Shown here: positions 1-64,000 of the stretch, piece by piece
Layout of the letters: every line of letters starts with the position of its first letter
How positions within the stretch are numbered: position 1 is the stretch's first letter
Source of the DNA: Curtobacterium sp. BH-2-1-1
GTDB taxonomy: Bacteria; Actinomycetota; Actinomycetes; Actinomycetales; Microbacteriaceae
Assembly: GCF_001806325.1 (NCBI RefSeq)
Contig: NZ_CP017580.1
Span: forward strand, 3,100,001-3,164,000
DNA: 64,000 nucleotides
Reading direction: 5' to 3'
Notes under the pieces: generated by a model
What the model was told of the DNA's origin: nothing
The model's database searches: none
What the model saw: only the letters and a program-made list of their open reading frames with translations
Translations under genes and position numbers: made by a program

Positions 1-536
1 ACGCCGGACCCGGGGGAGCGGCCGGCCGCAGTGTCGACTGCGTCGATCCCCGTGGTGCCGCGTTCGGGCTCTGGCAGGCGCGCGCCCGACTCGGCGCGCA
101 GCACATCAACGCCCCCGGTGGGTGGGTGTTCAGCGACCTCCGTTCGACCGATCCGGAGCAGGCGATCGGGTTCTACGAGCAGCTCTTCGGCTGGCAGGTC
201 TCCGGCATCGAGGAAGGCCCGAGCGCGATGGTCCGGCTGCCCGGGTACGGCGACCACCTCGCGGCGACCTCGGACCCGGACATCCGCGAACGCCAGGTCG
301 GCGCGCCGGAGGGGTTCGCCGACGTCATCGGCGCGCTCGCCCGGCTCGACGCCGGTGCCGACGACTGGCACGTGTCGTTCAGCGTGGCGGACCGCGACGG
401 TGCCGCGGCGCTCGCCGAACAGCTCGGTGGCCGGGTGCTGGGCTCGTGGGACGGCTCCTGGACCCGGGCTGCGGAGCTGCAGGACCCGCAGGGTGCGACG
501 TTCCGCGTCACGCAGTTCGCGCCGCAGGACGGCTGA
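1..536 (+). CDS. VOC (glyoxalase-like) family protein, 5' end outside window
   Basis: The reading frame is open from base 3 to the TGA at 534-536, so the gene is cut by the left edge. A GTG at 126 could be taken as a start, but coding sequence clearly continues upstream (residues such as DPRGAAFGLWQ and HINAPGGWVF). That arrangement is typical of two-domain vicinal-oxygen-chelate proteins of the CFP30B/hydroxylase type: the end of one beta-alpha-beta-beta-beta module is followed by a second module opening with SDLRSTDPEQAIGFYEQLFGW and closing with LQDPQGATFRVTQF. VOC proteins use divalent metals for varied chemistry, and the substrate cannot be predicted. Nothing of the upstream context is visible. 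Confidence 0.8.
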   Translation, partial: AGPGGAAGRSVDCVDPRGAAFGLWQARARLGAQHINAPGGWVFSDLRSTDPEQAIGFYEQLFGWQVSGIEEGPSAMVRLPGYGDHLAATSDPDIRERQVGAPEGFADVIGALARLDAGADDWHVSFSVADRDGAAALAEQLGGRVLGSWDGSWTRAAELQDPQGATFRVTQFAPQDG

Positions 537-648
537 GTCCCGCCACGAGTCACAGGTCGCCGACCTCGACGCGGTGTGGGGACGTCGGCTCGCGGACGGT
601 ACAGCCCACCCGTCCTGGCCGTGAGCGCCCGCCGGTCGGCGGTGGGCG

Positions 649-954
649 TCAGGACGCGGACGGCAACGGCGCGCCGAGGGCTCGGCGCAGCGCCAGCCCG
701 GCGACCTGCTCGTCCGTGGTGTCGAGCAGCACCCGGTAGGTCTCCCCGGGCGTGACGAACTCGACGCACACCGCGTCGAAGTCGCACGGTTCGATCCGCC
801 ACCCGCGCACGGACTCCATCGGCACCGGCGTCAGGGCGTCCCGCTCGTAGCTGGTCTCGGCGGCGACGCGGTCGTCGAACACCCGGACGCGGCCGAAGGT
901 ACCGCGCCAGGTGAGCTGGAGGTCGAGCGTGGGGGAGACAGATGGGTCCGGCAC
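649..954 (-). CDS. hypothetical protein, 101 aa
   Basis: This 101-residue protein has no membrane segment or signal peptide and is not recognised. Its body is probably beta-rich (TWRGTFGRVRVFDDRVAAETSYERDA, shown here only in its first part, then GWRIEPCDFDAVCVEF). The GTG start at 954 is chosen because a -10-like TACGAT lies exactly 6 nt upstream on the minus strand (961-966), the usual geometry of a leaderless actinobacterial transcript. The gene is convergent with the VOC gene and divergent from nothing obvious; the next gene downstream of its promoter is the permease on the same strand. Codon use is strongly GC3-rich like its neighbours. The call as a real gene is moderate and the function is unknown. 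Confidence 0.6.
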   Translation of the reverse strand: MPDPSVSPTLDLQLTWRGTFGRVRVFDDRVAAETSYERDALTPVPMESVRGWRIEPCDFDAVCVEFVTPGETYRVLLDTTDEQVAGLALRRALGAPLPSAS

Positions 955-982
955 CCGCCGATCGTACCGACGGGTGCCGGAC
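946..982 (-). promoter_or_regulatory. leaderless promoter inside a 12-bp inverted repeat
   Basis: GTCCGGCACCCG at 946-957 and CGGGTGCCGGAC at 971-982 are perfect inverted repeats separated by 13 nt. The loop carries the minus-strand -10 TACGAT (961-966), and the 946-957 arm carries the GTG start codon of the 101-aa gene. Because transcription would begin at or near the GTG, only one arm is transcribed, so this is better read as a DNA operator than as an RNA hairpin. Confidence 0.45.
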
Positions 983-1071
983 CCTCTTGCACGCCCCGGG
1001 CGCGCTGTTTCGCTATCCGGACACTCCGCGCGTTCGCCGGTCGAGCCGACGGACGGGGGAGCTGCCGGTGA

Positions 1072-2709
1072 TCAGGCCCGGTGGTCGTCCGACCCGGCGT
1101 CCGACCCGGCGTCCGGACCAGCGGACGCATCCGTGGACCCGGTCGAGGAACCGTCCGTCGCTGCGGTCGAGGAGCCGTCCGTGCCGGCGCCGCTCCGACG
1201 CACCTGGTTCGCCGGATCCCGACCGGTCACCGGGTACGGACCCGTGATGCCCGAGCGGAGCGAGGCGATCCGGAGGATGCGGTCGCGCTGCAGGAACCAG
1301 CCGAGGATGAGCAGCGGGATCACGATGATGAGCGACGCGATCGTGTACGTGCCGATCGGGTAGTCGATCGCCATGAGCACGATGACGGTCGCGAGGAACA
1401 CCAGCGTCAGCCAGGACGTGTACGGCGCGCCCGGCAGCTTGAACGACGGCTCCTTCGCGAGCCCCTGCTTCGCCCACGACCGCAGCTTCATCTGGCAGAG
1501 GATGATCGTGCCCCAGGCGGTGATGATGCCGAGGCTCGCGATGTTCAGGGCGATCTCGAACGCCTGCCCGGGGACGAACAGGTTGAGGATGACGCCGACC
1601 AGCGTGAACGCCGAGGTGAGCAGGATGCCGGCGAACGGCACGCCGCCCTTCGTCATCTTCGTGGTCCACTTCGGCGCGGAGCCGTTCATGCCCATCGAGT
1701 GGAGTGCTCGTCCGGTCGAGTAGAGCCCGGCGTTCAGCGACGACAGCGCCGCGGTGAGGACGACGAAGTTCATGATCGAGCCGACGACCTGGCCGACCTG
1801 CGGGTTGCCGATCGACGAGAAGAAGGTCACGAAGGGGCTGACGCCGTCCTTGTACGACGTGTACGGCAGGAGCAGCGAGAGCAGGACGACCGACCCGACG
1901 TAGAACACCGCGATGCGGAAGACGACCGAGTTGATCGCGCGGGGGATGACCTTCTCGGTGTCCTGCGTCTCGCCGGACGCGGTGCCGACGAGCTCGATCG
2001 CGGCGTAGGCGAACACGACGCCCTGCACGACGAGGACCGCCGGGAGCAGGCCGGTCGGGAAGAGGCCGCCGTTGTCAGCCCAGATCTTGAACCCGGTCCG
2101 GACCGTCTCGCCGCCCGTCTCGACGGGGAACGCGAACACGAGCCACACGAGCGCGACGATGAGGAAGGCCACCAGGGCGGCGACCTTGATGATCGCGAAC
2201 CAGAACTCCAGCTCGCCGAACACCTTCACGGCGACGAGGTTCGCGGCCAGCACGACGACGAGCGCCGCGAGGGCCAGCGCCCACTGCGGGATCGCGCGCG
2301 GTCCGGCCCAGTAGTGCAGGTAGAGCGCGACCGCGGTGGTGTCCACGATCGAGGTCATCGCCCAGTTGAGGAAGTACATCCACCCGGCGGCGTACGCGAA
2401 CTTCTCCCCGAAGAACTCGCGGGCGTACGAGATGAACGACCCGGACGACGGTCGGTGCAGCACGAGCTCACCGAGTGCCCGGAGGATGAAGAACGCGAAG
2501 ATGCCCGCGATGAGGTACACGACCGCCAGGGCCGGCCCCGCGGTGTGCAGGCGACCGCCCGCGCCGAGGAAGAGCCCCGTGCCGATCGCGCCGCCGATGG
2601 CGATCATCTGCAGTTGCCGGGGCTTCAGCCCGTGCTGGTAGCCCTCCTGCTCGTGCGAGAAGTCGTTCGCGGGCGCGCGGTCCACCCCGGTGTCGTTCTG
2701 CGCTGTCAT
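1072..2709 (-). CDS. amino-acid permease, AnsP/GabP-type APC transporter
   Basis: This 545-aa polytopic membrane protein imports an amino acid by proton symport; it is an APC-superfamily (AAT family) carrier with about 12 hydrophobic helices. The family signature [13 protein letters not shown] begins TM1. The stretch with [18 protein letters not shown] and [16 protein letters not shown] closely resembles L-asparagine permease AnsP as I remember it, as do [10 protein letters not shown] and [13 protein letters not shown]. The long acidic/Ser-Thr C-terminal tail (about 50 residues rich in G, S, T, D) is hydrophilic and probably not conserved. The open frame extends 146 codons upstream, but the ATG at 2709 is chosen because the transporter domain starts just after it and a TAGCGT -10 box lies 7 nt upstream. 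Substrate specificity (asparagine, GABA or another) is not proven. Confidence 0.85.
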
Positions 2710-2716
2710 GCGCGAC

Positions 2717-2722
2717 ACGCTA
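2717..2722 (-). promoter_or_regulatory. -10 box (TAGCGT) of leaderless permease transcript
   Basis: On the minus strand TAGCGT lies 7 nt before the permease ATG at 2709, the spacing expected when the transcript begins at the start codon. No Shine-Dalgarno sequence is visible in those 7 nt. Confidence 0.5.
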
Positions 2723-2800
2723 CAGGTGCGTCGAACCGGGGTGGCACACAACCATGCGAGTCTCCTGAAAAGTAACGAGCCGGTCACGATCGCGATCCCC

Positions 2801-2841
2801 GCACCGGTGGGCGACACGCCGTGAACGGGGTACACCGGTGC
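2801..2841. repeat. two CACCGGTG palindromes 31 bp apart
   Basis: The 8-bp palindrome CACCGGTG occurs at 2802-2809 and 2833-2840, about three helical turns apart, and the extended arms GCACCGGTG/CACCGGTGC also form an inverted repeat. The pair lies in the 422-bp region between the divergent permease and the proVWX-type operon, so it is a plausible operator. The cognate protein is unknown. Confidence 0.4.
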
Positions 2842-2886
2842 CGGGATTCCGGCGGACCCGGATTCGCGACGGGGGACAAGCGCCGA

Positions 2887-3131
2887 TAGCCTTGAACGTC
2901 CCTTCAGGGGACACCGACGATCAGGACGCGTCCACCGCAGCAGCACAGCGGGGGCCGTACGGTCGGCTGGACCGGGGTCGTCCCGAGTACGACCCCCGCG
3001 TGCGTGATCGCTCGCCCTGCGCCGTTGCGCGGGCTCGATGCGATGCCGCCGAACACGGTGCCGGGCGACCCGTCCGCAACCACCGGTACCGCCGTGCGCC
3101 GTTCCGCGCCGCGGTCCCGCGAGGAGCACCG
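2887..3131 (+). promoter_or_regulatory. promoter and ~240-nt structured leader of the proVWX-type operon
   Basis: TAGCCT (2887-2892) is the best plus-strand -10 candidate before the ABC operon, leaving a leader of about 230 nt. The leader contains a small GTCCC/GGGAC hairpin near 2898-2912, and a strong stem of GGGGTCGT (2974-2981) with ACGACCCC (2989-2996). It ends in a GAGGAG Shine-Dalgarno just before the TTG start. I could not match it to a known riboswitch. No gene is convincingly encoded in it. Confidence 0.35.
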
Positions 3132-4454
3132 TTGACCATCGCACCACCCCAGGACCGGCGTGCCGTCACGCCGGACCACCCCACCGACGTCCCGGCCGTG
3201 TGCGTGCACGGCGCCTACAAGGTCTTCGGCCGCCGACCCGGTGAAGCGGTCCGCCGTCTGGCCGACGGCGCCACCCGTGACGAGGTCCGTGACCTCGGCT
3301 CGGCAGCCGTCATCGACGCGTCCTTCGACGTGCGTCCCGGCGAGATCTTCGTCGTCATGGGCCTGTCCGGCTCGGGCAAGTCGACGCTCATCCGCATGCT
3401 GAACGGCCTGCTGGAGCCGACCGCGGGCAGCGTCGAGATCGGCGGCCGGACGGTCACCAAGGCGACGCCGAAGGAGATCCGCGAGATCCGCCGCACCAGC
3501 GTGTCGATGGTCTTCCAGCACTTCGCGCTGCTGCCGCACCGCACGGTGCTCGAGAACGTCGCGTACGGCCTCGAGGTCAACGGCGTCGACAAGGCCACCC
3601 GGCTCGCCAAGGCCCGCGAGGTCATCGGCCTGGTCGGACTCGACGTCTGGTCGGACGCCAGGCCCGACGAGCTCTCCGGCGGCATGCAGCAGCGCGTCGG
3701 CATCGCCCGCGCCCTCGCCGCCGAGACCGACGTCCTGCTGATGGACGAGGCCTTCAGCGCCCTCGACCCGCTCATCCGCCGCGAGATGCAGGAGCAGCTC
3801 GTCGACCTGCAGCAGCGCCTCGGCAAGACGATCGTCTTCATCACGCACGACCTCAACGAGGCGATGTTCCTCGGCGACCGGATCGCCGTGATGCGCGACG
3901 GCCGGATCGTGCAGATCGGTTCGCCGGAGGACATCCTCACGGACCCCGCGAACGACTACGTCGCCCAGTTCGTGCAGGACGTCGACCGTGCCCGCGTGCT
4001 CACCGCGTCGAGCGTCATGGAGCCCGCACGTGCCGCGGTCCCGCTGACCGTCGGCCCGCGTGGCGCGCTCCGGACCATGCGCGACCTGCAGACGGCCGCG
4101 GTCTTCGTGACCGGACGCGGCCGGAAGCTCGAGGGCTGGGTCCGCGACCGGCACGTGATGCGCCAGGTCAAGGCCGGCGACACGAACCTCGACGCCATCG
4201 TCAACACCGAGTACGCCCGGGTCGCGCCGGAGACCGCGCTGACCGACCTGTTCGAGCTCGCGGTGGAGTCGCCGCTGCCGATCGCGGTCGTCGACGACGA
4301 AGGGCGCCTGCTCGGGGTCGTCCCGCGCGTCACCCTGCTCGCCGCCCTCGGCAACGTGCCGACGGCGACGATGCCCATCCCGGTGCTCGAGCCGGTCACC
4401 CGCATCTCCGACTCCGACATGGACTCGACCCTCGCCGAAGGAGACCACGCATGA
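3132..4454 (+). CDS. proV: glycine betaine/proline ABC transporter ATP-binding protein
   Basis: This 440-aa protein is the ATPase of an osmoprotectant importer (ProV/OpuAA family). It has an N-terminal family-specific extension ([11 protein letters not shown]), Walker [10 protein letters not shown] with Lys83, Q-loop [14 protein letters not shown], signature [15 protein letters not shown] and Walker [15 protein letters not shown]. The C-terminal third (from about residue 290) is a CBS-like regulatory region, as in ProV/OpuA where it senses ionic strength. The TTG at 3132 is chosen: GAGGAG lies just upstream and the conserved extension starts soon after, whereas the longer frame upstream is low-complexity. 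The gene overlaps the permease gene by 4 nt (ATGA). Function by family is strong; the exact substrate (betaine, proline, choline) is inferred. Confidence 0.9.
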
Positions 4455-5428
4455 TCACCCCCGGTACCAACTCCTTCGGCGCCTTCCACCTGCCCCTCGG
4501 CACCTGGGTCGCAGCGATCGTCGACTGGATCACCACCTACCTCTCCGGCTTCTTCGACGTCGTCCGCTACGTGTTCACGTGGATGGACGCGTGGATGGAG
4601 TACTTCCTCTCCACGCCGCCGTTCTGGGTGGTCGTCGCGATCCTCGTGGTCCTGGCGTTCGTCGCGAAGGGCTGGAAGCTCGCGCTCGGCGCCGCCGTCG
4701 GTCTGCTCTTCATCGTGAGCGTCGGCCAGTGGACGAACGCGATGGACACCCTCGCCCTCGTGATCGTCGCCGCGGGGCTCGCTGTCGTGTTCAGCATCCC
4801 GCTCGGCATCTGGGCCGCCCGCTCGGACACCGCCAGCCGGATCATCCGCCCGGTGCTCGACTTCATGCAGACCACCCCGGCCTTCGTCTACTTGATCCCG
4901 GCGCTGCTGCTCTTCCGCGTCGGCGTCGTCCCCGGCATCGTCGCGACGATCGTGTTCGCGATGGCTCCGGGCGTCCGGCTCACCGAGCTCGGCATTCGCG
5001 GGGTCCCGAGCGAGGTCGTCGAGGCGGGCGCCGCGTTCGGGTCGAGCCCGTGGCGCATCCTCCGCCAGATCCAGCTGCCGCTCGCGAAGGCCAGCATCAT
5101 GGCGGGCGTCAACCAGGTCATCATGCTGTCGCTCTCGATGGTCGTCATCGCCGGCATGGTCGGCGCCGGGGGACTCGGCGAGCAGATCGTCGCCTCGCTG
5201 AACCGCATCGACGTCGGTCTCGGCGCGGAAGCCGGCCTGTCGGTGGTGGTGCTGGCGATCCTGCTGGACCGCCTGACCGCAGCGCTCGGCGGTGACTCGG
5301 GCCGCGCCTCCAGGCTCTTCGGACGTGCGAAGCGGAAGCCCACCGCGACCGCGACGCCGAACGCGGCGACCGCCCAGACCGCCGCCACCACCGAAGCGGT
5401 CACCGACCGCCAGACCGTCGACGCGTGA
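4451..5428 (+). CDS. proW: glycine betaine/proline ABC transporter permease
   Basis: This 325-aa inner-membrane permease (ProW/OpuAB type) has about six to seven hydrophobic helices. The first hydrophobic block (residues 15-75) precedes the binding-protein-dependent transport core, which contains the EAA-like loop GVPSEVVEAGAAFGSSPWRILRQ (given here in part) and the conserved QTTPAFVYLIPALLLF region. The last 40 residues are an Ala/Thr-rich cytoplasmic tail with no obvious function. The start ATG overlaps the proV stop by 4 nt, implying translational coupling. The CCGCGCCTCC repeat arm sits in the 3' part of the gene (5302-5311). Confidence 0.9.
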   Translation: MITPGTNSFGAFHLPLGTWVAAIVDWITTYLSGFFDVVRYVFTWMDAWMEYFLSTPPFWVVVAILVVLAFVAKGWKLALGAAVGLLFIVSVGQWTNAMDTLALVIVAAGLAVVFSIPLGIWAARSDTASRIIRPVLDFMQTTPAFVYLIPALLLFRVGVVPGIVATIVFAMAPGVRLTELGIRGVPSEVVEAGAAFGSSPWRILRQIQLPLAKASIMAGVNQVIMLSLSMVVIAGMVGAGGLGEQIVASLNRIDVGLGAEAGLSVVVLAILLDRLTAALGGDSGRASRLFGRAKRKPTATATPNAATAQTAATTEAVTDRQTVDA

Positions 5429-5442
5429 GGAAGGAACAGATC

Positions 5443-6357
5443 ATGAAGCGAACCAAGCGCACCCTCGCGGCCGCCGCGCTCGCCGCCGCCACCGCCCTCG
5501 GCCTGTCCGCGTGCATGCCGCCCGGGTACTACGGCGCCTCCGGCACGCTCGACAACGGCGACCAGAAGTCCATGCACGTCGTCGTCTTCAACGGCTGGGA
5601 CGAGGACACCGCCGCGAGCTACCTCTGGAAGCACGTCCTCGAGCAGAAGGGCTACGACGTCCAGCTCACGAACTCCGACGTCGCGCCCGCCTACACGGGC
5701 CTCGCATCCGGCGACTACGACGTCGTGTTCGACACCTGGCTGCCGAACACGCACAAGGAGTACATGGACACGTACGGCAAGGACCTCACGGACCTCGGCG
5801 CGTGGAACGAGCAGGCGTCGCTCGAGCTCGCCGTGCCGGAGTACTCGGACATCGACTCGATCGACGAACTGCAGGCGAAGGCCTCGGACTTCGGCAACAA
5901 GATCGTCGGCATCGAGCCCGCGGCCGGCGAGACGAAGGTCGTGCAGGACCAGGTGATCCCGAAGTACGGCCTCGACGGGATGGACTTCATCACGAGTTCG
6001 ACGCCGGCGATGCTCGCCGACCTCAAGGCCGCGATCGCGAAGAAGGAGGACGTCGTCGTGACGCTGTGGCGTCCGCACTGGGCGTACGACGCCTTCCCGA
6101 TCAAGGACCTGGAGGACCCGAAGGGCGCCCTCGGCAAGAACGAGGAGATCCACACCATCGCCAAGAAGGACTTCGCCGACGAGTTCCCGCAGGCGTCGAA
6201 GTGGATGGAGAACTTCGCGATGGACTCCGACACGCTCTACTCACTCGAGAACGCGCTCGTGAACAGCGGTGCGAAGACGAGCGAGTACCCGGCGATCACC
6301 GCGAAGTGGGCGTCCGAGCACCAGGACTACGTGGACTCGCTCACCTCGACGAAGTAG
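5443..6357 (+). CDS. proX: glycine betaine-type substrate-binding lipoprotein
   Basis: This 304-aa OpuAC/ProX-family binding protein begins with a lipoprotein signal: MKRTKRT, an alanine-rich hydrophobic core, then LSAC with Cys24 as the lipidated residue. The body contains features of the fold such as NGWDEDTAASYLWKHVLEQ, DVVFDTWLPNTHKEYM, GAWNEQASLELAVPEY and VVVTLWRPHWAYDAFP, whose aromatic residues normally cage quaternary ammonium groups. A GTG at 5425 overlaps the permease stop, but the AGGAAGG at 5428-5434 is correctly spaced for the ATG at 5443, so that start is preferred. It is the last gene of the operon, followed by a hairpin terminator. Confidence 0.9.
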   Translation: MKRTKRTLAAAALAAATALGLSACMPPGYYGASGTLDNGDQKSMHVVVFNGWDEDTAASYLWKHVLEQKGYDVQLTNSDVAPAYTGLASGDYDVVFDTWLPNTHKEYMDTYGKDLTDLGAWNEQASLELAVPEYSDIDSIDELQAKASDFGNKIVGIEPAAGETKVVQDQVIPKYGLDGMDFITSSTPAMLADLKAAIAKKEDVVVTLWRPHWAYDAFPIKDLEDPKGALGKNEEIHTIAKKDFADEFPQASKWMENFAMDSDTLYSLENALVNSGAKTSEYPAITAKWASEHQDYVDSLTSTK

Positions 6358-6370
6358 CAGCAGCCCCTGC

Positions 6371-6407
6371 CAGGAGGCGCGGTGCCGGTCCGGCGCCGCG
6401 CCTCCTG
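6371..6407 (+). terminator. hairpin terminator after proX-like gene (GGAGGCGCGG family)
   Basis: CAGGAGGCGCGG (6371-6382) pairs perfectly with CCGCGCCTCCTG (6396-6407), 12 bp with a 13-nt loop, 13 nt after the stop codon. There is no U-tract, as is common in this lineage. Confidence 0.65.
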
Positions 6408-6464
6408 TCGTGCGGGTGGTCGCGTTCCTGAACGACGTCCGTCGTCCACCGCTTCGATGGAGGG

Positions 6465-7631
6465 ATGGACATCCTCCTCCGGCTCCTCGTCGCGATCGGC
6501 GTCGCGCTGCTCGTCACCGCCGCCGCCGCGCTCGTCCTGCACCTCGTCTTCCGCGCACTCGCGCGGCGGGAACGCTGGGCGGCCGTGCTCTCCCGACGCA
6601 TGAAGCACCCGTTCCGCACCGAACTGCTCGTCGTGCTCCTCTGGGTCGCGTTCGTCACGAGCGTCCCGAACCGGCCGGACGCCTTCCCGTGGCGCGCGCC
6701 GGTGTCGCACGGCTTCCTCATCGCCACGATCGCCGCGGGTACCTGGCTGGCGTGCCAGATCGCGATCTTCCTCGAGGACCTCGGCCTGCACCGCTTCCGC
6801 ATCGACGTCCCGGACAACCGGCAGGCCCGCCGCATCCGCACGCAGGTCCTCGTGATCCGCCGGCTGACCGTCGCGGTGCTCGTGATCATCGGCATCGGCG
6901 CGATCCTGCTGACCTTCCCGGGGGTCGAGGCAGCCGGGGCGAGCGTGCTCGCGTCGGCGGGGCTCATCTCCGTCATCGCCGGCCTCGCGGCGCAGTCGAC
7001 GCTGGGCAACGTCTTCGCCGGCATGCAGCTCGCGTTCTCCGGGTCGATCCGTGTCGACGACGTCGTCGTGGTCGAGCAGCAGTGGGGGCGGATCGAGGAG
7101 ATCACCCTCACCTACGTCGTCGTGCACCTGTGGGACGACCGACGCTTCGTGCTGCCGTCGACGTACTTCACGAGCACGCCGTTCGAGAACTGGACCCGGA
7201 CCAACAGCGAGCTGCTCGGTGCCGTCGAGCTCGACCTCGACTGGCGGGTCCGGCCGGGGGAGATGCGGGCCGAGCTCGACCGGATCCTCGACCGCACCGA
7301 GCTCTGGGACCGCCGGGTGAAGGTCCTGCAGGTCACCGACGCCGTGCAGGGGTCCGTGCGTGTCCGGGTCCTCGCGACCTCGCACGACGCGCCGTCCCTG
7401 TTCGACCTGCGCTGCTACATCCGCGAGGAGCTCGTCGACTGGATCCAGCGGACCCATCCCGACGCGCTGCCGGTCCAGCGGGTGCTCATGGTGGACGAGG
7501 TCGCGGCGCCGCGACGGCGCGCGGCGTCGACCGCGTCGGAGTCCGCGCTGTTCACGCCGGACCAGGACGACCGTGCGGCGCTCTTCACGGGGCCGATCCA
7601 GACCTCGGACATCCCGCGGTCGGAGCGCTGA
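6465..7631 (+). CDS. MscS-family mechanosensitive ion channel
   Basis: This 388-aa membrane protein has about four hydrophobic helices in the first 170 residues. The pore-lining TM3 and beta domain are recognisable: ASAGLISVIAGLAAQSTLGN, then FAGMQLAFSGSIRVDDVVVV and EEITLTYVVVHLWDDRRFVLPS, which are the MscS hallmarks. The region around residues 245-345 matches the alpha/beta vestibule domain. Such channels open on membrane tension and release solutes on hypo-osmotic shock, which fits the osmoprotectant importer upstream on the same strand. The ATG at 6465 has GGAGGG directly abutting it, too close for a normal Shine-Dalgarno, so the initiation mode is uncertain. The tail of about 40 residues is variable. 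Confidence 0.88.
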   Translation: MDILLRLLVAIGVALLVTAAAALVLHLVFRALARRERWAAVLSRRMKHPFRTELLVVLLWVAFVTSVPNRPDAFPWRAPVSHGFLIATIAAGTWLACQIAIFLEDLGLHRFRIDVPDNRQARRIRTQVLVIRRLTVAVLVIIGIGAILLTFPGVEAAGASVLASAGLISVIAGLAAQSTLGNVFAGMQLAFSGSIRVDDVVVVEQQWGRIEEITLTYVVVHLWDDRRFVLPSTYFTSTPFENWTRTNSELLGAVELDLDWRVRPGEMRAELDRILDRTELWDRRVKVLQVTDAVQGSVRVRVLATSHDAPSLFDLRCYIREELVDWIQRTHPDALPVQRVLMVDEVAAPRRRAASTASESALFTPDQDDRAALFTGPIQTSDIPRSER

Positions 7632-7649
7632 CCGGCCGGCCCGGAACCT

Positions 7650-7697
7650 GACGGACGGGAGGGACGGTGCCAGCTGGCATCGTCCCTCCCGTCCGTC
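7650..7697. terminator. bidirectional terminator between convergent genes
   Basis: GACGGACGGGAGGGACG (7650-7666) pairs perfectly over 17 bp with 7681-7697, and the 14-nt loop itself contains TGCCA/TGGCA that can extend the stem. It lies between the MscS gene and the minus-strand 63-aa gene. Confidence 0.7.
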
Positions 7698-7728
7698 ACC
7701 GGGTCGCGTCCCGTCACCGGGTCGCGTC
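7693..7728. repeat. 18-bp tandem duplication
   Basis: CCGTCACCGGGTCGCGTC is present twice in direct tandem (7693-7710 and 7711-7728), overlapping the right edge of the terminator. It is probably a simple duplication downstream of the 63-aa gene. Confidence 0.6.
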
Positions 7729-7733
7729 GCGGT

Positions 7734-7925
7734 CTACGGCTGCTTGGCCTTGACGGCGCGGTCGTCCTCGACGACCGTGCCGATCGCCACGAGCGTCGTC
7801 GCGATCCACGCCACCCACGTCAGCGCGAGGCGCCAGTCACGCGGGCCCTGCCGCGTGGTCTGCACCACGCTGTAGCCGCTGATGATCGAACTCCACACCG
7901 CACCGCTGAACATGAACTTCCGCAC
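7734..7925 (-). CDS. small membrane protein, 63 aa
   Basis: This short gene is well supported by an AGGAGGAA Shine-Dalgarno 3 nt before the GTG at 7925. The 63 residues read VRKFMFSGAVWSSIISGYS at the start, then a polar loop (TTRQGPRDW), one clear hydrophobic helix (ALTWVAWIATTLVAIGTVV) and a charged tail (EDDRAVKAKQP). It resembles a one- or two-helix membrane peptide of unknown role. It lies between the MscS terminator and the divergently oriented ArsB-like permease. It was not part of any long open frame considered real on this strand, so it would be easy to miss. Confidence 0.6.
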   Translation of the reverse strand: MRKFMFSGAVWSSIISGYSVVQTTRQGPRDWRLALTWVAWIATTLVAIGTVVEDDRAVKAKQP

Positions 7926-8018
7926 GGGTTCCTCCTGTCGTCGTCCCGTCAACGCTACCGGCCAGTACATTGGAGCGCCGCCGGACGCCCTGCCCGGCGC
8001 ACTCGTGGAGGAGTCGTC

Positions 8019-9170
8019 GTGCGCCAGGCCGTCATCGGGGGAGTCCTGCTCGTGGTGGGCGCGGTGTGCGTCGCCCTCGGGCTGCTCCCACTGTCCGACC
8101 TCGCCGAGCTCGCCGACCGGGTCGTCCCGGTGCTGGCCTTCGTGCTCGGACTCACCGTCGTCGCCGAGCTCGCGGCGGACGCCGGCGTCTTCGACCGGCT
8201 CGCCGACGTCGCCGCACGGGTCGGGGGCGGTCGGACGATCGGGCTCTGGGGCGCCGTGGTCGTGCTCGCGGTCCTCTGCACCGTGTTCCTGTCGATCGAC
8301 ACCACGGCCGTGCTCCTCACCCCGATCGTCATCACGCTCGCCCGGCGGGTCGGACTCCCGCCGATGCCGTTCGCGCTGACGACCGTGTGGCTCGCGAACA
8401 CGGCGTCGCTCCTGCTGCCGGTGTCGAACCTGACGAACCTGCTCGCCGTCGACCGCATCGGGCTCGACGGGCCGATCCCGTTCGCCGGGCTCATGGTGTG
8501 GGCCGCCCTCGCCGGTGTCGTGATCCCGTGCGCCGTGCTCCTCGTGGTGTTCCGCGGCAAGCTCTTCGGTCGGTACACGCCGGTCTCGGTCCGGGCGGCG
8601 ACCGACCCGGTGTTCTTCTGGTCGGCGTCGGCGGTGCTCGTCGCGCTGGTGATCGCCCTGACCGCCGGCGTCACGGTGTGGATCGCCGCGATCGCCGCGG
8701 CGGTCGTGCTCGTGGTCGTCGCGGCCTTCCGGGCGCCGTCGGAGCTCAAGCCGTCCCGCGTGCCGTGGTCGACGCTCGTCTTCGCGGCCGGGTTGTTCGT
8801 GGTCGTCGAGACGCTGCACACGACCGGCATCACCGACCCGATCGTGGCTGCGCTCTCCGGTGGCACCGGGACGGGGTCGCTCCTGGTGCTCGGCGGTGCC
8901 GGCGCGCTGGCGGCGAACGCGATCGACAACCTGCCCGCCTACCTGGTGCTCGAGCCGGCCGCCGGGCACGAGGCCCTGCGCTACGCGGCGCTCCTCGTCG
9001 GGGTGAACGCCGGCTGCCTCATCACGCCGTGGGCCTCGCTCGCGACGCTGCTGTGGCACGCACGACTGTCGTCCGAGGGCGTCCACCTGTCGTGGGGGCG
9101 GTACATGGCGCTCGGGTGCATCGTGGCACCGCTCACCGTCGTCGCCGGGGTCCTCGCGCTGCGGCTCTAG
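8019..9170 (+). CDS. ArsB/SLC13-like ion permease
   Basis: This 383-aa polytopic protein (about 10-11 helices) belongs to the ion-transporter superfamily that includes ArsB and NhaD. The paired half-repeats are visible as STDTTAVLLTPIV-like (IDTTAVLLTPIVITLARR) and ANAIDNLPAYLVLEP. The segment LLVGVNAGCLITPWASLATLLWHARL matches the C-terminal motif of ArsB arsenite carriers. No arsR or arsC lies nearby, so arsenite as the substrate is not supported by context; another anion is possible. The GTG start at 8019 has GGAGGAG 5 nt upstream. The 3' end overlaps the convergent CorA gene by 4 nt. Confidence 0.75.
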   Translation: MRQAVIGGVLLVVGAVCVALGLLPLSDLAELADRVVPVLAFVLGLTVVAELAADAGVFDRLADVAARVGGGRTIGLWGAVVVLAVLCTVFLSIDTTAVLLTPIVITLARRVGLPPMPFALTTVWLANTASLLLPVSNLTNLLAVDRIGLDGPIPFAGLMVWAALAGVVIPCAVLLVVFRGKLFGRYTPVSVRAATDPVFFWSASAVLVALVIALTAGVTVWIAAIAAAVVLVVVAAFRAPSELKPSRVPWSTLVFAAGLFVVVETLHTTGITDPIVAALSGGTGTGSLLVLGGAGALAANAIDNLPAYLVLEPAAGHEALRYAALLVGVNAGCLITPWASLATLLWHARLSSEGVHLSWGRYMALGCIVAPLTVVAGVLALRL

Positions 9171-10138
9171 AGCCAGTCCTTCGCCTTGAAGACCCGGTAC
9201 AGCGTCAGCGATGAGGCGATGATGAGCCCGAGGGAGAAGTAGAGCCCGCTCCACTCGCCCATTCCCGGGAACTTCAGGTTCTGGCCGAAGAACCCCGTGA
9301 TCGCCGTCGGGATCGCGATGATCGCCGCCCAGCTCGTCACCTTCTTCATGACCGTGTTCTGCCGGTTCGACGCCAGGTTGAGGTTCGTGTCGAGGACGCT
9401 CGACACCGCGTCGCGGAGCTGGTCGACGGAGTCGGTGATCGACACGAGGTGGTCCTCGACGTCGCGGAAGTAGGGGCGGATGCCGTCCGAGATCGTCTCG
9501 GCGTCCCCGTGCAGCAACGATGCGACGCTGTCCCGCGTGGGGACCACCTGGCGGCGCAGGACGCCCAGGGCCTTGCGGAGGCGGAACGATCGCCGCTGGA
9601 TCTGCTTCTCACGCGGGGTGCCGTGTTCGAAGAGGTCCTCCTCGAGCGCGTCGATCCGGCGCTCGATGTCCTCGACCGTGTTCGTGGCGTGGTCCGTGAC
9701 CGCGTCGAGCAGGCCCCACATCAACCACGGGACGCCGTGGTCGGCGATGTCCGTGGTCGCGTCGAGCCGGCGCTCCATGGCCCCGGTGTCGACGTCGCTG
9801 CCGTGGATCGTGACGAGGGCGTGCTCGGTCACGAAGGCCTTCACCTCGTGCGTGGTGAGGTCCCCGGCGTGGTCGAGGCCGCCCACGTCGTAGACGACCA
9901 GGAAGAGGCTGTCGCGGTACCGGTCGAGCTTCGGGCGCTGGCCGCGCTCGACGGCGTCCTCGACCGCGAGCGCGTGGATGCCGAGCTCGGCCTCGACGTG
10001 CTCGAGGTCGGACGGCTCGGGGTCGGTGTAGTCCACCCACACGAAGGTGCCGTCCTCGGCGATGAGCTCGGAGATCCGGTCGACCGGGAAGTCCCGTTCC
10101 GCCGCGGTGCCGTTCCGCCACGCCCGTGTCATGACCAT
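9167..10138 (-). CDS. CorA-family divalent cation transporter with GQN motif
   Basis: This 323-aa protein has the CorA plan: a soluble alpha/beta N-terminal domain, a long helical stalk (about residues 150-265, rich in heptads such as VEDHLVSITDSVDQLRDAV), and two C-terminal helices (AIIAIPTAITGFF and LYFSLGLIIASSLTLY), ending in the basic KAKDWL. In classical Mg2+ channels TM1 ends in GMN; here residues 285-287 are GQN, followed by LKFPGMGEW. The substitution could alter ion choice or reflect a ZntB-like role. The ATG at 10138 sits 7 nt after a TAGGCT -10 box, so the transcript is likely leaderless; a second in-frame ATG lies two codons in. Confidence 0.85.
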   Translation of the reverse strand: MVMTRAWRNGTAAERDFPVDRISELIAEDGTFVWVDYTDPEPSDLEHVEAELGIHALAVEDAVERGQRPKLDRYRDSLFLVVYDVGGLDHAGDLTTHEVKAFVTEHALVTIHGSDVDTGAMERRLDATTDIADHGVPWLMWGLLDAVTDHATNTVEDIERRIDALEEDLFEHGTPREKQIQRRSFRLRKALGVLRRQVVPTRDSVASLLHGDAETISDGIRPYFRDVEDHLVSITDSVDQLRDAVSSVLDTNLNLASNRQNTVMKKVTSWAAIIAIPTAITGFFGQNLKFPGMGEWSGLYFSLGLIIASSLTLYRVFKAKDWL

Positions 10139-10145
10139 GGGGTCG

Positions 10146-10151
10146 AGCCTA
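10146..10151 (-). promoter_or_regulatory. -10 box (TAGGCT) of leaderless corA-like transcript
   Basis: On the minus strand TAGGCT ends 7 nt before the ATG at 10138. No ribosome-binding site is present between them. Confidence 0.45.
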
Positions 10152-10156
10152 GTGAG

Positions 10157-10188
10157 ACGGCCGACCCCGGGACTCCAGGGTCGGCCGT
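10157..10188 (-). terminator. hairpin terminator of the 833-aa membrane protein gene
   Basis: ACGGCCGACCC (10157-10167) pairs perfectly with GGGTCGGCCGT (10178-10188), with a 10-nt loop, 17 nt beyond the stop codon of the minus-strand gene. It also lies close behind the corA-like promoter, which may insulate that promoter from read-through. Confidence 0.6.
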
Positions 10189-10205
10189 GCAGGCGGTACG
10201 GGCTC

Positions 10206-12707
10206 TCAGTACGCCGAGACGAGCTTCCCGTCCTCGACCTTCAGGTAGACGTCCACGTCGAACGTGTCCTCGCTCTTCTGCGGGTCGCCGAAGTAGTCCG
10301 TGTACGAGTACCCGATCCTGCCGTCCGCGGTGCTGGTCACCTCGACGAGTCCGCCCCCGGAGGACTGCACCTCGAGATCCGGCTTCGACCGGACGTCGTA
10401 CTGCACCGCGCCGTCCGCGTCGTACGGGCCGTACCAGGGGCAGCCGTCCGCGTAGCTGATGTCGGTCTTCGCCGCGCAGTCGTCGATGAGGTCCGACACG
10501 TACTGCTCGGCATCGGTCTCGAGCTGCTTCGTGGGCTTCGCCTCGAAGTCGGCGTACGGCGAGCTCGACGACCCCACGCGGAGCGTCTCGGTGCCGCCGG
10601 TGAAGTACTCCGTGCCGCCGACCTCGACCTGGTAGCTGCCGGGGTAGGCGAGCGACGTGAAGGCGCCGTTCTCGATCTCGCCCACCTTCTTGCCGCCGAT
10701 CGTCACGTCGGCGCCCTCGAGGACCGTTCCGGCCGTGATGGTCACGCGGTCCGTGAGCGGCTCCGTGACGCGCCACTCGTCCTTCACGAGGAACGACGTG
10801 CCGGTCCGCTCGAGGACGATCTGGCCGGAGCGCTGCGCGTCGCCCTGCCGGAAGGTGACGTTCGCGTACGCGGTGTCCCCGCTGGTCGACACCCGGCCGA
10901 CGCGGACGTCGGTGGGACGGTCCTTCGCGCTCTCCAGCACGGCGGAGTCGAGCATCGAGGCGTCGCCGGTCACCTCGCTCAGGCTCGCCGCGGTGTCCGC
11001 GTCGCCCTGGGCGATCGCGTCGACGTACGACCGGGCCGTGGGTCCGGGGCCCCAGACGGTGGTGCGGAGCACGCCTGTGGTGATCGCTCCCGCCACGACG
11101 ACCACGACGACCGCGCCGCCCGCGACGAGGGAGCGCACGAGGACCTTCTTCGCGTGCGGGGACATCGGCGCGGGGGCGGGGGCGCCCTGGCCGACGAAGG
11201 GCTGGCTCGGGTGCGGCTGGCCGACCGGCGCACCGGGCTGGACGGACTGGACGGGCTGGTCCGGCTGCGACGGGTCTGCCGTGGCCGCCGGGGCCGCCGG
11301 GGCCGCCGCATCGTCGGGCACCGCCCACACCGGAGCGGCACCGTCGGCCGGAGCGGTCGGCCGAGCCGGCACCGGCGCCAGCACCGGGTCGGTCCCGACC
11401 ACGCGCGCCGTCCGCAGCAGCACGCCGCCGCCGACGCGGGGGAGCAGCACGGGCGCGACGTACCGGGCGACGACCTCGATGACCCCGCCCCAGAGCGCGA
11501 AGACGACGGGCGTCCACGGGGTCACACCGACCGAGCCGGACCCGCCGACTGCACTCGAACCGGTCACCTGGTAGGACACCACGCCGGTGCCGAGCACGAA
11601 CAGCACGAGTCCGGCGACGAACCAGACCACGGGCGTCGCGACCCAGTCGAGCGTCGTGCGGACCCGGTCGTTCCGGCGCACCGCGAGCGCCAGACCGGCC
11701 GCGAACGAGCTCACGACGACGAGCAGGACGACGAGCCAGGTCCAGCCACCGGCGCCCGCGAACACCGAGGCGTCGCTCCCGGCGGCACCGAGACCGGACG
11801 TGCCGACCCCGCCGAGGAAGCCGAGCGCGGTCAGGGCGACGGCCGTGTTGCCGAGCAGCAGCGGCAGGGCGGCGCCCCACGACGGCTGCGCGACGAGCGC
11901 CACGACGACGAGCACGAGGGCGAGCAGGACGAGGAGCCCGCCGAGCTGCCACGCGGCGACCCGCAGGGCACCGAGTGCCCGGGCGACGGAGGTGCTCCGG
12001 CCGACGAGGAGCGACGGACGGGCGAGCAGCACCGCGAGGGTGCCGATCACGAACGACCCGAGCACGCTGCCGATCCCCACGGCGTGCACGGGGTCGATCT
12101 GCACCCCGGAGACGGCGGGGAACCGGATGGCGAGCACGAGGCCGGCGAGCGTGGTGACCGCGGTGGTCACGAGCCCGGCGACGACCGCCGTGACGACGAG
12201 CTGCGGGAGCGCGAGGACCCGGCTCCGGATGCGGCGCGTGAGCACGACCGCGAGCACGACCTGCGCCGCGAGCACCAGCACGGGCACGACGCCGACCGAC
12301 CCCGACCCGGAACCGAGCAGCAGGATCGAACCGGAGCCGTGCAGCCGCCCGAGGTCCGCGAGGGCGACGAGCTGCGCCGGGGACCCCAGCAGCACGCTCA
12401 CCCCCGACAGGAGCGACTGGACGTCGGGTGCCCCGGCCGACCCGAGGTCGGAGCCGCCGGTGCCGAGGCCCGAGGACGAGCCCGTGGACACCGGACCGGA
12501 ACCGGCGGCGGCCACGGCGACCGTCAGGAACAGCGAGATCGCCGCGACGACGTACGCCGCGACCCACCCGCCGACGGCCGCGACGACGGCGGCGACCCAG
12601 TCGCGACCGGGGACGGCGCGGAGCAGGCGACCGAGCGGGTCCGACGCTGCCGGCGCGGCTGACGGGGGCCCGGGCGGAACGGGCGGGACGGGCGACTGAT
12701 CGCTCAC
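10206..12707 (-). CDS. large membrane protein with C-terminal ectodomain, unknown function
   Basis: This 833-aa protein is not recognised as a named family. Residues 1-30 are Pro-rich and polar. A polytopic region of roughly ten hydrophobic helices follows, from about residue 35 to 430 (for example AYVVAAISLFLTVAVAAAG and VLVLAAQVVLAVVL). Next come a low-complexity Ala/Pro/Gln linker (about 440-510), one further helix (SLVAGGAVVVVVVAGAI), then a soluble, probably extracytoplasmic domain of about 300 residues. That domain has a SYVDAIAQGDADTAASL stretch recalling DUF4878/NTF2-like lipoprotein domains, and late cysteines (DDCAAK, DGCPWYG) that could form a disulfide. The GTG at 12707 has GAGAGGA upstream; the open frame before it antisense to otsA is spurious. 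The gene is divergent from otsAB. Confidence 0.75.
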   Translation of the reverse strand: MSDQSPVPPVPPGPPSAAPAASDPLGRLLRAVPGRDWVAAVVAAVGGWVAAYVVAAISLFLTVAVAAAGSGPVSTGSSSGLGTGGSDLGSAGAPDVQSLLSGVSVLLGSPAQLVALADLGRLHGSGSILLLGSGSGSVGVVPVLVLAAQVVLAVVLTRRIRSRVLALPQLVVTAVVAGLVTTAVTTLAGLVLAIRFPAVSGVQIDPVHAVGIGSVLGSFVIGTLAVLLARPSLLVGRSTSVARALGALRVAAWQLGGLLVLLALVLVVVALVAQPSWGAALPLLLGNTAVALTALGFLGGVGTSGLGAAGSDASVFAGAGGWTWLVVLLVVVSSFAAGLALAVRRNDRVRTTLDWVATPVVWFVAGLVLFVLGTGVVSYQVTGSSAVGGSGSVGVTPWTPVVFALWGGVIEVVARYVAPVLLPRVGGGVLLRTARVVGTDPVLAPVPARPTAPADGAAPVWAVPDDAAAPAAPAATADPSQPDQPVQSVQPGAPVGQPHPSQPFVGQGAPAPAPMSPHAKKVLVRSLVAGGAVVVVVVAGAITTGVLRTTVWGPGPTARSYVDAIAQGDADTAASLSEVTGDASMLDSAVLESAKDRPTDVRVGRVSTSGDTAYANVTFRQGDAQRSGQIVLERTGTSFLVKDEWRVTEPLTDRVTITAGTVLEGADVTIGGKKVGEIENGAFTSLAYPGSYQVEVGGTEYFTGGTETLRVGSSSSPYADFEAKPTKQLETDAEQYVSDLIDDCAAKTDISYADGCPWYGPYDADGAVQYDVRSKPDLEVQSSGGGLVEVTSTADGRIGYSYTDYFGDPQKSEDTFDVDVYLKVEDGKLVSAY

Positions 12708-12893
12708 GACGGTTGGGTCCTCTCTCGTCGAGAGGGCGGTGACGACCCCGTGCGTCACCTGCGTGTCCCCCCGACACGATGGACGCAGCGTACCGGAAGC
12801 CGTCGATCCGCCGTGAATCCGCTGTCGGCACGCTGGTAACTTCGGCACCGAACCCGGCGATCGTGCCGGGCGGAACGGAGAACCCAGCACCCC

Positions 12894-14486
12894 ATGGCAG
12901 CACCCCGCACCGAACAGACCCGCTACGCCTTCGTCGTCGCCTCGAACCGCCTGCCGGTCGACCGCATCGTCGACGAGGACGGCAACGAGGGCTGGCGGCA
13001 CTCGCCCGGCGGCCTCGTCACCGCACTCGAGCCGGTGATGCGCGCGAACGACGGTGCCTGGGTCGGCTGGGTCGGCCAGCCCGACGTCGAGGTCGCCCCG
13101 TTCGACAACGAGGGCATCCACATCGTGCCCGTCCCGCTGAGCAACGACGACGTCGAGGAGTACTACGAGGGGTTCAGCAACGACACCCTCTGGCCGCTCT
13201 ACCACGACGTCATCGAGCACCCGAGCTACCACCGCGACTGGTGGAACGCGTACAAGCGCGTGAACCAGCGCTTCGCCGAGCAGATCGCCGAGATCGTCGA
13301 GCAGGACGGCATCGTCTGGGTGCAGGACTACCAGCTGCAGCTCGTCCCCGCGCTCCTCCGCGAGCTCCGCCCGGACCTGACGATCGGCTTCTTCAACCAC
13401 ATCCCGTTCCCGCCCGTCGGCATCTACGCCCAGCTCCCGTGGCGCGCACAGATCCTCGACGGCCTGCTCGGGGCGGACGTGATCGGCTTCCAGCGGCACG
13501 ACGACGCGAGCGACTTCCTCCGGGCGGTCCGGCACATCAAGGGCTACACGACCAAGGGGCAGACGATCGACGTCCCCGTCGACGACCCGGACGCACCGCG
13601 CAGCCGCAAGGGCATCACGGTGCGGCACGTCGAGGCCCGGCACTTCCCGATCTCCATCGACGCCGCCGGCTTCGAGGAGATCGCGCACCGACCCGAGGTG
13701 CAGGAGCGCGCCCGTGAGATCCGTGCGAGCCTCGGCAACCCGAAGACCGTGCTGCTCGGCGTCGACCGCCTCGACTACACGAAGGGCATCCGCCACCGGA
13801 TCAAGGCCTTCGGCGAACTCGTCGAGGACGGCCGCATCGCGGTCGAGGACGCCACCCTCGTGCAGGTCGCCAGCCCGAGCCGCGAGCGCGTCGACACGTA
13901 CGCCACGCTCCGCGACGAGATCGAGCTCACGGTCGGCCGCATCAACGGCGACCTCGGCGTGATCGGACACCAGCCGATCGCCTACCTGCACCACGGCTAC
14001 CCGCGCGAGGAGATGGTGGCGCTCTACCTCGCCGCCGACATCATGCTCGTCACGGCCCTCCGCGACGGCATGAACCTCGTCGCGAAGGAGTACGTCGCGG
14101 CCCGGTTCGACAACGACGGCGTCCTCATCCTGTCCGAGTTCGCCGGTGCCGCCGACGAACTGAAGCAGGCCGTCATCGTCAACCCGCACGACATCGGCGC
14201 GCTGAAGGACTCGATCCAGCGCGCGATCGAGATGCCCCGACGCGAACGCTCGACCCGCATGCGGGCCCTCCGCAAGCGCGTCCGCGACAACGACGTGGCG
14301 CGCTGGTCGCGCTCGTTCCTCGAGGCGCTCGACCGCCACGCCCCGAAGAACGCGCAGATCGACCCCTCCGCGGCGGACCCGAAGGACCAGCACCGCGAGG
14401 CGCAGACGGACAACATGTCGATCTTCGACCAGGACGCCCAGACGGCGCGTGCTGCCGAGGACACCCGGGAGGCGCGTGATGCCTGA
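12894..14486 (+). CDS. otsA: trehalose-6-phosphate synthase
   Basis: This 530-aa GT20 glycosyltransferase makes trehalose-6-phosphate from a nucleotide-glucose donor and glucose-6-phosphate in the cytoplasm. Family features include VVASNRLPVDR and the SPGGLVTALEPVM motif near the N-terminus, WVQDYQLQLVPALLR, FFNHIPFPPVGIYAQLPWR, LLGVDRLDYTKGIRHRIKAF, and DGMNLVAKEYVAAR followed by LSEFAGAADEL. The C-terminal 50 residues after the catalytic core are polar and probably disordered. The ATG at 12894 has GGAACGGAG upstream and a possible -10 TAACTT at 12837-12842. The gene overlaps otsB by 8 nt, forming an operon for stress-protectant synthesis. Confidence 0.95.
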   Translation: MAAPRTEQTRYAFVVASNRLPVDRIVDEDGNEGWRHSPGGLVTALEPVMRANDGAWVGWVGQPDVEVAPFDNEGIHIVPVPLSNDDVEEYYEGFSNDTLWPLYHDVIEHPSYHRDWWNAYKRVNQRFAEQIAEIVEQDGIVWVQDYQLQLVPALLRELRPDLTIGFFNHIPFPPVGIYAQLPWRAQILDGLLGADVIGFQRHDDASDFLRAVRHIKGYTTKGQTIDVPVDDPDAPRSRKGITVRHVEARHFPISIDAAGFEEIAHRPEVQERAREIRASLGNPKTVLLGVDRLDYTKGIRHRIKAFGELVEDGRIAVEDATLVQVASPSRERVDTYATLRDEIELTVGRINGDLGVIGHQPIAYLHHGYPREEMVALYLAADIMLVTALRDGMNLVAKEYVAARFDNDGVLILSEFAGAADELKQAVIVNPHDIGALKDSIQRAIEMPRRERSTRMRALRKRVRDNDVARWSRSFLEALDRHAPKNAQIDPSAADPKDQHREAQTDNMSIFDQDAQTARAAEDTREARDA

Positions 14487-15261
14487 GACGACCACCGACC
14501 AGACCGCCATCGACCGGGCCCTCGAGACGCTCGCGGCTGCGCCGCGACTCATCGTCGCCCTCGACTTCGACGGCACGCTCGCGCCGTTCGCCGACGACCC
14601 GTCGCAGGTCGGCGCGCTGCCCGGCTCGTGGGCGGCCGTCCTCACCCTGCACCGGGCGAAGGACACCGAGGTCGTCCTGGTCTCCGGGCGTCCGCTGGAC
14701 AGCCTCGCCGCGGTGACGCACGCCCCCGCCGAGATGGCCCTCGTCGGGTCGCACGGCGTCGAGTGGCGCGTCGACGGGCACGACGAAGCGGCCCTCACCG
14801 ACGACGAGCAGGCCCGGGTGGCCCGGATCGGCACCGCGCTCGACGCGGTCGGGGAGCGGTTCCCGGGTGTCGTCATCGAGCACAAGCCGGCCGGCCACGG
14901 CGTGCACACCCGCCGGGTGAGCGCCGAGGTCGCGGCCGAGGCGAACGCCGCCGCGAGTGCCGCCGCGCACGAGGCCGACCCGGACGTCCTCGAACGCGGG
15001 GGCAAGGACATCCTCGAGTTCGCCGTCCGGCACGTCACCAAGGGTGACGCGATCGCCAGGCTGCGCGACCTGCACGGTGCCGACGCGGTGTTCTTCGCCG
15101 GCGACGACGTCACCGACGAGGACGCCTTCCGGGTGCTCCGCGACGGCGACGTCGGCGTGAAGGTGGGGGAGGGCGACACGCTCGCCGGGTACCGGGTCGC
15201 CGACCCCGCGGCGCTCACCGACGTGCTGAAGCAGCTCGCCCGGATCCGCGCCACGCGCTGA
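14479..15261 (+). CDS. otsB: trehalose-6-phosphate phosphatase
   Basis: This 260-aa HAD-superfamily phosphatase removes phosphate from trehalose-6-phosphate. Motif I is ALDFDGTLAPF with the nucleophile Asp29; motif II lies in VVLVSGRP; motifs III and IV are KGDAI and FFAGDDVTDEDAF. Substrate-specificity elements GSHGVEW and HKPAGHGVHTRR are visible. The ATG at 14479 is chosen over the upstream GTG at 14449 because GGGAGG lies 6 nt before it and the extra residues are not family-like. The gene overlaps the end of otsA. A single CCGCGCCTCC repeat arm follows at 15287-15296. Confidence 0.93.
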   Translation: MPETTTDQTAIDRALETLAAAPRLIVALDFDGTLAPFADDPSQVGALPGSWAAVLTLHRAKDTEVVLVSGRPLDSLAAVTHAPAEMALVGSHGVEWRVDGHDEAALTDDEQARVARIGTALDAVGERFPGVVIEHKPAGHGVHTRRVSAEVAAEANAAASAAAHEADPDVLERGGKDILEFAVRHVTKGDAIARLRDLHGADAVFFAGDDVTDEDAFRVLRDGDVGVKVGEGDTLAGYRVADPAALTDVLKQLARIRATR

Positions 15262-15337
15262 CCCGCAGCGACCCGGCGGACCCGACCCGCGCCTCCTGGA
15301 CCGCCCGTCACCCATGCGGATGCATGGAGTTGTCGGC

Positions 15338-15362
15338 TTGGTATCCCAACTGCGCCTAGACT
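15338..15362 (+). promoter_or_regulatory. leaderless ilvD promoter with internal palindrome
   Basis: The -10 TAGACT (15357-15362) lies 6 nt before the ilvD ATG, the leaderless geometry. Between the expected -35 position and the -10 is TTGGTATCCCAA (15338-15349), a TTGG-N4-CCAA palindrome in the position of a repressor site. Confidence 0.5.
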
Positions 15363-15368
15363 CACCCC

Positions 15369-17063
15369 ATGCCTGATATCGACGTCAAGCCGCGCAGCCG
15401 GGTCGTCACCGACGGGATCGAAGCAACCACCTCGCGTGGCATGCTGCGTGCCGTCGGGATGGGGGACGAGGACTGGGAGAAGCCGCAGATCGGCATCGCC
15501 TCCTCGTGGAACGAGATCACCCCGTGCAACCTCTCCCTCGACCGCCTCGCGCAGGGGGCGAAGGAGGGCGTCCACTCCGGCGGCGGGTACCCGCTCCAGT
15601 TCGGCACCATCTCCGTCTCCGACGGCATCTCGATGGGCCACGAGGGCATGCACTTCTCCCTCGTCTCGCGTGAGGTCATCGCCGACAGCGTCGAGACCGT
15701 CGTGAACGCCGAGCGGCTGGACGGCACCGTCCTGCTCGCCGGCTGCGACAAGTCCCTGCCCGGCATGCTCATGGCGGCCGCGCGCCTGGACCTCGCGAGC
15801 GTCTTCCTCTACGCGGGCTCGGTCATGCCGGGCTACGTGAAGCAGGCCGACGGCTCCTTCAAGGAGGTCACGATCATCGACTCCTTCGAGGGCGTCGGCG
15901 CGTGCAAGGCCGGCACCATGTCGGAAGAGGAACTCAAGAAGATCGAGTGCGCGATCGTCCCGGGCGAGGGCGCCTGCGGCGGCATGTACACCGCGAACAC
16001 CATGGCGTCGGTCGCCGAGGCCCTCGGCATGTCGCTCCCCGGCTCGGCAGCGCCGCCCAGCGCCGACCGTCGTCGTGACTACTACGCGCACCGCTCCGGC
16101 GAGGCCGTGGTCAACATGCTCCGCCTGGGCCTCACCGCCCGCCAGATCCTCACGAAGGAGGCGTTCGAGAACGCCATCGCCGTCGCCATGGCACTCGGAG
16201 GCTCCACGAACGTCGTCCTCCACCTCCTCGCGATCGCGCACGAGGCCGAGGTCGAGCTCTCCCTCGACGACTTCAACCGCATCGGCTCGAAGGTCCCGCA
16301 CCTCGCCGACATGAAGCCGTTCGGCAAGTACGTCATGGTCGACGTGGACCGCAACGGCGGCATCCCGGTGATCATGAAGGCGCTGCTCGACGCCGGCCTG
16401 CTGCACGGCGACGTCATGACCGTCACCGGCAAGACCCTCGCCGAGAACCTGGCCGAGATCGACCCGCCGGAGCTCGACGGCGAGGTGTTCCGGACGCTCG
16501 ACAACCCGATCCACGCCACCGGTGGCCTGACGATCCTCCAGGGCTCCTTCGCGCCGGAGGGCGCCGTGGTGAAGACTGCCGGCTTCGACGCCGAGGTCTT
16601 CGAGGGCCCCGCGCGGGTGTTCGACCGCGAGCGCGCCGCCATGGACGCCCTCACCGAGGGGAAGATCCAGAAGGGCGACGTCGTCGTCATCCGGTACGAG
16701 GGCCCCAAGGGCGGCCCCGGCATGCGCGAGATGCTCGCCATCACGGCGGCCATCAAGGGCGCTGGACTCGGCAAGGATGTACTACTGTTGACGGACGGAC
16801 GATTCTCAGGCGGCACAACCGGCCTGTGCATCGGCCACATCGCACCGGAAGCGGTGGACGCAGGTCCAGTCGCATTCGTGCGCGATGGCGACCGCATCCG
16901 TGTCGACATCGCGGCTCGCTCGCTCGACCTACTGGTCGACGAAGCCGAGCTGGAAGCCCGCCGAGAAGGCTGGGCCCCGCTGCCCCCGCGCTACACCCGC
17001 GGAGTCCTCGCGAAGTTCGCGAAGCTCGTCCAGTCCGCCGCCAAGGGCGCGGTCACGGGCTAG
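15369..17063 (+). CDS. ilvD: dihydroxy-acid dehydratase
   Basis: This 564-aa Fe-S dehydratase converts 2,3-dihydroxy-acids to 2-oxo acids in valine and isoleucine synthesis (and the keto precursor of leucine). Visible markers are [39 protein letters not shown] and, near the end, [17 protein letters not shown]. Cys residues of the first three provide cluster ligands. Length is normal for the family. The ATG follows a leaderless promoter. From about 16770 to 16945 the codons shift to A-ending forms rare elsewhere in the gene (GTA, CTA, TTG, CGA, TCA, ACA, GCA, GAA) although the encoded protein is conserved. The ilvB gene follows after 46 nt. Confidence 0.95.
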
Positions 17064-17109
17064 CGTCGACACACGCACCATCGCCATCACTCCAGGCAAG
17101 GAACACCTC

Positions 17110-18933
17110 ATGCCCACGGAAGCCACTCCGCTGTCCGCGGCCGCCGGTGCACGCCGGACGCCGGAGATCCTGACCGGCTCGGGAGCCGTCCTCCGGACGC
17201 TCGAGCACCTCGGGATCACCGACGTCTTCGGCCTGCCGGGCGGTGCGATCATCCCGTTCTACGACGAGCTCATGGCGTCGCAGACGATCCGCCACGTCCT
17301 CGTCCGCCACGAGCAGGGCGCCGGCCACGCCGCCGAGGGCTACGCCTCGGCGTCCGGCAAGGTCGGCGTCGCCATCGCCACCTCGGGCCCCGGCGCGACG
17401 AACCTCGTCACCGCGATCGCCGACGCCTACATGGACTCGGTGCCGTTCATCGCGATCACCGGCCAGGTCTTCTCGACCCTGATGGGGACGGACGCCTTCC
17501 AAGAAGCCGACATCGTCGGCATCACCATGCCGATCACGAAGCACTCGTTCCTCGTGACCGACCCGGCCGACGTGCCGGCGACCCTCGCCGCGGCGCACCT
17601 CATCGCGACGACCGGACGCCCCGGCCCCGTGCTGGTCGACATCACGAAGGACGCCCAGCAGAAGTCGGCGCCGTACGTCTGGCCGCCCAAGATCGACCTG
17701 CCCGGCTACCGTCCGGTCACCAAGGCGCACGGCAAGCAGATCACCGCGGCCGCGCAGCTCCTCGCCGAGTCCGAGCGCCCGGTGCTCTACGTCGGCGGCG
17801 GCGTCATCCGCTCCCGGGCGACCGCCGAGCTGCTCCGCTTCGCCGAGGCCACCGGTGCGCCGGTCGTCACGACCCTGATGGCACGGGGCGCCTTCCCCGA
17901 CTCGCACCCGCAGCACCTCGGCATGCCCGGCATGCACGGCACCGTCCCGGCGGTGCTCGGCCTGCAGGACAGCGACCTCATCATCGCGCTCGGTGCCCGC
18001 TTCGACGACCGCGTGACCGGCAAGGCCGACGAGTTCGCGCCGAACGCCAAGGTCGTGCACGTGGACATCGACCCGGCCGAGATCTCGAAGATCCGCTTCG
18101 CCGACGTCCCGATCGTGGGCGACGCGAAAGAGGTCCTGGTCGACCTGCTCGACGCGTGGGGCGGCATCCCGACCGACCAGCGTGCGAGCACCGCCGAGTG
18201 GTGGGCGAAGCTCGAGCAGCTCAAGGTCGACTTCCCGCTCGGCTACGCGGAGCCGACGGACGGACTGCTGGCGCCGCAGGCCATCATCAAGCGCATCGGC
18301 GAGCTGAGCGGCCCCGAGGCGATCTACGCCTCCGGCGTCGGGCAGCACCAGATGTGGTCGGCGCAGTTCATCAAGTACGAGCGTCCGAACGCCTGGCTGA
18401 ACTCCGGCGGCGCGGGCACGATGGGCTACTCCGTCCCCGCCGCGATGGGCGCGAAGGTCGCCGAGCCGGACCGCGTGGTCTGGGCGATCGACGGCGACGG
18501 CTGCTTCCAGATGACCAACCAGGAGCTCGCGACCTGCGTCATCAACGACATCCCGATCAAGGTCGCGATCATCAACAACTCGTCGCTCGGCATGGTGCGG
18601 CAGTGGCAGACGCTGTTCTACGACGGCCGCCACTCGTTCACCGACCTCGAGACCGGCCACGACTCGCGCCGCGTGCCCGACTTCGTGAAGCTGGCGGACG
18701 CGTACGGTGCCCTCGGCATCCGCGTCGAGAAGGCGGACGAGGTCGACGCCGCCATCCAGCTCGCCCTCGAGACGAACGACCGCCCCGTGGTGATCGACTT
18801 CGTCGTGAGCCGCGACTCGATGGTCTGGCCGATGGTCCCGCAGGGAGTCAGCAACTCGTCCATCGAGTACGCCCAGGCCCTCGCCCCCACCTGGGACGAC
18901 GAGGACGCCGACATGACGGGGGAAACCGCATGA
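17110..18933 (+). CDS. ilvB: acetolactate synthase large (catalytic) subunit
   Basis: This 607-aa ThDP enzyme condenses two pyruvates, or pyruvate with 2-oxobutyrate, in the first common step to branched-chain amino acids. The N-terminal domain carries [14 protein letters not shown] and [14 protein letters not shown] with catalytic Glu68. The central domain binds FAD, and the C-terminal domain has the ThDP motif beginning [15 protein letters not shown] and ending in IINNSSLG. The ATG at 17110 has AAGGA upstream; longer frames run into ilvD on another frame and are spurious. The stop overlaps the ilvN start by 4 nt, so the two subunits are co-translated. Confidence 0.95.
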
Positions 18934-19430
18934 GCCACGTCCTCTCCCTCCTCGTCGAGGACAAGCCGGGTCTGCTGACCCGCGTCGCCGGGCTGTTCGC
19001 GCGCCGCGGGTTCAACATCGAGTCCCTCGCGGTCGGCAACACCGAGGTCGACGGCCTCAGCCGGATCACGGTCGTCGTCGACGTCGAGGACCTCCCGCTC
19101 GAGCAGGTGACGAAGCAGCTCAACAAGCTGGTCAACGTCATCAAGATCGTCGAGCTGGACTTCTCCCAGTCCGTCCAGCGCGAGCACATGCTCGTGAAGG
19201 TGCGGGTGGACAACCAGACGCGCTCGGCCGTGCTCGAGGCAGTGAACCTGTTCCGTGCGCAGGTCGTCGACGTCGCGAACGACTCGCTCATCGTCGAGGT
19301 GACCGGCGACCCCGGCAAGATCCAGGCGATCCTCCGCGTGCTCGAGCCCTACGGCATCAAGGAGCTCGCCCGTGCGGGCCTCCTCGGCATGGGCCGTGGG
19401 CCCAAGAGCATCACCGACCGGGTGCGCTGA
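18930..19430 (+). CDS. ilvN: acetolactate synthase small (regulatory) subunit
   Basis: This 166-aa protein is the regulatory partner of IlvB, binding valine for feedback inhibition. The N-terminal ACT domain starts [21 protein letters not shown] and continues [12 protein letters not shown]; the C-terminal half carries the family segment [22 protein letters not shown]. Length is normal. The ATG at 18930 overlaps the ilvB stop (ATGA). The gene is hidden inside a longer open frame that begins within ilvB, but only this part is real. A strong hairpin lies 11 nt after the stop, before ilvC. Confidence 0.95.
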
Positions 19431-20573
<1,143 letters not shown>

Positions 20574-20595
20574 TCTTCGCAACACCACTCGACGA

Positions 20596-20627
20596 CGAGG
20601 CGGCGGTGCACCCGCACCGCCGCCTCG
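20596..20627 (+). terminator. ilvC terminator
   Basis: CGAGGCGGCGGTGC (20596-20609) pairs perfectly with GCACCGCCGCCTCG (20614-20627), 14 bp with an ACCC loop, 22 nt after the ilvC stop. Confidence 0.7.
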
Positions 20628-20782
20628 CGATGTGACCCGAACGTTATGCAGCACTTCACCACCAGCCCTGACGCCGCCCACCGGCGTCCCCTCGGCGTTC
20701 CCGGGGACGTTTCGCGACGACCGTCGTCCGGCCCGGACATGGGCGGTCCTCAGGTCGTCGTCCAGCATGGGAGGATCGTCGG

Positions 20783-21973
20783 ATGGCGGTGACGAAGCGA
20801 GCGGTCCACATCGGCGCCGGCAAGATCGGACGCGGGTTCGTGGGGCAGTTCCTGGTCGCGAGCGGCTACGAGCTCACCTTCGTGGACGTCGACGACCGCG
20901 TCGTCTCGGCACTGAACGAAGCCGGCCGGTTCGTCGTGCACGAGGTCGGCGAGATGCCGGTCGAGCACCTCGTCTACGGGTTCACGGCACTCAGCAGCAA
21001 GACCGACCGCGAGCAGGTCGTCCGGGCCATCGCCGAGGCCGACGTCGTCACGACCGCGGTCGGCGCCCGGACCCTCCCGCTCGTCGCCCCCGTCATCGCC
21101 GAGGGGCTGGCCGCCCGGCCGCTCGACCGTGGCGACGTCACGATCGTGGCGTGCGAGAACGCCTTCAACGCGACGGACTCCCTGCACGCCAGCATCCGCC
21201 GTGCCCCCATCCTCGAGGACCGCGACATCGCCGCCGTCTTCGCGAACTGCGCCATCGACCGCATCGTCCCCGACCAGTCCGGGGTGCTCGGCCAGTCCGG
21301 CGGCCTCGACGTCGTGCTCGAGCCGTTCTACGAGTGGGTCATCGAGCGCACGCCCTTCGCCGACTCCGACGCCGAGCCGCCCGCGATCGACGGCGTGACC
21401 TGGGTCGACGACCTGCAGCCGTTCGTCGAGCGCAAGCTCTACACGGTGAACACCGCGCACGCGACGGCCGCCTACCACGGCTACGTCCGGGGCATCCGCC
21501 TCATCCGCGAGGCCCTCGAAGACGAGGCGGTCCGCGCCGAGGTCGACGGCGTCCTCGCCGAGACCACCGCGCTCCTCGTCGCCAAGCACGGCTTCGACCC
21601 GGAGGAGCACGCGCGCTACGTCGCCGCGAACCTCTCCCGCATCGCGAACCCGCACCTCCCGGACACGACCGTCCGCGTCGGACGCAACCCGCTCCGGAAG
21701 CTCGGCCGCCGCGAGCGCTTCGTCGGCCCGGCCGCGCAGCTCGCCGAACGCGGGCTCCCCGTCGACCACCTGCTCGGCGCCGTGCGCGTCGCGCTCGACT
21801 TCGACGACGAGAACGACCCCGAGTCGATCGAGCTGCACGCGCTGCTCCGCTCGGGTGCGACGGCACACGCCCTCACCGAGATCCTCACCGGCCTGATGGA
21901 GAGCCACCCGCTGTTCCCCGCGGTGCGCGAGGTCGTCGCCGAGGTCCTCGAGACCCAGCCCGCCGACGTCTGA
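20783..21973 (+). CDS. mtlD: mannitol-1-phosphate 5-dehydrogenase
   Basis: This 396-aa polyol-type dehydrogenase oxidises mannitol-1-phosphate to fructose-6-phosphate with NAD+. The N-terminal nucleotide-binding motif is VHIGAGKIGRGFVGQFL. ACENAFNATD, FANCAIDRIVP and the C-terminal domain motifs KLYTVNTAHATAAYHGY and NPLRKLGRRERF are characteristic of MtlD rather than secondary mannitol dehydrogenases. The ATG at 20783 has GGGAGGA at a normal distance. No mannitol PTS gene is visible beside it; it sits alone between ilvC and the serA block, so its regulation is unclear. Confidence 0.9.
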   Translation: MAVTKRAVHIGAGKIGRGFVGQFLVASGYELTFVDVDDRVVSALNEAGRFVVHEVGEMPVEHLVYGFTALSSKTDREQVVRAIAEADVVTTAVGARTLPLVAPVIAEGLAARPLDRGDVTIVACENAFNATDSLHASIRRAPILEDRDIAAVFANCAIDRIVPDQSGVLGQSGGLDVVLEPFYEWVIERTPFADSDAEPPAIDGVTWVDDLQPFVERKLYTVNTAHATAAYHGYVRGIRLIREALEDEAVRAEVDGVLAETTALLVAKHGFDPEEHARYVAANLSRIANPHLPDTTVRVGRNPLRKLGRRERFVGPAAQLAERGLPVDHLLGAVRVALDFDDENDPESIELHALLRSGATAHALTEILTGLMESHPLFPAVREVVAEVLETQPADV

Positions 21974-22022
21974 CCGGCGGCCGCACAGGTCGTCCGTGGT
22001 CGAGCCGGAGCGGCACGCCTCG

Positions 22023-22028
22023 TAGAAT
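22023..22028 (+). promoter_or_regulatory. -10 box (TAGAAT) of a leaderless transcript
   Basis: TAGAAT lies exactly 6 nt before the ATG at 22035. The intervening bases offer no good Shine-Dalgarno at a usable distance. Confidence 0.5.
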
Positions 22029-22034
22029 CGAGGC

Positions 22035-22475
22035 ATGACCACGGCAGCATCCCCGCCCGACGGCTCGGTCGACCACGACGACGACGCCCTCAGCTGGGGC
22101 GACGCCGACGACGCGACCCACGTCGACGCGGCGCACAACCCGGTCACCGTCAAGGAACGCTCCGGCCGTGACCCCGAGGCCCCCGAGACCTCCGGCGCGC
22201 TCATCGGGTTCGGCGTCTTCGGTGGCCTGTACCTGCTCTACACGGTGGCCTGGCTGCTCACGGCCTCGACCTCGTACGTCTCGGACGTCGACACCGTGCT
22301 GACCGTCTTCGTCGAGGTCCTCCGGTTCCTGTCGATCGTCGCACCCGCGCTGTGGTTCACCGTCGTGCTCTGGGCCGGCCGTGGACAGCGCACGCGGAGC
22401 CGTCTGCTGTGGATGCTGCTCGGCGCCCTCGTCCTCTTCCCGTGGCCGTTCCTCATGACGCGGAGCTTCGGGTGA
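22035..22475 (+). CDS. small membrane protein, 146 aa
   Basis: This protein has a 55-residue acidic, hydrophilic N-terminus (many Asp, for example DHDDDALSWGDADDATH) followed by three hydrophobic helices (SGALIGFGVFGGLYLLYTVA, VLRFLSIVAPALWFTVVLW and LLWMLLGALVLFPWPFLM). No catalytic motif is seen and the family is not recognised beyond a resemblance to unnamed Microbacteriaceae proteins encoded before serA. It overlaps the next gene by 4 nt (GTGA), so the two proteins may work together. Confidence 0.75.
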   Translation: MTTAASPPDGSVDHDDDALSWGDADDATHVDAAHNPVTVKERSGRDPEAPETSGALIGFGVFGGLYLLYTVAWLLTASTSYVSDVDTVLTVFVEVLRFLSIVAPALWFTVVLWAGRGQRTRSRLLWMLLGALVLFPWPFLMTRSFG

Positions 22476-22852
22476 CCGCCGCGACGCCGACCGTCCGTCG
22501 GTCGTCCCGGGCGTTCGTCGGCAAGGTCGTCGTCTGGCTCGTGTTCGCCCTGCTGTTCGCGTACATGACCGTGCAGAGCGTCGGCAACCTCGTGACCGTC
22601 TCGCAGTCCGTCCGCGCGTTCAACGCGTTCCTCGGCACGACGTCCGGCGGCGACTCTCTGGCCCGCAGCACCCCGTGGGTGTGGCTCGTGCTGGACATCG
22701 CGATCGCGCCGATCGCGTTCGTCGTCGCGCTGTGGGTGAGCCGTCGCGCGCGGCTCGCGGTGACGATCGGCGTCTTCGTCCTCGCGTTCGCCGCCGCCGG
22801 CGCGCTGTGGCTCGATCTGCAGCTCTTCGTGCCGCGGCTGCTGGATTTCTGA
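22472..22852 (+). CDS. small membrane protein, 126 aa
   Basis: This protein has about three hydrophobic helices: VGKVVVWLVFALLFAYMTV, STPWVWLVLDIAIAPIAFVVA and TIGVFVLAFAAAGALWL. The GTG at 22472 overlaps the previous stop codon; the longer open frame starting at 22352 lies inside the previous gene and is unlikely. Function unknown. It ends 19 nt before a GGAGGCGCGG-family hairpin, so the pair forms a two-gene transcription unit ahead of serA. Confidence 0.72.
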   Translation: MTAATPTVRRSSRAFVGKVVVWLVFALLFAYMTVQSVGNLVTVSQSVRAFNAFLGTTSGGDSLARSTPWVWLVLDIAIAPIAFVVALWVSRRARLAVTIGVFVLAFAAAGALWLDLQLFVPRLLDF

Positions 22853-22870
22853 CGGTCCGTCCGACGGCCA

Positions 22871-22902
22871 GGAGGCGCGGTGCCGGCTGGTACCGCGCCT
22901 CC
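22871..22902 (+). terminator. hairpin terminator (GGAGGCGCGG family)
   Basis: GGAGGCGCGGT (22871-22881) pairs perfectly with ACCGCGCCTCC (22892-22902), with a 10-nt loop. It separates the small membrane genes from serA. Confidence 0.65.
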
Positions 22903-23008
22903 CGTCCGTCGTGTGGTCGCCCACCGGACCGCCCCTGCGGTCGTAACCACGAGCGCACGTCGATACGATGGTGGGATACCGCCCGTCTCGTGTGAGGAAA
23001 CTGCAGCT

Positions 23009-24598
23009 GTGCCGAAGCCGGTCGTCCTGATCGCCGAAGAACTCTCGCCCGCCACAGTCGACGCCCTCGGGCCCGACTTCGAGATCCGGAACGTGGACGG
23101 TACCGACCGCCCCGCCCTCCTGGCCTCCCTCGCCGACGCGCACGCCATCCTGGTGCGCTCCGCCACCAAGGTCGACGCCGAGGCGATCGCCGCGGCCCCG
23201 AACCTCAAGGTCGTCGCCCGTGCCGGTGTCGGCCTCGACAACGTCGACATCAAGGCGGCCACCACCGCCGGGGTGATGGTCGTCAACGCGCCGACGTCGA
23301 ACATCATCTCCGCCGCCGAGCTCACGGTCGGCCACATCCTGTCGCTCGCGCGCCACATCCCGGCCGCGCACGCGTCGCTCGCCGCCGGCACCTGGAAGCG
23401 CTCCGCGTACACCGGTGTCGAGCTGTACGAGAAGACCGTCGGCATCATCGGCCTCGGCCGCATCGGTGCGCTCATCACCCAGCGCCTACAGTCGTTCGGC
23501 GTCCAGGTCATCGCGTACGACCCGTACGTCACCACGGCCCGTGCCCAGCAGCTCGGAGTCGAGCTCGTCTCGCTCGAGGACCTGCTCAAGCGCGCCGACT
23601 TCACCACGATCCACATGCCGAAGACGCCGGAGACGGTCGGCATGATCTCGGACGACCAGTTCGCGCTCATGAAGCCGACCGCGTTCGTCGTGAACGTCGC
23701 CCGTGGCGGGCTGATCGACGAGGGCGCGCTGCACCGCGCGCTCACCTCGAACACGATCGCCGGCGCCGGTCTCGACGTCTTCGTGTCCGAGCCCCCGAAG
23801 GACTCGCCGCTCGTCGCGCTCCCGAACGTCGTCGTCACGCCGCACCTCGGTGCCTCGACGGACGAAGCGCAGGAGAAGGCGGGCGTCTCGGTCGCCAAGT
23901 CCGTGCGGCTCGCCCTCGGCGGAGAACTCGTCCCCGACGCGGTCAACGTCGCCGGTGGCGTCATCGACCCGTACGTGCGCCCGGGCATCCCGCTCGTCGA
24001 GAAGCTCGGTCAGGTGTTCACCGGCCTCGCGACGTCGCCCGTTACCAGCATCGACGTCGAGGTGCACGGCGAGCTCGCCGAGTTCGACGTCAGCGTGCTG
24101 AAGCTCGCGGCGCTCAAGGGCGTCTTCACCGACGTCGTCAGCGACCAGGTGTCCTACGTGAACGCACCGTTGATCGCCGAGCAGCGCGGGGTCACCGTGC
24201 GGCTCATCACCGACTCGGACAGCCCCGAGTACCGGAACGTGCTCACGATCCGCGGGGCCCAGTCAGACGGCCCGGCGATCAGCGTGTCCGGCACGCTCAC
24301 CGGCCCGAAGCAGGTCGCGAAGCTCGTCGAGATCAACGGTCACGACGTCGAGGTCGCCCTCGCCGAGCACCACGTGGTGATGGAGTACACCGACCGGCCC
24401 GGCATCGTCGCGGTCTACGGCAAGGAGTTCGGCGACGCCGGCATCAACATCGCGGCGATGCAGATCTCGCGGGAAGCCGCCGGCGGCCAGGCGCTCAGCG
24501 TCCTCACCGTCGACTCGCCGGTCCCGGCCGAGATCCTCGAGCACGTCCGGTCCACGATCGACGCGGCCTCGCTCCGCGAGATCGACATCACGCTGTAG
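23009..24598 (+). CDS. serA: D-3-phosphoglycerate dehydrogenase
   Basis: This 529-aa enzyme commits 3-phosphoglycerate to serine synthesis. The substrate and NAD domains contain [55 protein letters not shown] and the catalytic-His region [15 protein letters not shown]. The long form is present: an intervening (ASB) domain at about 320-450 and a C-terminal ACT domain ([15 protein letters not shown]) that binds serine in relatives. The GTG at 23009 is chosen because GAGGA lies upstream and the length is then typical; a TACGAT -10 candidate is at 22964-22969. The frame upstream crosses the terminator and is not coding. Confidence 0.95.
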
Positions 24599-24611
24599 GG
24601 GAGTGGCGGAC

Positions 24612-25679
24612 ATGACGCAGACGGTGAAGCTCGCGGTGATCCGCGGGGACGGCATCGGACCCGAGGTGGTCGACGAGGCACTGAAGGTGCTGCACGCCGT
24701 GCTGCCGGACGACCTCGTGGTGGAGGAGACCCCGTTCTCCCTCGGTGCCGACCGGTTCCTCGAGACCGGCGACATCCTCACCGAGGACGACATGTCCGCC
24801 ATCGCCACCCACGACGCGATCCTGCTCGGCGCGGTCGGCGGCGACCCCCGCGACCCCCGGCTCGCCGGCGGGATCATCGAGCGCGGGCTGCTGCTGAAGC
24901 TGCGGTTCGCCTTCGACCACTACGTGAACCTGCGCCCGACCGTCGTCTACCCGTCGGTGACGACGCCGCTGACGTCCCCCGGTGACGTCGACTTCGTCGT
25001 CGTGCGCGAGGGCACCGAGGGACCGTACGTCGGCAACGGCGGCGCCATCCGCGTCGGGACCCCGCAGGAGATCGCGACCGAGGTCTCGTTGAACACCGCG
25101 TACGGCGTCGAGCGCGTCGTCCGGTACGCGTTCGAGCTGGCGGACCGGCGGCCGCGCAAGCACCTCACGCTCGTGCACAAGAGCAACGTCCTGGTGCACG
25201 CCGGAGCCCTCTGGCAGCGCACCGTCGCGGCCGTCGGGCAGGAGTACCCGGACGTCACGGTGGACTACCAGCACGTCGACGCCGTCACCATCCACATGGT
25301 GCGGGAACCTGCTAGGTTCGACGTCATCGTCACCGACAACCTCTTCGGGGACATCATCACCGACCTGGCCGGCGCGATCAGCGGCGGCATCGGTCTGGCG
25401 GCCTCGGGCAACATCAACCCGGACGGCACCTTCCCCAGCATGTTCGAGCCGGTCCACGGCTCCGCGCCGGACATCGCGGGTCAGCAGAAGGCCGATCCCA
25501 CGGCCGCCATCCTGTCCGTCGCACTGCTGCTCGACCACATCGGTCGCAGCGACCTCGCGGCGGCGGTCACGCGGGCGGTCGAGGCCGACCTCGCCGACCG
25601 GGGCACCTCGCAGCGTCGCACGGCCGAGATCGGCGACGCCATCGCCGCCGCGGCCACGGCACGCACCACCACCGCCTGA
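24612..25679 (+). CDS. leuB: 3-isopropylmalate dehydrogenase
   Basis: This 355-aa NAD-dependent oxidative decarboxylase acts in leucine synthesis. Motifs seen are [31 protein letters not shown], the substrate loop [32 protein letters not shown] and, near the end, [16 protein letters not shown] and [12 protein letters not shown]. The ATG at 24612 is preferred to the GTG at 24603 because GGGGAG (24598-24603) is spaced 8 nt from it. The gene follows serA by 13 nt and ilvE begins 15 nt later, indicating one transcript. Confidence 0.94.
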
Positions 25680-25694
25680 CAGGAGTCTCCCCGT

Positions 25695-26804
25695 ATGAGC
25701 ACCGACACCGACTTCGGACTCGCGTTCGCCACCACCCCCTCACCCGATCGCCGTGCCTCCGCCGAGCGCGAGGAGATCCTCGCCGACCCGGGCTTCGGCA
25801 AGCACTTCACGGACCACATGGCCACCGTGCAGTGGACGCTGGACGCCGGGTGGCACGATGCCTCGGTCCACCCGTACGGGCCGATCAGCCTCGACCCCAG
25901 CGCGAGCGTCCTGCACTACGCGCAGGAGATCTTCGAGGGGCTGAAGGCCTACCGGCACGCCGACGGCTCGGTCTGGACGTTCCGCCCGGACGCCAACGCC
26001 AAGCGCTTCCAGCGGTCCGCGCGGCGGCTCGCGCTGCCGGAGCTGCCGGTGGAGACCTTCGTGGACTCCATCCGCGAGCTGGTCCGGACCGACGTCGACT
26101 GGGTGCCCTCGGCGGCCGAGACGAGCCTGTACCTGCGGCCGTTCATGATCGCGACCGAGTCGTTCCTGGGGGTGCGTGCGGCACAGGCGGTGGCGTACCA
26201 CTGCATCGCGAGCCCGGCGGGGGCGTACTTCACCTCCGGACCGAAGCCGGTGTCGATCTGGCTGTCCACGAACTACGCGCGGGCCGGCAAGGGCGGCACG
26301 GGTGCGGCGAAGACCGGCGGCAACTACGCCTCGTCGCTCCTGCCCCAGCAAGAGGCGTACGAGCACGGCTGCCAGCAGGTCATGTTCCTCGACTCGGTCG
26401 AGGGCAAGTACCTCGAGGAACTCGGGGGCATGAACGTCGTGCTGGTCAAGTCGGACGGCACGCTCGTCACGCCGGACTCCGACTCCATCCTCGAGGGCAT
26501 CACGCGTGACTCGATCCTGCAGCTGGCGGAGGACCGCGGGCTGCGCGTCGAACGCCGTCGGGTGACCCTCGACGAGTGGCGTGACGGCGTCGAGGACGGC
26601 TCCATCACCGAGGCCTTCGCGTGCGGGACCGCCGCCGTCGTGACCCCGATCGCGGAACTCCGCGGCGAGGGCTTCACGATCGGGTCGCCGACCGTCGGGG
26701 CGGGCGAGCTGACGATGTCCCTGCGCGACGAACTCACCGACATCCAGTACGGCCGCCGTCCCGACCCGCACGGGTGGATGACGCGCCTGACCGCCCCGGC
26801 CTGA
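25695..26804 (+). CDS. ilvE: branched-chain amino-acid aminotransferase
   Basis: This 369-aa fold-type IV PLP enzyme makes the last transamination step to Leu, Ile and Val. Diagnostic stretches include GPISLDPSASVLHYAQEIFEG (first 20 residues given in part), YLRPFMIATE, and TGAAKTGGNYASSL with the PLP lysine at residue 206. Near the end come EAFACGTAAVVTPIAEL and the C-terminal region beginning ELTDIQYGRRPDPHGWM. The length fits the long (BCAT2-like) actinobacterial form. AGGAG lies upstream of the ATG. Confidence 0.95.
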   Translation: MSTDTDFGLAFATTPSPDRRASAEREEILADPGFGKHFTDHMATVQWTLDAGWHDASVHPYGPISLDPSASVLHYAQEIFEGLKAYRHADGSVWTFRPDANAKRFQRSARRLALPELPVETFVDSIRELVRTDVDWVPSAAETSLYLRPFMIATESFLGVRAAQAVAYHCIASPAGAYFTSGPKPVSIWLSTNYARAGKGGTGAAKTGGNYASSLLPQQEAYEHGCQQVMFLDSVEGKYLEELGGMNVVLVKSDGTLVTPDSDSILEGITRDSILQLAEDRGLRVERRRVTLDEWRDGVEDGSITEAFACGTAAVVTPIAELRGEGFTIGSPTVGAGELTMSLRDELTDIQYGRRPDPHGWMTRLTAPA

Positions 26805-26822
26805 ACGCACACCACACGTCGA

Positions 26823-26828
26823 TAGGCT
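26823..26828 (+). promoter_or_regulatory. -10 box (TAGGCT) of a leaderless transcript
   Basis: TAGGCT lies 6 nt before the GTG at 26835, suggesting the FAH-fold gene has its own leaderless promoter. Confidence 0.45.
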
Positions 26829-26834
26829 CCAACG

Positions 26835-27605
26835 GTGAAGATCGCACGGTTCAGCAGCAAGGGCGAAGACCCCCGGTACGGCATCCTCGACGAGCGCGAC
26901 CTGGTCGTGCTGGCGGGTGACCCGATGTACCAGGGGTTCGAGACCACGGGGGAGCGGGTGCCCCTGGCGGACGCCAAGCTCCTCGCACCCGTCATCCCGC
27001 GGTCGAAGGTGATCGGCGTGGGGCTCAACTACGCCGAGCACGCGTCCGAGATGGACGAGCGCTCCGGGGACGACCCGGTGGTGTTCCTCAAGCCCAACAC
27101 GTCGGTGATCGGCCCGGAGGACCCGATCCGTCTCCCCGCAGGGGTCGGACGCGTCGACCACGAGGGCGAGCTCGCCATCGTGATCGGGTCGCTCGCGAAG
27201 AACGTCACGCGCGAGGACTTCGCGAGCGTGATCCTCGGCTACACGATCGCCAACGACGTGACCGCCCGTGACCTGCAGGCGCGCGACGGCCAGTGGACCC
27301 GGTCCAAGGGCTTCGACACCTTCTGCCCGCTCGGGCCGGCGATCGAGACCGAGATCGACCCGTCGGACATCCGCATCGAGACCCGCGTGGACGGCGACCT
27401 GCGCCAGGTGGGCTCGACGAGTGAGATGGTGCACGACATCCCGTCCCTCATCGAGTTCGTCTCGTCGATCTGGACGCTCCTGCCTGGCGACGTCATCCTG
27501 ACCGGCACCCCTGCCGGCGTCGGCGAGATCCGCGACGGCGAGGTCGTCGAGGTGACGATCGAGGGGATCGGCACACTGAAGAACCCGGTCATCGCCAAGC
27601 ACTGA
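26835..27605 (+). CDS. fumarylacetoacetate hydrolase (FAH) family protein
   Basis: This 256-aa enzyme carries the FAH fold. The N-terminal small domain is followed by KVIGVGLNYAEHASEM, FLKPNTSVIGPEDPI, and the metal-binding acidic residues in DHEGELAIVIG and ANDVTARDLQ. The C-terminal motif is LLPGDVILTGTPAGVGEIRDGE. Family members include acylpyruvase/oxaloacetate decarboxylase and enzymes of aromatic catabolism; no pathway neighbours identify the substrate here. In actinobacteria such genes often precede gltX, but here the rRNA operon follows. The GTG start is supported by the leaderless promoter. Confidence 0.88.
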   Translation: MKIARFSSKGEDPRYGILDERDLVVLAGDPMYQGFETTGERVPLADAKLLAPVIPRSKVIGVGLNYAEHASEMDERSGDDPVVFLKPNTSVIGPEDPIRLPAGVGRVDHEGELAIVIGSLAKNVTREDFASVILGYTIANDVTARDLQARDGQWTRSKGFDTFCPLGPAIETEIDPSDIRIETRVDGDLRQVGSTSEMVHDIPSLIEFVSSIWTLLPGDVILTGTPAGVGEIRDGEVVEVTIEGIGTLKNPVIAKH

Positions 27606-27617
27606 CACGCGTCACCG

Positions 27618-27650
27618 AACGGCCCGCTCCCACCGTGGGGGCGGGCCGTT
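27618..27650 (+). terminator. terminator before the rRNA operon
   Basis: AACGGCCCGCTCCC (27618-27631) pairs with GGGGGCGGGCCGTT (27637-27650), 14 bp with one G-U pair and a 5-nt loop. Confidence 0.65.
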
Positions 27651-27701
27651 CCGCGTCTCCGCGCGGATCGGCCCGTGCGACACGCCCGGGGTGCGGGACG
27701 G

Positions 27702-28107
27702 TTGGCGGGGCCCCCGGGGCGTGTGTAGAGTAATCACTCGTTGCCGCTGAGGCGGAGAACGGAACGGCCGAGACGGTCACCGGAGCGAACGCCCCGGAGA
27801 TGCAGTCCGGACGGGGTCCCGCCCAGGCAACGAATCCCGATGACGATCCACTCTCGAAGTGGTCTGTTCGGGGTGAGACGAAATGCCTCTCTGACGACGC
27901 TCGTGTTCCACGGGTCGAGTGGGGAGTGCGTCTGGTCCTTGAGAACTCAACAGCGTGCACATTGTCAATGCCAATTTATTGACCCCGTGACTCATCAGTT
28001 TGCTGGTGGGTTCGGAGACAATTCCTTTTGGATAGACAGAATTGTCAGTAGACAGTTCTTTTTGTCAGAATCAACTCGCTGACATCTTCGGGTGTTGGTT
28101 GTAATTT
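27702..28107 (+). promoter_or_regulatory. rRNA operon promoter and leader
   Basis: The best promoter is TTGGCG (27702-27707), an 18-nt spacer and TAGAGT (27726-27731). The 380-nt leader after it becomes AT-rich from about 27960. It carries CTTGAGAACTCAACAG (starting 27938), a conserved rrn leader element in this lineage likely involved in antitermination or processing. A similar TTGAGAACTACACAG occurs in the spacer at about 29975. No protein-coding gene is convincing here. Confidence 0.6.
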
Positions 28108-33208
<5,101 letters not shown>

Positions 33209-33342
33209 TACAACTATTTCCCACACTTCGGTGTGGGGCTCGCGTCCACTTTGTGGTTCCCGACAGACGATCGGGAACAAGAAACTGAACACCGCGCATG
33301 CGCGGAACAGCTTTCGAATTTCCAAGCGATTGGGTCGAAGGT

Positions 33343-33461
33343 GTTCCGGTGGTCATAGCGAGAGGGAAACGCCCGGTCACATTCCGAACCCGGAAGCTAA
33401 GCCTCTCAGCGCCGATGGTACTGCAAGGGGGACCTTGTGGGAGAGTAGGACGCCGCCGGAC
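33343..33461 (+). rRNA. rrf: 5S ribosomal RNA
   Basis: The sequence from GTTCCGGTGGTCATAGCG to GACGCCGCCGGAC has the actinobacterial 5S pattern: loop A, CGCCCGGTCACATTCCGAAC and CGCCGATGGTACTGC. The 5' GTTCCGGTGG and 3' CCGCCGGAC ends pair to form helix I. It lies about 135 nt after 23S. Ends are approximate by one or two bases. Confidence 0.93.
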
Positions 33462-33482
33462 TCAACGTTACGAATACCAGGG

Positions 33483-33513
33483 AACCCCTGACCACCACGT
33501 GGTCAGGGGTTTT
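33483..33513 (+). terminator. rRNA operon intrinsic terminator
   Basis: AACCCCTGACCAC (33483-33495) pairs perfectly with GTGGTCAGGGGTT (33499-33511), with a CAC loop and a T run to 33513. It is the only terminator in the window with a clear U-tract. Confidence 0.9.
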
Positions 33514-33560
33514 CTGCGTTTCCAGGCGCGTTATGATCGGCCGACGAACGAAGGGGACCG

Positions 33561-34724
33561 ATGACCGAGCAGCTCGATCGAGCAGCGATCGACCCGGGTC
33601 CGGTGTGGCCGGTGTTGACCGATGCGACGAGGTCCGCCCTGCGCGAGATCCTCGTGCACGGTGTGCTCTCCCGTGCGGAGATCGCTCGGTCGCTCGGCCT
33701 CTCGCGGGCGAGTCTCACGCGGGCCGTGCGGACGCTCCAGGAACACGGGTTCGTGATCGAGGTCGGTACGGGGGTGCGTGGCGCCACCGGTCGGCCGTCG
33801 GAGCTCCTCCGGACGAGCGAGGGCGTGTGGGAGTTCGTGGGCGTGAAGCTCACGCAGGACCGTCTGTACGCGGCGGTCACGGACCTCGCGGGACGGGTAC
33901 TTGCGCTGCACGAGGAGGTGCTGCGCGACGCATCGCCCGACGCGCTGGTCGCCCAGGTCGGCGAGGTCGTCGACCGGCTCCGGGCAGCGTCGCCGGCGAT
34001 CTGCTCGCTCGGCGTCTCGGTGCCCGGCGACGTGGTCACCCGTGACGGCGTGACCCTGGTCGAGGTGTCGCAGTTCCTCGGCTGGCGCGACGTCCCGCTG
34101 TCGGACATGCTCGAGCGCCGGACGGGGCTCGTGACCTTCACGGTGAACGACGTCGACGCGCTCACGGCGAAGGAGCACTGGATCGGCGCCGGCGCGGGCG
34201 TCACCTCGATGGCACTCGTCACGGTCGGGGCGGGCGTCGGGTTCGGGTTCGTCACGAACGGCGAGGTGTCGGAGGGCGCCCACGGTCGGTTCGGTCGCGT
34301 CGGGCACCTGCCCGTGTACGGCGGCGGTCCGGACTGCGGGGTCGGGCACGCGGGCTGCGTGTCGAGCTACTTGCCGAGCTCCATCGTGGCGCGGAACGCC
34401 GGCCACGAGGACGCCGGGTACGACGCGGTGGTCGACCTGGCCCGCGCGGGGGACGAGCGGGCGCTCCAGGCCCTCCGCGACGCCGGCACCGCCCTGGGTG
34501 TCCTCCTGTCGACGGTGGTGACGCTGGTGGACCCGGAGTCCATCGTGCTGACCGGCGACGGCCTGCCCGTGTACGACCTCGCCCGCGCCGAGGTGGACGC
34601 GGCGTTCTGGCAGGGCCTCCGCCCGTACGAGCCCGCCGTGACCATCGTCGTGCAACCGTTCGAGTTCTCCGAGTGGGCGCGTGCGGCCGCGGTCCTCGCG
34701 GTCCGCCGACTCCTCCGCTTCTGA
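33561..34724 (+). CDS. ROK-family transcriptional regulator
   Basis: This 387-aa protein has an N-terminal winged helix-turn-helix (LSRAEIARSLGLSRASLTRAV, first part) followed by a ROK sugar-kinase-like domain. The glycine-rich TVGAGVGFGFV is visible. Two ROK hallmarks are altered: the sugar-binding E-x-GH is RVGH (GRFGRVGHLPV), and the zinc motif CxCGxxGCxE is reduced to DCGVGHAGCVSS. It may therefore bind ligand differently from NagC/XylR types. AAGGGGA precedes the ATG, and a TATGAT -10 candidate lies at 33532-33537. It stands directly upstream of the GH42 and GH36 genes and is the likely repressor of the glycan locus; that role is inferred. Confidence 0.88.
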   Translation: MTEQLDRAAIDPGPVWPVLTDATRSALREILVHGVLSRAEIARSLGLSRASLTRAVRTLQEHGFVIEVGTGVRGATGRPSELLRTSEGVWEFVGVKLTQDRLYAAVTDLAGRVLALHEEVLRDASPDALVAQVGEVVDRLRAASPAICSLGVSVPGDVVTRDGVTLVEVSQFLGWRDVPLSDMLERRTGLVTFTVNDVDALTAKEHWIGAGAGVTSMALVTVGAGVGFGFVTNGEVSEGAHGRFGRVGHLPVYGGGPDCGVGHAGCVSSYLPSSIVARNAGHEDAGYDAVVDLARAGDERALQALRDAGTALGVLLSTVVTLVDPESIVLTGDGLPVYDLARAEVDAAFWQGLRPYEPAVTIVVQPFEFSEWARAAAVLAVRRLLRF

Positions 34725-34725
34725 C

Positions 34726-34790
34726 TTAGTTACCCGAGTTGACAAACGCCTTCGACGGGCGGGATGCTGGTCCGGTCCACCCGTCGAAGG
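34726..34790 (+). promoter_or_regulatory. GH42 promoter with 11-bp inverted repeat operator
   Basis: TTGACA (34739-34744), an 18-nt spacer and GATGCT (34763-34768) form a good promoter. CCTTCGACGGG (34749-34759) and CCCGTCGAAGG (34780-34790) are perfect inverted repeats flanking the -10, 31 bp apart centre to centre; the right arm runs into the AAGGAG ribosome site. TTAGTTA (34726-34732), just upstream of the -35, matches a motif in the divergent promoter region at 41645-41652. Confidence 0.55.
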
Positions 34791-34797
34791 AGATGTC

Positions 34798-36813
34798 GTG
34801 ACCCCTGCTCGTTCCGTGCCCTGGCCCACCGAGGACCTGTCGTTCGGTGGTGACTACAGCCCCGAGCAGTGGCCGCGCTCGGTGTGGGACGAGGACGTCC
34901 GACTCATGCGCGAGGCCGGTGTGAACCTCGTCACGGTCGGGGTCTTCTCGTGGGGGCTCCTCGAGCGGTCACCGGGGGAGTACACCTGGGACTGGCTCGA
35001 CGACGTACTCGACCTGCTGCACGACAACGGCATCGCGGTGGACCTCGCGACACCGACCGCCGCCCCGCCGAACTGGCTGCTCACGGCGCACCCCGAGATC
35101 CTGCCCGTCGACGCGACCGAACGCCGCGAGCGTCCCGGTGGCCGACTCGGCTGGTGCCCGGCCTCGCCGGTGTTCCGCGCGCACGCGCTCCGGATCGCCG
35201 GCGCCCTGGCCGAACGGTACGGGGAGCACCCCGCGGTCCGGCTCTGGCACGTGAGCAACGAGCTCGGCGGCGGGAACGGCCGCTGCTACTGCGAGGTCTC
35301 GGCAGCCGACTTCCGGCGCTGGCTCCGCGCGCGGTACGACGACGTCGGCGCAGCGAACGCCGCGTGGGGCACCGCCTTCTGGGGGCACACCTACACGTCG
35401 TTCGACGAGGTCTCCCCGCCGCGCGGCGTCGGTGGGGCGCCGAACCCGGGGCTCGCCCTCGACTTCGAGCGCTACTCGTCGGACGCGCTCCTCGCCCACT
35501 TCGAGGCCGAGAAGGCCGTCATCGAGCAGCACTCGGCGGCACCCGTCACGACGAACTTCATGGTGGGCGCCGGTTCCCAGGTCGTCGACTACGCCGAGTG
35601 GGCCCGCCACGTCGCGATCCCGGCGAACGACCACTACACGCTGGTCGACGACCCCGACCGCGCCGAGGACCTCGCGGCCGCTGCCGACCGCATGCGCGGG
35701 ATGACCCGCGACGGCGGTCCGTGGCTGCTCATGGAGCACTCGACCGGGGGCCCGAGCTGGCAGCAGCGGAACCGGGCGAAGGAACCCGGCGAGATCCTCC
35801 GCAACTCGCTCGCCCACGTCGCACGCGGGTCGGACGGCGCGCTCTTCTTCCAGTGGCGCGCGTCGACCGCCGGCGCCGAGCAGTTCCACTCCGCGATGGT
35901 CCCGCACGCCGGCACCCGGAGCCGCGTCTGGCGCGAGGTCTGCGCCCTCGGCCGCGCACTCCGCGCCCTCGGGCCGGTCCAGGGCGCCCCGGTCGAAGGT
36001 GCCCGCGTCGCGATCGTCGTGGACGAGGCGTCCGGCTGGGCGCTCCAGTCCGGACTGAAGCCGCACCGGGGACTCCGGTACGGGCACGAGCTCCGTGCCT
36101 GGCACACCGCGTTCTGGCGCCGCCAGGTCCTGACCGACGTCGTCCCGCTCGACGCCGACCTGTCCGGGTACGACGTCGTGGTGCTCCCGACCCTCTTCGT
36201 CGTCGACGACGCGGCCGCGGCGCGGATCAGCGCCGTCGTGGAGCACGGCGCGACGCTCCTGGTGACCTACGCCTCGGGGATCGTGGACGAGACCGCGCGG
36301 GTCCGCACCGGTGGCTACCCGGGTGCGTTCCGCGACGTGCTCGGCGTGTGGTCGGAGGAGTTCACCCCGCTGCAGCGCGACGAGCGCGTCCTGCTCGACG
36401 ACGGCACAGTCGTCACCGACTGGGCGGAGGACGTGGTCGTCGAGGCCGCCGACGTCGTCCTCCGGCACGTCGACGGGCCGCTCGCGGGCCGCCCCGCGGT
36501 CACACGCCGCGCCGCCGGCGGCGGCGCCTGGTACGTCTCGGCGATGCTCGACGCGGACGGGGTGCAACGGATCGTGGACCGGATCGTCGAGGAGCGCGCG
36601 ATCGCGCGGACCGTCACCGCGCCTCCAGGCCTGGAGGCAGTGCGTCGCGTCCGGCAGGACGGCACCGGGATCCTGTTCCTCCTGAACCACCGCACCGACG
36701 ACGTCGTCCTGTCGGCCGCCGGGACCGACCTGCTCGACGGCTCCGGGCACGGCCCGGAGACCGTCGTGCCCGCCGGCGGCGTCCGTGTGCTCCTCGAGGA
36801 GGCGACGGCATGA
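34798..36813 (+). CDS. GH42 beta-galactosidase
   Basis: This 671-aa glycoside hydrolase is predicted to release terminal beta-galactose from oligosaccharides. The TIM-barrel domain opens with FGGDYSPEQWP and contains VGVFSWGLLERSPGEYTWDW. The acid/base is Glu155 in WHVSNELGG and the nucleophile is Glu313 in LLMEHSTGGPSW; both are typical GH42. A trimerisation (beta-galactosidase A) domain at about 390-590 and a small beta domain complete the protein. It has no signal peptide, so it acts in the cytoplasm on imported sugars. The GTG at 34798 has AAGGAG upstream. The gene overlaps the GH36 gene by 4 nt. An 18-bp perfect palindrome made of repeat-family sequence lies inside it at 36621-36638. Confidence 0.92.
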   Translation: MTPARSVPWPTEDLSFGGDYSPEQWPRSVWDEDVRLMREAGVNLVTVGVFSWGLLERSPGEYTWDWLDDVLDLLHDNGIAVDLATPTAAPPNWLLTAHPEILPVDATERRERPGGRLGWCPASPVFRAHALRIAGALAERYGEHPAVRLWHVSNELGGGNGRCYCEVSAADFRRWLRARYDDVGAANAAWGTAFWGHTYTSFDEVSPPRGVGGAPNPGLALDFERYSSDALLAHFEAEKAVIEQHSAAPVTTNFMVGAGSQVVDYAEWARHVAIPANDHYTLVDDPDRAEDLAAAADRMRGMTRDGGPWLLMEHSTGGPSWQQRNRAKEPGEILRNSLAHVARGSDGALFFQWRASTAGAEQFHSAMVPHAGTRSRVWREVCALGRALRALGPVQGAPVEGARVAIVVDEASGWALQSGLKPHRGLRYGHELRAWHTAFWRRQVLTDVVPLDADLSGYDVVVLPTLFVVDDAAAARISAVVEHGATLLVTYASGIVDETARVRTGGYPGAFRDVLGVWSEEFTPLQRDERVLLDDGTVVTDWAEDVVVEAADVVLRHVDGPLAGRPAVTRRAAGGGAWYVSAMLDADGVQRIVDRIVEERAIARTVTAPPGLEAVRRVRQDGTGILFLLNHRTDDVVLSAAGTDLLDGSGHGPETVVPAGGVRVLLEEATA

Positions 36814-38972
36814 CCGTCGTGGACGGCGAGGAGGCGCGGGCAGCCGTGCCCGCGGCGGTGACGCGCGTCCACGCGCTGCGCGCAGCCGGGGTGGGTGTCG
36901 TCGTCGCGACCCGTGTCGACGGCCTGCCCGAGGTGCTGCACTGGGGGCGGGACGTCGGCGAGGTCGTGCCGGAGGACGCGGACGACCTCGTGCTCGCCGT
37001 CGCGCGGGCGGTCTCACCGAGCGCGTTCGACGCCCCGTGGCCGGTGACGATCCTGCCCACCGAACAGGACGGGTGGGAGGGGCGGCCCGGGATCGCCGGA
37101 CAGGTCGGCGGTCGTCCGCTCGTCCCGGTGTGGCGCGACGTCGTGGTGCACGTCGAGGGACAGCTGCTCGTGGTCGACGCCGCGTCGGACGAGGTGGCGC
37201 TGCACAGCGAGTTCGCCCTCGACGACGCCGGGGTCCTGCGGGTGCGGCACGCGCTGACGAACAGCGGCACGGCCGACGTCGAGGTGCAGGCGCTCGAAGC
37301 GGTGCTGCCGGTGGGGGAGCGTGCCGCCGAGGTGCTCGACCTCGCCGGACGGTGGACCCGCGAGCGGACCCCGCAGCGGCGGGCGATGACCGACGGTGTG
37401 CACGTGCGCGAGAGCCGCCGGGGGCGGACCGGGCACGACGCCCCGACCCTCACGGTGCTCGGGACCCCGGGGTTCGACGACACCACCGGCGAGCTGTGGG
37501 CGGTGCACCCGGCGTGGAGCGCGGACTCCGTGCACCGGTACGACCAGCTCGCCGAGGCCCGTCCCGTGCTCGGCGCGGGGGAGCTCCTGCGCGCGGGCGA
37601 GGTCTTGCTCCGTCCGGGCGAGACGTTCACCACGCCCGACACCGTCTTCGTCTGGACCGACGGCGGGCTCGACGGGGTCGCCGCCCGCCTCCACGACTCC
37701 CTCCGCGCGCGCCCCGGGCACCCACGGACCCCGCGTCCCGTCGTGCTGAACACCTGGGAGGCCGTCTACTACCGGCAGGAGCTGGAGCCGCTGCTCGCAC
37801 TCGCGCGGGTCGCTGCAGACGTCGGTGTCGAACGGTTCGTCCTCGACGACGGCTGGTTCACCGGGCGCCGCTCCGACACCACGGCCCTCGGCGACTGGAC
37901 GGTCGACGCCGACGTCTGGCCGCAGGGCCTCGGCCCGCTCGTCGCCGGAGTCCGATCGCTCGGCATGGACTTCGGGCTGTGGTTCGAGCCGGAGATGGTG
38001 AGCCCGGTGTCCGAGCTCGCGGTCGACCACCCGGACTGGCTCCTGCAGGACCCCGGGCGCACTCGGACGTGGCGGCACCAGTACGTGCTCGACCTCGCCC
38101 GCGCGGACGTCCGCGAGCACGTGCTCGACCGGATGTCGGCGGTGATCGGCGCGCACCACGTCGACTTCGTGAAGTGGGACCAGAACCGCGACGTCGTGCA
38201 GACCGTGCACGCCGGCCGGGTCGGCCTCGACGCGCACACCCGCGGTGCCTACGCGGTCATGGATGAGCTCCGTCGCCGACACCCCTGGCTGGAGATCGAG
38301 GCGTGTGCGTCCGGCGGCGCCCGGGTCGACCTGGGCGTCCTCGAACGCGCCGACCGGGTGTGGGCCTCGGACTCGAACGACGCGATGGAACGGCTGCCGA
38401 TCCAGCGGTGGACCGAGCTCCTGCTGCCGCTCGAGCTCATCGGGTCGCACGTCGGCCCGGAGGTGTCGCACACCACCGGGCGGCACCTCGACCTCGACTT
38501 CCGGATGGCGGTGTCGCTCTTCGGCAGCGCCGGCATCGAGACCGACGTCACCCGGTGCAGCCCCGCGGAGCTCGACCGGCTGCGGGAGTGGACCGCGCTC
38601 TACAAGCGGGAGCGGGGACTGCTGCACTCCGGGCGGCTGCACCACGTCGAGCTCGGGGACCCCGGGCTCGCGACGACGGCGGTCGTCGCGCGCGATCGGT
38701 CTCGAGCCCTCGTGCGGGTCGCCCGGACCGTGACGGGTCCGCGGTCCCTGGCCGTGCCGCTGCGCCTGCGCGGACTCGACCGGGAGCGCCGGTACCGGGT
38801 CGCGCCGGTGACGGGGTTGCGGGTGCCGAAGGGGGTCGACGTGACCCGGACGCCGTGGATCGAGCGGGGGAGCGTGGAGCTGTCCGGCGCGGTGCTCGAG
38901 GACGTGGGGGTGCGGCTGCCCGCGCTGGCGCCGGGAACCGCGCTCGTGCTCGAGGTGCAGGCGACCGGCTGA
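36810..38972 (+). CDS. GH36 alpha-galactosidase
   Basis: This 720-aa retaining alpha-galactosidase follows the usual architecture: an N-terminal beta-sandwich (to about residue 310), a TIM barrel with VLNTWEAVYY, FVLDDGWFTGRR and WFEPEMVSP, then a C-terminal beta domain. The nucleophile is Asp457 in VKWDQNRD and the acid/base is Asp521 in VWASDSNDAMER. It lacks a signal peptide. Translation is coupled to the GH42 gene through ATGA. It would remove alpha-1,6-galactose side groups from raffinose-type or galactomannan oligosaccharides; which of these is not shown. A GGAGGCGCGG arm lies in the first codons (36830-36839). Confidence 0.92.
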   Translation: MTVVDGEEARAAVPAAVTRVHALRAAGVGVVVATRVDGLPEVLHWGRDVGEVVPEDADDLVLAVARAVSPSAFDAPWPVTILPTEQDGWEGRPGIAGQVGGRPLVPVWRDVVVHVEGQLLVVDAASDEVALHSEFALDDAGVLRVRHALTNSGTADVEVQALEAVLPVGERAAEVLDLAGRWTRERTPQRRAMTDGVHVRESRRGRTGHDAPTLTVLGTPGFDDTTGELWAVHPAWSADSVHRYDQLAEARPVLGAGELLRAGEVLLRPGETFTTPDTVFVWTDGGLDGVAARLHDSLRARPGHPRTPRPVVLNTWEAVYYRQELEPLLALARVAADVGVERFVLDDGWFTGRRSDTTALGDWTVDADVWPQGLGPLVAGVRSLGMDFGLWFEPEMVSPVSELAVDHPDWLLQDPGRTRTWRHQYVLDLARADVREHVLDRMSAVIGAHHVDFVKWDQNRDVVQTVHAGRVGLDAHTRGAYAVMDELRRRHPWLEIEACASGGARVDLGVLERADRVWASDSNDAMERLPIQRWTELLLPLELIGSHVGPEVSHTTGRHLDLDFRMAVSLFGSAGIETDVTRCSPAELDRLREWTALYKRERGLLHSGRLHHVELGDPGLATTAVVARDRSRALVRVARTVTGPRSLAVPLRLRGLDRERRYRVAPVTGLRVPKGVDVTRTPWIERGSVELSGAVLEDVGVRLPALAPGTALVLEVQATG

Positions 38973-38977
38973 CCGGG

Positions 38978-39011
38978 GTGGACGGGCCGGGCACGCGCCC
39001 GGCCCGTCCAC
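38978..39011. terminator. bidirectional terminator between GH36 and GH2 genes
   Basis: GTGGACGGGCCGGGC (38978-38992) pairs perfectly over 15 bp with 38997-39011 around an ACGC tetraloop. It lies between the convergent stop codons. Confidence 0.78.
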
Positions 39012-39014
39012 GCC

Positions 39015-41606
39015 TCAGGGCAGGAGGTCGCCCGCGTGCCGGAGCACCAGGTGCCCGGCCAACGCCTCCACGTCGATGCCCGCCGCGCGCGTGACCTCGA
39101 ACACCGCCGACTCGCCGGGCAGCAGCGACACCAGCCCCTCGTCGACCCGGGCCGTGGCGACCACCCGGTCCGGGAACAGCGCGAGGTCCCGCACGTACGC
39201 CGTCGCCGTGACCGTGACCCGCGCTCCCTCCGGCGTCGCCGCGACGTCGACCGAGAACGGTCGACGCCCGAGGCGCTGGTCGACGACCTCCGCGAAGTCG
39301 TGCACACGCCGCCCCGAGGTCGACCCGGTCACCACGAGCACCTCACCCGAGCGGTCCTGCGGCGCCGCGACCTCGACGGGCAGCGTGATCCGGACCGCGT
39401 CCGCCGGGTCGACCGAGACGGTCGCCGTGGTCGTCGCGAGCACCGTGCCGTCGAACGCGCGGCGCTCGACGACGACCTCGTCGGTGACGGGCGCACCGCC
39501 GGCGTTCACGACGACGACGTCGAGCCCGTCGCCCGCCGTCGACCGCTGGACCGTCGCGAGGACCTCGCGGTAGGCCTGTCGGACCGCGTACCAGACCGGC
39601 TTCCGGTGCCCGGCGTGGTCGACGAGTGCCCAGGACACCACGGGCCAGTCGTCGTTGAGCTGCCAGACGACCATGCCGGTGTTGTCCGGCGTGCGGGACC
39701 GGAACCACTCCATGCCGAAGCGGATCGCGTGCGCCTGGTTGAGCTGCGCGGCCCAGTGCCAGTCCTCGATGGTCGTCGGCGCCGGGAGGTGCCCGCGCAT
39801 GCCGTCGGCGAGCTTCCGGTTGCCCTCGTGCGCCTTCTGGTGCACGAGCATCTCGTGGCCGTCCGGGTCGAGCGGCTCGTCGTGCACCACCGCGGTGAGG
39901 GTCGACCACGCGGGCGGCCCCTGGAACCCGAACTCGGCGACGAACCGCGGCTGCCAGTCGGCGTAGGCGGTGTAGTCCTTCGTGTTCCAGACGTCCCAGA
40001 TGTGCACGCTGCCGTTCCGCTCGTCGTTCGGCGTCAGGTACTCGTCGAACGAGAACGGGCTCCCGGGGGTGTACGGCCGGGTCGGGTCGAGCTCCGCGAC
40101 GATCGCGGGCAGCAGGGAACGGTAGTACCCGTTGCCCCAGGTGCGACCGACGAGCGACGGCCGCCACCCCCACTCGGCGTACGCCACGAGGTTCTCGTTG
40201 TTGCCGTTCCACACCACGAGCGAGGGGTGGGGACTGAGGCGGGTGACGGCCTCGCGGACCTCGGGCTCGACCTCGTCGGCCAGCCAGGGTTCCTCGGCGT
40301 AGGCCGCGCAAGCGAACAGGAAGTCCTGCCAGACGAGGATCCCGAGCTCGTCGCACCGGTCGTACAGGTCGTCGGACTCGTAGACCCCGCCGCCCCAGAT
40401 CCGGAGCAGGTTGACGTTCGCCTCGACCGCGTCGTCGATCCGCTCGGCGTAGCGCTCGGCCGTCATCTCGGTGAGGTACGCGTGGTCCGGGATCCAGTTC
40501 GCCCCGCGCACGATGACGGGCCGGTCGTTGACCCGCAGGAGGAACGGCGCGCCACCCGCGTCGGCAGCCGTGTCGAGGGTGACGGTCCGGAACCCCACCC
40601 GGCCGGTCCAGACGTCGTCACCGACCTCGACCCGGACGTCGTACAGGGGCTGGTCGCCGTGGCCGCGCGGCCACCAGACGGCGACCTCGGGGACCTCGAG
40701 CCGCACGACGGCGGAGCCGGTCGTGCGGTCCGGACCGGTCGCGACGGGTCGCGCGCCGACGACCCGGCCGGCGGTGTCGGCGGGGTCGGTGGGGCGGACG
40801 GGAGGCGCGGTGTCGGAACCGGGGTGCGCTGCGGACGCGTGGTGCGGGGCCAGGGTGATCCGGGCCTCCAGTCCGGCATCCGCGTCACCACCCGCGGACG
40901 CGACGGGCGCGCTGCCGATGGCCTGCGAGAAGGCGCCGGAGGAACCGGCGAACTCGACGTCGACGTGCGCCGTGAGCACGCCGGTGGTGCCGTCGACGTC
41001 GACGAGCGGGCGGACGGCCGCGATGCGGACGCCGCTCCAGGACTCGATGCCGATCGACTTCCAGATGCCGCTCGTCGCGACGTCGACGCCCCAGTCCCAG
41101 CCGAAGTTCGACGCGTTCTTCCGCAGCGCGTTGTACGGGTGGTGGTTGACGTGCGGGAGCTCGCCGCCGTGCAGCTCGGAGAGCCGGACGGCCGCGGGCA
41201 CGGGCGCGTCGAACGTGACGACGAGCTCGTTCGCGCCCGGTCGGAGCAGGTGTCCGACGGGGAACCGGTACGAGCGGTGCTGGTTCGCGGTGGTGCCGAC
41301 GACGATGCCGTTGAGCTCGATCGTCGCGAGCGTGTCGAGTCCGTCCGCGACGAGGTCGTGGCGGCGCAACCCGGTGCCGTCGGCCCAGTCGAACGTCCGC
41401 CGGTACCGCCAGACCGTGTCGCCGATCCACTGCGTCGCGGCCTCGCCGTCACCGTCGAACGGATCGGGGATCCTGCTGGCGCGCAGCAGGTCGGTGTGCA
41501 CGCAGCCGGGCACCACCGCCTGCACCGGGTCGCGGTGGGCATCGGCCTCCGGTGGACCGGCCACCGCCTCGAGGGTCCAGTGGCCGTCCAGTGTCGTGCG
41601 CTCCAT
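39015..41606 (-). CDS. GH2 beta-mannosidase
   Basis: This 863-aa exo-beta-mannosidase (GH2) is predicted to hydrolyse beta-1,4-mannosyl units from the non-reducing end in the cytoplasm. A sugar-binding domain (GHWTLEAV, VPGCVHTDLLRA, DTVWRYRRTF) is followed by an Ig-like domain and the TIM barrel with LLRIWGGGVYESDDLYD and LGILVWQDFLFACAAY. The acid/base is Glu471 in WNGNNENL and the nucleophile is Glu558 in VAEFGFQG. Residues of about 240-300 form an unusual Ala/Pro/Thr-rich insertion (HHASAAHPGSDTAPPVRPT and onward) that coincides with GGAGGCGCGG-family sequence in the DNA. GAGGAGG precedes the ATG. It is divergent from the ABC importer operon. Confidence 0.92.
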   Translation of the reverse strand: MERTTLDGHWTLEAVAGPPEADAHRDPVQAVVPGCVHTDLLRASRIPDPFDGDGEAATQWIGDTVWRYRRTFDWADGTGLRRHDLVADGLDTLATIELNGIVVGTTANQHRSYRFPVGHLLRPGANELVVTFDAPVPAAVRLSELHGGELPHVNHHPYNALRKNASNFGWDWGVDVATSGIWKSIGIESWSGVRIAAVRPLVDVDGTTGVLTAHVDVEFAGSSGAFSQAIGSAPVASAGGDADAGLEARITLAPHHASAAHPGSDTAPPVRPTDPADTAGRVVGARPVATGPDRTTGSAVVRLEVPEVAVWWPRGHGDQPLYDVRVEVGDDVWTGRVGFRTVTLDTAADAGGAPFLLRVNDRPVIVRGANWIPDHAYLTEMTAERYAERIDDAVEANVNLLRIWGGGVYESDDLYDRCDELGILVWQDFLFACAAYAEEPWLADEVEPEVREAVTRLSPHPSLVVWNGNNENLVAYAEWGWRPSLVGRTWGNGYYRSLLPAIVAELDPTRPYTPGSPFSFDEYLTPNDERNGSVHIWDVWNTKDYTAYADWQPRFVAEFGFQGPPAWSTLTAVVHDEPLDPDGHEMLVHQKAHEGNRKLADGMRGHLPAPTTIEDWHWAAQLNQAHAIRFGMEWFRSRTPDNTGMVVWQLNDDWPVVSWALVDHAGHRKPVWYAVRQAYREVLATVQRSTAGDGLDVVVVNAGGAPVTDEVVVERRAFDGTVLATTTATVSVDPADAVRITLPVEVAAPQDRSGEVLVVTGSTSGRRVHDFAEVVDQRLGRRPFSVDVAATPEGARVTVTATAYVRDLALFPDRVVATARVDEGLVSLLPGESAVFEVTRAAGIDVEALAGHLVLRHAGDLLP

Positions 41607-41635
41607 CGCGCCTCCTCACGTCGTCGTGCAAGCTC

Positions 41636-41676
41636 TTGACCGGGTTAGTTTAGCCGTGTAACAATCGCGGTCACAA
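41636..41676. promoter_or_regulatory. overlapping divergent promoters for GH2 and ABC importer
   Basis: Plus strand: TTGACC (41636-41641), 17 nt, TAACAA (41659-41664). Minus strand: TTGTGA (41676-41671), 18 nt, TAAACT (41652-41647). The shared centre GGGTTAGTTTAGCC contains the TTAGTT(T)A motif seen before the GH42 promoter, so one regulator could control both directions. Confidence 0.5.
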
Positions 41677-41714
41677 CGACCAGGCCTGCGACGGAGCAGA
41701 CCGAGAGGACAACG

Positions 41715-43403
41715 ATGTCAACACCAAACCGTTCCCGGCGGCTCGCCATCGCGGCCGCGGCCATCCTCACCACCGCGGGACTCGCCCTCACCGGCTGCAG
41801 CTCGAGCGGGACCGCGGCGTCGTCCGACTCCGCGTCGACCCTGATCGCGTACACCGGACAGTCCGGCGACTACCAGATCAACTACAACCCCTGGTCGCCG
41901 TCGAACATCGGTGGCGTCGGGACGATCTACGAGGGCCTGTTCTTCATCACGAACGTGAACACGAACGACCCGAAGCCGCTGCTCGGCAAGAGCTATGAGT
42001 GGAACGCCGACGGCACCCAGCTGAGCATCACGCTCCGCGACGACGCGAAGTGGAGCGACGGGAAGCCCTTCACGGCGAAGGACGTCGTGTTCACCCTCGA
42101 CATGCTCAAGAAGTACAAGGCGCTGAACTCCATCGGGTACGACGGCACCGCGAAGGCCGAGGGGGACGACAAGGTCGTCGTGTCCTTCGCGAAGCCGTCC
42201 TTCGTGCTCGGCCCGAACCTGCTCGGCAAGACCTGGATCGTGCCGGAGCACCTCTGGAAGGACATCGACCCGACCACCGACGTCGTGCGCAAGCCCGTCG
42301 GGACCGGCCCGTACACGCTCGGCACGTTCAAGGCGCAGGCGTTCACCCTCGAGGCGAACAAGGACTACTGGGGCGGTGCCCCGGCCGTGAAGACGATCCG
42401 CTACCTGTCGCTCTCCGGCAACACCGCGGGTGCCGACGCCCTGTCGCAGGGCTCGATCGACTGGCAGACCGGCCCGGTCCCGAACATGGACGACATCCCC
42501 GGCCACTACCAGGGCTACGACGGCATCACCGTCGGCCAGAACCAGATGGCCCTGCTGACCTGCTCGTCGACGGCGCTCGGCTGCTCGGGCCCGCAGACCG
42601 ACCCGGCCGTGCGGCACGCCATCGCCGACGCGATCAACCGCAAGCAGCTCAACTCCCTCGCGTTCTCGAACACCGCCAGCGAGATCTCGCCGACGTTCGC
42701 ACTGACGACGACGCAGGAGGACATGATCTCGAAGGACGTCTCGCCGGCCGTGATGCCGTCCGGTGCCGACACCGACGCCGCGGCCTCGACGCTCGAGGAC
42801 GCCGGGTACGCCAAGGGTGCCGACGGCATCTACGCGAAGGACGGCGAGAAGCTGTCCCTGACGGTCGAGGTCGTCACCGGCTGGACCGACTACATCACCG
42901 CGATCGACACGATGACGCAGCAGCTCAAGGCTGCCGGCATCGAGCTCAAGGCGCAGCAGTCGTCGTGGAACGAGTGGACCGACAAGAAGACCAAGGGCAA
43001 CTACCAGCTCGCGATCGACTCGCTCGGCCAGGGCCCGACCGCGAACCCGTACTACCTCTACAACAACTACTACTCGACCGCGAACACCGCGAAGGTCGGC
43101 GAGGCGGCCCCGATGAACATCGCCCGTTACAGCAACCCCGAGGTCGACGCCGCGCTGCAGAAGCTCGCGACGATCAACCCGGAGGACACCACGGCGACCC
43201 AGCCCGAACTCGACGTCATCCAGCAGCACGTCGTCGAGGACATGCCGTACATCCCGATCATGACCGGCGGCACGACGAGTGAGTTCCACGCCGCGAAGTT
43301 CACCGGCTGGCCGACGAAGGACGACCTGTACGCGTTCCCGGCGGTCTGGGCGAGCCCGGACAACGCCGAGATCTTCAAGGCCCTCAAGCCCGCCAAGGGC
43401 TGA
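41715..43403 (+). CDS. ABC transporter substrate-binding lipoprotein (family 5)
   Basis: This 562-aa extracytoplasmic binding protein starts with a lipoprotein signal ending LALTGC, with Cys28 lipidated. The mature part resembles SBP family 5 (DppA/OppA): YNPWSPSNIGGVGTIYEGLFF near the N-terminus (first part), LRDDAKWSDGKPFTAKDVVFTL in the family motif (given in part), and KPVGTGPYTLGTFK. Family 5 proteins bind peptides, but several relatives bind cello- or manno-oligosaccharides. Its position among three to four glycosidases suggests an oligosaccharide ligand. It is the first gene of a five-subunit importer. Confidence 0.9.
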   Translation: MSTPNRSRRLAIAAAAILTTAGLALTGCSSSGTAASSDSASTLIAYTGQSGDYQINYNPWSPSNIGGVGTIYEGLFFITNVNTNDPKPLLGKSYEWNADGTQLSITLRDDAKWSDGKPFTAKDVVFTLDMLKKYKALNSIGYDGTAKAEGDDKVVVSFAKPSFVLGPNLLGKTWIVPEHLWKDIDPTTDVVRKPVGTGPYTLGTFKAQAFTLEANKDYWGGAPAVKTIRYLSLSGNTAGADALSQGSIDWQTGPVPNMDDIPGHYQGYDGITVGQNQMALLTCSSTALGCSGPQTDPAVRHAIADAINRKQLNSLAFSNTASEISPTFALTTTQEDMISKDVSPAVMPSGADTDAAASTLEDAGYAKGADGIYAKDGEKLSLTVEVVTGWTDYITAIDTMTQQLKAAGIELKAQQSSWNEWTDKKTKGNYQLAIDSLGQGPTANPYYLYNNYYSTANTAKVGEAAPMNIARYSNPEVDAALQKLATINPEDTTATQPELDVIQQHVVEDMPYIPIMTGGTTSEFHAAKFTGWPTKDDLYAFPAVWASPDNAEIFKALKPAKG

Positions 43404-43432
43404 GGCGAGGACTGCGACCGAGGAGCGCTCGT

Positions 43433-44422
43433 ATGCACTACTTCCTGCGCAAGATCGGCTTCTACATCGTGGCCCTCTGGGCGGCGTTGACGCTGAACTT
43501 CATCATCCCCAGGCTCCTGCCCGGGAACCCGGTGGACATCCTGCTCGCCAAGCTCCAGCAGCGCGGCGGGCAGGTGACCCCGGCGACCCGGCAGGCGTAC
43601 GAGCTGCTCCTCGGTGGCAACTCCTCGGAACCGATCCTCGCCCAGTACGGCCAGTACCTGGGCAACGTGTTCCGCGGTGACCTCGGGGTATCGGTGAGCT
43701 ACTTCCCGGCACCGGTGACCGAGGTCATCGGGAGCTCCCTGCCGTGGACGATCGCCCTCGTCGGCATCGCCACCGTGCTCGCCGCCGTCATCGGGGTCGC
43801 CCTCGGCGCCTTCGTCGGGTGGCGACCGGGCACCTGGCTCGACTCGTTCGTGCCGGCCACCACCCTGCTCGCCGCGGTGCCGTACTTCTGGCTCGCGCTG
43901 ATCCTCGTGTACTTCTTCGCCACCGGACTGCACCTGTTCCCGGCCCAGGGCGGCTACGACGTCGTCCTCACGCCGGGGTTCAACGGCGAGTTCCTCATGT
44001 CGGCGCTCAAGTACGGCGTGCTGCCCGCCGCGACGATCGTGCTCGCCTCGCTCGGCGGCTGGCTGCTCGGGATGCGCAACATGATGGTGTCCACGCTGTC
44101 CGAGGACTACATCACCACGGCGCTCGCGAAGGGCCTGCCGCACGGCAAGGTCCTCCGCAACTACGCCGCCCGCAACGCCGTGCTGCCGTCGGTCGCCGGG
44201 TTCGCGATCTCCCTCGGGTTCATCGTGTCCGGGTCCGTCGTCACCGAGCAGGTGTTCTCGTACCCCGGCATCGGGTCGAAGCTCCTGTCCGCGGTGACGA
44301 ACAACGACTACGCGCTCATGCAGGGCATCTTCCTGTTCATCACCCTGGCGGTCCTCGGCGCGAACCTCGTCGTCGACCTGCTCTACGGGCTCATCGACCC
44401 GCGCACCCGGGCCCGGAGCTAG
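43433..44422 (+). CDS. ABC transporter permease, DppB/OppB type
   Basis: This 329-aa permease has six predicted helices. It starts HYFLRKIGFYIVALWAALT with the motif NFIIPRLLPGNPVD, and includes the EAA loop region KGLPHGKVLRNYAARNAVLP and EQVFSYPGIGSKLLSAV. GAGGAG precedes the ATG at 43433. Together with the following permease it should form the translocation channel for the family 5 binding protein upstream. Confidence 0.9.
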   Translation: MHYFLRKIGFYIVALWAALTLNFIIPRLLPGNPVDILLAKLQQRGGQVTPATRQAYELLLGGNSSEPILAQYGQYLGNVFRGDLGVSVSYFPAPVTEVIGSSLPWTIALVGIATVLAAVIGVALGAFVGWRPGTWLDSFVPATTLLAAVPYFWLALILVYFFATGLHLFPAQGGYDVVLTPGFNGEFLMSALKYGVLPAATIVLASLGGWLLGMRNMMVSTLSEDYITTALAKGLPHGKVLRNYAARNAVLPSVAGFAISLGFIVSGSVVTEQVFSYPGIGSKLLSAVTNNDYALMQGIFLFITLAVLGANLVVDLLYGLIDPRTRARS

Positions 44423-44434
44423 GAGGACACGACC

Positions 44435-45496
44435 ATGACCAACATCCAACAGGAGACCGAACCCACCATCGGCGCCCTCACCGAGGAGGCCGAGGCCGGT
44501 TCCACCCGGAGCATCGCGACCGCTCGTCGTGGCCGGCCGAAGGGCGGCCTCCGCCGGTTCCTCCCCACGCTGACGCCGTGGCTCGTCACGGGCATCGTGC
44601 TCATCGTCGGCGTCGCCCTGTTCGGGCTGCTCGGCCCGCTGCTCGTCGGCGACCCGAGCGCCATCCGCGACTCGGGCATGCAGCCGCCGAGCGCCGACAA
44701 CCTGCTCGGGACGACCCAGACCGGGCAGGACGTCCTCGCCCAGCTCGCGTTCGCCACCCGGGGCAGCCTGCAGATCGGCCTCATCGTCGGTGTCCTCGCC
44801 ACGGTGCTGTCGGCGTTCTTCGGCATCCTCGGCGCGTACCTCGGCGGGATCATGGACGAGGCGTTCTCGCTCTTCTCGAACGTGTTCCTCGTGATCCCGG
44901 GCCTGCCGCTCGTCATCGTCATCTCGGGCCTCGTCCCGCAGGAGGCCCGAGGCCTCTGGACCATCGCCATCGTCCTCGCGATCACGTCGTGGGCCGGGTC
45001 CGCCCGGGTCCTGCGCGCGCAGACGATGTCGATCCGGAACCGCGACTACGTGTCCGCTGCGCGGGTCGCCGGGGAACGACCGTGGCGGGTCATCGCGGTG
45101 GAGATCCTGCCGAACCTGCTGCCGGTGCTCGCGTCGCAGTTCGTGTTCGCCGTCATCGCCGCGATCCTCGGCGAGGCCGGGCTGTCCTTCCTCGGCCTCG
45201 GCGCCTCGAACTCGTCGACGCTCGGCACGATGCTCTTCTACGCGCAGAACGGCTTCGCGCTCGCCCAGGGCGCCTGGTGGTGGTTCGTCCCGCCGGGGCT
45301 CCTCATCGCACTGCTCGGCATGGGCCTCTCCCTCGTCAACTTCTCGATCGACGAGGTCATCAACCCGCGGCTCGCGAACGTGCGGGCGCAGCGACGGCGT
45401 GAACGTCGCGCACGTCGTGCGGCCCGTCGTCCGGGCCCAGGAGGCGCGGCTCGCCTCACCGAGACCACCACCGACCGGAAGGGGGTCGCCCGATGA
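44435..45496 (+). CDS. ABC transporter permease, DppC/OppC type
   Basis: This 353-aa permease has an N-terminal cytoplasmic tail of about 45 residues, TM1 (LVTGIVLIVGVALFGLLGPLL), then the family motif PSADNLLGTTQTGQDVLAQL. The EAA-loop equivalent is YVSAARVAGERPWRVIAVEI, and the segment ILGEAGLSFLGLGASNSSTLG is also characteristic. The Arg/Ala-rich C-terminus contains a GGAGGCGCGG repeat arm (45440-45449), so this tail may derive from the repeat family. AGGAGG lies upstream. The end overlaps the next ATPase gene by 4 nt. Confidence 0.9.
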   Translation: MTNIQQETEPTIGALTEEAEAGSTRSIATARRGRPKGGLRRFLPTLTPWLVTGIVLIVGVALFGLLGPLLVGDPSAIRDSGMQPPSADNLLGTTQTGQDVLAQLAFATRGSLQIGLIVGVLATVLSAFFGILGAYLGGIMDEAFSLFSNVFLVIPGLPLVIVISGLVPQEARGLWTIAIVLAITSWAGSARVLRAQTMSIRNRDYVSAARVAGERPWRVIAVEILPNLLPVLASQFVFAVIAAILGEAGLSFLGLGASNSSTLGTMLFYAQNGFALAQGAWWWFVPPGLLIALLGMGLSLVNFSIDEVINPRLANVRAQRRRERRARRAARRPGPGGAARLTETTTDRKGVAR

Positions 45497-46371
45497 CCCG
45501 GGACGCCGTCCTCACCATCGACCACCTCGACGTCGTCTACGAGACCGAGCACCCGGTGCACGCCGTCAAGGACGTCTCGCTGACGCTCGCGCCCGGGGAG
45601 ATCCTCGGGCTGGCCGGGGAGTCCGGCTGCGGCAAGACGACGCTCGCCTACGCCATCACCCGGCTGCACAAGCCGCCGGCGAAGGTGACGTCCGGCAGCA
45701 TCACGTTCCACGACCGGGACGGCAGCGACGTCGACCTGCTCGGCCTCGGCGACGAGCAGCTCCGTGCCGTCCGCTGGTCGAAGCTGTCGATGGTGTTCCA
45801 GGGGGCTATGAACGCGCTCAACCCGGTCACCACGATCCGGGCACAGCTCGACGACGCGCTCGTCGAGCACCGCCGCGGCATGCCCCGCAAGGAGCGTCGG
45901 GCGATCGCGGAGGACGCACTCCGCCGGGTCGGGGTCGACCCGTCCCGCATCACGGCGTACCCGCACGAACTCTCCGGCGGCATGCGGCAGCGCGTGATGA
46001 TCGCGATGGCGATGCTGCTCGAGCCGCAGGTCATGATCATGGACGAGCCGACCACCGCGCTCGACGTCGTCGTGCAGCGGGAGATCCTCCGCGAGATCGT
46101 CCGCCTGCGCGACGAGCTCGGCTTCGCGGTCGTGTTCATCACGCACGACCTGCCGCTGCTGCTCGAGATCAGCGACCGGATCGCGATCATGCTCCGCGGC
46201 GAGGTCGTCGAGTGCGCCACCGCCGACACCATCCAGCACGACCCGCAGCACCCCTACACCCGGCGGCTGCTGCAGTCCTTCCCGAGCCTGTCCGGCGCCC
46301 GCGGCGACTTCATCCGCACCGGGGCGAGCATCGACGGCTCGGACCTCGACACCCAGGAGGTCGTCCGATGA
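45493..46371 (+). CDS. ABC transporter ATP-binding protein, DppD/OppD type
   Basis: This 292-aa ATPase has Walker A GESGCGKTT, Q-loop MVFQGAMNALNPVTT (the DppD/OppD form), signature LSGGMRQRVMIAMAML and Walker B VMIMDEPTTALDV, with the H-loop in FITHDLPLLLEI. The C-terminal extension HPYTRRLLQSFPSL is the peptide/oligosaccharide-type signature. It overlaps both neighbours (ATGA), so translation of the ATPase pair is coupled. Confidence 0.92.
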   Translation: MTRDAVLTIDHLDVVYETEHPVHAVKDVSLTLAPGEILGLAGESGCGKTTLAYAITRLHKPPAKVTSGSITFHDRDGSDVDLLGLGDEQLRAVRWSKLSMVFQGAMNALNPVTTIRAQLDDALVEHRRGMPRKERRAIAEDALRRVGVDPSRITAYPHELSGGMRQRVMIAMAMLLEPQVMIMDEPTTALDVVVQREILREIVRLRDELGFAVVFITHDLPLLLEISDRIAIMLRGEVVECATADTIQHDPQHPYTRRLLQSFPSLSGARGDFIRTGASIDGSDLDTQEVVR

Positions 46372-47276
46372 CCAGTGTGACCGTCAGCCACCTCGGTAAG
46401 GACTTCCACACGCGGAAGGGCCTGCGCCGGACCACCCTCCGCGCCGTCGACGACGTGTCGTTCGAGCTCCTGCCCGGACGCACCGTCGCCCTCGTCGGGG
46501 AGTCCGGTTCGGGCAAGTCGACGATCGCCCGGATGCTCGCGAAGCTGGAGAGCACCACGCGCGGCTCGATCGACGTCCGGCTCGAGGACGGCACCCCCGT
46601 CGTCGGCAGCATGTACCGCCGGCACGTGCAGATGGTGTTCCAGGACCCCTTCGCGTCGCTCAACCCGTTCCACTCCATCGAGCACCACATCGCCCGCCCG
46701 CTGCAGCTCCACCACCGTGCGCGCGGCGCCGAGGAGACCGCCGAACGCGTCCGGGAACTGCTCGGCCGCGTGAACCTCGACGAGGACTTCGCGTCCCGCC
46801 GCCCGCACGAGCTCTCCGGCGGGCAGCGACAGCGCGTCGCGATCGCCCGGGCCCTCGCACCCGGCGCGCAGGTGCTCATCGCCGACGAGCCCGTGTCGAT
46901 GCTCGACGTGTCGATCCGGCTCAGCGTGCTCAACCTCATGGGCCGGCTGCAGCGCGAGGACCACCTCGCCGTGCTGTACATCACGCACGACCTCGCCACT
47001 GCGCGGCACTTCTCGGACGAGATCCTGGTGCTGTACCGCGGCCGGGTCGTCGAACGGGGCCCCTCGGACGCGGTCATCCTCGACCCGCAGCACGACTACA
47101 CCCGGCTGCTCGCCGAGGCCGCCCCCGACCCGGAGCGCACCGACCGCCGGGTGACCTCGGGACCGGCACTCGACCGCTCCACGATCGACAACACCACCTG
47201 CTACGACCACACCCTGGGGGAGTGGGTGACGAGTTCGCCGGCACCGGTCGGGGCGGTCCGGGCCGGGACGCTGTGA
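46368..47276 (+). CDS. ABC transporter ATP-binding protein, DppF/OppF type
   Basis: This 302-aa ATPase is the second nucleotide-binding subunit. Walker A is GESGSGKST, the Q-loop is MVFQDPFASLNPFHS, the signature is LSGGQRQRVAIARAL and Walker B is VLIADEPVSMLDVS; the C-terminal HDYTRLLAEAAPDP matches the family. The ATG at 46368 overlaps the previous stop; the longer frame beginning at 45399 is spurious. The stop overlaps the GTG of the second GH36 gene, placing that enzyme in the importer operon. Confidence 0.92.
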   Translation: MTSVTVSHLGKDFHTRKGLRRTTLRAVDDVSFELLPGRTVALVGESGSGKSTIARMLAKLESTTRGSIDVRLEDGTPVVGSMYRRHVQMVFQDPFASLNPFHSIEHHIARPLQLHHRARGAEETAERVRELLGRVNLDEDFASRRPHELSGGQRQRVAIARALAPGAQVLIADEPVSMLDVSIRLSVLNLMGRLQREDHLAVLYITHDLATARHFSDEILVLYRGRVVERGPSDAVILDPQHDYTRLLAEAAPDPERTDRRVTSGPALDRSTIDNTTCYDHTLGEWVTSSPAPVGAVRAGTL

Positions 47277-49426
47277 GTCCATTCGTCGACTGGGTCACGC
47301 CCGGGTTCTCGGCACGGTTCCGGATCGCGTCGGACCGACCGGTCGCCCTGGTGTCGTTCGTGCCGACGGGCGGGGCGCTCGCCGACGGCCCCGAGGACCC
47401 GCAGCCGCTCGTCGAGCTGACCACCATCGGCCACGGCAGGTTCCCCGGCGGGTTCCGGCACGTCGACTCCACCATCGGCGCACGGCTCCGGTACGTGTCG
47501 CACGACGACGCCCCCGTGTCCGTGGGCGGGACCGGATCAGGGCCCGCGGACACGACCGGGGCGGTGGACGGGACCGACCTGTGGTTCCGGATCGTGCAGG
47601 AGGACGCGGCCACGCGCCTCCAGGTCGTGTCCGTGTTCTGCGCGCGTGCCGGCGTCGGAGCGTTCCGGACGTGGACCGAGGTGTCGGCGCCGGAGGGCGA
47701 GCACGTCGTCGACTTCGTCTCGTCCTTCGCGACCGGGGCGTTCCTGACCGACTCCGGTGCGACGGTCGACGAGCTGTCGTTGACCCAGGCCGGGAACGAC
47801 TGGGCAGCCGAGAGCCGGTGGCGCACCGATCCGCTGCGGTCGATCGGACTCGCCCGCATCGATCGCGAGGCGCAGCACCACCCGCCCCGCAGCCGCGCCG
47901 TCGTGCAGAACCGCGGCTCGTGGTCCACCGGTGAGGCGCTGCCGATCGGCGTGCTGCACGCTGCCGACTTCGCGCTCGTGTGGCAGGTCGAGCACAACGG
48001 GCCGTGGCTCTACGAACTGGGGGAGACCCGGCGGCGCGCGTACGTGCTGCTGAGCGGACCGACCGACCAGGAGCACCAGTGGAGCGCCGTCGTCGCTCCG
48101 GGACAGCCGTTCGTGTCCGTGCCGGTGTCGGTCGGGATCGCCGGCTCGGTCGGCGACGCGTTCGCGGTGCTCACCCGGCAGCGTCGGGCGTTCCGGCACG
48201 TGCGACTCGCCGACCACACGCTGCCGCTCGTGTTCAACGACTACATGAACACGCTCATGGGCGACCCCACGACCGAGAAGCTGCTGCCGCTCATCGACGC
48301 GGCCGCCGACGCCGGTGCCGACCTGTTCTGCATCGACGCCGGCTGGTACGCCGAGGGGCACTGGTGGGACACCGTCGGCGCGTGGGAGCCCGCGGCGTCG
48401 CGGTTCCCGACCGGGCTCGGCTCCGTCATCGACCACATCCGTTCGCGCGGCATGCAGGCCGGGCTCTGGCTCGAACCCGAGGTCGTCGGGATCCACTCGC
48501 CGCTGGCGTCGTCGTTGCCGTCGTCCGCCTTCGTGCACCACCGCGGGGTGCGGGTCGCGGAGCACGGCCGGCACCTGCTCGACCTGCGCTCGCCGGATGC
48601 CCGGGCGCACCTCGACGCGGTCGTCGACCGGCTCGTCGGGACGCTCGGCGTGACGTTCTTCAAGATGGACGACAACACGATGACGGGGTCGTTCGACGGG
48701 CAGCTCGAGCACCAGCGGGCGCTGCTGGACTGGCTCGACGACGTGCAGGCCCGCTACCCGTCGCTCCTCATCGAGAACTGCGCCTCGGGAGCGATGCGCG
48801 CCGACTTCGCGATGCTGTCCCGGTTGCACATGCAGTCGACCTCGGACCAGCAGGACCCGGTGCTGTCCGCCACGATCGCCGCCGCAGCGCCCGCGGCGAT
48901 GCTCCCCGAGCAGGCGGGGAACTGGGCGTACCCGGCGCCGTCGATGTCCGACGACCTGTTCACCCTGTCGCTCGTCAACGGCGTACTCGGGCGGATGTAC
49001 CTGTCCGGGTACCTCAACGAGATGTCAGCGGCGCAGCTGGGTGTCGTGGCGGCGGCGATCGAGGCGCACCGGACCGTGCTCGCGGACGTGTCGTCGGCGC
49101 TGCCGGTGTGGCCGCTCGGGCTGCCCGGGTGGGAGGACACCTGGGTCGCGCTCGGCCTCGACGTGCCGGACGGGGATCTGTACCTGTCGGTGTGGGCGTT
49201 GCCGGGGGCGTCGTCGTCGGTGTCGTTGCCGCTGCTGGCGCTCGTGGGGCTGCCGGTGGAGGTGTCGCCGCTGTTCCCGACGGCGCTCGGGGCCTGGGAG
49301 GTCTCGTGGGACGCCGACGCGGGGGTGCTGCACGTCGACCACGGCGGGGCCACCCCGACGGCCCGGGTGTTCCGCGTCCGGCGGGACCCGGGCGTCCGGT
49401 CGGGAGGGGCCGGCGCGCGGCGGTGA
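47273..49426 (+). CDS. second GH36-family alpha-galactosidase-like enzyme
   Basis: This 717-aa enzyme is a GH36/melibiase relative clearly distinct from the first. The barrel contains VFNDYMNTLMGDPTTEKLLP, FCIDAGWYAEGHWWD and GLWLEPEVVG. The nucleophile is Asp466 in FFKMDDNTM, and the acid/base is Asp525 in STSDQQD after ENCASGAMRADFA. The nucleophile motif is KMDDN instead of KWDxNR, so it belongs to a different subgroup and may act on another alpha-galactoside or alpha-GalNAc linkage. The GTG at 47273 overlaps the upstream ATPase stop. It is likely cytoplasmic, as no signal is seen. Confidence 0.88.
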   Translation: MSPFVDWVTPGFSARFRIASDRPVALVSFVPTGGALADGPEDPQPLVELTTIGHGRFPGGFRHVDSTIGARLRYVSHDDAPVSVGGTGSGPADTTGAVDGTDLWFRIVQEDAATRLQVVSVFCARAGVGAFRTWTEVSAPEGEHVVDFVSSFATGAFLTDSGATVDELSLTQAGNDWAAESRWRTDPLRSIGLARIDREAQHHPPRSRAVVQNRGSWSTGEALPIGVLHAADFALVWQVEHNGPWLYELGETRRRAYVLLSGPTDQEHQWSAVVAPGQPFVSVPVSVGIAGSVGDAFAVLTRQRRAFRHVRLADHTLPLVFNDYMNTLMGDPTTEKLLPLIDAAADAGADLFCIDAGWYAEGHWWDTVGAWEPAASRFPTGLGSVIDHIRSRGMQAGLWLEPEVVGIHSPLASSLPSSAFVHHRGVRVAEHGRHLLDLRSPDARAHLDAVVDRLVGTLGVTFFKMDDNTMTGSFDGQLEHQRALLDWLDDVQARYPSLLIENCASGAMRADFAMLSRLHMQSTSDQQDPVLSATIAAAAPAAMLPEQAGNWAYPAPSMSDDLFTLSLVNGVLGRMYLSGYLNEMSAAQLGVVAAAIEAHRTVLADVSSALPVWPLGLPGWEDTWVALGLDVPDGDLYLSVWALPGASSSVSLPLLALVGLPVEVSPLFPTALGAWEVSWDADAGVLHVDHGGATPTARVFRVRRDPGVRSGGAGARR

Positions 49427-49464
49427 CCGGGGCGCGCGCCGGATGGCAGACGGCGCGTGTTCCG

Positions 49465-49506
49465 GGACGGGAGGCGCGGTGCGGGCAGGCGCCGCGCCTC
49501 CCGTCC
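49465..49506 (+). terminator. importer operon terminator (GGAGGCGCGG family)
   Basis: GGACGGGAGGCGCGG (49465-49479) pairs perfectly over 15 bp with CCGCGCCTCCCGTCC (49492-49506), with a 12-nt loop. Confidence 0.7.
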
Positions 49507-49582
49507 GGTGAGGCCGAGGCGGGCGCGCGGCGCGCCGCGGTGCGGTTCGGTGCGGCGCGGACGGGATCGTGTGGTCGCCTCT

Positions 49583-49628
49583 GACCGTTCTGGTTCGGGA
49601 TCCCCGGGATTCGCGAACCGGAACGGTC
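49583..49628. repeat. 15-bp inverted repeat in intergenic region
   Basis: GACCGTTCTGGTTCG (49583-49597) pairs with CGAACCGGAACGGTC (49614-49628), with one G-U pair. The 16-nt loop is itself partly palindromic (GGATCCCCGGGATT). It could be the minus-strand terminator of the two-component operon or the end of a decayed element. Confidence 0.5.
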
Positions 49629-49804
49629 ACGCGCTCAGGCTGGTCCGATCGGTCGAGCGTCCATCTCTGTCGGGCCTCGTCGATGTCGAGCCGGAACTGC
49701 CAGTGCTCCCGCGGTGACTCCTGGTGGACGCCGTCGATGACGGTTCGTCCCCGTCGTCGGAGGGCGGCGAGCTCCTGGGCGACCGCGGGACCGCCGGGGC
49801 GGGG
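49628..49804 (-). pseudogene. possible gene remnant after the response regulator
   Basis: Immediately after the response-regulator stop the same minus-strand frame stays open for about 58 codons. It reads like real protein (VAQELAALRRRGRTVIDG, then HWQFRLDIDEARQRWTLD) but has no ATG, GTG or TTG start. It ends against the 49583-49628 inverted repeat. It may be the 3' part of a deleted gene. An open frame of this length is not rare in GC-rich DNA, so this is tentative. Confidence 0.3.
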
Positions 49805-50431
49805 TCAGCGCAGCAGGCCGAGCTCCATCGCGCGGGTCACGGCGCGCGTCCGGTCGTTCACGCCGAGCTTCTCGAACACGTGCCCGAGGTGCGTCTTGAC
49901 GGTGGTCTCGCTGAGGAAGAGCGTGCGGCCGATCGCCGGGTTCGAGTTGCCCTGCGCGACGAGCTGCAGGACCTCGAGCTCGCGCGGTGACAGCGTCGGC
50001 CCGGTCGTGGGCTTGCCGGTCGCGCGGCGGACGAGGGCAGCTGCGGCCGAGGGTGCGAGTGCCGTCCCGCCCCGTGCCGTCGCGCGGAGGCCCGCGAGGA
50101 TCTCCGACTCCGGCGCCGCCTTGAGCAGGTACCCCGCGGCACCGGCCTCGATCGCGGCGAGGATCTGGTCGTCCGACTCGTACGTCGTCAGGATGAGCAC
50201 GCGGACGCCCGGCTCGCGGGCGAGGATCCGCGCGGTCGCGTCGTCGCCGTCGAGGCCGGGCATGCGGAGGTCCATCAGGACGACGTCGGGTCGTTCGGCG
50301 AGCGTGATCGCGACCGCCGCCTCGCCGTCGCTCGCCTGCCCGACCACCTCGACGTCGTCGGCGTCCTGGAGCAGCGCGACGATGCCGGCGCGGACGATCG
50401 GGTGGTCGTCCGCCACGACGACGCGGATCAC
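49805..50431 (-). CDS. NarL/LuxR-family response regulator
   Basis: This 208-aa regulator has an N-terminal receiver (IRVVVADDHPIVRAGIVALL) with phospho-acceptor Asp54 in VVLMDLRMPG, the conserved Thr/Lys in ILTTYESDD and GYLLKAAPE, and a C-terminal LuxR helix-turn-helix (LSPRELEVLQLVAQG, then TTVKTHLGHVFEKLGV). The GTG at 50431 overlaps the kinase stop by 4 nt. It is the last gene of the ABC-kinase-regulator operon and probably activates it; the 22-bp palindrome at 53408-53429 is a candidate site. Confidence 0.92.
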   Translation of the reverse strand: MIRVVVADDHPIVRAGIVALLQDADDVEVVGQASDGEAAVAITLAERPDVVLMDLRMPGLDGDDATARILAREPGVRVLILTTYESDDQILAAIEAGAAGYLLKAAPESEILAGLRATARGGTALAPSAAAALVRRATGKPTTGPTLSPRELEVLQLVAQGNSNPAIGRTLFLSETTVKTHLGHVFEKLGVNDRTRAVTRAMELGLLR

Positions 50432-51627
50432 CGGTGCACCTCCGTCAGTGGTGCGCCGACTGCCGGGAGGCGCGGCTCGGCCCCGGTGGGCAACGTCACC
50501 TCGACGACGGTGCCACGTCCGGCCTCGCTCGTGATCGCGCAGGTGCCGCCGGCGAGGGCGAGCCGCTCGCGCAGGCCCCGCAACCCGTGGCCGGCGGTCG
50601 GGAGGGACGCGTTGAAGCCGACGCCGTCGTCCGAGACCCGCAGGCCGACCCTGTCGGCCGCCACGTGCAGTGCGACCCGCGCCGTGGCGGCGTGGGCGTG
50701 CGCGCGGACGTTGGCCAGTGCCTCCTGGGCGGCGCGGAGCAGCACCACCTGCGCGTCGCGGTCCAGCGCGCAGTCCGCTGCCTCGACCGTGACCGGGACG
50801 CCGGTCTCGCGCGTGAACCGCTCGCCGAGGCGGTGCAGGGCGGCGCCGAGTCCGTCGCCCGCCACCCCGGCAGCGCCCGCAGCGACGAGGGTGCGGGACT
50901 CTTCGAGCGCTGCGCGGGCTGACTCCTCGAGGATGGTGAGTCGCTCGTCGAGTCGGTCGACGCGTTCGGCCGCGAGGTCCCCGCGGGCGCGCTCGGTGAG
51001 CATGACGATGCCGGCGAGGTTCTGTGCGACGGTGTCGTGGATCTCGCGGGCGAGGCGTTCGCGTTCGCTCGTCACGCCGGCGCTGCGGTGGGCCTCGGCG
51101 AGGGAGTCCTGGGTCGCACGGAGTTCGTCGAGCAGGCGGCGTCGCTCGTCGGAGAGTTCGGCGATCCGGGTGATCCAGAGTCCGAGCGCGCAGGCACCCG
51201 CGATGCTGACGCCCTCGATGAGGACCGTGCTGACGAGGCTGTCCGGGCCGCTCGCGATCTGGAGCCCGATCCCCGCGGCGACGCCGATCGCGACCGACAC
51301 CACCACCGCCGTCCGTGTCCGCTCGATCTGGCACCACGCGACGGGGAAGAGGATGCACTGCACGAGGGCGGTGCTCGGGACGACCGCGGGGAGCACGAGC
51401 GCCGCGAACACCAGCAGCGGCACGAAGCCGGCGGCAGCGCGGGGGACCTCGTAGCCGCGCCACCCGTACGCCGCGTAGGCCACGGCGAGGACGCCGAGCA
51501 TCGCGAACGCCGGCCACCGGTCCGTCCACGGGGACCACCCGAGCACGGTGATCACCGCGACGAGGGCGATCGTGACGCCGAACGCCACGTGCAGGCCCCA
51601 GTTGCGGTGCGCCGTGATGCGGTCCAT
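50428..51627 (-). CDS. sensor histidine kinase (HisKA_3 type)
   Basis: This 399-aa kinase has about five to six hydrophobic helices in residues 10-165 with little extracellular loop, then a coiled segment (ELSDERRRLLDELRATQDSL). The phosphorylated His197 lies in LAREIHDTVAQNLAGIV, and the ATP-binding N and G boxes appear as AQEALANVRAHA and DDGVGFNASLPTAGHGLRGL (given in part). The compact sensing region suggests an intramembrane-sensing kinase of the LiaS/DesK kind. The ATG at 51627 is preferred to longer frames that antisense the ABC permease. The C-terminus includes a CCGCGCCTCC repeat arm (50466-50475 on the plus strand). Confidence 0.92.
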   Translation of the reverse strand: MDRITAHRNWGLHVAFGVTIALVAVITVLGWSPWTDRWPAFAMLGVLAVAYAAYGWRGYEVPRAAAGFVPLLVFAALVLPAVVPSTALVQCILFPVAWCQIERTRTAVVVSVAIGVAAGIGLQIASGPDSLVSTVLIEGVSIAGACALGLWITRIAELSDERRRLLDELRATQDSLAEAHRSAGVTSERERLAREIHDTVAQNLAGIVMLTERARGDLAAERVDRLDERLTILEESARAALEESRTLVAAGAAGVAGDGLGAALHRLGERFTRETGVPVTVEAADCALDRDAQVVLLRAAQEALANVRAHAHAATARVALHVAADRVGLRVSDDGVGFNASLPTAGHGLRGLRERLALAGGTCAITSEAGRGTVVEVTLPTGAEPRLPAVGAPLTEVHR

Positions 51628-51680
51628 GGCCTCAGCATCCCATCGCCCGGATGCCGCCGAGCGGTTTTCCACAGGCCGGA

Positions 51681-52517
51681 TCACGCGTCCTTGCGATTCC
51701 ACCGGAACGTCAGCAGGCAGGCCACCGTGCCCAGGACCAGCCACGCTGTCAGGACGAGGGCTCCGAGGCCGAGGTGCCACGCGCCTCCTGGCTCGGCGGA
51801 CGCGAACGCGTCGGGCAGGAAGACCGACCGCATGCCGGACGCCATCCACCGCAGGGGGAAGACGGACGCGACGTTCTGCAGCCAGTCGGGGAGCTGCGTG
51901 AAGGGGAGGTAGACGCCGGAGATGAACTGGAGGACCAGGACGATGGGGACGATCGTGGCGGTGGCGCGGCGGCCCTCGCGGGGGAGCGCCGAGATCGCGA
52001 TGCCGAGGACGCAGCTCGTCGCGACCCCGAGGAGCATGATGCCCGCGAAGTGCGCCCACGCGCCGCCGTCGGTGGGCAGGTCCACGCCGAAGACGAGGCT
52101 CGCGATCGCCAGCAGCAGGGCGGTCTGCACGACCGTCGTGACGAGGACCATGCCGATCTTGCCGATGAAGTAGCTCACCACCGGCAGGGGTGTGCCGCCC
52201 AGACGCTTCAGCGTGCCGTCGCTGCGTTCGCCCGCGATGTCGACGCCGAGGGACTGCGTGCCGGACAGCAGGAAGCCCGTCGCGACCAGGCCGGGCAGGT
52301 AGTACGTGGCGTAGTCGACGCTGACGTTCGGGCCCGCCTGGATGTCCGGCGCGCTGCTGAACGCGACCGAGAAGAGCGCCAGCATGACGATGGGGAAGAG
52401 GAAGGTGAAGAAGACGGCGTCGGGGGCTCGGAAGTACGAGCGGAGTTCGTAGCCGATGCGGTGCGCGCCGATCGTGGCGGCGTTCGCGGTGGTCGTGTTC
52501 GTCGTCGCGGTGCTCAT
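51681..52517 (-). CDS. ABC-2 type exporter permease
   Basis: This 278-aa permease has six hydrophobic helices and an ABC-2 membrane fold. Features include YFRAPDAVFFTFLFPIVML near the start, LKRLGGTPLPVVSYFIGK (the conserved amphipathic motif) and LQFISGVYLPFTQLPDWLQ. It forms the membrane part of an export pump with the ATPase encoded immediately upstream (4-nt overlap). Pumps of this DrrAB-like type often move antibiotics or lipids; the substrate is unknown. Confidence 0.88.
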   Translation of the reverse strand: MSTATTNTTTANAATIGAHRIGYELRSYFRAPDAVFFTFLFPIVMLALFSVAFSSAPDIQAGPNVSVDYATYYLPGLVATGFLLSGTQSLGVDIAGERSDGTLKRLGGTPLPVVSYFIGKIGMVLVTTVVQTALLLAIASLVFGVDLPTDGGAWAHFAGIMLLGVATSCVLGIAISALPREGRRATATIVPIVLVLQFISGVYLPFTQLPDWLQNVASVFPLRWMASGMRSVFLPDAFASAEPGGAWHLGLGALVLTAWLVLGTVACLLTFRWNRKDA

Positions 52518-53353
52518 CGGTGGCCGACCATTCCGAGGTAGACGTCCTCGAGGGACGGGCGGATGACTTCGAGGTCGTGCATGGGTTCCGGGGTGCTCCG
52601 GATCAGGGCGGTCGGTTCGTTCGTGCGCCGTTCGTGGGGTTCGCCGACGTCGTCACGCCACCTGACGCGTGGGGTGCGGGCCTCGGCACCGCCGATCTCG
52701 TCGATCGGGGCGATGTCGAGCAGCCGGCCGTCGGCGATGACCGCTGCCCGGTCGGCGAGGTGTGCGGCCTCGTCGAGGTAGTGCGTGGTGAGGAGGATCG
52801 TCGTGCCCTCGCGCTTGACCTCGTCGATGAGCTCCCAGAAGCGGCGCCGGGCCTCCGGGTCGAAGCCGGTCGTGGGCTCGTCGAGGAAGAGGACCTCGGG
52901 GTGGCCGATGATGCCGAGGGCGACGTCGACGCGGCGCCGTTGGCCGCCGCTCAGTCTGCTGATGCGGGTGTTGCGCTGCGGCTCGAGCCCGGTCCTCTCG
53001 AGGAGCTCCTCGACGCTGCGGTGCCGCGGGTACAAGGTCGTGAAGTGCCGGAGCTGTTCCGCGACGGTGACGTTGGGGGACTCGGCGCTGGTCTGCAGGA
53101 CGATGCCGATGCGTGCGTTGTGGCTGCGGCTCGTGCGGGCGGGGTCGTGGCCGAGCACCCGGACGTCACCGTCGGTGCGGGTGCGGTAGCCCTCGAGGAT
53201 CTCGACCGTCGTGGTCTTGCCGGCGCCGTTCGGGCCGAGGAGCGCGAAGGTCTCGCCGCGGAGGATGTCGAAGGAGACGTCGTCCACGGCGCGTTTGCCG
53301 GTGGCGTACTGCTTCGTGAGGTGGTGGACCTCGATGGCGGGGGTGTCGGGCAT
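52514..53353 (-). CDS. ABC-2 type exporter ATP-binding protein
   Basis: This 279-aa ATPase has Walker A GPNGAGKTT, Q-loop IVLQTSAESPNVTV, signature LSGGQRRRVDVALGI and Walker B VLFLDEPTTGFDPE, with H-loop LLTTHYLDEAAHLADR. The C-terminal part is longer than the catalytic core and ends RPSLEDVYLGMVGHR, as in DrrA-like proteins. The ATG at 53353 is chosen because the ABC domain starts at once after it (EVHHLTKQYATGKRAVDDVS, in part). It is the first gene of a four-gene operon with a two-component system, a pattern seen for drug or stress-inducible exporters. Confidence 0.9.
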   Translation of the reverse strand: MPDTPAIEVHHLTKQYATGKRAVDDVSFDILRGETFALLGPNGAGKTTTVEILEGYRTRTDGDVRVLGHDPARTSRSHNARIGIVLQTSAESPNVTVAEQLRHFTTLYPRHRSVEELLERTGLEPQRNTRISRLSGGQRRRVDVALGIIGHPEVLFLDEPTTGFDPEARRRFWELIDEVKREGTTILLTTHYLDEAAHLADRAAVIADGRLLDIAPIDEIGGAEARTPRVRWRDDVGEPHERRTNEPTALIRSTPEPMHDLEVIRPSLEDVYLGMVGHR

Positions 53354-53407
53354 GGGTCCAGCCTGGCCGGTCGTGCACGGTGGTGGCTCGGCCGGGTGGC
53401 TCGACCC

Positions 53408-53429
53408 GCATCCTCCGATCGGGGGATGC
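53408..53429. promoter_or_regulatory. 22-bp palindrome upstream of the ABC/two-component operon
   Basis: GCATCCTCCGA (53408-53418) and TCGGGGGATGC (53419-53429) form a gapless inverted repeat with one mismatched (G-T) position. It lies 55 bp upstream of the ATPase ATG and is a good candidate site for the NarL-type regulator of the same operon. Confidence 0.5.
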
Positions 53430-53467
53430 CGGTGCACCGCCGATGGGCACCGATCTGTGCACAGTGA

Positions 53468-53496
53468 TTCGTCCGAGATGCCGATACTGATATGTT
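53468..53496 (+). promoter_or_regulatory. promoter of the WXG-type cluster
   Basis: TTCGTC (53468-53473), a 17-nt spacer and TATGTT (53491-53496) form a plausible promoter, with the first ATG of the cluster at 53543 preceded by GGGGGAGA. Confidence 0.35.
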
Positions 53497-53542
53497 GCCG
53501 GTGGGATCGCGACGGAGGGCGTTGCGACGGACGGGGGAGACG

Positions 53543-53821
53543 ATGGCTGATCTGCGGGTCTCGTACGCAACGCTCGACGGCGTGCACGACGCGCTGGACG
53601 CAGCGCAGGAGTTGTTCGCCAACGCCTCGGTGCCCACCGACGCCGGAGCGTTCGGCGCGGACGAGGTCGCCGACGCCTTCACGGTGTTCCGTACATCGCA
53701 GGAGCGCTCGACCGGGTGGCTGGCGGACACGAGCCGAACGCTCGCGCAGTACGCGCACGACACGAAGTCGCTCGTGCAGGACGCCGACGCCGAGCTCGCG
53801 GGCAAGGTCGGCGGCAAGTGA
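53543..53821 (+). CDS. small EspC/WXG-like protein, 92 aa
   Basis: This 92-aa all-helical protein resembles type VII secretion (ESX) small partners of the EspC kind: two predicted helices separated near SVPTDAGAFG, with FGADEVADAFTVFRTSQ in the position of the conserved FG and W-x-G region. No literal WXG motif is present. The ATG at 53543 is preferred over the start at 53492 because the upstream residues are basic and non-helical, and GGGGGAGA lies before it. It overlaps the next gene by 1 nt. No ESX secretion machinery is encoded in this window. Family assignment is by pattern and moderate. Confidence 0.65.
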   Translation: MADLRVSYATLDGVHDALDAAQELFANASVPTDAGAFGADEVADAFTVFRTSQERSTGWLADTSRTLAQYAHDTKSLVQDADAELAGKVGGK

Positions 53822-55578
53822 TGACCGCCGACCCGTTCGCCGGCGACCCCGGTGCCGTCGCGAAGCTGTCGAGTGGTCTCGCCGGTCACCAGGACGACCT
53901 CAGCGCCGGAGCCCACAGCGTCGCCCGCGCCGCGGAGGATGCGGACGACTGGAGGGGCACCTCGAAGGATCGCTTCTCCGTCACCGTCGGCACCGTCCCG
54001 CGCGCGGCTCGACGCATCATCGGCCGGCTCGACGCGGCTATCGACGTACTCGACACCTACGCCGACGACGTGCGGGCTATCCAGGACGAGGCGGAGCGGA
54101 TCCGTGCGGCACAGTTGACGAACGCCATGGAAGTCGCTGCGAACACCGTGTCGCTCTCGGCCGCGGTGGGGGCCGCCGCGGGGAAGGACGCCACGGAGGC
54201 TGACGGACGACAGGCCCGACGGCTGCGGTCCGACGCGGACGACCTCGCGGCGACGGCTTCGCGGCTGCAGGCGGAATGGGACGCGCTCGTCGAACGACGG
54301 GCCGCCGCGGACCGTGCTGCGTCGGCCGGGCTGTCCGACACCGAGGTGCTCGGCTGGGCACCGTCGTACTCGGGGACGCTCGGCAGGATGAGCGACGCCG
54401 ACTTCCTCGCTGCCGTCGCCGCGATGCCGCCCGAGGTCCTGGCGGCGCAGGATCGGTCAGTCGGTGATCGGCTCGCCGGGCTGCCGCCCGAGACGGTGCA
54501 GGCGTGGTGGGACGGTCTCGGTGGCCGGGGATCCGGCGGGGTGCACTCGGCGGCGCAGGACGCGCTCATCACGGCGTTGCCGGCGGTGATCGGGAACCTG
54601 GACGGCGTGCCGTACTGGGCGCGGGACCAGGCGAACCGGTTGAGCGCGCAGCGGGCGTCCGCGCGGGCGCAGGACGACGTGGACGCGGCGCGGAAGGCGC
54701 TGCACGCCGCGGGACCGAGCGCCCGGCGTGCGGCGCAGCAGGAGCTCGACGACGCCGCGGAGCGGCTCGCAGCTCTGGACAACTTCATCGCTGCATCGCG
54801 GACGACCCTCCGCGACGTGGACGGCATGGCTCGGCAATTCGTCTCGTTCATCGACGGGCAGCCTCCCCTCGGAGCGGTGTCGATCGGCGACCTCGACACG
54901 GCAGTCAACGTCAGCTACCTCGTGCCCGGAATGGGCACCACCCTCGAGGACACGACCGTTCTGATGAAGGCGGGTTCCAACGTGATCGCAACGCAGCAGC
55001 TCTCCGAGGGGGGACGAGACACCGCGATGGTCACGTGGATCGGGTACGACGCGCCGCGCAACGCGCTGACGACAGGCGATCTCGGCGTGTTCGGATTGGC
55101 TGACGCGGCGGCAGGGGCAGACCGTCTCGCCGCGGATCTCGGTGGATTCCGAGCGACCCGGCCGGACGCGAAGCTCAACGTTGTCGCGCACTCGTACGGA
55201 TCGACGACGGCATCGATCACCCTGCACGAGCATGCCGATCTCGGCGTGGGCAGCTTCGTGACACTGGGCTCCGCGGGCATCCCCGGGCACATCCCGAACG
55301 CCGGAGCGATCCACGCCGAGCGCATGTACGCGGCGCAGGCCGAAGAACGGTTCAACGTGGCGCACATCGGACAGGTCCTGAGCTACCCCGAGCGCATCGA
55401 CCCGACCTTCAAACCGTTCGGCGCGACCGAGATCGACGCGTCGCACGTCAACGGATCCTCCGCGGTCAACGTGCACGACCTGTACGTGAACCCGAACGGC
55501 GCCGACGACGCAGATCACGGCTACCTCGACCTCGACACCAACACGTTGATCGAGACGGCGAAGGCGACGCTACGGTGA
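53821..55578 (+). CDS. WXG-domain alpha/beta-hydrolase (DUF1023 type)
   Basis: This 585-aa protein combines an N-terminal helical domain with a WXG-like motif (DDWRGTSKDRF, Trp44), a long coiled-coil middle (about 90-330, Ala/Arg/Asp-rich) and a C-terminal alpha/beta-hydrolase domain of the DUF1023 type from about residue 370. The nucleophile elbow is VVAHSYGSTT with Ser458; an acid and the His in DDADHGYLD are plausible partners. No signal peptide is present, as expected for a type VII substrate. It overlaps the 92-aa gene and the next lipoprotein gene. Such proteins are common in actinobacteria but their substrates are largely unknown; secreted lipase or toxin roles are guesses. Confidence 0.8.
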   Translation: MTADPFAGDPGAVAKLSSGLAGHQDDLSAGAHSVARAAEDADDWRGTSKDRFSVTVGTVPRAARRIIGRLDAAIDVLDTYADDVRAIQDEAERIRAAQLTNAMEVAANTVSLSAAVGAAAGKDATEADGRQARRLRSDADDLAATASRLQAEWDALVERRAAADRAASAGLSDTEVLGWAPSYSGTLGRMSDADFLAAVAAMPPEVLAAQDRSVGDRLAGLPPETVQAWWDGLGGRGSGGVHSAAQDALITALPAVIGNLDGVPYWARDQANRLSAQRASARAQDDVDAARKALHAAGPSARRAAQQELDDAAERLAALDNFIAASRTTLRDVDGMARQFVSFIDGQPPLGAVSIGDLDTAVNVSYLVPGMGTTLEDTTVLMKAGSNVIATQQLSEGGRDTAMVTWIGYDAPRNALTTGDLGVFGLADAAAGADRLAADLGGFRATRPDAKLNVVAHSYGSTTASITLHEHADLGVGSFVTLGSAGIPGHIPNAGAIHAERMYAAQAEERFNVAHIGQVLSYPERIDPTFKPFGATEIDASHVNGSSAVNVHDLYVNPNGADDADHGYLDLDTNTLIETAKATLR

Positions 55579-56075
55579 ATCCGATGACGACGCGCGCGCA
55601 CACGACCATCGCAGTCGCCATCCTGGCCGCTGCTGCCAGCCTCGCGCTCTCCGGGTGCGGGACGACGAGAGCGGGACAGCCCATGACGATCGACGAGGCA
55701 CAGGCGGAGGCAATCGCGGAATTCCGATCCGCGCTCGCGTTGGCTCCGGACACGTGGCCGCAAGAGGTGCCGAAGCCGGCCGTCTTCGACTGCCGGATCG
55801 ATGGGGTGCGAGCCGTGCAGTTCAGCTACTTCGTCGCGGTCGAAGCGCCGGCCGCTCCTGGCGTGCTCGTCGCGCAAGCCGGCGAACATTGGGAGCGCGA
55901 GGGCTACGAGTTGTCGAAGACACAGACGGAGATGGACCCGGAGACCGGTCAGGTCTACGCCGTGGTGGCGCGAGCCGACGGCAAGCCCCGTGCTTCGATG
56001 GCAGCCACCAAGGTCCGCGCGCACGTCAACGTGGACTCGCGCTGCGTCCTCGGCGACCCGGACGACTACCGGTGA
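55575..56075 (+). CDS. putative lipoprotein, 166 aa
   Basis: The N-terminus MNPMTTRAHTTIAVAIL continues to LALSGC, a lipobox with Cys28, so the protein should be anchored outside the membrane. The mature part (about 138 residues) is not recognised; it contains two further cysteines (FDCRIDG and SRCVLGD) that could pair. The GTG at 55575 overlaps the hydrolase stop; the ATG at 55584 is an alternative that keeps the signal. Its overlap with the WXG-hydrolase gene suggests a partner or immunity role, which is inference only. Confidence 0.72.
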   Translation: MNPMTTRAHTTIAVAILAAAASLALSGCGTTRAGQPMTIDEAQAEAIAEFRSALALAPDTWPQEVPKPAVFDCRIDGVRAVQFSYFVAVEAPAAPGVLVAQAGEHWEREGYELSKTQTEMDPETGQVYAVVARADGKPRASMAATKVRAHVNVDSRCVLGDPDDYR

Positions 56076-56884
56076 CGGCCGGGGAACCCGAGTCCACCGC
56101 CGGGGAGAGCGCGACGGCTGACGACCTGCGGCTCCGGCGCAACCGGCTGATCTTCGGGATCGTCGTCGCGCCGATCGGAGTCCTGATCGCACTCTTCCTG
56201 TCGTTCGTGGTGCAGATCAGCTACGCGTGGCGATCGACGAGCGACGGCGGGGCCGCGGCCGGACCGCAGATCGTGGCGATCGTGATCGGCCTGCTCGCCA
56301 CAGTCCCAGCGCTCATCGCCGGGATCCGAGCGCTCCGTGATCGAGTGCTCGAGGTGGCGGCATCGGGAGCGACGGTGGTCGCGGGCCTCGGGTTCGTCGC
56401 AGTCGTGCTGCTCGTCGTCGTGCCGGCGTTCGACGTCCTGCCGCGAGCCGCGCGTGAGGCGGACGCGTACCAGGAACAGCAGCGGCTGGACGAGCTCGAC
56501 GACGTCGACTCCGGATTCGGGCCCGGATCGGCCGAGGAGGCGGGCCAGGAGATGCAGGAGTACGTCGACGATGCGCTGCGGCTGCTCGAAGTGGCGCCGA
56601 GCGCGGTACGGACGAGCACCTGGTCCACGAGCGGCACGACCGCCGCGGGCAACACCTGTCGGGCCTTCCACGAGCGCATCCGGCTCGGGGACGAGGTCGA
56701 CCGTTCGAGCACGGCGGAGACCCTGCGGACGGCGTGGAAGGCCGAGGGCGACCAGACCGGGTTCGATGAGCGGAACGGCCGCCTCGAGCTCAGTGTCTCC
56801 TCCGCCGACGCCACGATCTCGTGGCTCAAGGCCGACAACGTGCTGCTGGTGGAGAGCGACTGCATTCCGTCCGGGGCGCCCTGA
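56072..56884 (+). CDS. membrane protein, 270 aa, unknown function
   Basis: This protein has three hydrophobic helices in the first 130 residues (LIFGIVVAPIGVLIALFLS, QIVAIVIGLLATVPALIAG and VVAGLGFVAVVLLVVVPAF), then a 140-residue C-terminal domain that is probably outside the cell. That domain has two cysteines (GNTCRAF, ESDCIPS) and repeats the size and cysteine pattern of the preceding lipoprotein. The GTG at 56072 overlaps that gene's stop. It is the last of four overlapping genes. Not a recognised family. Confidence 0.7.
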   Translation: MTAGEPESTAGESATADDLRLRRNRLIFGIVVAPIGVLIALFLSFVVQISYAWRSTSDGGAAAGPQIVAIVIGLLATVPALIAGIRALRDRVLEVAASGATVVAGLGFVAVVLLVVVPAFDVLPRAAREADAYQEQQRLDELDDVDSGFGPGSAEEAGQEMQEYVDDALRLLEVAPSAVRTSTWSTSGTTAAGNTCRAFHERIRLGDEVDRSSTAETLRTAWKAEGDQTGFDERNGRLELSVSSADATISWLKADNVLLVESDCIPSGAP

Positions 56885-56901
56885 CGGGCAGCGATGTGCC
56901 C

Positions 56902-57675
56902 TCAGCGCAGGCGCGTGGACGCGATCCCACCGTCGACGTCGAGCGTCCCGCCGTTCACGAACGCCGCCTCGTCCGACACCACCCACCGGACGGCGCGGGC
57001 GATGTCGACCGGCTGCACCGGCACCCCCGCGGGCGTCCCCTGCGTCATCGCCGCGAGCACGTCCGCCGAGTCTGCGTTCCCCGGCGTGGCCGTCGCACCC
57101 GGCGCCACCGTCACGACCCGCACTCCGCGCTGCCCGTACTCGGCCGCCCACGCCCGGGTCAGCTGCTCGACCGCGGCCTTCGTCGCCGGGTAGAGGCCCA
57201 TGTACGGCACCCCGACCCGGGCCATCCACGAGCCGATGTTCACGACGACGCCGGACCCGCGCGCGGCCATCCCCGGGGCGAGCGAAGCCACGAGGACGTG
57301 CGGTGCGCGGACGTTCGTCGTGAGCAGCGCGTCGACGGTGTCGTCGGACAGGGACTCCGTCGGACCGCCGGGGTAGACGCCGGCGTTGTTCACGAGGACG
57401 TCGACGTGACCGCCGAGCAGCTCCCGGGCCGAGGCGGCGAACGCCCGGACGTCGGGAGCACCCGCGGAGAGGTCCGCCACGATCGGGAGGGCTCGGCCAC
57501 CCCGGCGCTCGATGTCGTCGGCGACAGCACGCGTGCGGACGGCGTCGCGGCCGTGCACGGCGACGGTCATGCCGGCGGCCGCGAGCTCACGGGCGACTGC
57601 CTCACCGATGCCGCTCGAGGCGCCGGTCACGAGGGCAGTGCGGACGGTGGTCTGGTCAAGGAGTGCAGTGGTCAT
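56902..57675 (-). CDS. short-chain dehydrogenase/reductase
   Basis: This 257-aa NAD(P)-dependent SDR has the cofactor motif VTGASSGIGEAVA, NNAGV, and the catalytic Tyr-x-x-x-Lys in LYPATKAA, with INGG-type C-terminal VNGGTLDVDGG. Arg37 in HGRDAV hints at NADP(H) preference. The ATG at 57675 starts right at the Rossmann fold; the longer open frame upstream antisenses the AraC gene. It is transcribed divergently from the AraC regulator with paired direct repeats between, so the regulator likely controls it. The substrate is unknown. Confidence 0.9.
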   Translation of the reverse strand: MTTALLDQTTVRTALVTGASSGIGEAVARELAAAGMTVAVHGRDAVRTRAVADDIERRGGRALPIVADLSAGAPDVRAFAASARELLGGHVDVLVNNAGVYPGGPTESLSDDTVDALLTTNVRAPHVLVASLAPGMAARGSGVVVNIGSWMARVGVPYMGLYPATKAAVEQLTRAWAAEYGQRGVRVVTVAPGATATPGNADSADVLAAMTQGTPAGVPVQPVDIARAVRWVVSDEAAFVNGGTLDVDGGIASTRLR

Positions 57676-57706
57676 GCATCGATGCTCGATCCCCGCGCAG
57701 CCCCGC

Positions 57707-57787
57707 ACCTTGCCGGATCCAGCGGGAACCTTGCCGGATCCCGCACGAGTTCCTCGACGCCGGGGACACGACTTCCTCGACGCCGGG
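57707..57787. repeat. two pairs of direct repeats between SDR and AraC genes
   Basis: ACCTTGCCGGATCC occurs at 57707-57720 and 57728-57741 (21 bp apart, two helical turns). TTCCTCGACGCCGGG occurs at 57750-57764 and 57773-57787 (23 bp apart). Paired direct repeats at such spacing are the usual form of AraC-family operators. Confidence 0.55.
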
Positions 57788-57796
57788 AGAACTGCG

Positions 57797-57802
57797 TAGC
57801 GT
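57797..57802 (+). promoter_or_regulatory. -10 box (TAGCGT) of leaderless AraC-gene transcript
   Basis: TAGCGT lies 6 nt before the GTG at 57809, directly after the second repeat pair, so the regulator may control its own promoter. Confidence 0.45.
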
Positions 57803-57808
57803 GGGCAC

Positions 57809-58765
57809 GTGGATGATCGCACGGCGCAGCACCTCGACCGCGCGGTGGAAGTGGCCTCGCGGCACGCCGCCGTGCTCGACCGGGCGTCCACCGTCGACAC
57901 CGTCGCCCGTCCCGCCTCGGTGCAGCGGGCCGAAGCACTGGGCCTGACCGTCTCCCGCGTCCACGAGCCGACCGGACTCTTCGACCGGCGGTACGTGCCG
58001 TCGTTGTCCGTCGTCCTCCGCGGCCGGAAGCGCTCGATCGTCGGGGACGACGACCAGGTCTGGGGTCGCGAGCGGTTCATCATCACGCCGGTGGACCTGC
58101 CCGTGGTCGCCGGGGTGCTCGACACGGCAGGCAGCGACGGCTTCGTCTCGGCGGTCTGGAAGCTCGACCCGGTCGTCGTCGGCGAGGTCGTGGCGTCGAT
58201 GTCGAGCACGATTTCCAGCACGAGCCGCACGGACCTGCCGCGACTCGGCACGTGGACGGCCCCGCTCGCCGATGCCGTCAGCCGCCTGCTCGCGTTGCTC
58301 GACGCCCCCGAGGACATCCCCGTCCTGTTCCCCCTCGTCTCGCGCGAGATCATCCTCCGCCTGCTGCAGACCTCGCAGGCGCCACGCATCGCCGCCGCGC
58401 TCGACCGCGCCGGAGCCGACGCCGGACTGGTCACGGCGGCGACCGCGCTCCTGACCGGGCGGATGGACGAACCGTGGACGATGGAGCGCCTCGCCCGCGT
58501 ACTCCGGGTCAGCGAGAGCACCCTCTTCGCCCGCTTCAAGCAGGCCACCGGCATGTCACCCGCGCAGTACCTCAAGCGGACCCGACTCGGGGAAGCGCGT
58601 CGCCGCATGGTCCTGCACGCCGACACCGCGACCCGCGCCGCGGCCGCCGTCGGCTACCGCAGCGCCTCCCACTTCTCGCGGGACTACCGCGAGGCGTACG
58701 GCCGGCCCCCGGCCGCCGACGCCGTGGTGGCGCGCGAACAGCTGGCGCTCGCCCCCGCCGTGTAG
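57809..58765 (+). CDS. AraC-family transcriptional regulator
   Basis: This 318-aa regulator has an N-terminal AraC_N (cupin-like) domain of about 200 residues (VSRVHEPTGLFDRRYVPSLS, in part, and LDLPVVAGVLDTA-like VDLPVVAGVLDTAG). A C-terminal double helix-turn-helix follows: MERLARVLRVSESTLFARF, then YLKRTRLGEARRRMV and YRSASHFSRDYREAYG. The length and domain type resemble regulators of the YqhC kind that control aldehyde or alcohol reductases. The GTG is chosen from the leaderless promoter. It is divergent from the SDR gene and upstream of a quinone-oxidoreductase-like gene. Confidence 0.9.
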   Translation: MDDRTAQHLDRAVEVASRHAAVLDRASTVDTVARPASVQRAEALGLTVSRVHEPTGLFDRRYVPSLSVVLRGRKRSIVGDDDQVWGRERFIITPVDLPVVAGVLDTAGSDGFVSAVWKLDPVVVGEVVASMSSTISSTSRTDLPRLGTWTAPLADAVSRLLALLDAPEDIPVLFPLVSREIILRLLQTSQAPRIAAALDRAGADAGLVTAATALLTGRMDEPWTMERLARVLRVSESTLFARFKQATGMSPAQYLKRTRLGEARRRMVLHADTATRAAAAVGYRSASHFSRDYREAYGRPPAADAVVAREQLALAPAV

Positions 58766-58778
58766 CCGGCCCAGTGCC

Positions 58779-58820
58779 GGATTGGAGGCGCGGGTCGGCG
58801 GTGATTCGCGCCTCCAGTCC
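58779..58820 (+). terminator. hairpin terminator (GGAGGCGCGG family)
   Basis: GGATTGGAGGCGCG (58779-58792) pairs with CGCGCCTCCAGTCC (58807-58820) with one G-U pair; loop 14 nt. It follows the AraC stop by 13 nt. Confidence 0.65.
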
Positions 58821-58897
58821 GACGGATGGTGCGTCCCGACCACCGCCACCGGCTCGCTCGCTGGGTACGGCTGAGCGACGTCCGGTAGACCGGAACG

Positions 58898-59830
58898 GTG
58901 AAGGTCGTAGGAGTCGAACAGTTCGGAGGGCCGGAGGCCCTTGCCGTCCACGAGGTGCCGGAGCCGCACGCCGGTGCGGGGTCCGTGCGGATCCGGGTGC
59001 AGGCGTTCGCCGTGAACCCGACCGACACCGGTGTGCGCGCCGGCCAGCGGGACAGCTCGCAGGCCTCGGCGCCGTACGTGCCGGGGATGGACGCCGCCGG
59101 GGTCATCGACGAGGTCGGGCCCGACGTCTCCGGGTGGGAGGTCGGCGACGAGGTCATGGCGATCGCGCTGCCGCTCAGCGCCCACGGGGGTGCGTACGTC
59201 GAGGAGCTCGTCGCGCCGGTCGGGTCGTTCACGCGGATCCCTCGGGGGACGTCGCTTCCGCTCGCGTCCACCGTGCCGATGAACGGGCTGACGGCGTTGC
59301 AGATCCTCTCGCGAGCGGGACTCGTTCCCGGGCAGACGCTCGCCGTGACCGGGGCTGCGGGGTTGCTCGGGAACTACGTCGTGCAGCTCGGGGTCGCTGC
59401 TGGCCTCACCGTCATCGCGGATGCTGCTCCTGCGGACGAAGCGCTGGTCCGGTCGCTCGGGCCGTCGCACATCGTGGCGCGTGGGGATGGGTTCGCTGCT
59501 GCGGTGCGTGCGCTCGTGCCGGACGGGGTCGATGCGCTCGCCGATGCTGCGGTGCAGCGGACCTCGGTGGTCGATGCCGTGCGCGACGGGGGAGTGTTCC
59601 TTGACGTGCGGGGGTGGGAGGGCAACGGGGCTCGCGGGATCCGGTTCGAGCAGATCGCCGTGTTCGCGGAGTACCGGTCGTTCGAAAAGCTCGATCAGCT
59701 GCGGCATGCGGTGGAGAGTGGGACGGTGACGCCGCGGGTTGCGGAGGTGGTGCCGGCGTCGCGGGCGGCGGAGGCGCACTCGCGGCTGGAAGCGGGTGGG
59801 ACGCGGGGGCGGTTCGTGTTGACGTGGTGA
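58898..59830 (+). CDS. zinc-free quinone oxidoreductase/alcohol dehydrogenase-like protein
   Basis: This 310-aa medium-chain dehydrogenase/reductase starts with the catalytic domain (VEQFGGPEALAVHEVPEP, and FAVNPTDTGVRAGQ). MDAAGVIDEVG and VGDEVMAI follow, and the NADPH-binding motif is VTGAAGLLGNYVVQL. The cysteine/histidine zinc ligands of true alcohol dehydrogenases are absent, so it fits the quinone oxidoreductase branch. The GTG start lies 6 nt after TAGACC (58886-58891), a weaker leaderless -10. A terminator separates it from the AraC gene. Confidence 0.88.
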   Translation: MKVVGVEQFGGPEALAVHEVPEPHAGAGSVRIRVQAFAVNPTDTGVRAGQRDSSQASAPYVPGMDAAGVIDEVGPDVSGWEVGDEVMAIALPLSAHGGAYVEELVAPVGSFTRIPRGTSLPLASTVPMNGLTALQILSRAGLVPGQTLAVTGAAGLLGNYVVQLGVAAGLTVIADAAPADEALVRSLGPSHIVARGDGFAAAVRALVPDGVDALADAAVQRTSVVDAVRDGGVFLDVRGWEGNGARGIRFEQIAVFAEYRSFEKLDQLRHAVESGTVTPRVAEVVPASRAAEAHSRLEAGGTRGRFVLTW

Positions 59831-59843
59831 CGAGTCGCGGAGG

Positions 59844-59872
59844 TTGCATTGTTGATATCCAGGATTTCAGAT
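59844..59872 (+). promoter_or_regulatory. candidate bacteriocin promoter
   Basis: TTGCAT (59844-59849), 17 nt and TCAGAT (59867-59872) lie in a locally AT-richer intergenic stretch. The prebacteriocin ATG at 59939 is preceded by AAGGAG (59924-59929). Confidence 0.4.
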
Positions 59873-59938
59873 TCGCGCCGACTTCTGTTTCACTCCTGAC
59901 GACCGCCTGATCACGGGCGAACGAAGGAGAACAGATCA

Positions 59939-60301
59939 ATGAACAAGCACGTGTTGCGCCTCGCCACCGCATTCGCAACGGTCGCGGTGCTCCCCGCACT
60001 GACCATGACGGGACTCGCCCACGCGTCCGTTGACGGTAGCGCCGCGACGAGCGGGAGCGCGACCGCGGACGAGGTAACGGTGCGCGGCGCGACCGAGGTC
60101 GTCGGTGGGGGCACGTGGTCGTACGGGGTGGACAGCACCGATGTGTTCTCCGCGTACGACAACCGCAAGGTGACGCACAGCACCGCGGTGCGGTCGTGGG
60201 GCTCGACCGTCAGCTCAGGAAAGGTCGCCAAGGGGAAGATCGCCTGGGCAAGCAAGGGCAAGGCGCCGTTCGGGAACACCTCGTACTGGAACATCCACTG
60301 A
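59939..60301 (+). CDS. lactococcin 972 family bacteriocin precursor
   Basis: This 120-aa protein is a predicted secreted bacteriocin. A Sec signal peptide (NKHVLRLATAFATVAVLPAL, then a cleavage-like AHA-SVDG near residue 29) is followed by a short Ser/Thr/Ala spacer and the family core. The core has GGGTWSYGVDS, SAYDNRKVTHSTAV and a C-terminus NTSYWNIH, matching the order of GTW-YGV, SNY, K-HSATV and YYNFW in lactococcin 972. The order of genes that follows (large membrane protein, ATPase) is that of known lactococcin 972 operons. Lactococcin 972 blocks septum formation by binding lipid II; the target here is not shown. The gene is flanked by a quinone-oxidoreductase-like gene upstream. Confidence 0.88.
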   Translation: MNKHVLRLATAFATVAVLPALTMTGLAHASVDGSAATSGSATADEVTVRGATEVVGGGTWSYGVDSTDVFSAYDNRKVTHSTAVRSWGSTVSSGKVAKGKIAWASKGKAPFGNTSYWNIH

Positions 60302-62202
60302 TCCGGAGTTTCGCGACCGTCACGGTGCTTGCCGTGACGGTCGCCGTCCTCCTAGCGACCGGTCTGGCCGTTTTCGCGGTCGGGCACGCCGAGGCCCTCG
60401 GACTCACCAGCGGCCGGACGACCATCGATCTGATCGACGTTCCGTTCGGGCCGACGAAGGCGGAGCACGTGAACGAGCTCCGCGACGTTGCCCGCTCGCA
60501 CAACGTCGACTTCGCGCTCGTGACACCGGCGCGCAACGGGGCGCCGGCGGAGTTCGACGCCTACGTGTTGTCCGGAGGCGTCGCACCGTCGACCTTCTGG
60601 ACACGAACGGCGCAGCACTCGAGCGCCGAGGTCGGGGACGCGGTGATCCTCTGGACCTACGCGATCGACGGCACACCGAGTGACATCGTCGCGTTCTTGC
60701 AGTCCCTGCGAGCGGCAGGATTCGAGTACTCGGTCGTCGCGCTCGAGCCGGTGACCGTCCTCGCATCGACGGTTCTGCGCCCCGGTATCGCCGCAGTCAC
60801 ACTCGCGACGATCGCCGGTCTGCTCATCGCACTCGTCGCCGAGTCGCGCCGACGGCTGCCACGCAACCGCGCGCGATCGATCGTCGGCTGGTCGCGGCGC
60901 CGGATCGCATCGCGTGAGGCGCTCGACGGCGTCGTCCTCGTCGTCGCGTGTGCCGTGCCGGTCGTGGGCGGCCTCTTGGCCTTCGTCGCGATCCGTGGTG
61001 CGTCCCCGGCGCTCATCGCCTTGCTCGTTCCGGTGACGGCGGCGCTCATCATCAGCCTTGCAGCCTTCGTGGTCGTCGTCAGCGCAGGCTCGACGGTGCT
61101 TCCCGAGCGCTTCGGAACGCTGATCGCCAGGGGCACCGCGCACACCGCGATCGTCTCGACGGCCGGCGTGCTGCTCGTCGTCCTTCTGACTTCGACCAGC
61201 CACACGCTCTTCGATCAGGTCCAGACGACCCGTGTCCTCGATGTTTCGCTCGCCGCGGAGGCGACTGCAGGTGACGACGTCACGCTCGGCGTCGGCTTCG
61301 CGAGCGAGGAGCAGGACCTTGCGCTCGGAACGATCGGCGCTGGGGCGCTGGAGCACGGCACGGCGCGGATGTCCATGACGAACTTCGCGCCGGACTCGCT
61401 CCTGATCGCCGGTGCTCCCACGGATCCGTTGCTGGACGGCGGCACGTCGCCGGCACGCGACGGCGTGACCGTCCTCGTGCCCGAACGTCTCGCGAGTGAT
61501 CGGGCGCGGATCCGAGCGACGGTCGCTGAAGCGTTCGCCGACGGCTGGGAGGTCGACGACACCGAGCCGACCCGTGCAACGCCGATCGACGTCGAGATCG
61601 TCGCCAGCACCGCACCGCTCGTGCAGTCGGCGGATCGGTGGGTCACGTGGCTCGCGCCGCGGAACGACGGCTCCGACGACGTCCCCGTGATCGTCCTGCA
61701 CACCCTCTCCGATCTGGCGCCCAACCGCTTCGGCACGGCCGTGCACAACGGCGAGGTCCGGTTCGCCGATCGGGACGCGCTGGTGAGTGACCTCCGCGAA
61801 ACGTCGGCCATCGACGTGGTCACGCAGATCAACCGCGTCGGAGCGACCATCGAACGGGAACGTGCCACCGTGCAGATCGACACGATGATCGCGATCGGTG
61901 CCGCATGTGCGGGAGGGGCCTCGATCCTGTTCGCCGCCGTCCAACTCGTCGGAGACCACCGCCGGCGAACCGCTCCAGTGCTGCGGCTGCGAAGCCTGGT
62001 AGGACGTCGATCGGCTGCGACGCACGTCCCGTTCGTGGCCGTCTGCGCACTGGTCTCCGCCTGCGCTGCTTCGGTGACCTCCGCGAAGGAGAACGGGCTT
62101 CTCGCCGCTGGCCTCGACGCACTGACAGCCGGCCTCGGAGTGGTCGGCGTCCTCACCGTGGTCCTCGGGGTGACCACCCATCGAGATCGGATCGGCAGAT
62201 GA
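60298..62202 (+). CDS. bacteriocin-associated integral membrane (immunity/transport) protein
   Basis: This 634-aa protein matches the large membrane protein of lactococcin 972 operons (often annotated as DUF1430 or putative immunity). One N-terminal helix is followed by an extracellular-looking domain (about 30-160), a cluster of helices (about 165-310), a second soluble domain (about 315-530), then three helices at the end. This is a FtsX/MacB-like permease layout. No ATG occurs near the expected N-terminus: the frame begins with CTG at 60298, which overlaps the bacteriocin TGA (CTGA), and the next options are GTG at 60325 and 60334. CTG initiation by coupling is my preferred but unproven choice. 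The end overlaps the ATPase gene by 4 nt. Confidence 0.82.
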   Translation: MIRSFATVTVLAVTVAVLLATGLAVFAVGHAEALGLTSGRTTIDLIDVPFGPTKAEHVNELRDVARSHNVDFALVTPARNGAPAEFDAYVLSGGVAPSTFWTRTAQHSSAEVGDAVILWTYAIDGTPSDIVAFLQSLRAAGFEYSVVALEPVTVLASTVLRPGIAAVTLATIAGLLIALVAESRRRLPRNRARSIVGWSRRRIASREALDGVVLVVACAVPVVGGLLAFVAIRGASPALIALLVPVTAALIISLAAFVVVVSAGSTVLPERFGTLIARGTAHTAIVSTAGVLLVVLLTSTSHTLFDQVQTTRVLDVSLAAEATAGDDVTLGVGFASEEQDLALGTIGAGALEHGTARMSMTNFAPDSLLIAGAPTDPLLDGGTSPARDGVTVLVPERLASDRARIRATVAEAFADGWEVDDTEPTRATPIDVEIVASTAPLVQSADRWVTWLAPRNDGSDDVPVIVLHTLSDLAPNRFGTAVHNGEVRFADRDALVSDLRETSAIDVVTQINRVGATIERERATVQIDTMIAIGAACAGGASILFAAVQLVGDHRRRTAPVLRLRSLVGRRSAATHVPFVAVCALVSACAASVTSAKENGLLAAGLDALTAGLGVVGVLTVVLGVTTHRDRIGR

Positions 62203-62849
62203 CTCCTGAACCGTATGTCCGCGTCGCGGAGCTCGAGTACGGCCTCGGACCGCGAACGCTGTGGGGCGGAGTCGCGTTTGACGTCGGACCTGGCTGTTCC
62301 CTCGCGCTGCGCGGCGCCTCGGGCTCGGGGAAGAGCACCCTCCTCCACTGTCTCGCCGGTATCGACCGGGGGTACAGCGGATCCGCCGTCGTCCTGGGAA
62401 TGTCGCTCGCAGACGCATCGGAGCGGGTGCGACGGCGTCTTCGTCGGAGTGACGTCGGTTGCGTCGTGCAGGACCACGCCGTGGTGCCCGAATGGACGGT
62501 CGAGGCGAACCTGCGCGTGCTCCAGCTGCCGGGCGTCGGGCGGGCCGAGCTCGACGCGCGGATCGGCCACGCGTTGCTGGCCGTCGGGCTCGGGGACCGA
62601 CGGAGAGCAAGGGCGGGACTGCTCAGTGGTGGTGAGCAGCAGCGGGTCGCGGTGGCTCGTGTGCTCGTGCAGCGGCCGCGGGTGGTGTTGGCGGACGAGC
62701 CGACGGCGTCGCTGGATCGGGAGAGCGCGGCGCGGGTGCGGGCGGGGCTCGACGTGCTTCGGGCCTCGGGGAGTGCGGTGGTGGTGGCGACGCATGATGC
62801 GGAGCTCGTGGAGTGGGCGGGCGATGCAATCGAGTTGGACCCGCGGTGA
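62199..62849 (+). CDS. ABC transporter ATP-binding protein of bacteriocin operon
   Basis: This 216-aa ATPase resembles LolD/MacB-type domains: Walker A GASGSGKST with Lys45, Q-loop CVVQDHAVVPEWTV, signature LLSGGEQQRVAVARVL, Walker B VVLADEPTASLD and H-loop VATHDAELVE. It is shorter than most exporters' ATPases but complete. It should energise the membrane protein encoded just upstream, either exporting the bacteriocin or protecting the producer. It overlaps both neighbours, giving one coupled operon. Confidence 0.88.
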   Translation: MTPEPYVRVAELEYGLGPRTLWGGVAFDVGPGCSLALRGASGSGKSTLLHCLAGIDRGYSGSAVVLGMSLADASERVRRRLRRSDVGCVVQDHAVVPEWTVEANLRVLQLPGVGRAELDARIGHALLAVGLGDRRRARAGLLSGGEQQRVAVARVLVQRPRVVLADEPTASLDRESAARVRAGLDVLRASGSAVVVATHDAELVEWAGDAIELDPR

Positions 62850-63343
62850 CGTTCCGGAGTCCGGCTCCGCGCAGCATCGTGTTCTCCGTGCTCTCCTTCT
62901 GCGCACCGATCGTCGTCGCGGCGACGGCGGGAGCCGCCGTGACGGGCTTCGACGGCACCTCGATCGTCGTGCTCGTGCTGCTGGTCGGCGGCGTGGGAGT
63001 CGCCATCTGCGGAGCGAGGCGGACCGCGGCGTTCGTCTCCGTCAGCGAGCACGACGTGACTCTCGGGCTCGCGCCGTTCTGGTGGACTCGACTCCCGCTC
63101 CGCGCGGTGCGTGGGGTGACGCTGGTGAACGTCGACGCGTGCGCGGCGTGGGCGGGTATCGGCATCAAGGGGCGCCAGCGTACTCGGCCCGGACGGCTCT
63201 ACTCCGTGGGCGGTGCGCACGGCGTGGCGATCATCATGGACGACGGGCGACGCGTCACGGTGGCATTTCCTCGGCGTGAGACCGCTCTGCGTGTGGTCGA
63301 GGCCATCGATGCCATGAGGAGCGCCGTCCGGTTGCAGTCGTGA
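62846..63343 (+). CDS. small membrane protein of bacteriocin operon, 165 aa
   Basis: This protein has two hydrophobic helices (SIVFSVLSFCAPIVVAATA and SIVVLVLLVGGVGVAICGA) followed by a soluble C-terminal domain of about 95 residues. That domain is beta-rich and ends in a predicted helix (RRETALRVVEAIDAM), resembling a bacterial PH-like domain. The GTG at 62846 overlaps the ATPase stop, so it is the fourth gene of the bacteriocin operon. It is not part of the classic three-gene lactococcin 972 set as I know it, so it could be an accessory immunity factor; that is a guess. Confidence 0.65.
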   Translation: MTFRSPAPRSIVFSVLSFCAPIVVAATAGAAVTGFDGTSIVVLVLLVGGVGVAICGARRTAAFVSVSEHDVTLGLAPFWWTRLPLRAVRGVTLVNVDACAAWAGIGIKGRQRTRPGRLYSVGGAHGVAIIMDDGRRVTVAFPRRETALRVVEAIDAMRSAVRLQS

Positions 63344-63403
63344 CGTCGTCCGTCAACCGTCGGCCGTCGGCCGTTCGCCCCAGCCGATCTGTTCGTCCGG
63401 CAG

Positions 63404-63853
63404 TTGCTCGCCGCGTCGGCGGCTGTGGTCGACGAACTCCTCCGACGCGGAATCGTTCGGACATGGAACTCGCCGCTCGGCGACCTCGACGGATGGATCG
63501 CATTCCGCGCGTCCGGAGGCGGGCTCGCGTCCAACTCCGAGAAGGGCTACGACCTCTCGTGGAACGATGGCGAGCGCGTTCAGGTCAAGGGCCGCCTCGT
63601 CGACCGCGCTGATCGACGCCTACAACCGTTCTCGGCGTTCCGGTCGTGGGCCTTCGACATCGCGGTGTTCGTGCTTTCCTGTGTGCGGACCTACGACATC
63701 ATCTGGGCACGGGAGCGCATTCACTTCGAGCCGGAGCAGTTCGCGAGGCGCGTCGAGCACGCCAACCCTCGGCAGTGCTCGTCCGACGCATCGCGTCCGA
63801 GGGCCGGGACGTGTCGCATGCTGGCGTTGGACAGCCCGGACGAGCCTGGCTGA
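63404..63853 (+). pseudogene. PD-(D/E)XK-like hypothetical protein, start missing and likely frameshifted
   Basis: The frame resembles small actinobacterial proteins with a restriction-endonuclease-like core: VVDELLRRGIVRTWNSPLGD, NSEKGYDLSWNDGERVQVKGR (in part) with D-x(n)-QVK, and SAFRSWAFDIAVFVL. Homologous-looking sequence begins around 63374, before the only possible start (TTG at 63404, without a ribosome site). Near 63768 the likely coding frame shifts by one base: in the other frame the sequence continues AVLVRRIASEGRDVS, whereas the annotated frame gives an implausible Cys/Ser/Arg-rich tail. So the gene appears broken at both ends, or the protein starts at a non-standard codon. It lies directly after the bacteriocin operon. 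Confidence 0.5.
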
Positions 63854-63866
63854 GATCACGAAGCGC

Positions 63867-64000
63867 TCAGCGACCGCTCCCCGCCCCGTTCCGGACCCCG
63901 ACCCACAGCCCGTCCCGCGCCCGCGTCATCCCCACGTACAACTCCCTCCGGCCGCGCTCTCGCCGCTCCCGATCCGTCTCGGACGGCTCACCCGTCACCG
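63867..64000 (-). CDS. UvrD/Rep-type helicase, C-terminal fragment
   Basis: Only the last 44 codons are inside the window, reading from the right edge to the TGA at 63867-63869. They contain RRELYVGMTRARDGLWVG, which matches helicase motif VI of superfamily I (UvrD/PcrA/RecB-like: YVGxTRAR, whose arginines contact ATP). The short tail VRNGAGSGR ends the protein. The gene is too short for the automatic frame search and was found by reading the edge. It converges on the broken nuclease-like gene, so a helicase-nuclease pair (for example a defence or repair unit) is conceivable but unproven. Confidence 0.7.
   Translation of the reverse strand, partial: VTGEPSETDRERRERGRRELYVGMTRARDGLWVGVRNGAGSGR

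What the first reader, a model, noticed from the sequence alone, without database searches (positions are those of the whole stretch)
59939..63343. Four-gene lactococcin 972-type bacteriocin operon with an extra membrane protein
The prebacteriocin carries the GTW-YGV/SAY/K-x-THS/YW-N pattern and is followed by the family's large membrane protein and an ATPase, all joined by stop-start overlaps (CTGA, ATGA, GTGA). A fourth coupled gene (165 aa, two helices plus a PH-like domain) is not part of the classic set. The family and gene order are established knowledge; the role of the fourth gene is inference.
Basis: partly seen in the sequence, partly recalled or inferred. Interest (0 to 1): 0.8.

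Follow-up and report, generated by a model that had tools for sequence, protein, structure and literature searches.

The report
Bacteriocin operon with candidate immunity gene
The window holds a real lactococcin 972-type bacteriocin operon, and its odd fourth gene belongs to an unnamed family of small membrane proteins that also accompanies a quite different secreted bacterial toxin (the SDP type) where that toxin's known immunity gene is missing, which suggests that it protects the producer.

Summary
Four overlapping genes lie at 59939-63343: a PF09683 prebacteriocin, a 634-aa membrane protein with a CTG start, an ABC ATPase, and a 165-aa protein without a Pfam or NCBIfam family. The first three are the ordinary, though divergent, lactococcin 972 set.

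The fourth gene is the finding. It is modelled as a PH-like domain with a two-helix membrane hairpin. Strong relatives occur in 11 of 66 genomes of the genus (Curtobacterium): 4 directly behind this operon type, 4 directly behind an SdpCAB (SDP toxin) operon, 3 alone. Of 26 SDP operons in the genus, 11 have a gene of the wider family behind SdpB (one after a second SdpC); the other 15 have SdpI or DUF1648 genes; none has both or neither. SdpI is the known SDP immunity protein (recalled).

I therefore read it as an accessory self-immunity protein whose family serves two unrelated secreted toxins. Against this: only 4 of 17 related operons carry it, several family members stand alone or beside rpoB, and nothing was tested at the bench. 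Paper and large protein searches failed, so novelty in print is untested.

The parts
59939..60301 (+). prebacteriocin, 120 aa, lactococcin 972 family (PF09683), hydrophobic N-terminal leader
   Evidence: PF09683 30 bits vs cut-off 22; hydrophobic stretch residues 5-23; 14 relatives ahead of the same membrane protein
60298..62202 (+). large membrane protein, 634 aa, CTG start overlapping the bacteriocin stop
   Evidence: 9 hydrophobic windows; profile match to membrane proteins of other lactococcin 972 loci, 99.8% probability; start position shared with 14 relatives
62199..62849 (+). ABC-transporter ATPase, 216 aa
   Evidence: PF00005 98 bits; TIGR03608 139 bits, below its cut-off 254.85; motifs present
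62846..63343 (+). fourth gene: 165-aa protein, membrane hairpin plus PH-like domain; candidate accessory immunity protein
   Evidence: no family above cut-off; model and fold; relatives behind lactococcin 972 and SDP operons
58898..59830 (+). quinone oxidoreductase-like gene (QOR), flank of the variable island; probably not part of the system
   Evidence: PF08240/PF13602; found at 79-95% identity in 17 of 21 related island loci
51681..53350 (-). ABC-2 type exporter genes, other flank of the variable island; probably not part of the system
   Evidence: tblastn 86-89% identity to the genes beside the island in G310; same flank in relatives; the name is by eye

Best explanation
A lactococcin 972-type bacteriocin operon. 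The small protein is secreted through its N-terminal leader; the large membrane protein and the ABC ATPase form the operon's usual transporter-like pair (export or self-protection, by analogy). The fourth gene encodes an accessory self-immunity protein: a membrane hairpin inserted into a PH-like domain, made by translational coupling with the toxin operon, which sits in the producer's own membrane and blocks or tolerates the secreted toxin there. Its family serves two unrelated toxins: it also accompanies SDP (SdpC/A/B) operons, exactly those in the genus that have no SdpI or DUF1648 gene, and it is sometimes left alone in genomes without the toxin. Shown: gene set, overlaps, predicted fold, positions in relatives, mutual exclusion with SdpI/DUF1648. 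Inferred: membrane location, co-transcription, immunity, the molecular mechanism, and that the bacteriocin is active.
For: Strong relatives in 11 of 66 genus genomes (E 1.9e-20 or better): 4 directly behind the lactococcin 972 ATPase, 4 directly behind SdpB, 3 alone. Overlap or near-contact is kept whichever toxin lies upstream (offsets -3, -3, -3, +5 behind the ATPase; -13 in the four hotspot SDP operons). All 26 SDP operons of the genus: PH-type without SdpI/DUF1648 in 11, SdpI or DUF1648 without PH-type in 15, both 0, neither 0, within the loci fetched. The 15 pass Pfam cut-offs for PF13630 or PF07853: 7 behind SdpB, 7 ahead of SdpC (2 of them divergent), 1 on the opposite strand at the end of SdpB. 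In 7 of the 11 PH-type operons neither island flank is in the fetched locus, so linkage is not only shared location. Beyond the genus, of 19 SDP loci read with short flanks, PH-type genes adjoin 3 (G056 Mycetocola, G263, and G437 of another family, there ahead of SdpC), SdpI/DUF1648 9, neither 7, both 0. Alone at the same site: G339 has SDP genes + PH-type + PAP2, G300 only PH-type + PAP2. A far relative (G328) is predicted to fold the same way. On the tree, lactococcin-linked and SDP-linked copies interleave, 3 changes at least.
Against: 13 of 17 related lactococcin 972 operons lack it behind the ATPase, as do 20 of 20 other PF09683 loci fetched, so it is not required for this toxin type. In G334 the island holds both toxin operons and the gene is with SDP, not with lactococcin 972. 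5 of the 15 best family members in the genus stand alone. Weaker members look like housekeeping genes: 7 of 7 inspected in the genus lie beside rpoB, and 7 inspected outside the genus had no SDP or lactococcin gene nearby. The copy in G311 is cut short by a stop. Interleaving of the two toxin labels rests on moderate support (85/64 for the G311-G306 pair). One family protecting against toxins that act differently (lipid II binding versus loss of membrane potential, both recalled) is unusual. The 26 operons are related, so they are not 26 independent events. No function was tested.
Confidence: 0.65

Rival explanations
1. The fourth gene is a resident of the variable island (or a general envelope-stress protein) and the toxin operons merely inserted next to it.
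For: All 11 strong copies in the genus lie in one island flanked by an ABC-2 exporter and/or QOR; 3 of 11 are alone there; weaker relatives sit beside rpoB in 7 of 7 cases inspected.
Against: In 7 SDP operons PH-type genes follow SdpB away from the island flanks, they adjoin SDP genes in other genera and another family, overlaps are kept, and PH-type and SdpI/DUF1648 exclude each other in 26 of 26 operons.
Confidence: 0.15
2. The fourth gene helps secretion or maturation of the toxin, for instance as a membrane adaptor of the export machinery.
For: It overlaps or adjoins an ABC pair here and SdpA/SdpB elsewhere; PH-like domains often serve as protein adaptors (recalled); the best Foldseek match, EROS, is a membrane-protein partner (its role recalled).
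Against: The two toxin systems share no recognised export part, most operons of both types do without it, it persists alone without a toxin, and it alternates with SdpI rather than with SdpA or SdpB.
Confidence: 0.11
3. The locus is an ordinary lactococcin 972 operon and the fourth gene has no role in it (passenger left from an SDP operon or other event).
For: Absent from 13 of 17 related operons; truncated in G311; in the SDP setting its link is much stronger.
Against: Frame, predicted fold and motif conservation over 13 sequences, and overlap or near-contact with the ATPase in 4 of 4 lactococcin-linked copies.
Confidence: 0.09

Closest known systems
Lactococcin 972 family bacteriocins (PF09683) with associated membrane protein (TIGR01654) and ABC ATPase (TIGR03608)
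   Same: Family match of the small protein, gene order, ABC ATPase with TIGR03608 among its three best NCBIfam hits, membrane protein related by profile to other lactococcin 972 membrane proteins
   Different: Bacteriocin and ATPase are below NCBIfam cut-offs and the membrane protein has no NCBIfam match; a fourth overlapping gene is added
SDP system (SdpA/B/C with SdpI/YfhL immunity, PF13630)
   Same: The fourth-gene family accompanies the 11 of 26 genus SDP operons that have no SdpI or DUF1648 gene
   Different: No Pfam match to SdpI; predicted PH-like fold with one hairpin; in the window it follows a lactococcin 972 operon
Bacterial PH-domain membrane proteins such as Bacillus YdbS/YdbT, reported to give resistance to some bacteriocins (recalled, no call)
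   Same: Small membrane protein with PH-like domain, protective role proposed
   Different: No Pfam PH model matched the window protein or any of 14 members; genomic setting differs
EROS/CYBC1 (PDB 8kei chain D)
   Same: Best Foldseek hit (E 1.4e-3) and a 134-residue alignment, the longest of the rows shown; a PH-like domain with membrane helices (recalled)

Membership tests
Lactococcin 972 bacteriocin | match to PF09683 above gathering score | tested here: met
   30 bits vs 22; 31.6 bits by genome search
Lactococcin 972 bacteriocin | match to NCBIfam subfamily TIGR01653 above cut-off | tested here: not met
   23.2 bits vs 32.1; so I file it under PF09683, not under this subfamily
Lactococcin 972 bacteriocin | N-terminal secretion leader | tested here: inconclusive
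   hydrophobic stretch at residues 5-23; no signal-peptide predictor available
Lactococcin 972 bacteriocin | growth inhibition of related bacteria | not testable with these tools
   needs bench work
Lactococcin 972 operon | associated membrane protein, TIGR01654 | tested here: not met
   no NCBIfam match; related by profile comparison to membrane proteins of other lactococcin 972 loci, 99.8%, one of four of which matches TIGR01654 weakly (24.4 bits vs 189.35)
Lactococcin 972 operon | ABC ATPase, TIGR03608 | tested here: not met
   139.1 bits vs 254.85; third best NCBIfam hit. PF00005 is met
SdpI/YfhL immunity proteins | match to PF13630 | tested here: not met
   no match of the window protein or of 14 family members
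SdpI/YfhL immunity proteins | position beside a toxin operon | tested here: met
   window gene overlaps the last operon gene; its family replaces SdpI/DUF1648 in 11 of 26 SDP operons. It is like SdpI by position only
SdpI/YfhL immunity proteins | protection against the cognate toxin | not testable with these tools
   bench
Bacterial PH-domain families of Pfam | match to a Pfam PH model | tested here: not met
   window protein; 14 members; the only match at E 0.05 was DUF7268, one member, E 0.026
PH-like fold | predicted PH-like barrel with C-terminal helix | tested here: met

The most novel reading that the evidence does not exclude
A previously unnamed family of small PH-hairpin membrane proteins is a portable immunity class, exchanged between two mechanistically unrelated secreted toxins (SDP and lactococcin 972) and replacing SdpI in SDP operons of actinomycetes.
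Probability: 0.5. Interest if true: 0.7.

Novelty: new variant of a known kind. Interest (0 to 1): 0.52.

Why it matters
Self-protection in lactococcin 972-type systems is, as far as I recall, assigned only by position to the transporter pair. A small protein whose family takes the place of SdpI in SDP operons gives a direct single-gene test of immunity in both systems, and would show that one membrane-protein family can protect against secreted toxins of different kinds.

Tried and rejected
The plasmid collection has no match. A genome-contig scan with the membrane protein found no relative; a scan with the alignment found 6 loci, of which the Hymenobacter one (26%, E 7e-5) I took for chance and did not follow.

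Considered and rejected: chance ORF; pure hitch-hiking in the island; the fourth gene as an SdpI homologue by sequence.

A search of the whole fetched loci found SdpI or DUF1648 beside all 8, ahead of SdpC or on the other strand, over Pfam cut-offs. I raised the confidence from 0.60 to 0.65, the novel case from 0.45 to 0.50 and interest from 0.50 to 0.52 for this reason, and lowered the rivals slightly.

Rows dropped and limits: G337 was translated in the wrong frame and left out of the tree and of the broad profile; it was found in the right frame. G324, G337, G186 and G133 are not in the 25-row tree, and G312 was cut to 165 residues there. The broad profile was trained on several of the SDP-linked proteins, so its E-values for those are not independent. 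With the 13-row profile, 10 of the 11 genus PH-type genes score between 2.1e-82 and 1.1e-4 and G337 has no match (four of the ten are in the profile); G337 is 80% identical to the G328 protein. One marginal broad-profile hit (E 0.0012) in the G317 lactococcin locus was not counted. Of 69 places matched by the 13-row profile in the genus I inspected the 15 best and 7 of the 54 weaker. Of 45 PF09683 places outside this operon type I fetched 20. 2 of the 26 SdpA places are below the NCBIfam cut-off. SdpB and SdpC in most loci rest on home-made profiles seeded from G310.

Literature: ten paper searches and two direct look-ups all failed (55, 82). Nothing here says whether the association is in print; all statements about known immunity functions are recalled.
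Full report
WHAT IS THERE. The four genes exist as described: prebacteriocin 59939-60301, membrane protein 60298-62202, ABC ATPase 62199-62849, fourth gene 62846-63343, each overlapping the one before by four bases. The prebacteriocin passes PF09683 and falls short of NCBIfam TIGR01653. The ATPase is a normal ABC protein with TIGR03608 as its third best NCBIfam hit, below cut-off. The membrane protein matches no family alone, but an alignment of 12 such proteins matches an alignment of 8 membrane proteins from other lactococcin 972 loci of the genus at 99.8% probability over 541 columns. The genome has one PF09683 place.

THE THREE-GENE CORE IN RELATIVES. In 66 genus genomes the membrane protein has 19 matches in 18 genomes. 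I fetched 18 of the 19 places (not G313, 20 bits); G326 is a fragment without an ATPase beside it and G357 is cut by a contig end. 17 places have the ATPase next to the membrane protein, and 15 of these have a PF09683-like frame directly ahead, the window included; of the other two, G336's second copy has only a short remnant and G357 is cut off. In the genus PF09683 has 60 places in 44 of 66 genomes. Of 20 further loci fetched, 17 show bacteriocin, large membrane protein and ATPase in that order among predicted genes, so this is a common operon type here.

WHERE ITS RELATIVES SIT. The single-sequence search of 66 genus genomes gives matches in 21, of which 11 are strong (E 1.9e-20 or better). 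Four follow the lactococcin 972 ATPase (window, G355, G311, G312), four follow SdpB of an SdpC/SdpA/SdpB operon (G310, G303, G334, G306), three stand alone (G031, G304, G340). G334 also has a lactococcin 972 operon a few kilobases away, without a fourth gene of its own. SdpA passes its NCBIfam cut-off in all four; SdpB passes in G310 and was below cut-off in the piece tested from G306, and SdpC was below cut-off in both. All eleven lie in one island flanked by an ABC-2 exporter and/or QOR (window flanks). With the 13-row profile the genus has 69 places in 52 genomes. Of the best 15, ten directly follow a toxin operon (the eight above, G257 and G339) and five are alone (G304, G031, G340, G163, G300). 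Seven weaker ones inspected all sit beside the same 1162-residue gene, which is rpoB by Pfam in the one copy scanned. Outside the genus, the G151 copy and seven weaker members showed no SDP or lactococcin gene nearby.

THE SDP OPERONS. SdpA has 26 places in 21 of 66 genus genomes, 24 above the family cut-off. In 11 a PH-type gene follows SdpB (G310, G303, G334, G306, G302, G344, G328, G324, G337, G339, G257; in G324 after a second SdpC). In the other 15 there is an SdpI or DUF1648 gene, over Pfam cut-off in each: behind SdpB in 7 (G307, G328's other operon, G333, G350, G304, G334's other operon, the window's own genome), ahead of SdpC in 7 (G351, G342, G356, and two each in G321 and G322, of which one each is divergent), and on the opposite strand at the end of SdpB in G339's second operon. 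No operon has both and none has neither, in loci of 8 to 19.5 kb (the G328 locus holds two operons about 8 kb apart, one of each kind). CPBP proteins (Rce1-like) occur further downstream in five loci scanned. Outside the genus 19 further SDP loci were read with about 1.5 kb of flank: PH-type genes in 3 (G263 and Mycetocola behind SdpB; G437 of another family ahead of SdpC), SdpI/DUF1648-like genes in 9 (phmmer only), neither in 7, both in none. A second model, of the G328 protein, shows the same architecture (mean pLDDT 86.1). At one site G339 has SDP genes, the PH-type gene and a PAP2 gene, and G300 has the PH-type gene and PAP2 between the same neighbours without SDP genes.

TREE. In a 25-row tree the lactococcin-linked and SDP-linked copies need at least three changes. 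The window and G355 pair (97/99), while G311 falls among SDP-linked and lone copies (92/91 for the group, 85/64 for the pair with G306). Exchange of the neighbouring toxin is likely, but not firmly supported.

HOW IT MOST LIKELY WORKS. SdpI is the known SDP immunity protein (recalled). A family that takes its place, never occurs with it in the operons seen, moves with the toxin to several sites, persists alone where the toxin is absent, and overlaps a second toxin's operon fits self-immunity best. The main weakness is that 13 of 17 related lactococcin 972 operons, and 20 of 20 other PF09683 loci, lack it. There the transporter pair presumably suffices, so the fourth gene would be accessory. 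The binding partner of the PH-like domain (toxin, lipid or target) is unknown.

NOVELTY. The bacteriocin operon itself is a new member of a known kind; the coupling of this unnamed family to two toxin types makes it a new variant. Whether it is already in print could not be checked: every paper search failed.

Noticed in passing
L201 (G000:C1:2346000-2357000), outside the window: The window's own genome carries a separate SDP operon with two SdpC-like frames, SdpA, SdpB, a DUF1648 protein and a CPBP protein, and an SdpI-like frame nearby.
   Followed up: partly
window 60298-60300: CTG start codon of the membrane protein, shared by 7 of 15 related operons while the others use ATG (7) or GTG (1) at the same stop-overlap.
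   Followed up: yes
window 51681-63343 and relatives: A variable island beside an ABC-2 exporter and a quinone oxidoreductase gene holds lactococcin 972 operons, SDP operons or lone fourth-gene relatives in different Curtobacterium genomes.
   Followed up: partly
SDP loci L207-L213: In 7 SDP operons of the genus the SdpI gene lies ahead of SdpC rather than behind SdpB, divergent in two of them.
   Followed up: partly
window 63404-63853: ORF of 149 aa after the operon with only a weak DUF6998 match (E 0.075); by eye it resembles a 174-aa protein in the G312 island.
   Followed up: no
L122:10438-10839: The fourth-gene copy in G311 ends at an in-frame TGA after 133 residues, so it may be a decayed copy.
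   Followed up: no
L129:7334-8125: SdpC of Mycetocola reblochoni matches in two consecutive stop-separated frames, so it looks interrupted.
   Followed up: no
L089:4992-5129: A second membrane protein/ATPase pair in G336 has only a short bacteriocin-like remnant ahead of it (by eye).
   Followed up: no
window 28108-33461: 16S, 23S and 5S rRNA genes.
   Followed up: no
L307:2818-3417: In G437, of another family in the order, a PH-type gene lies directly ahead of SdpC instead of behind SdpB.
   Followed up: partly
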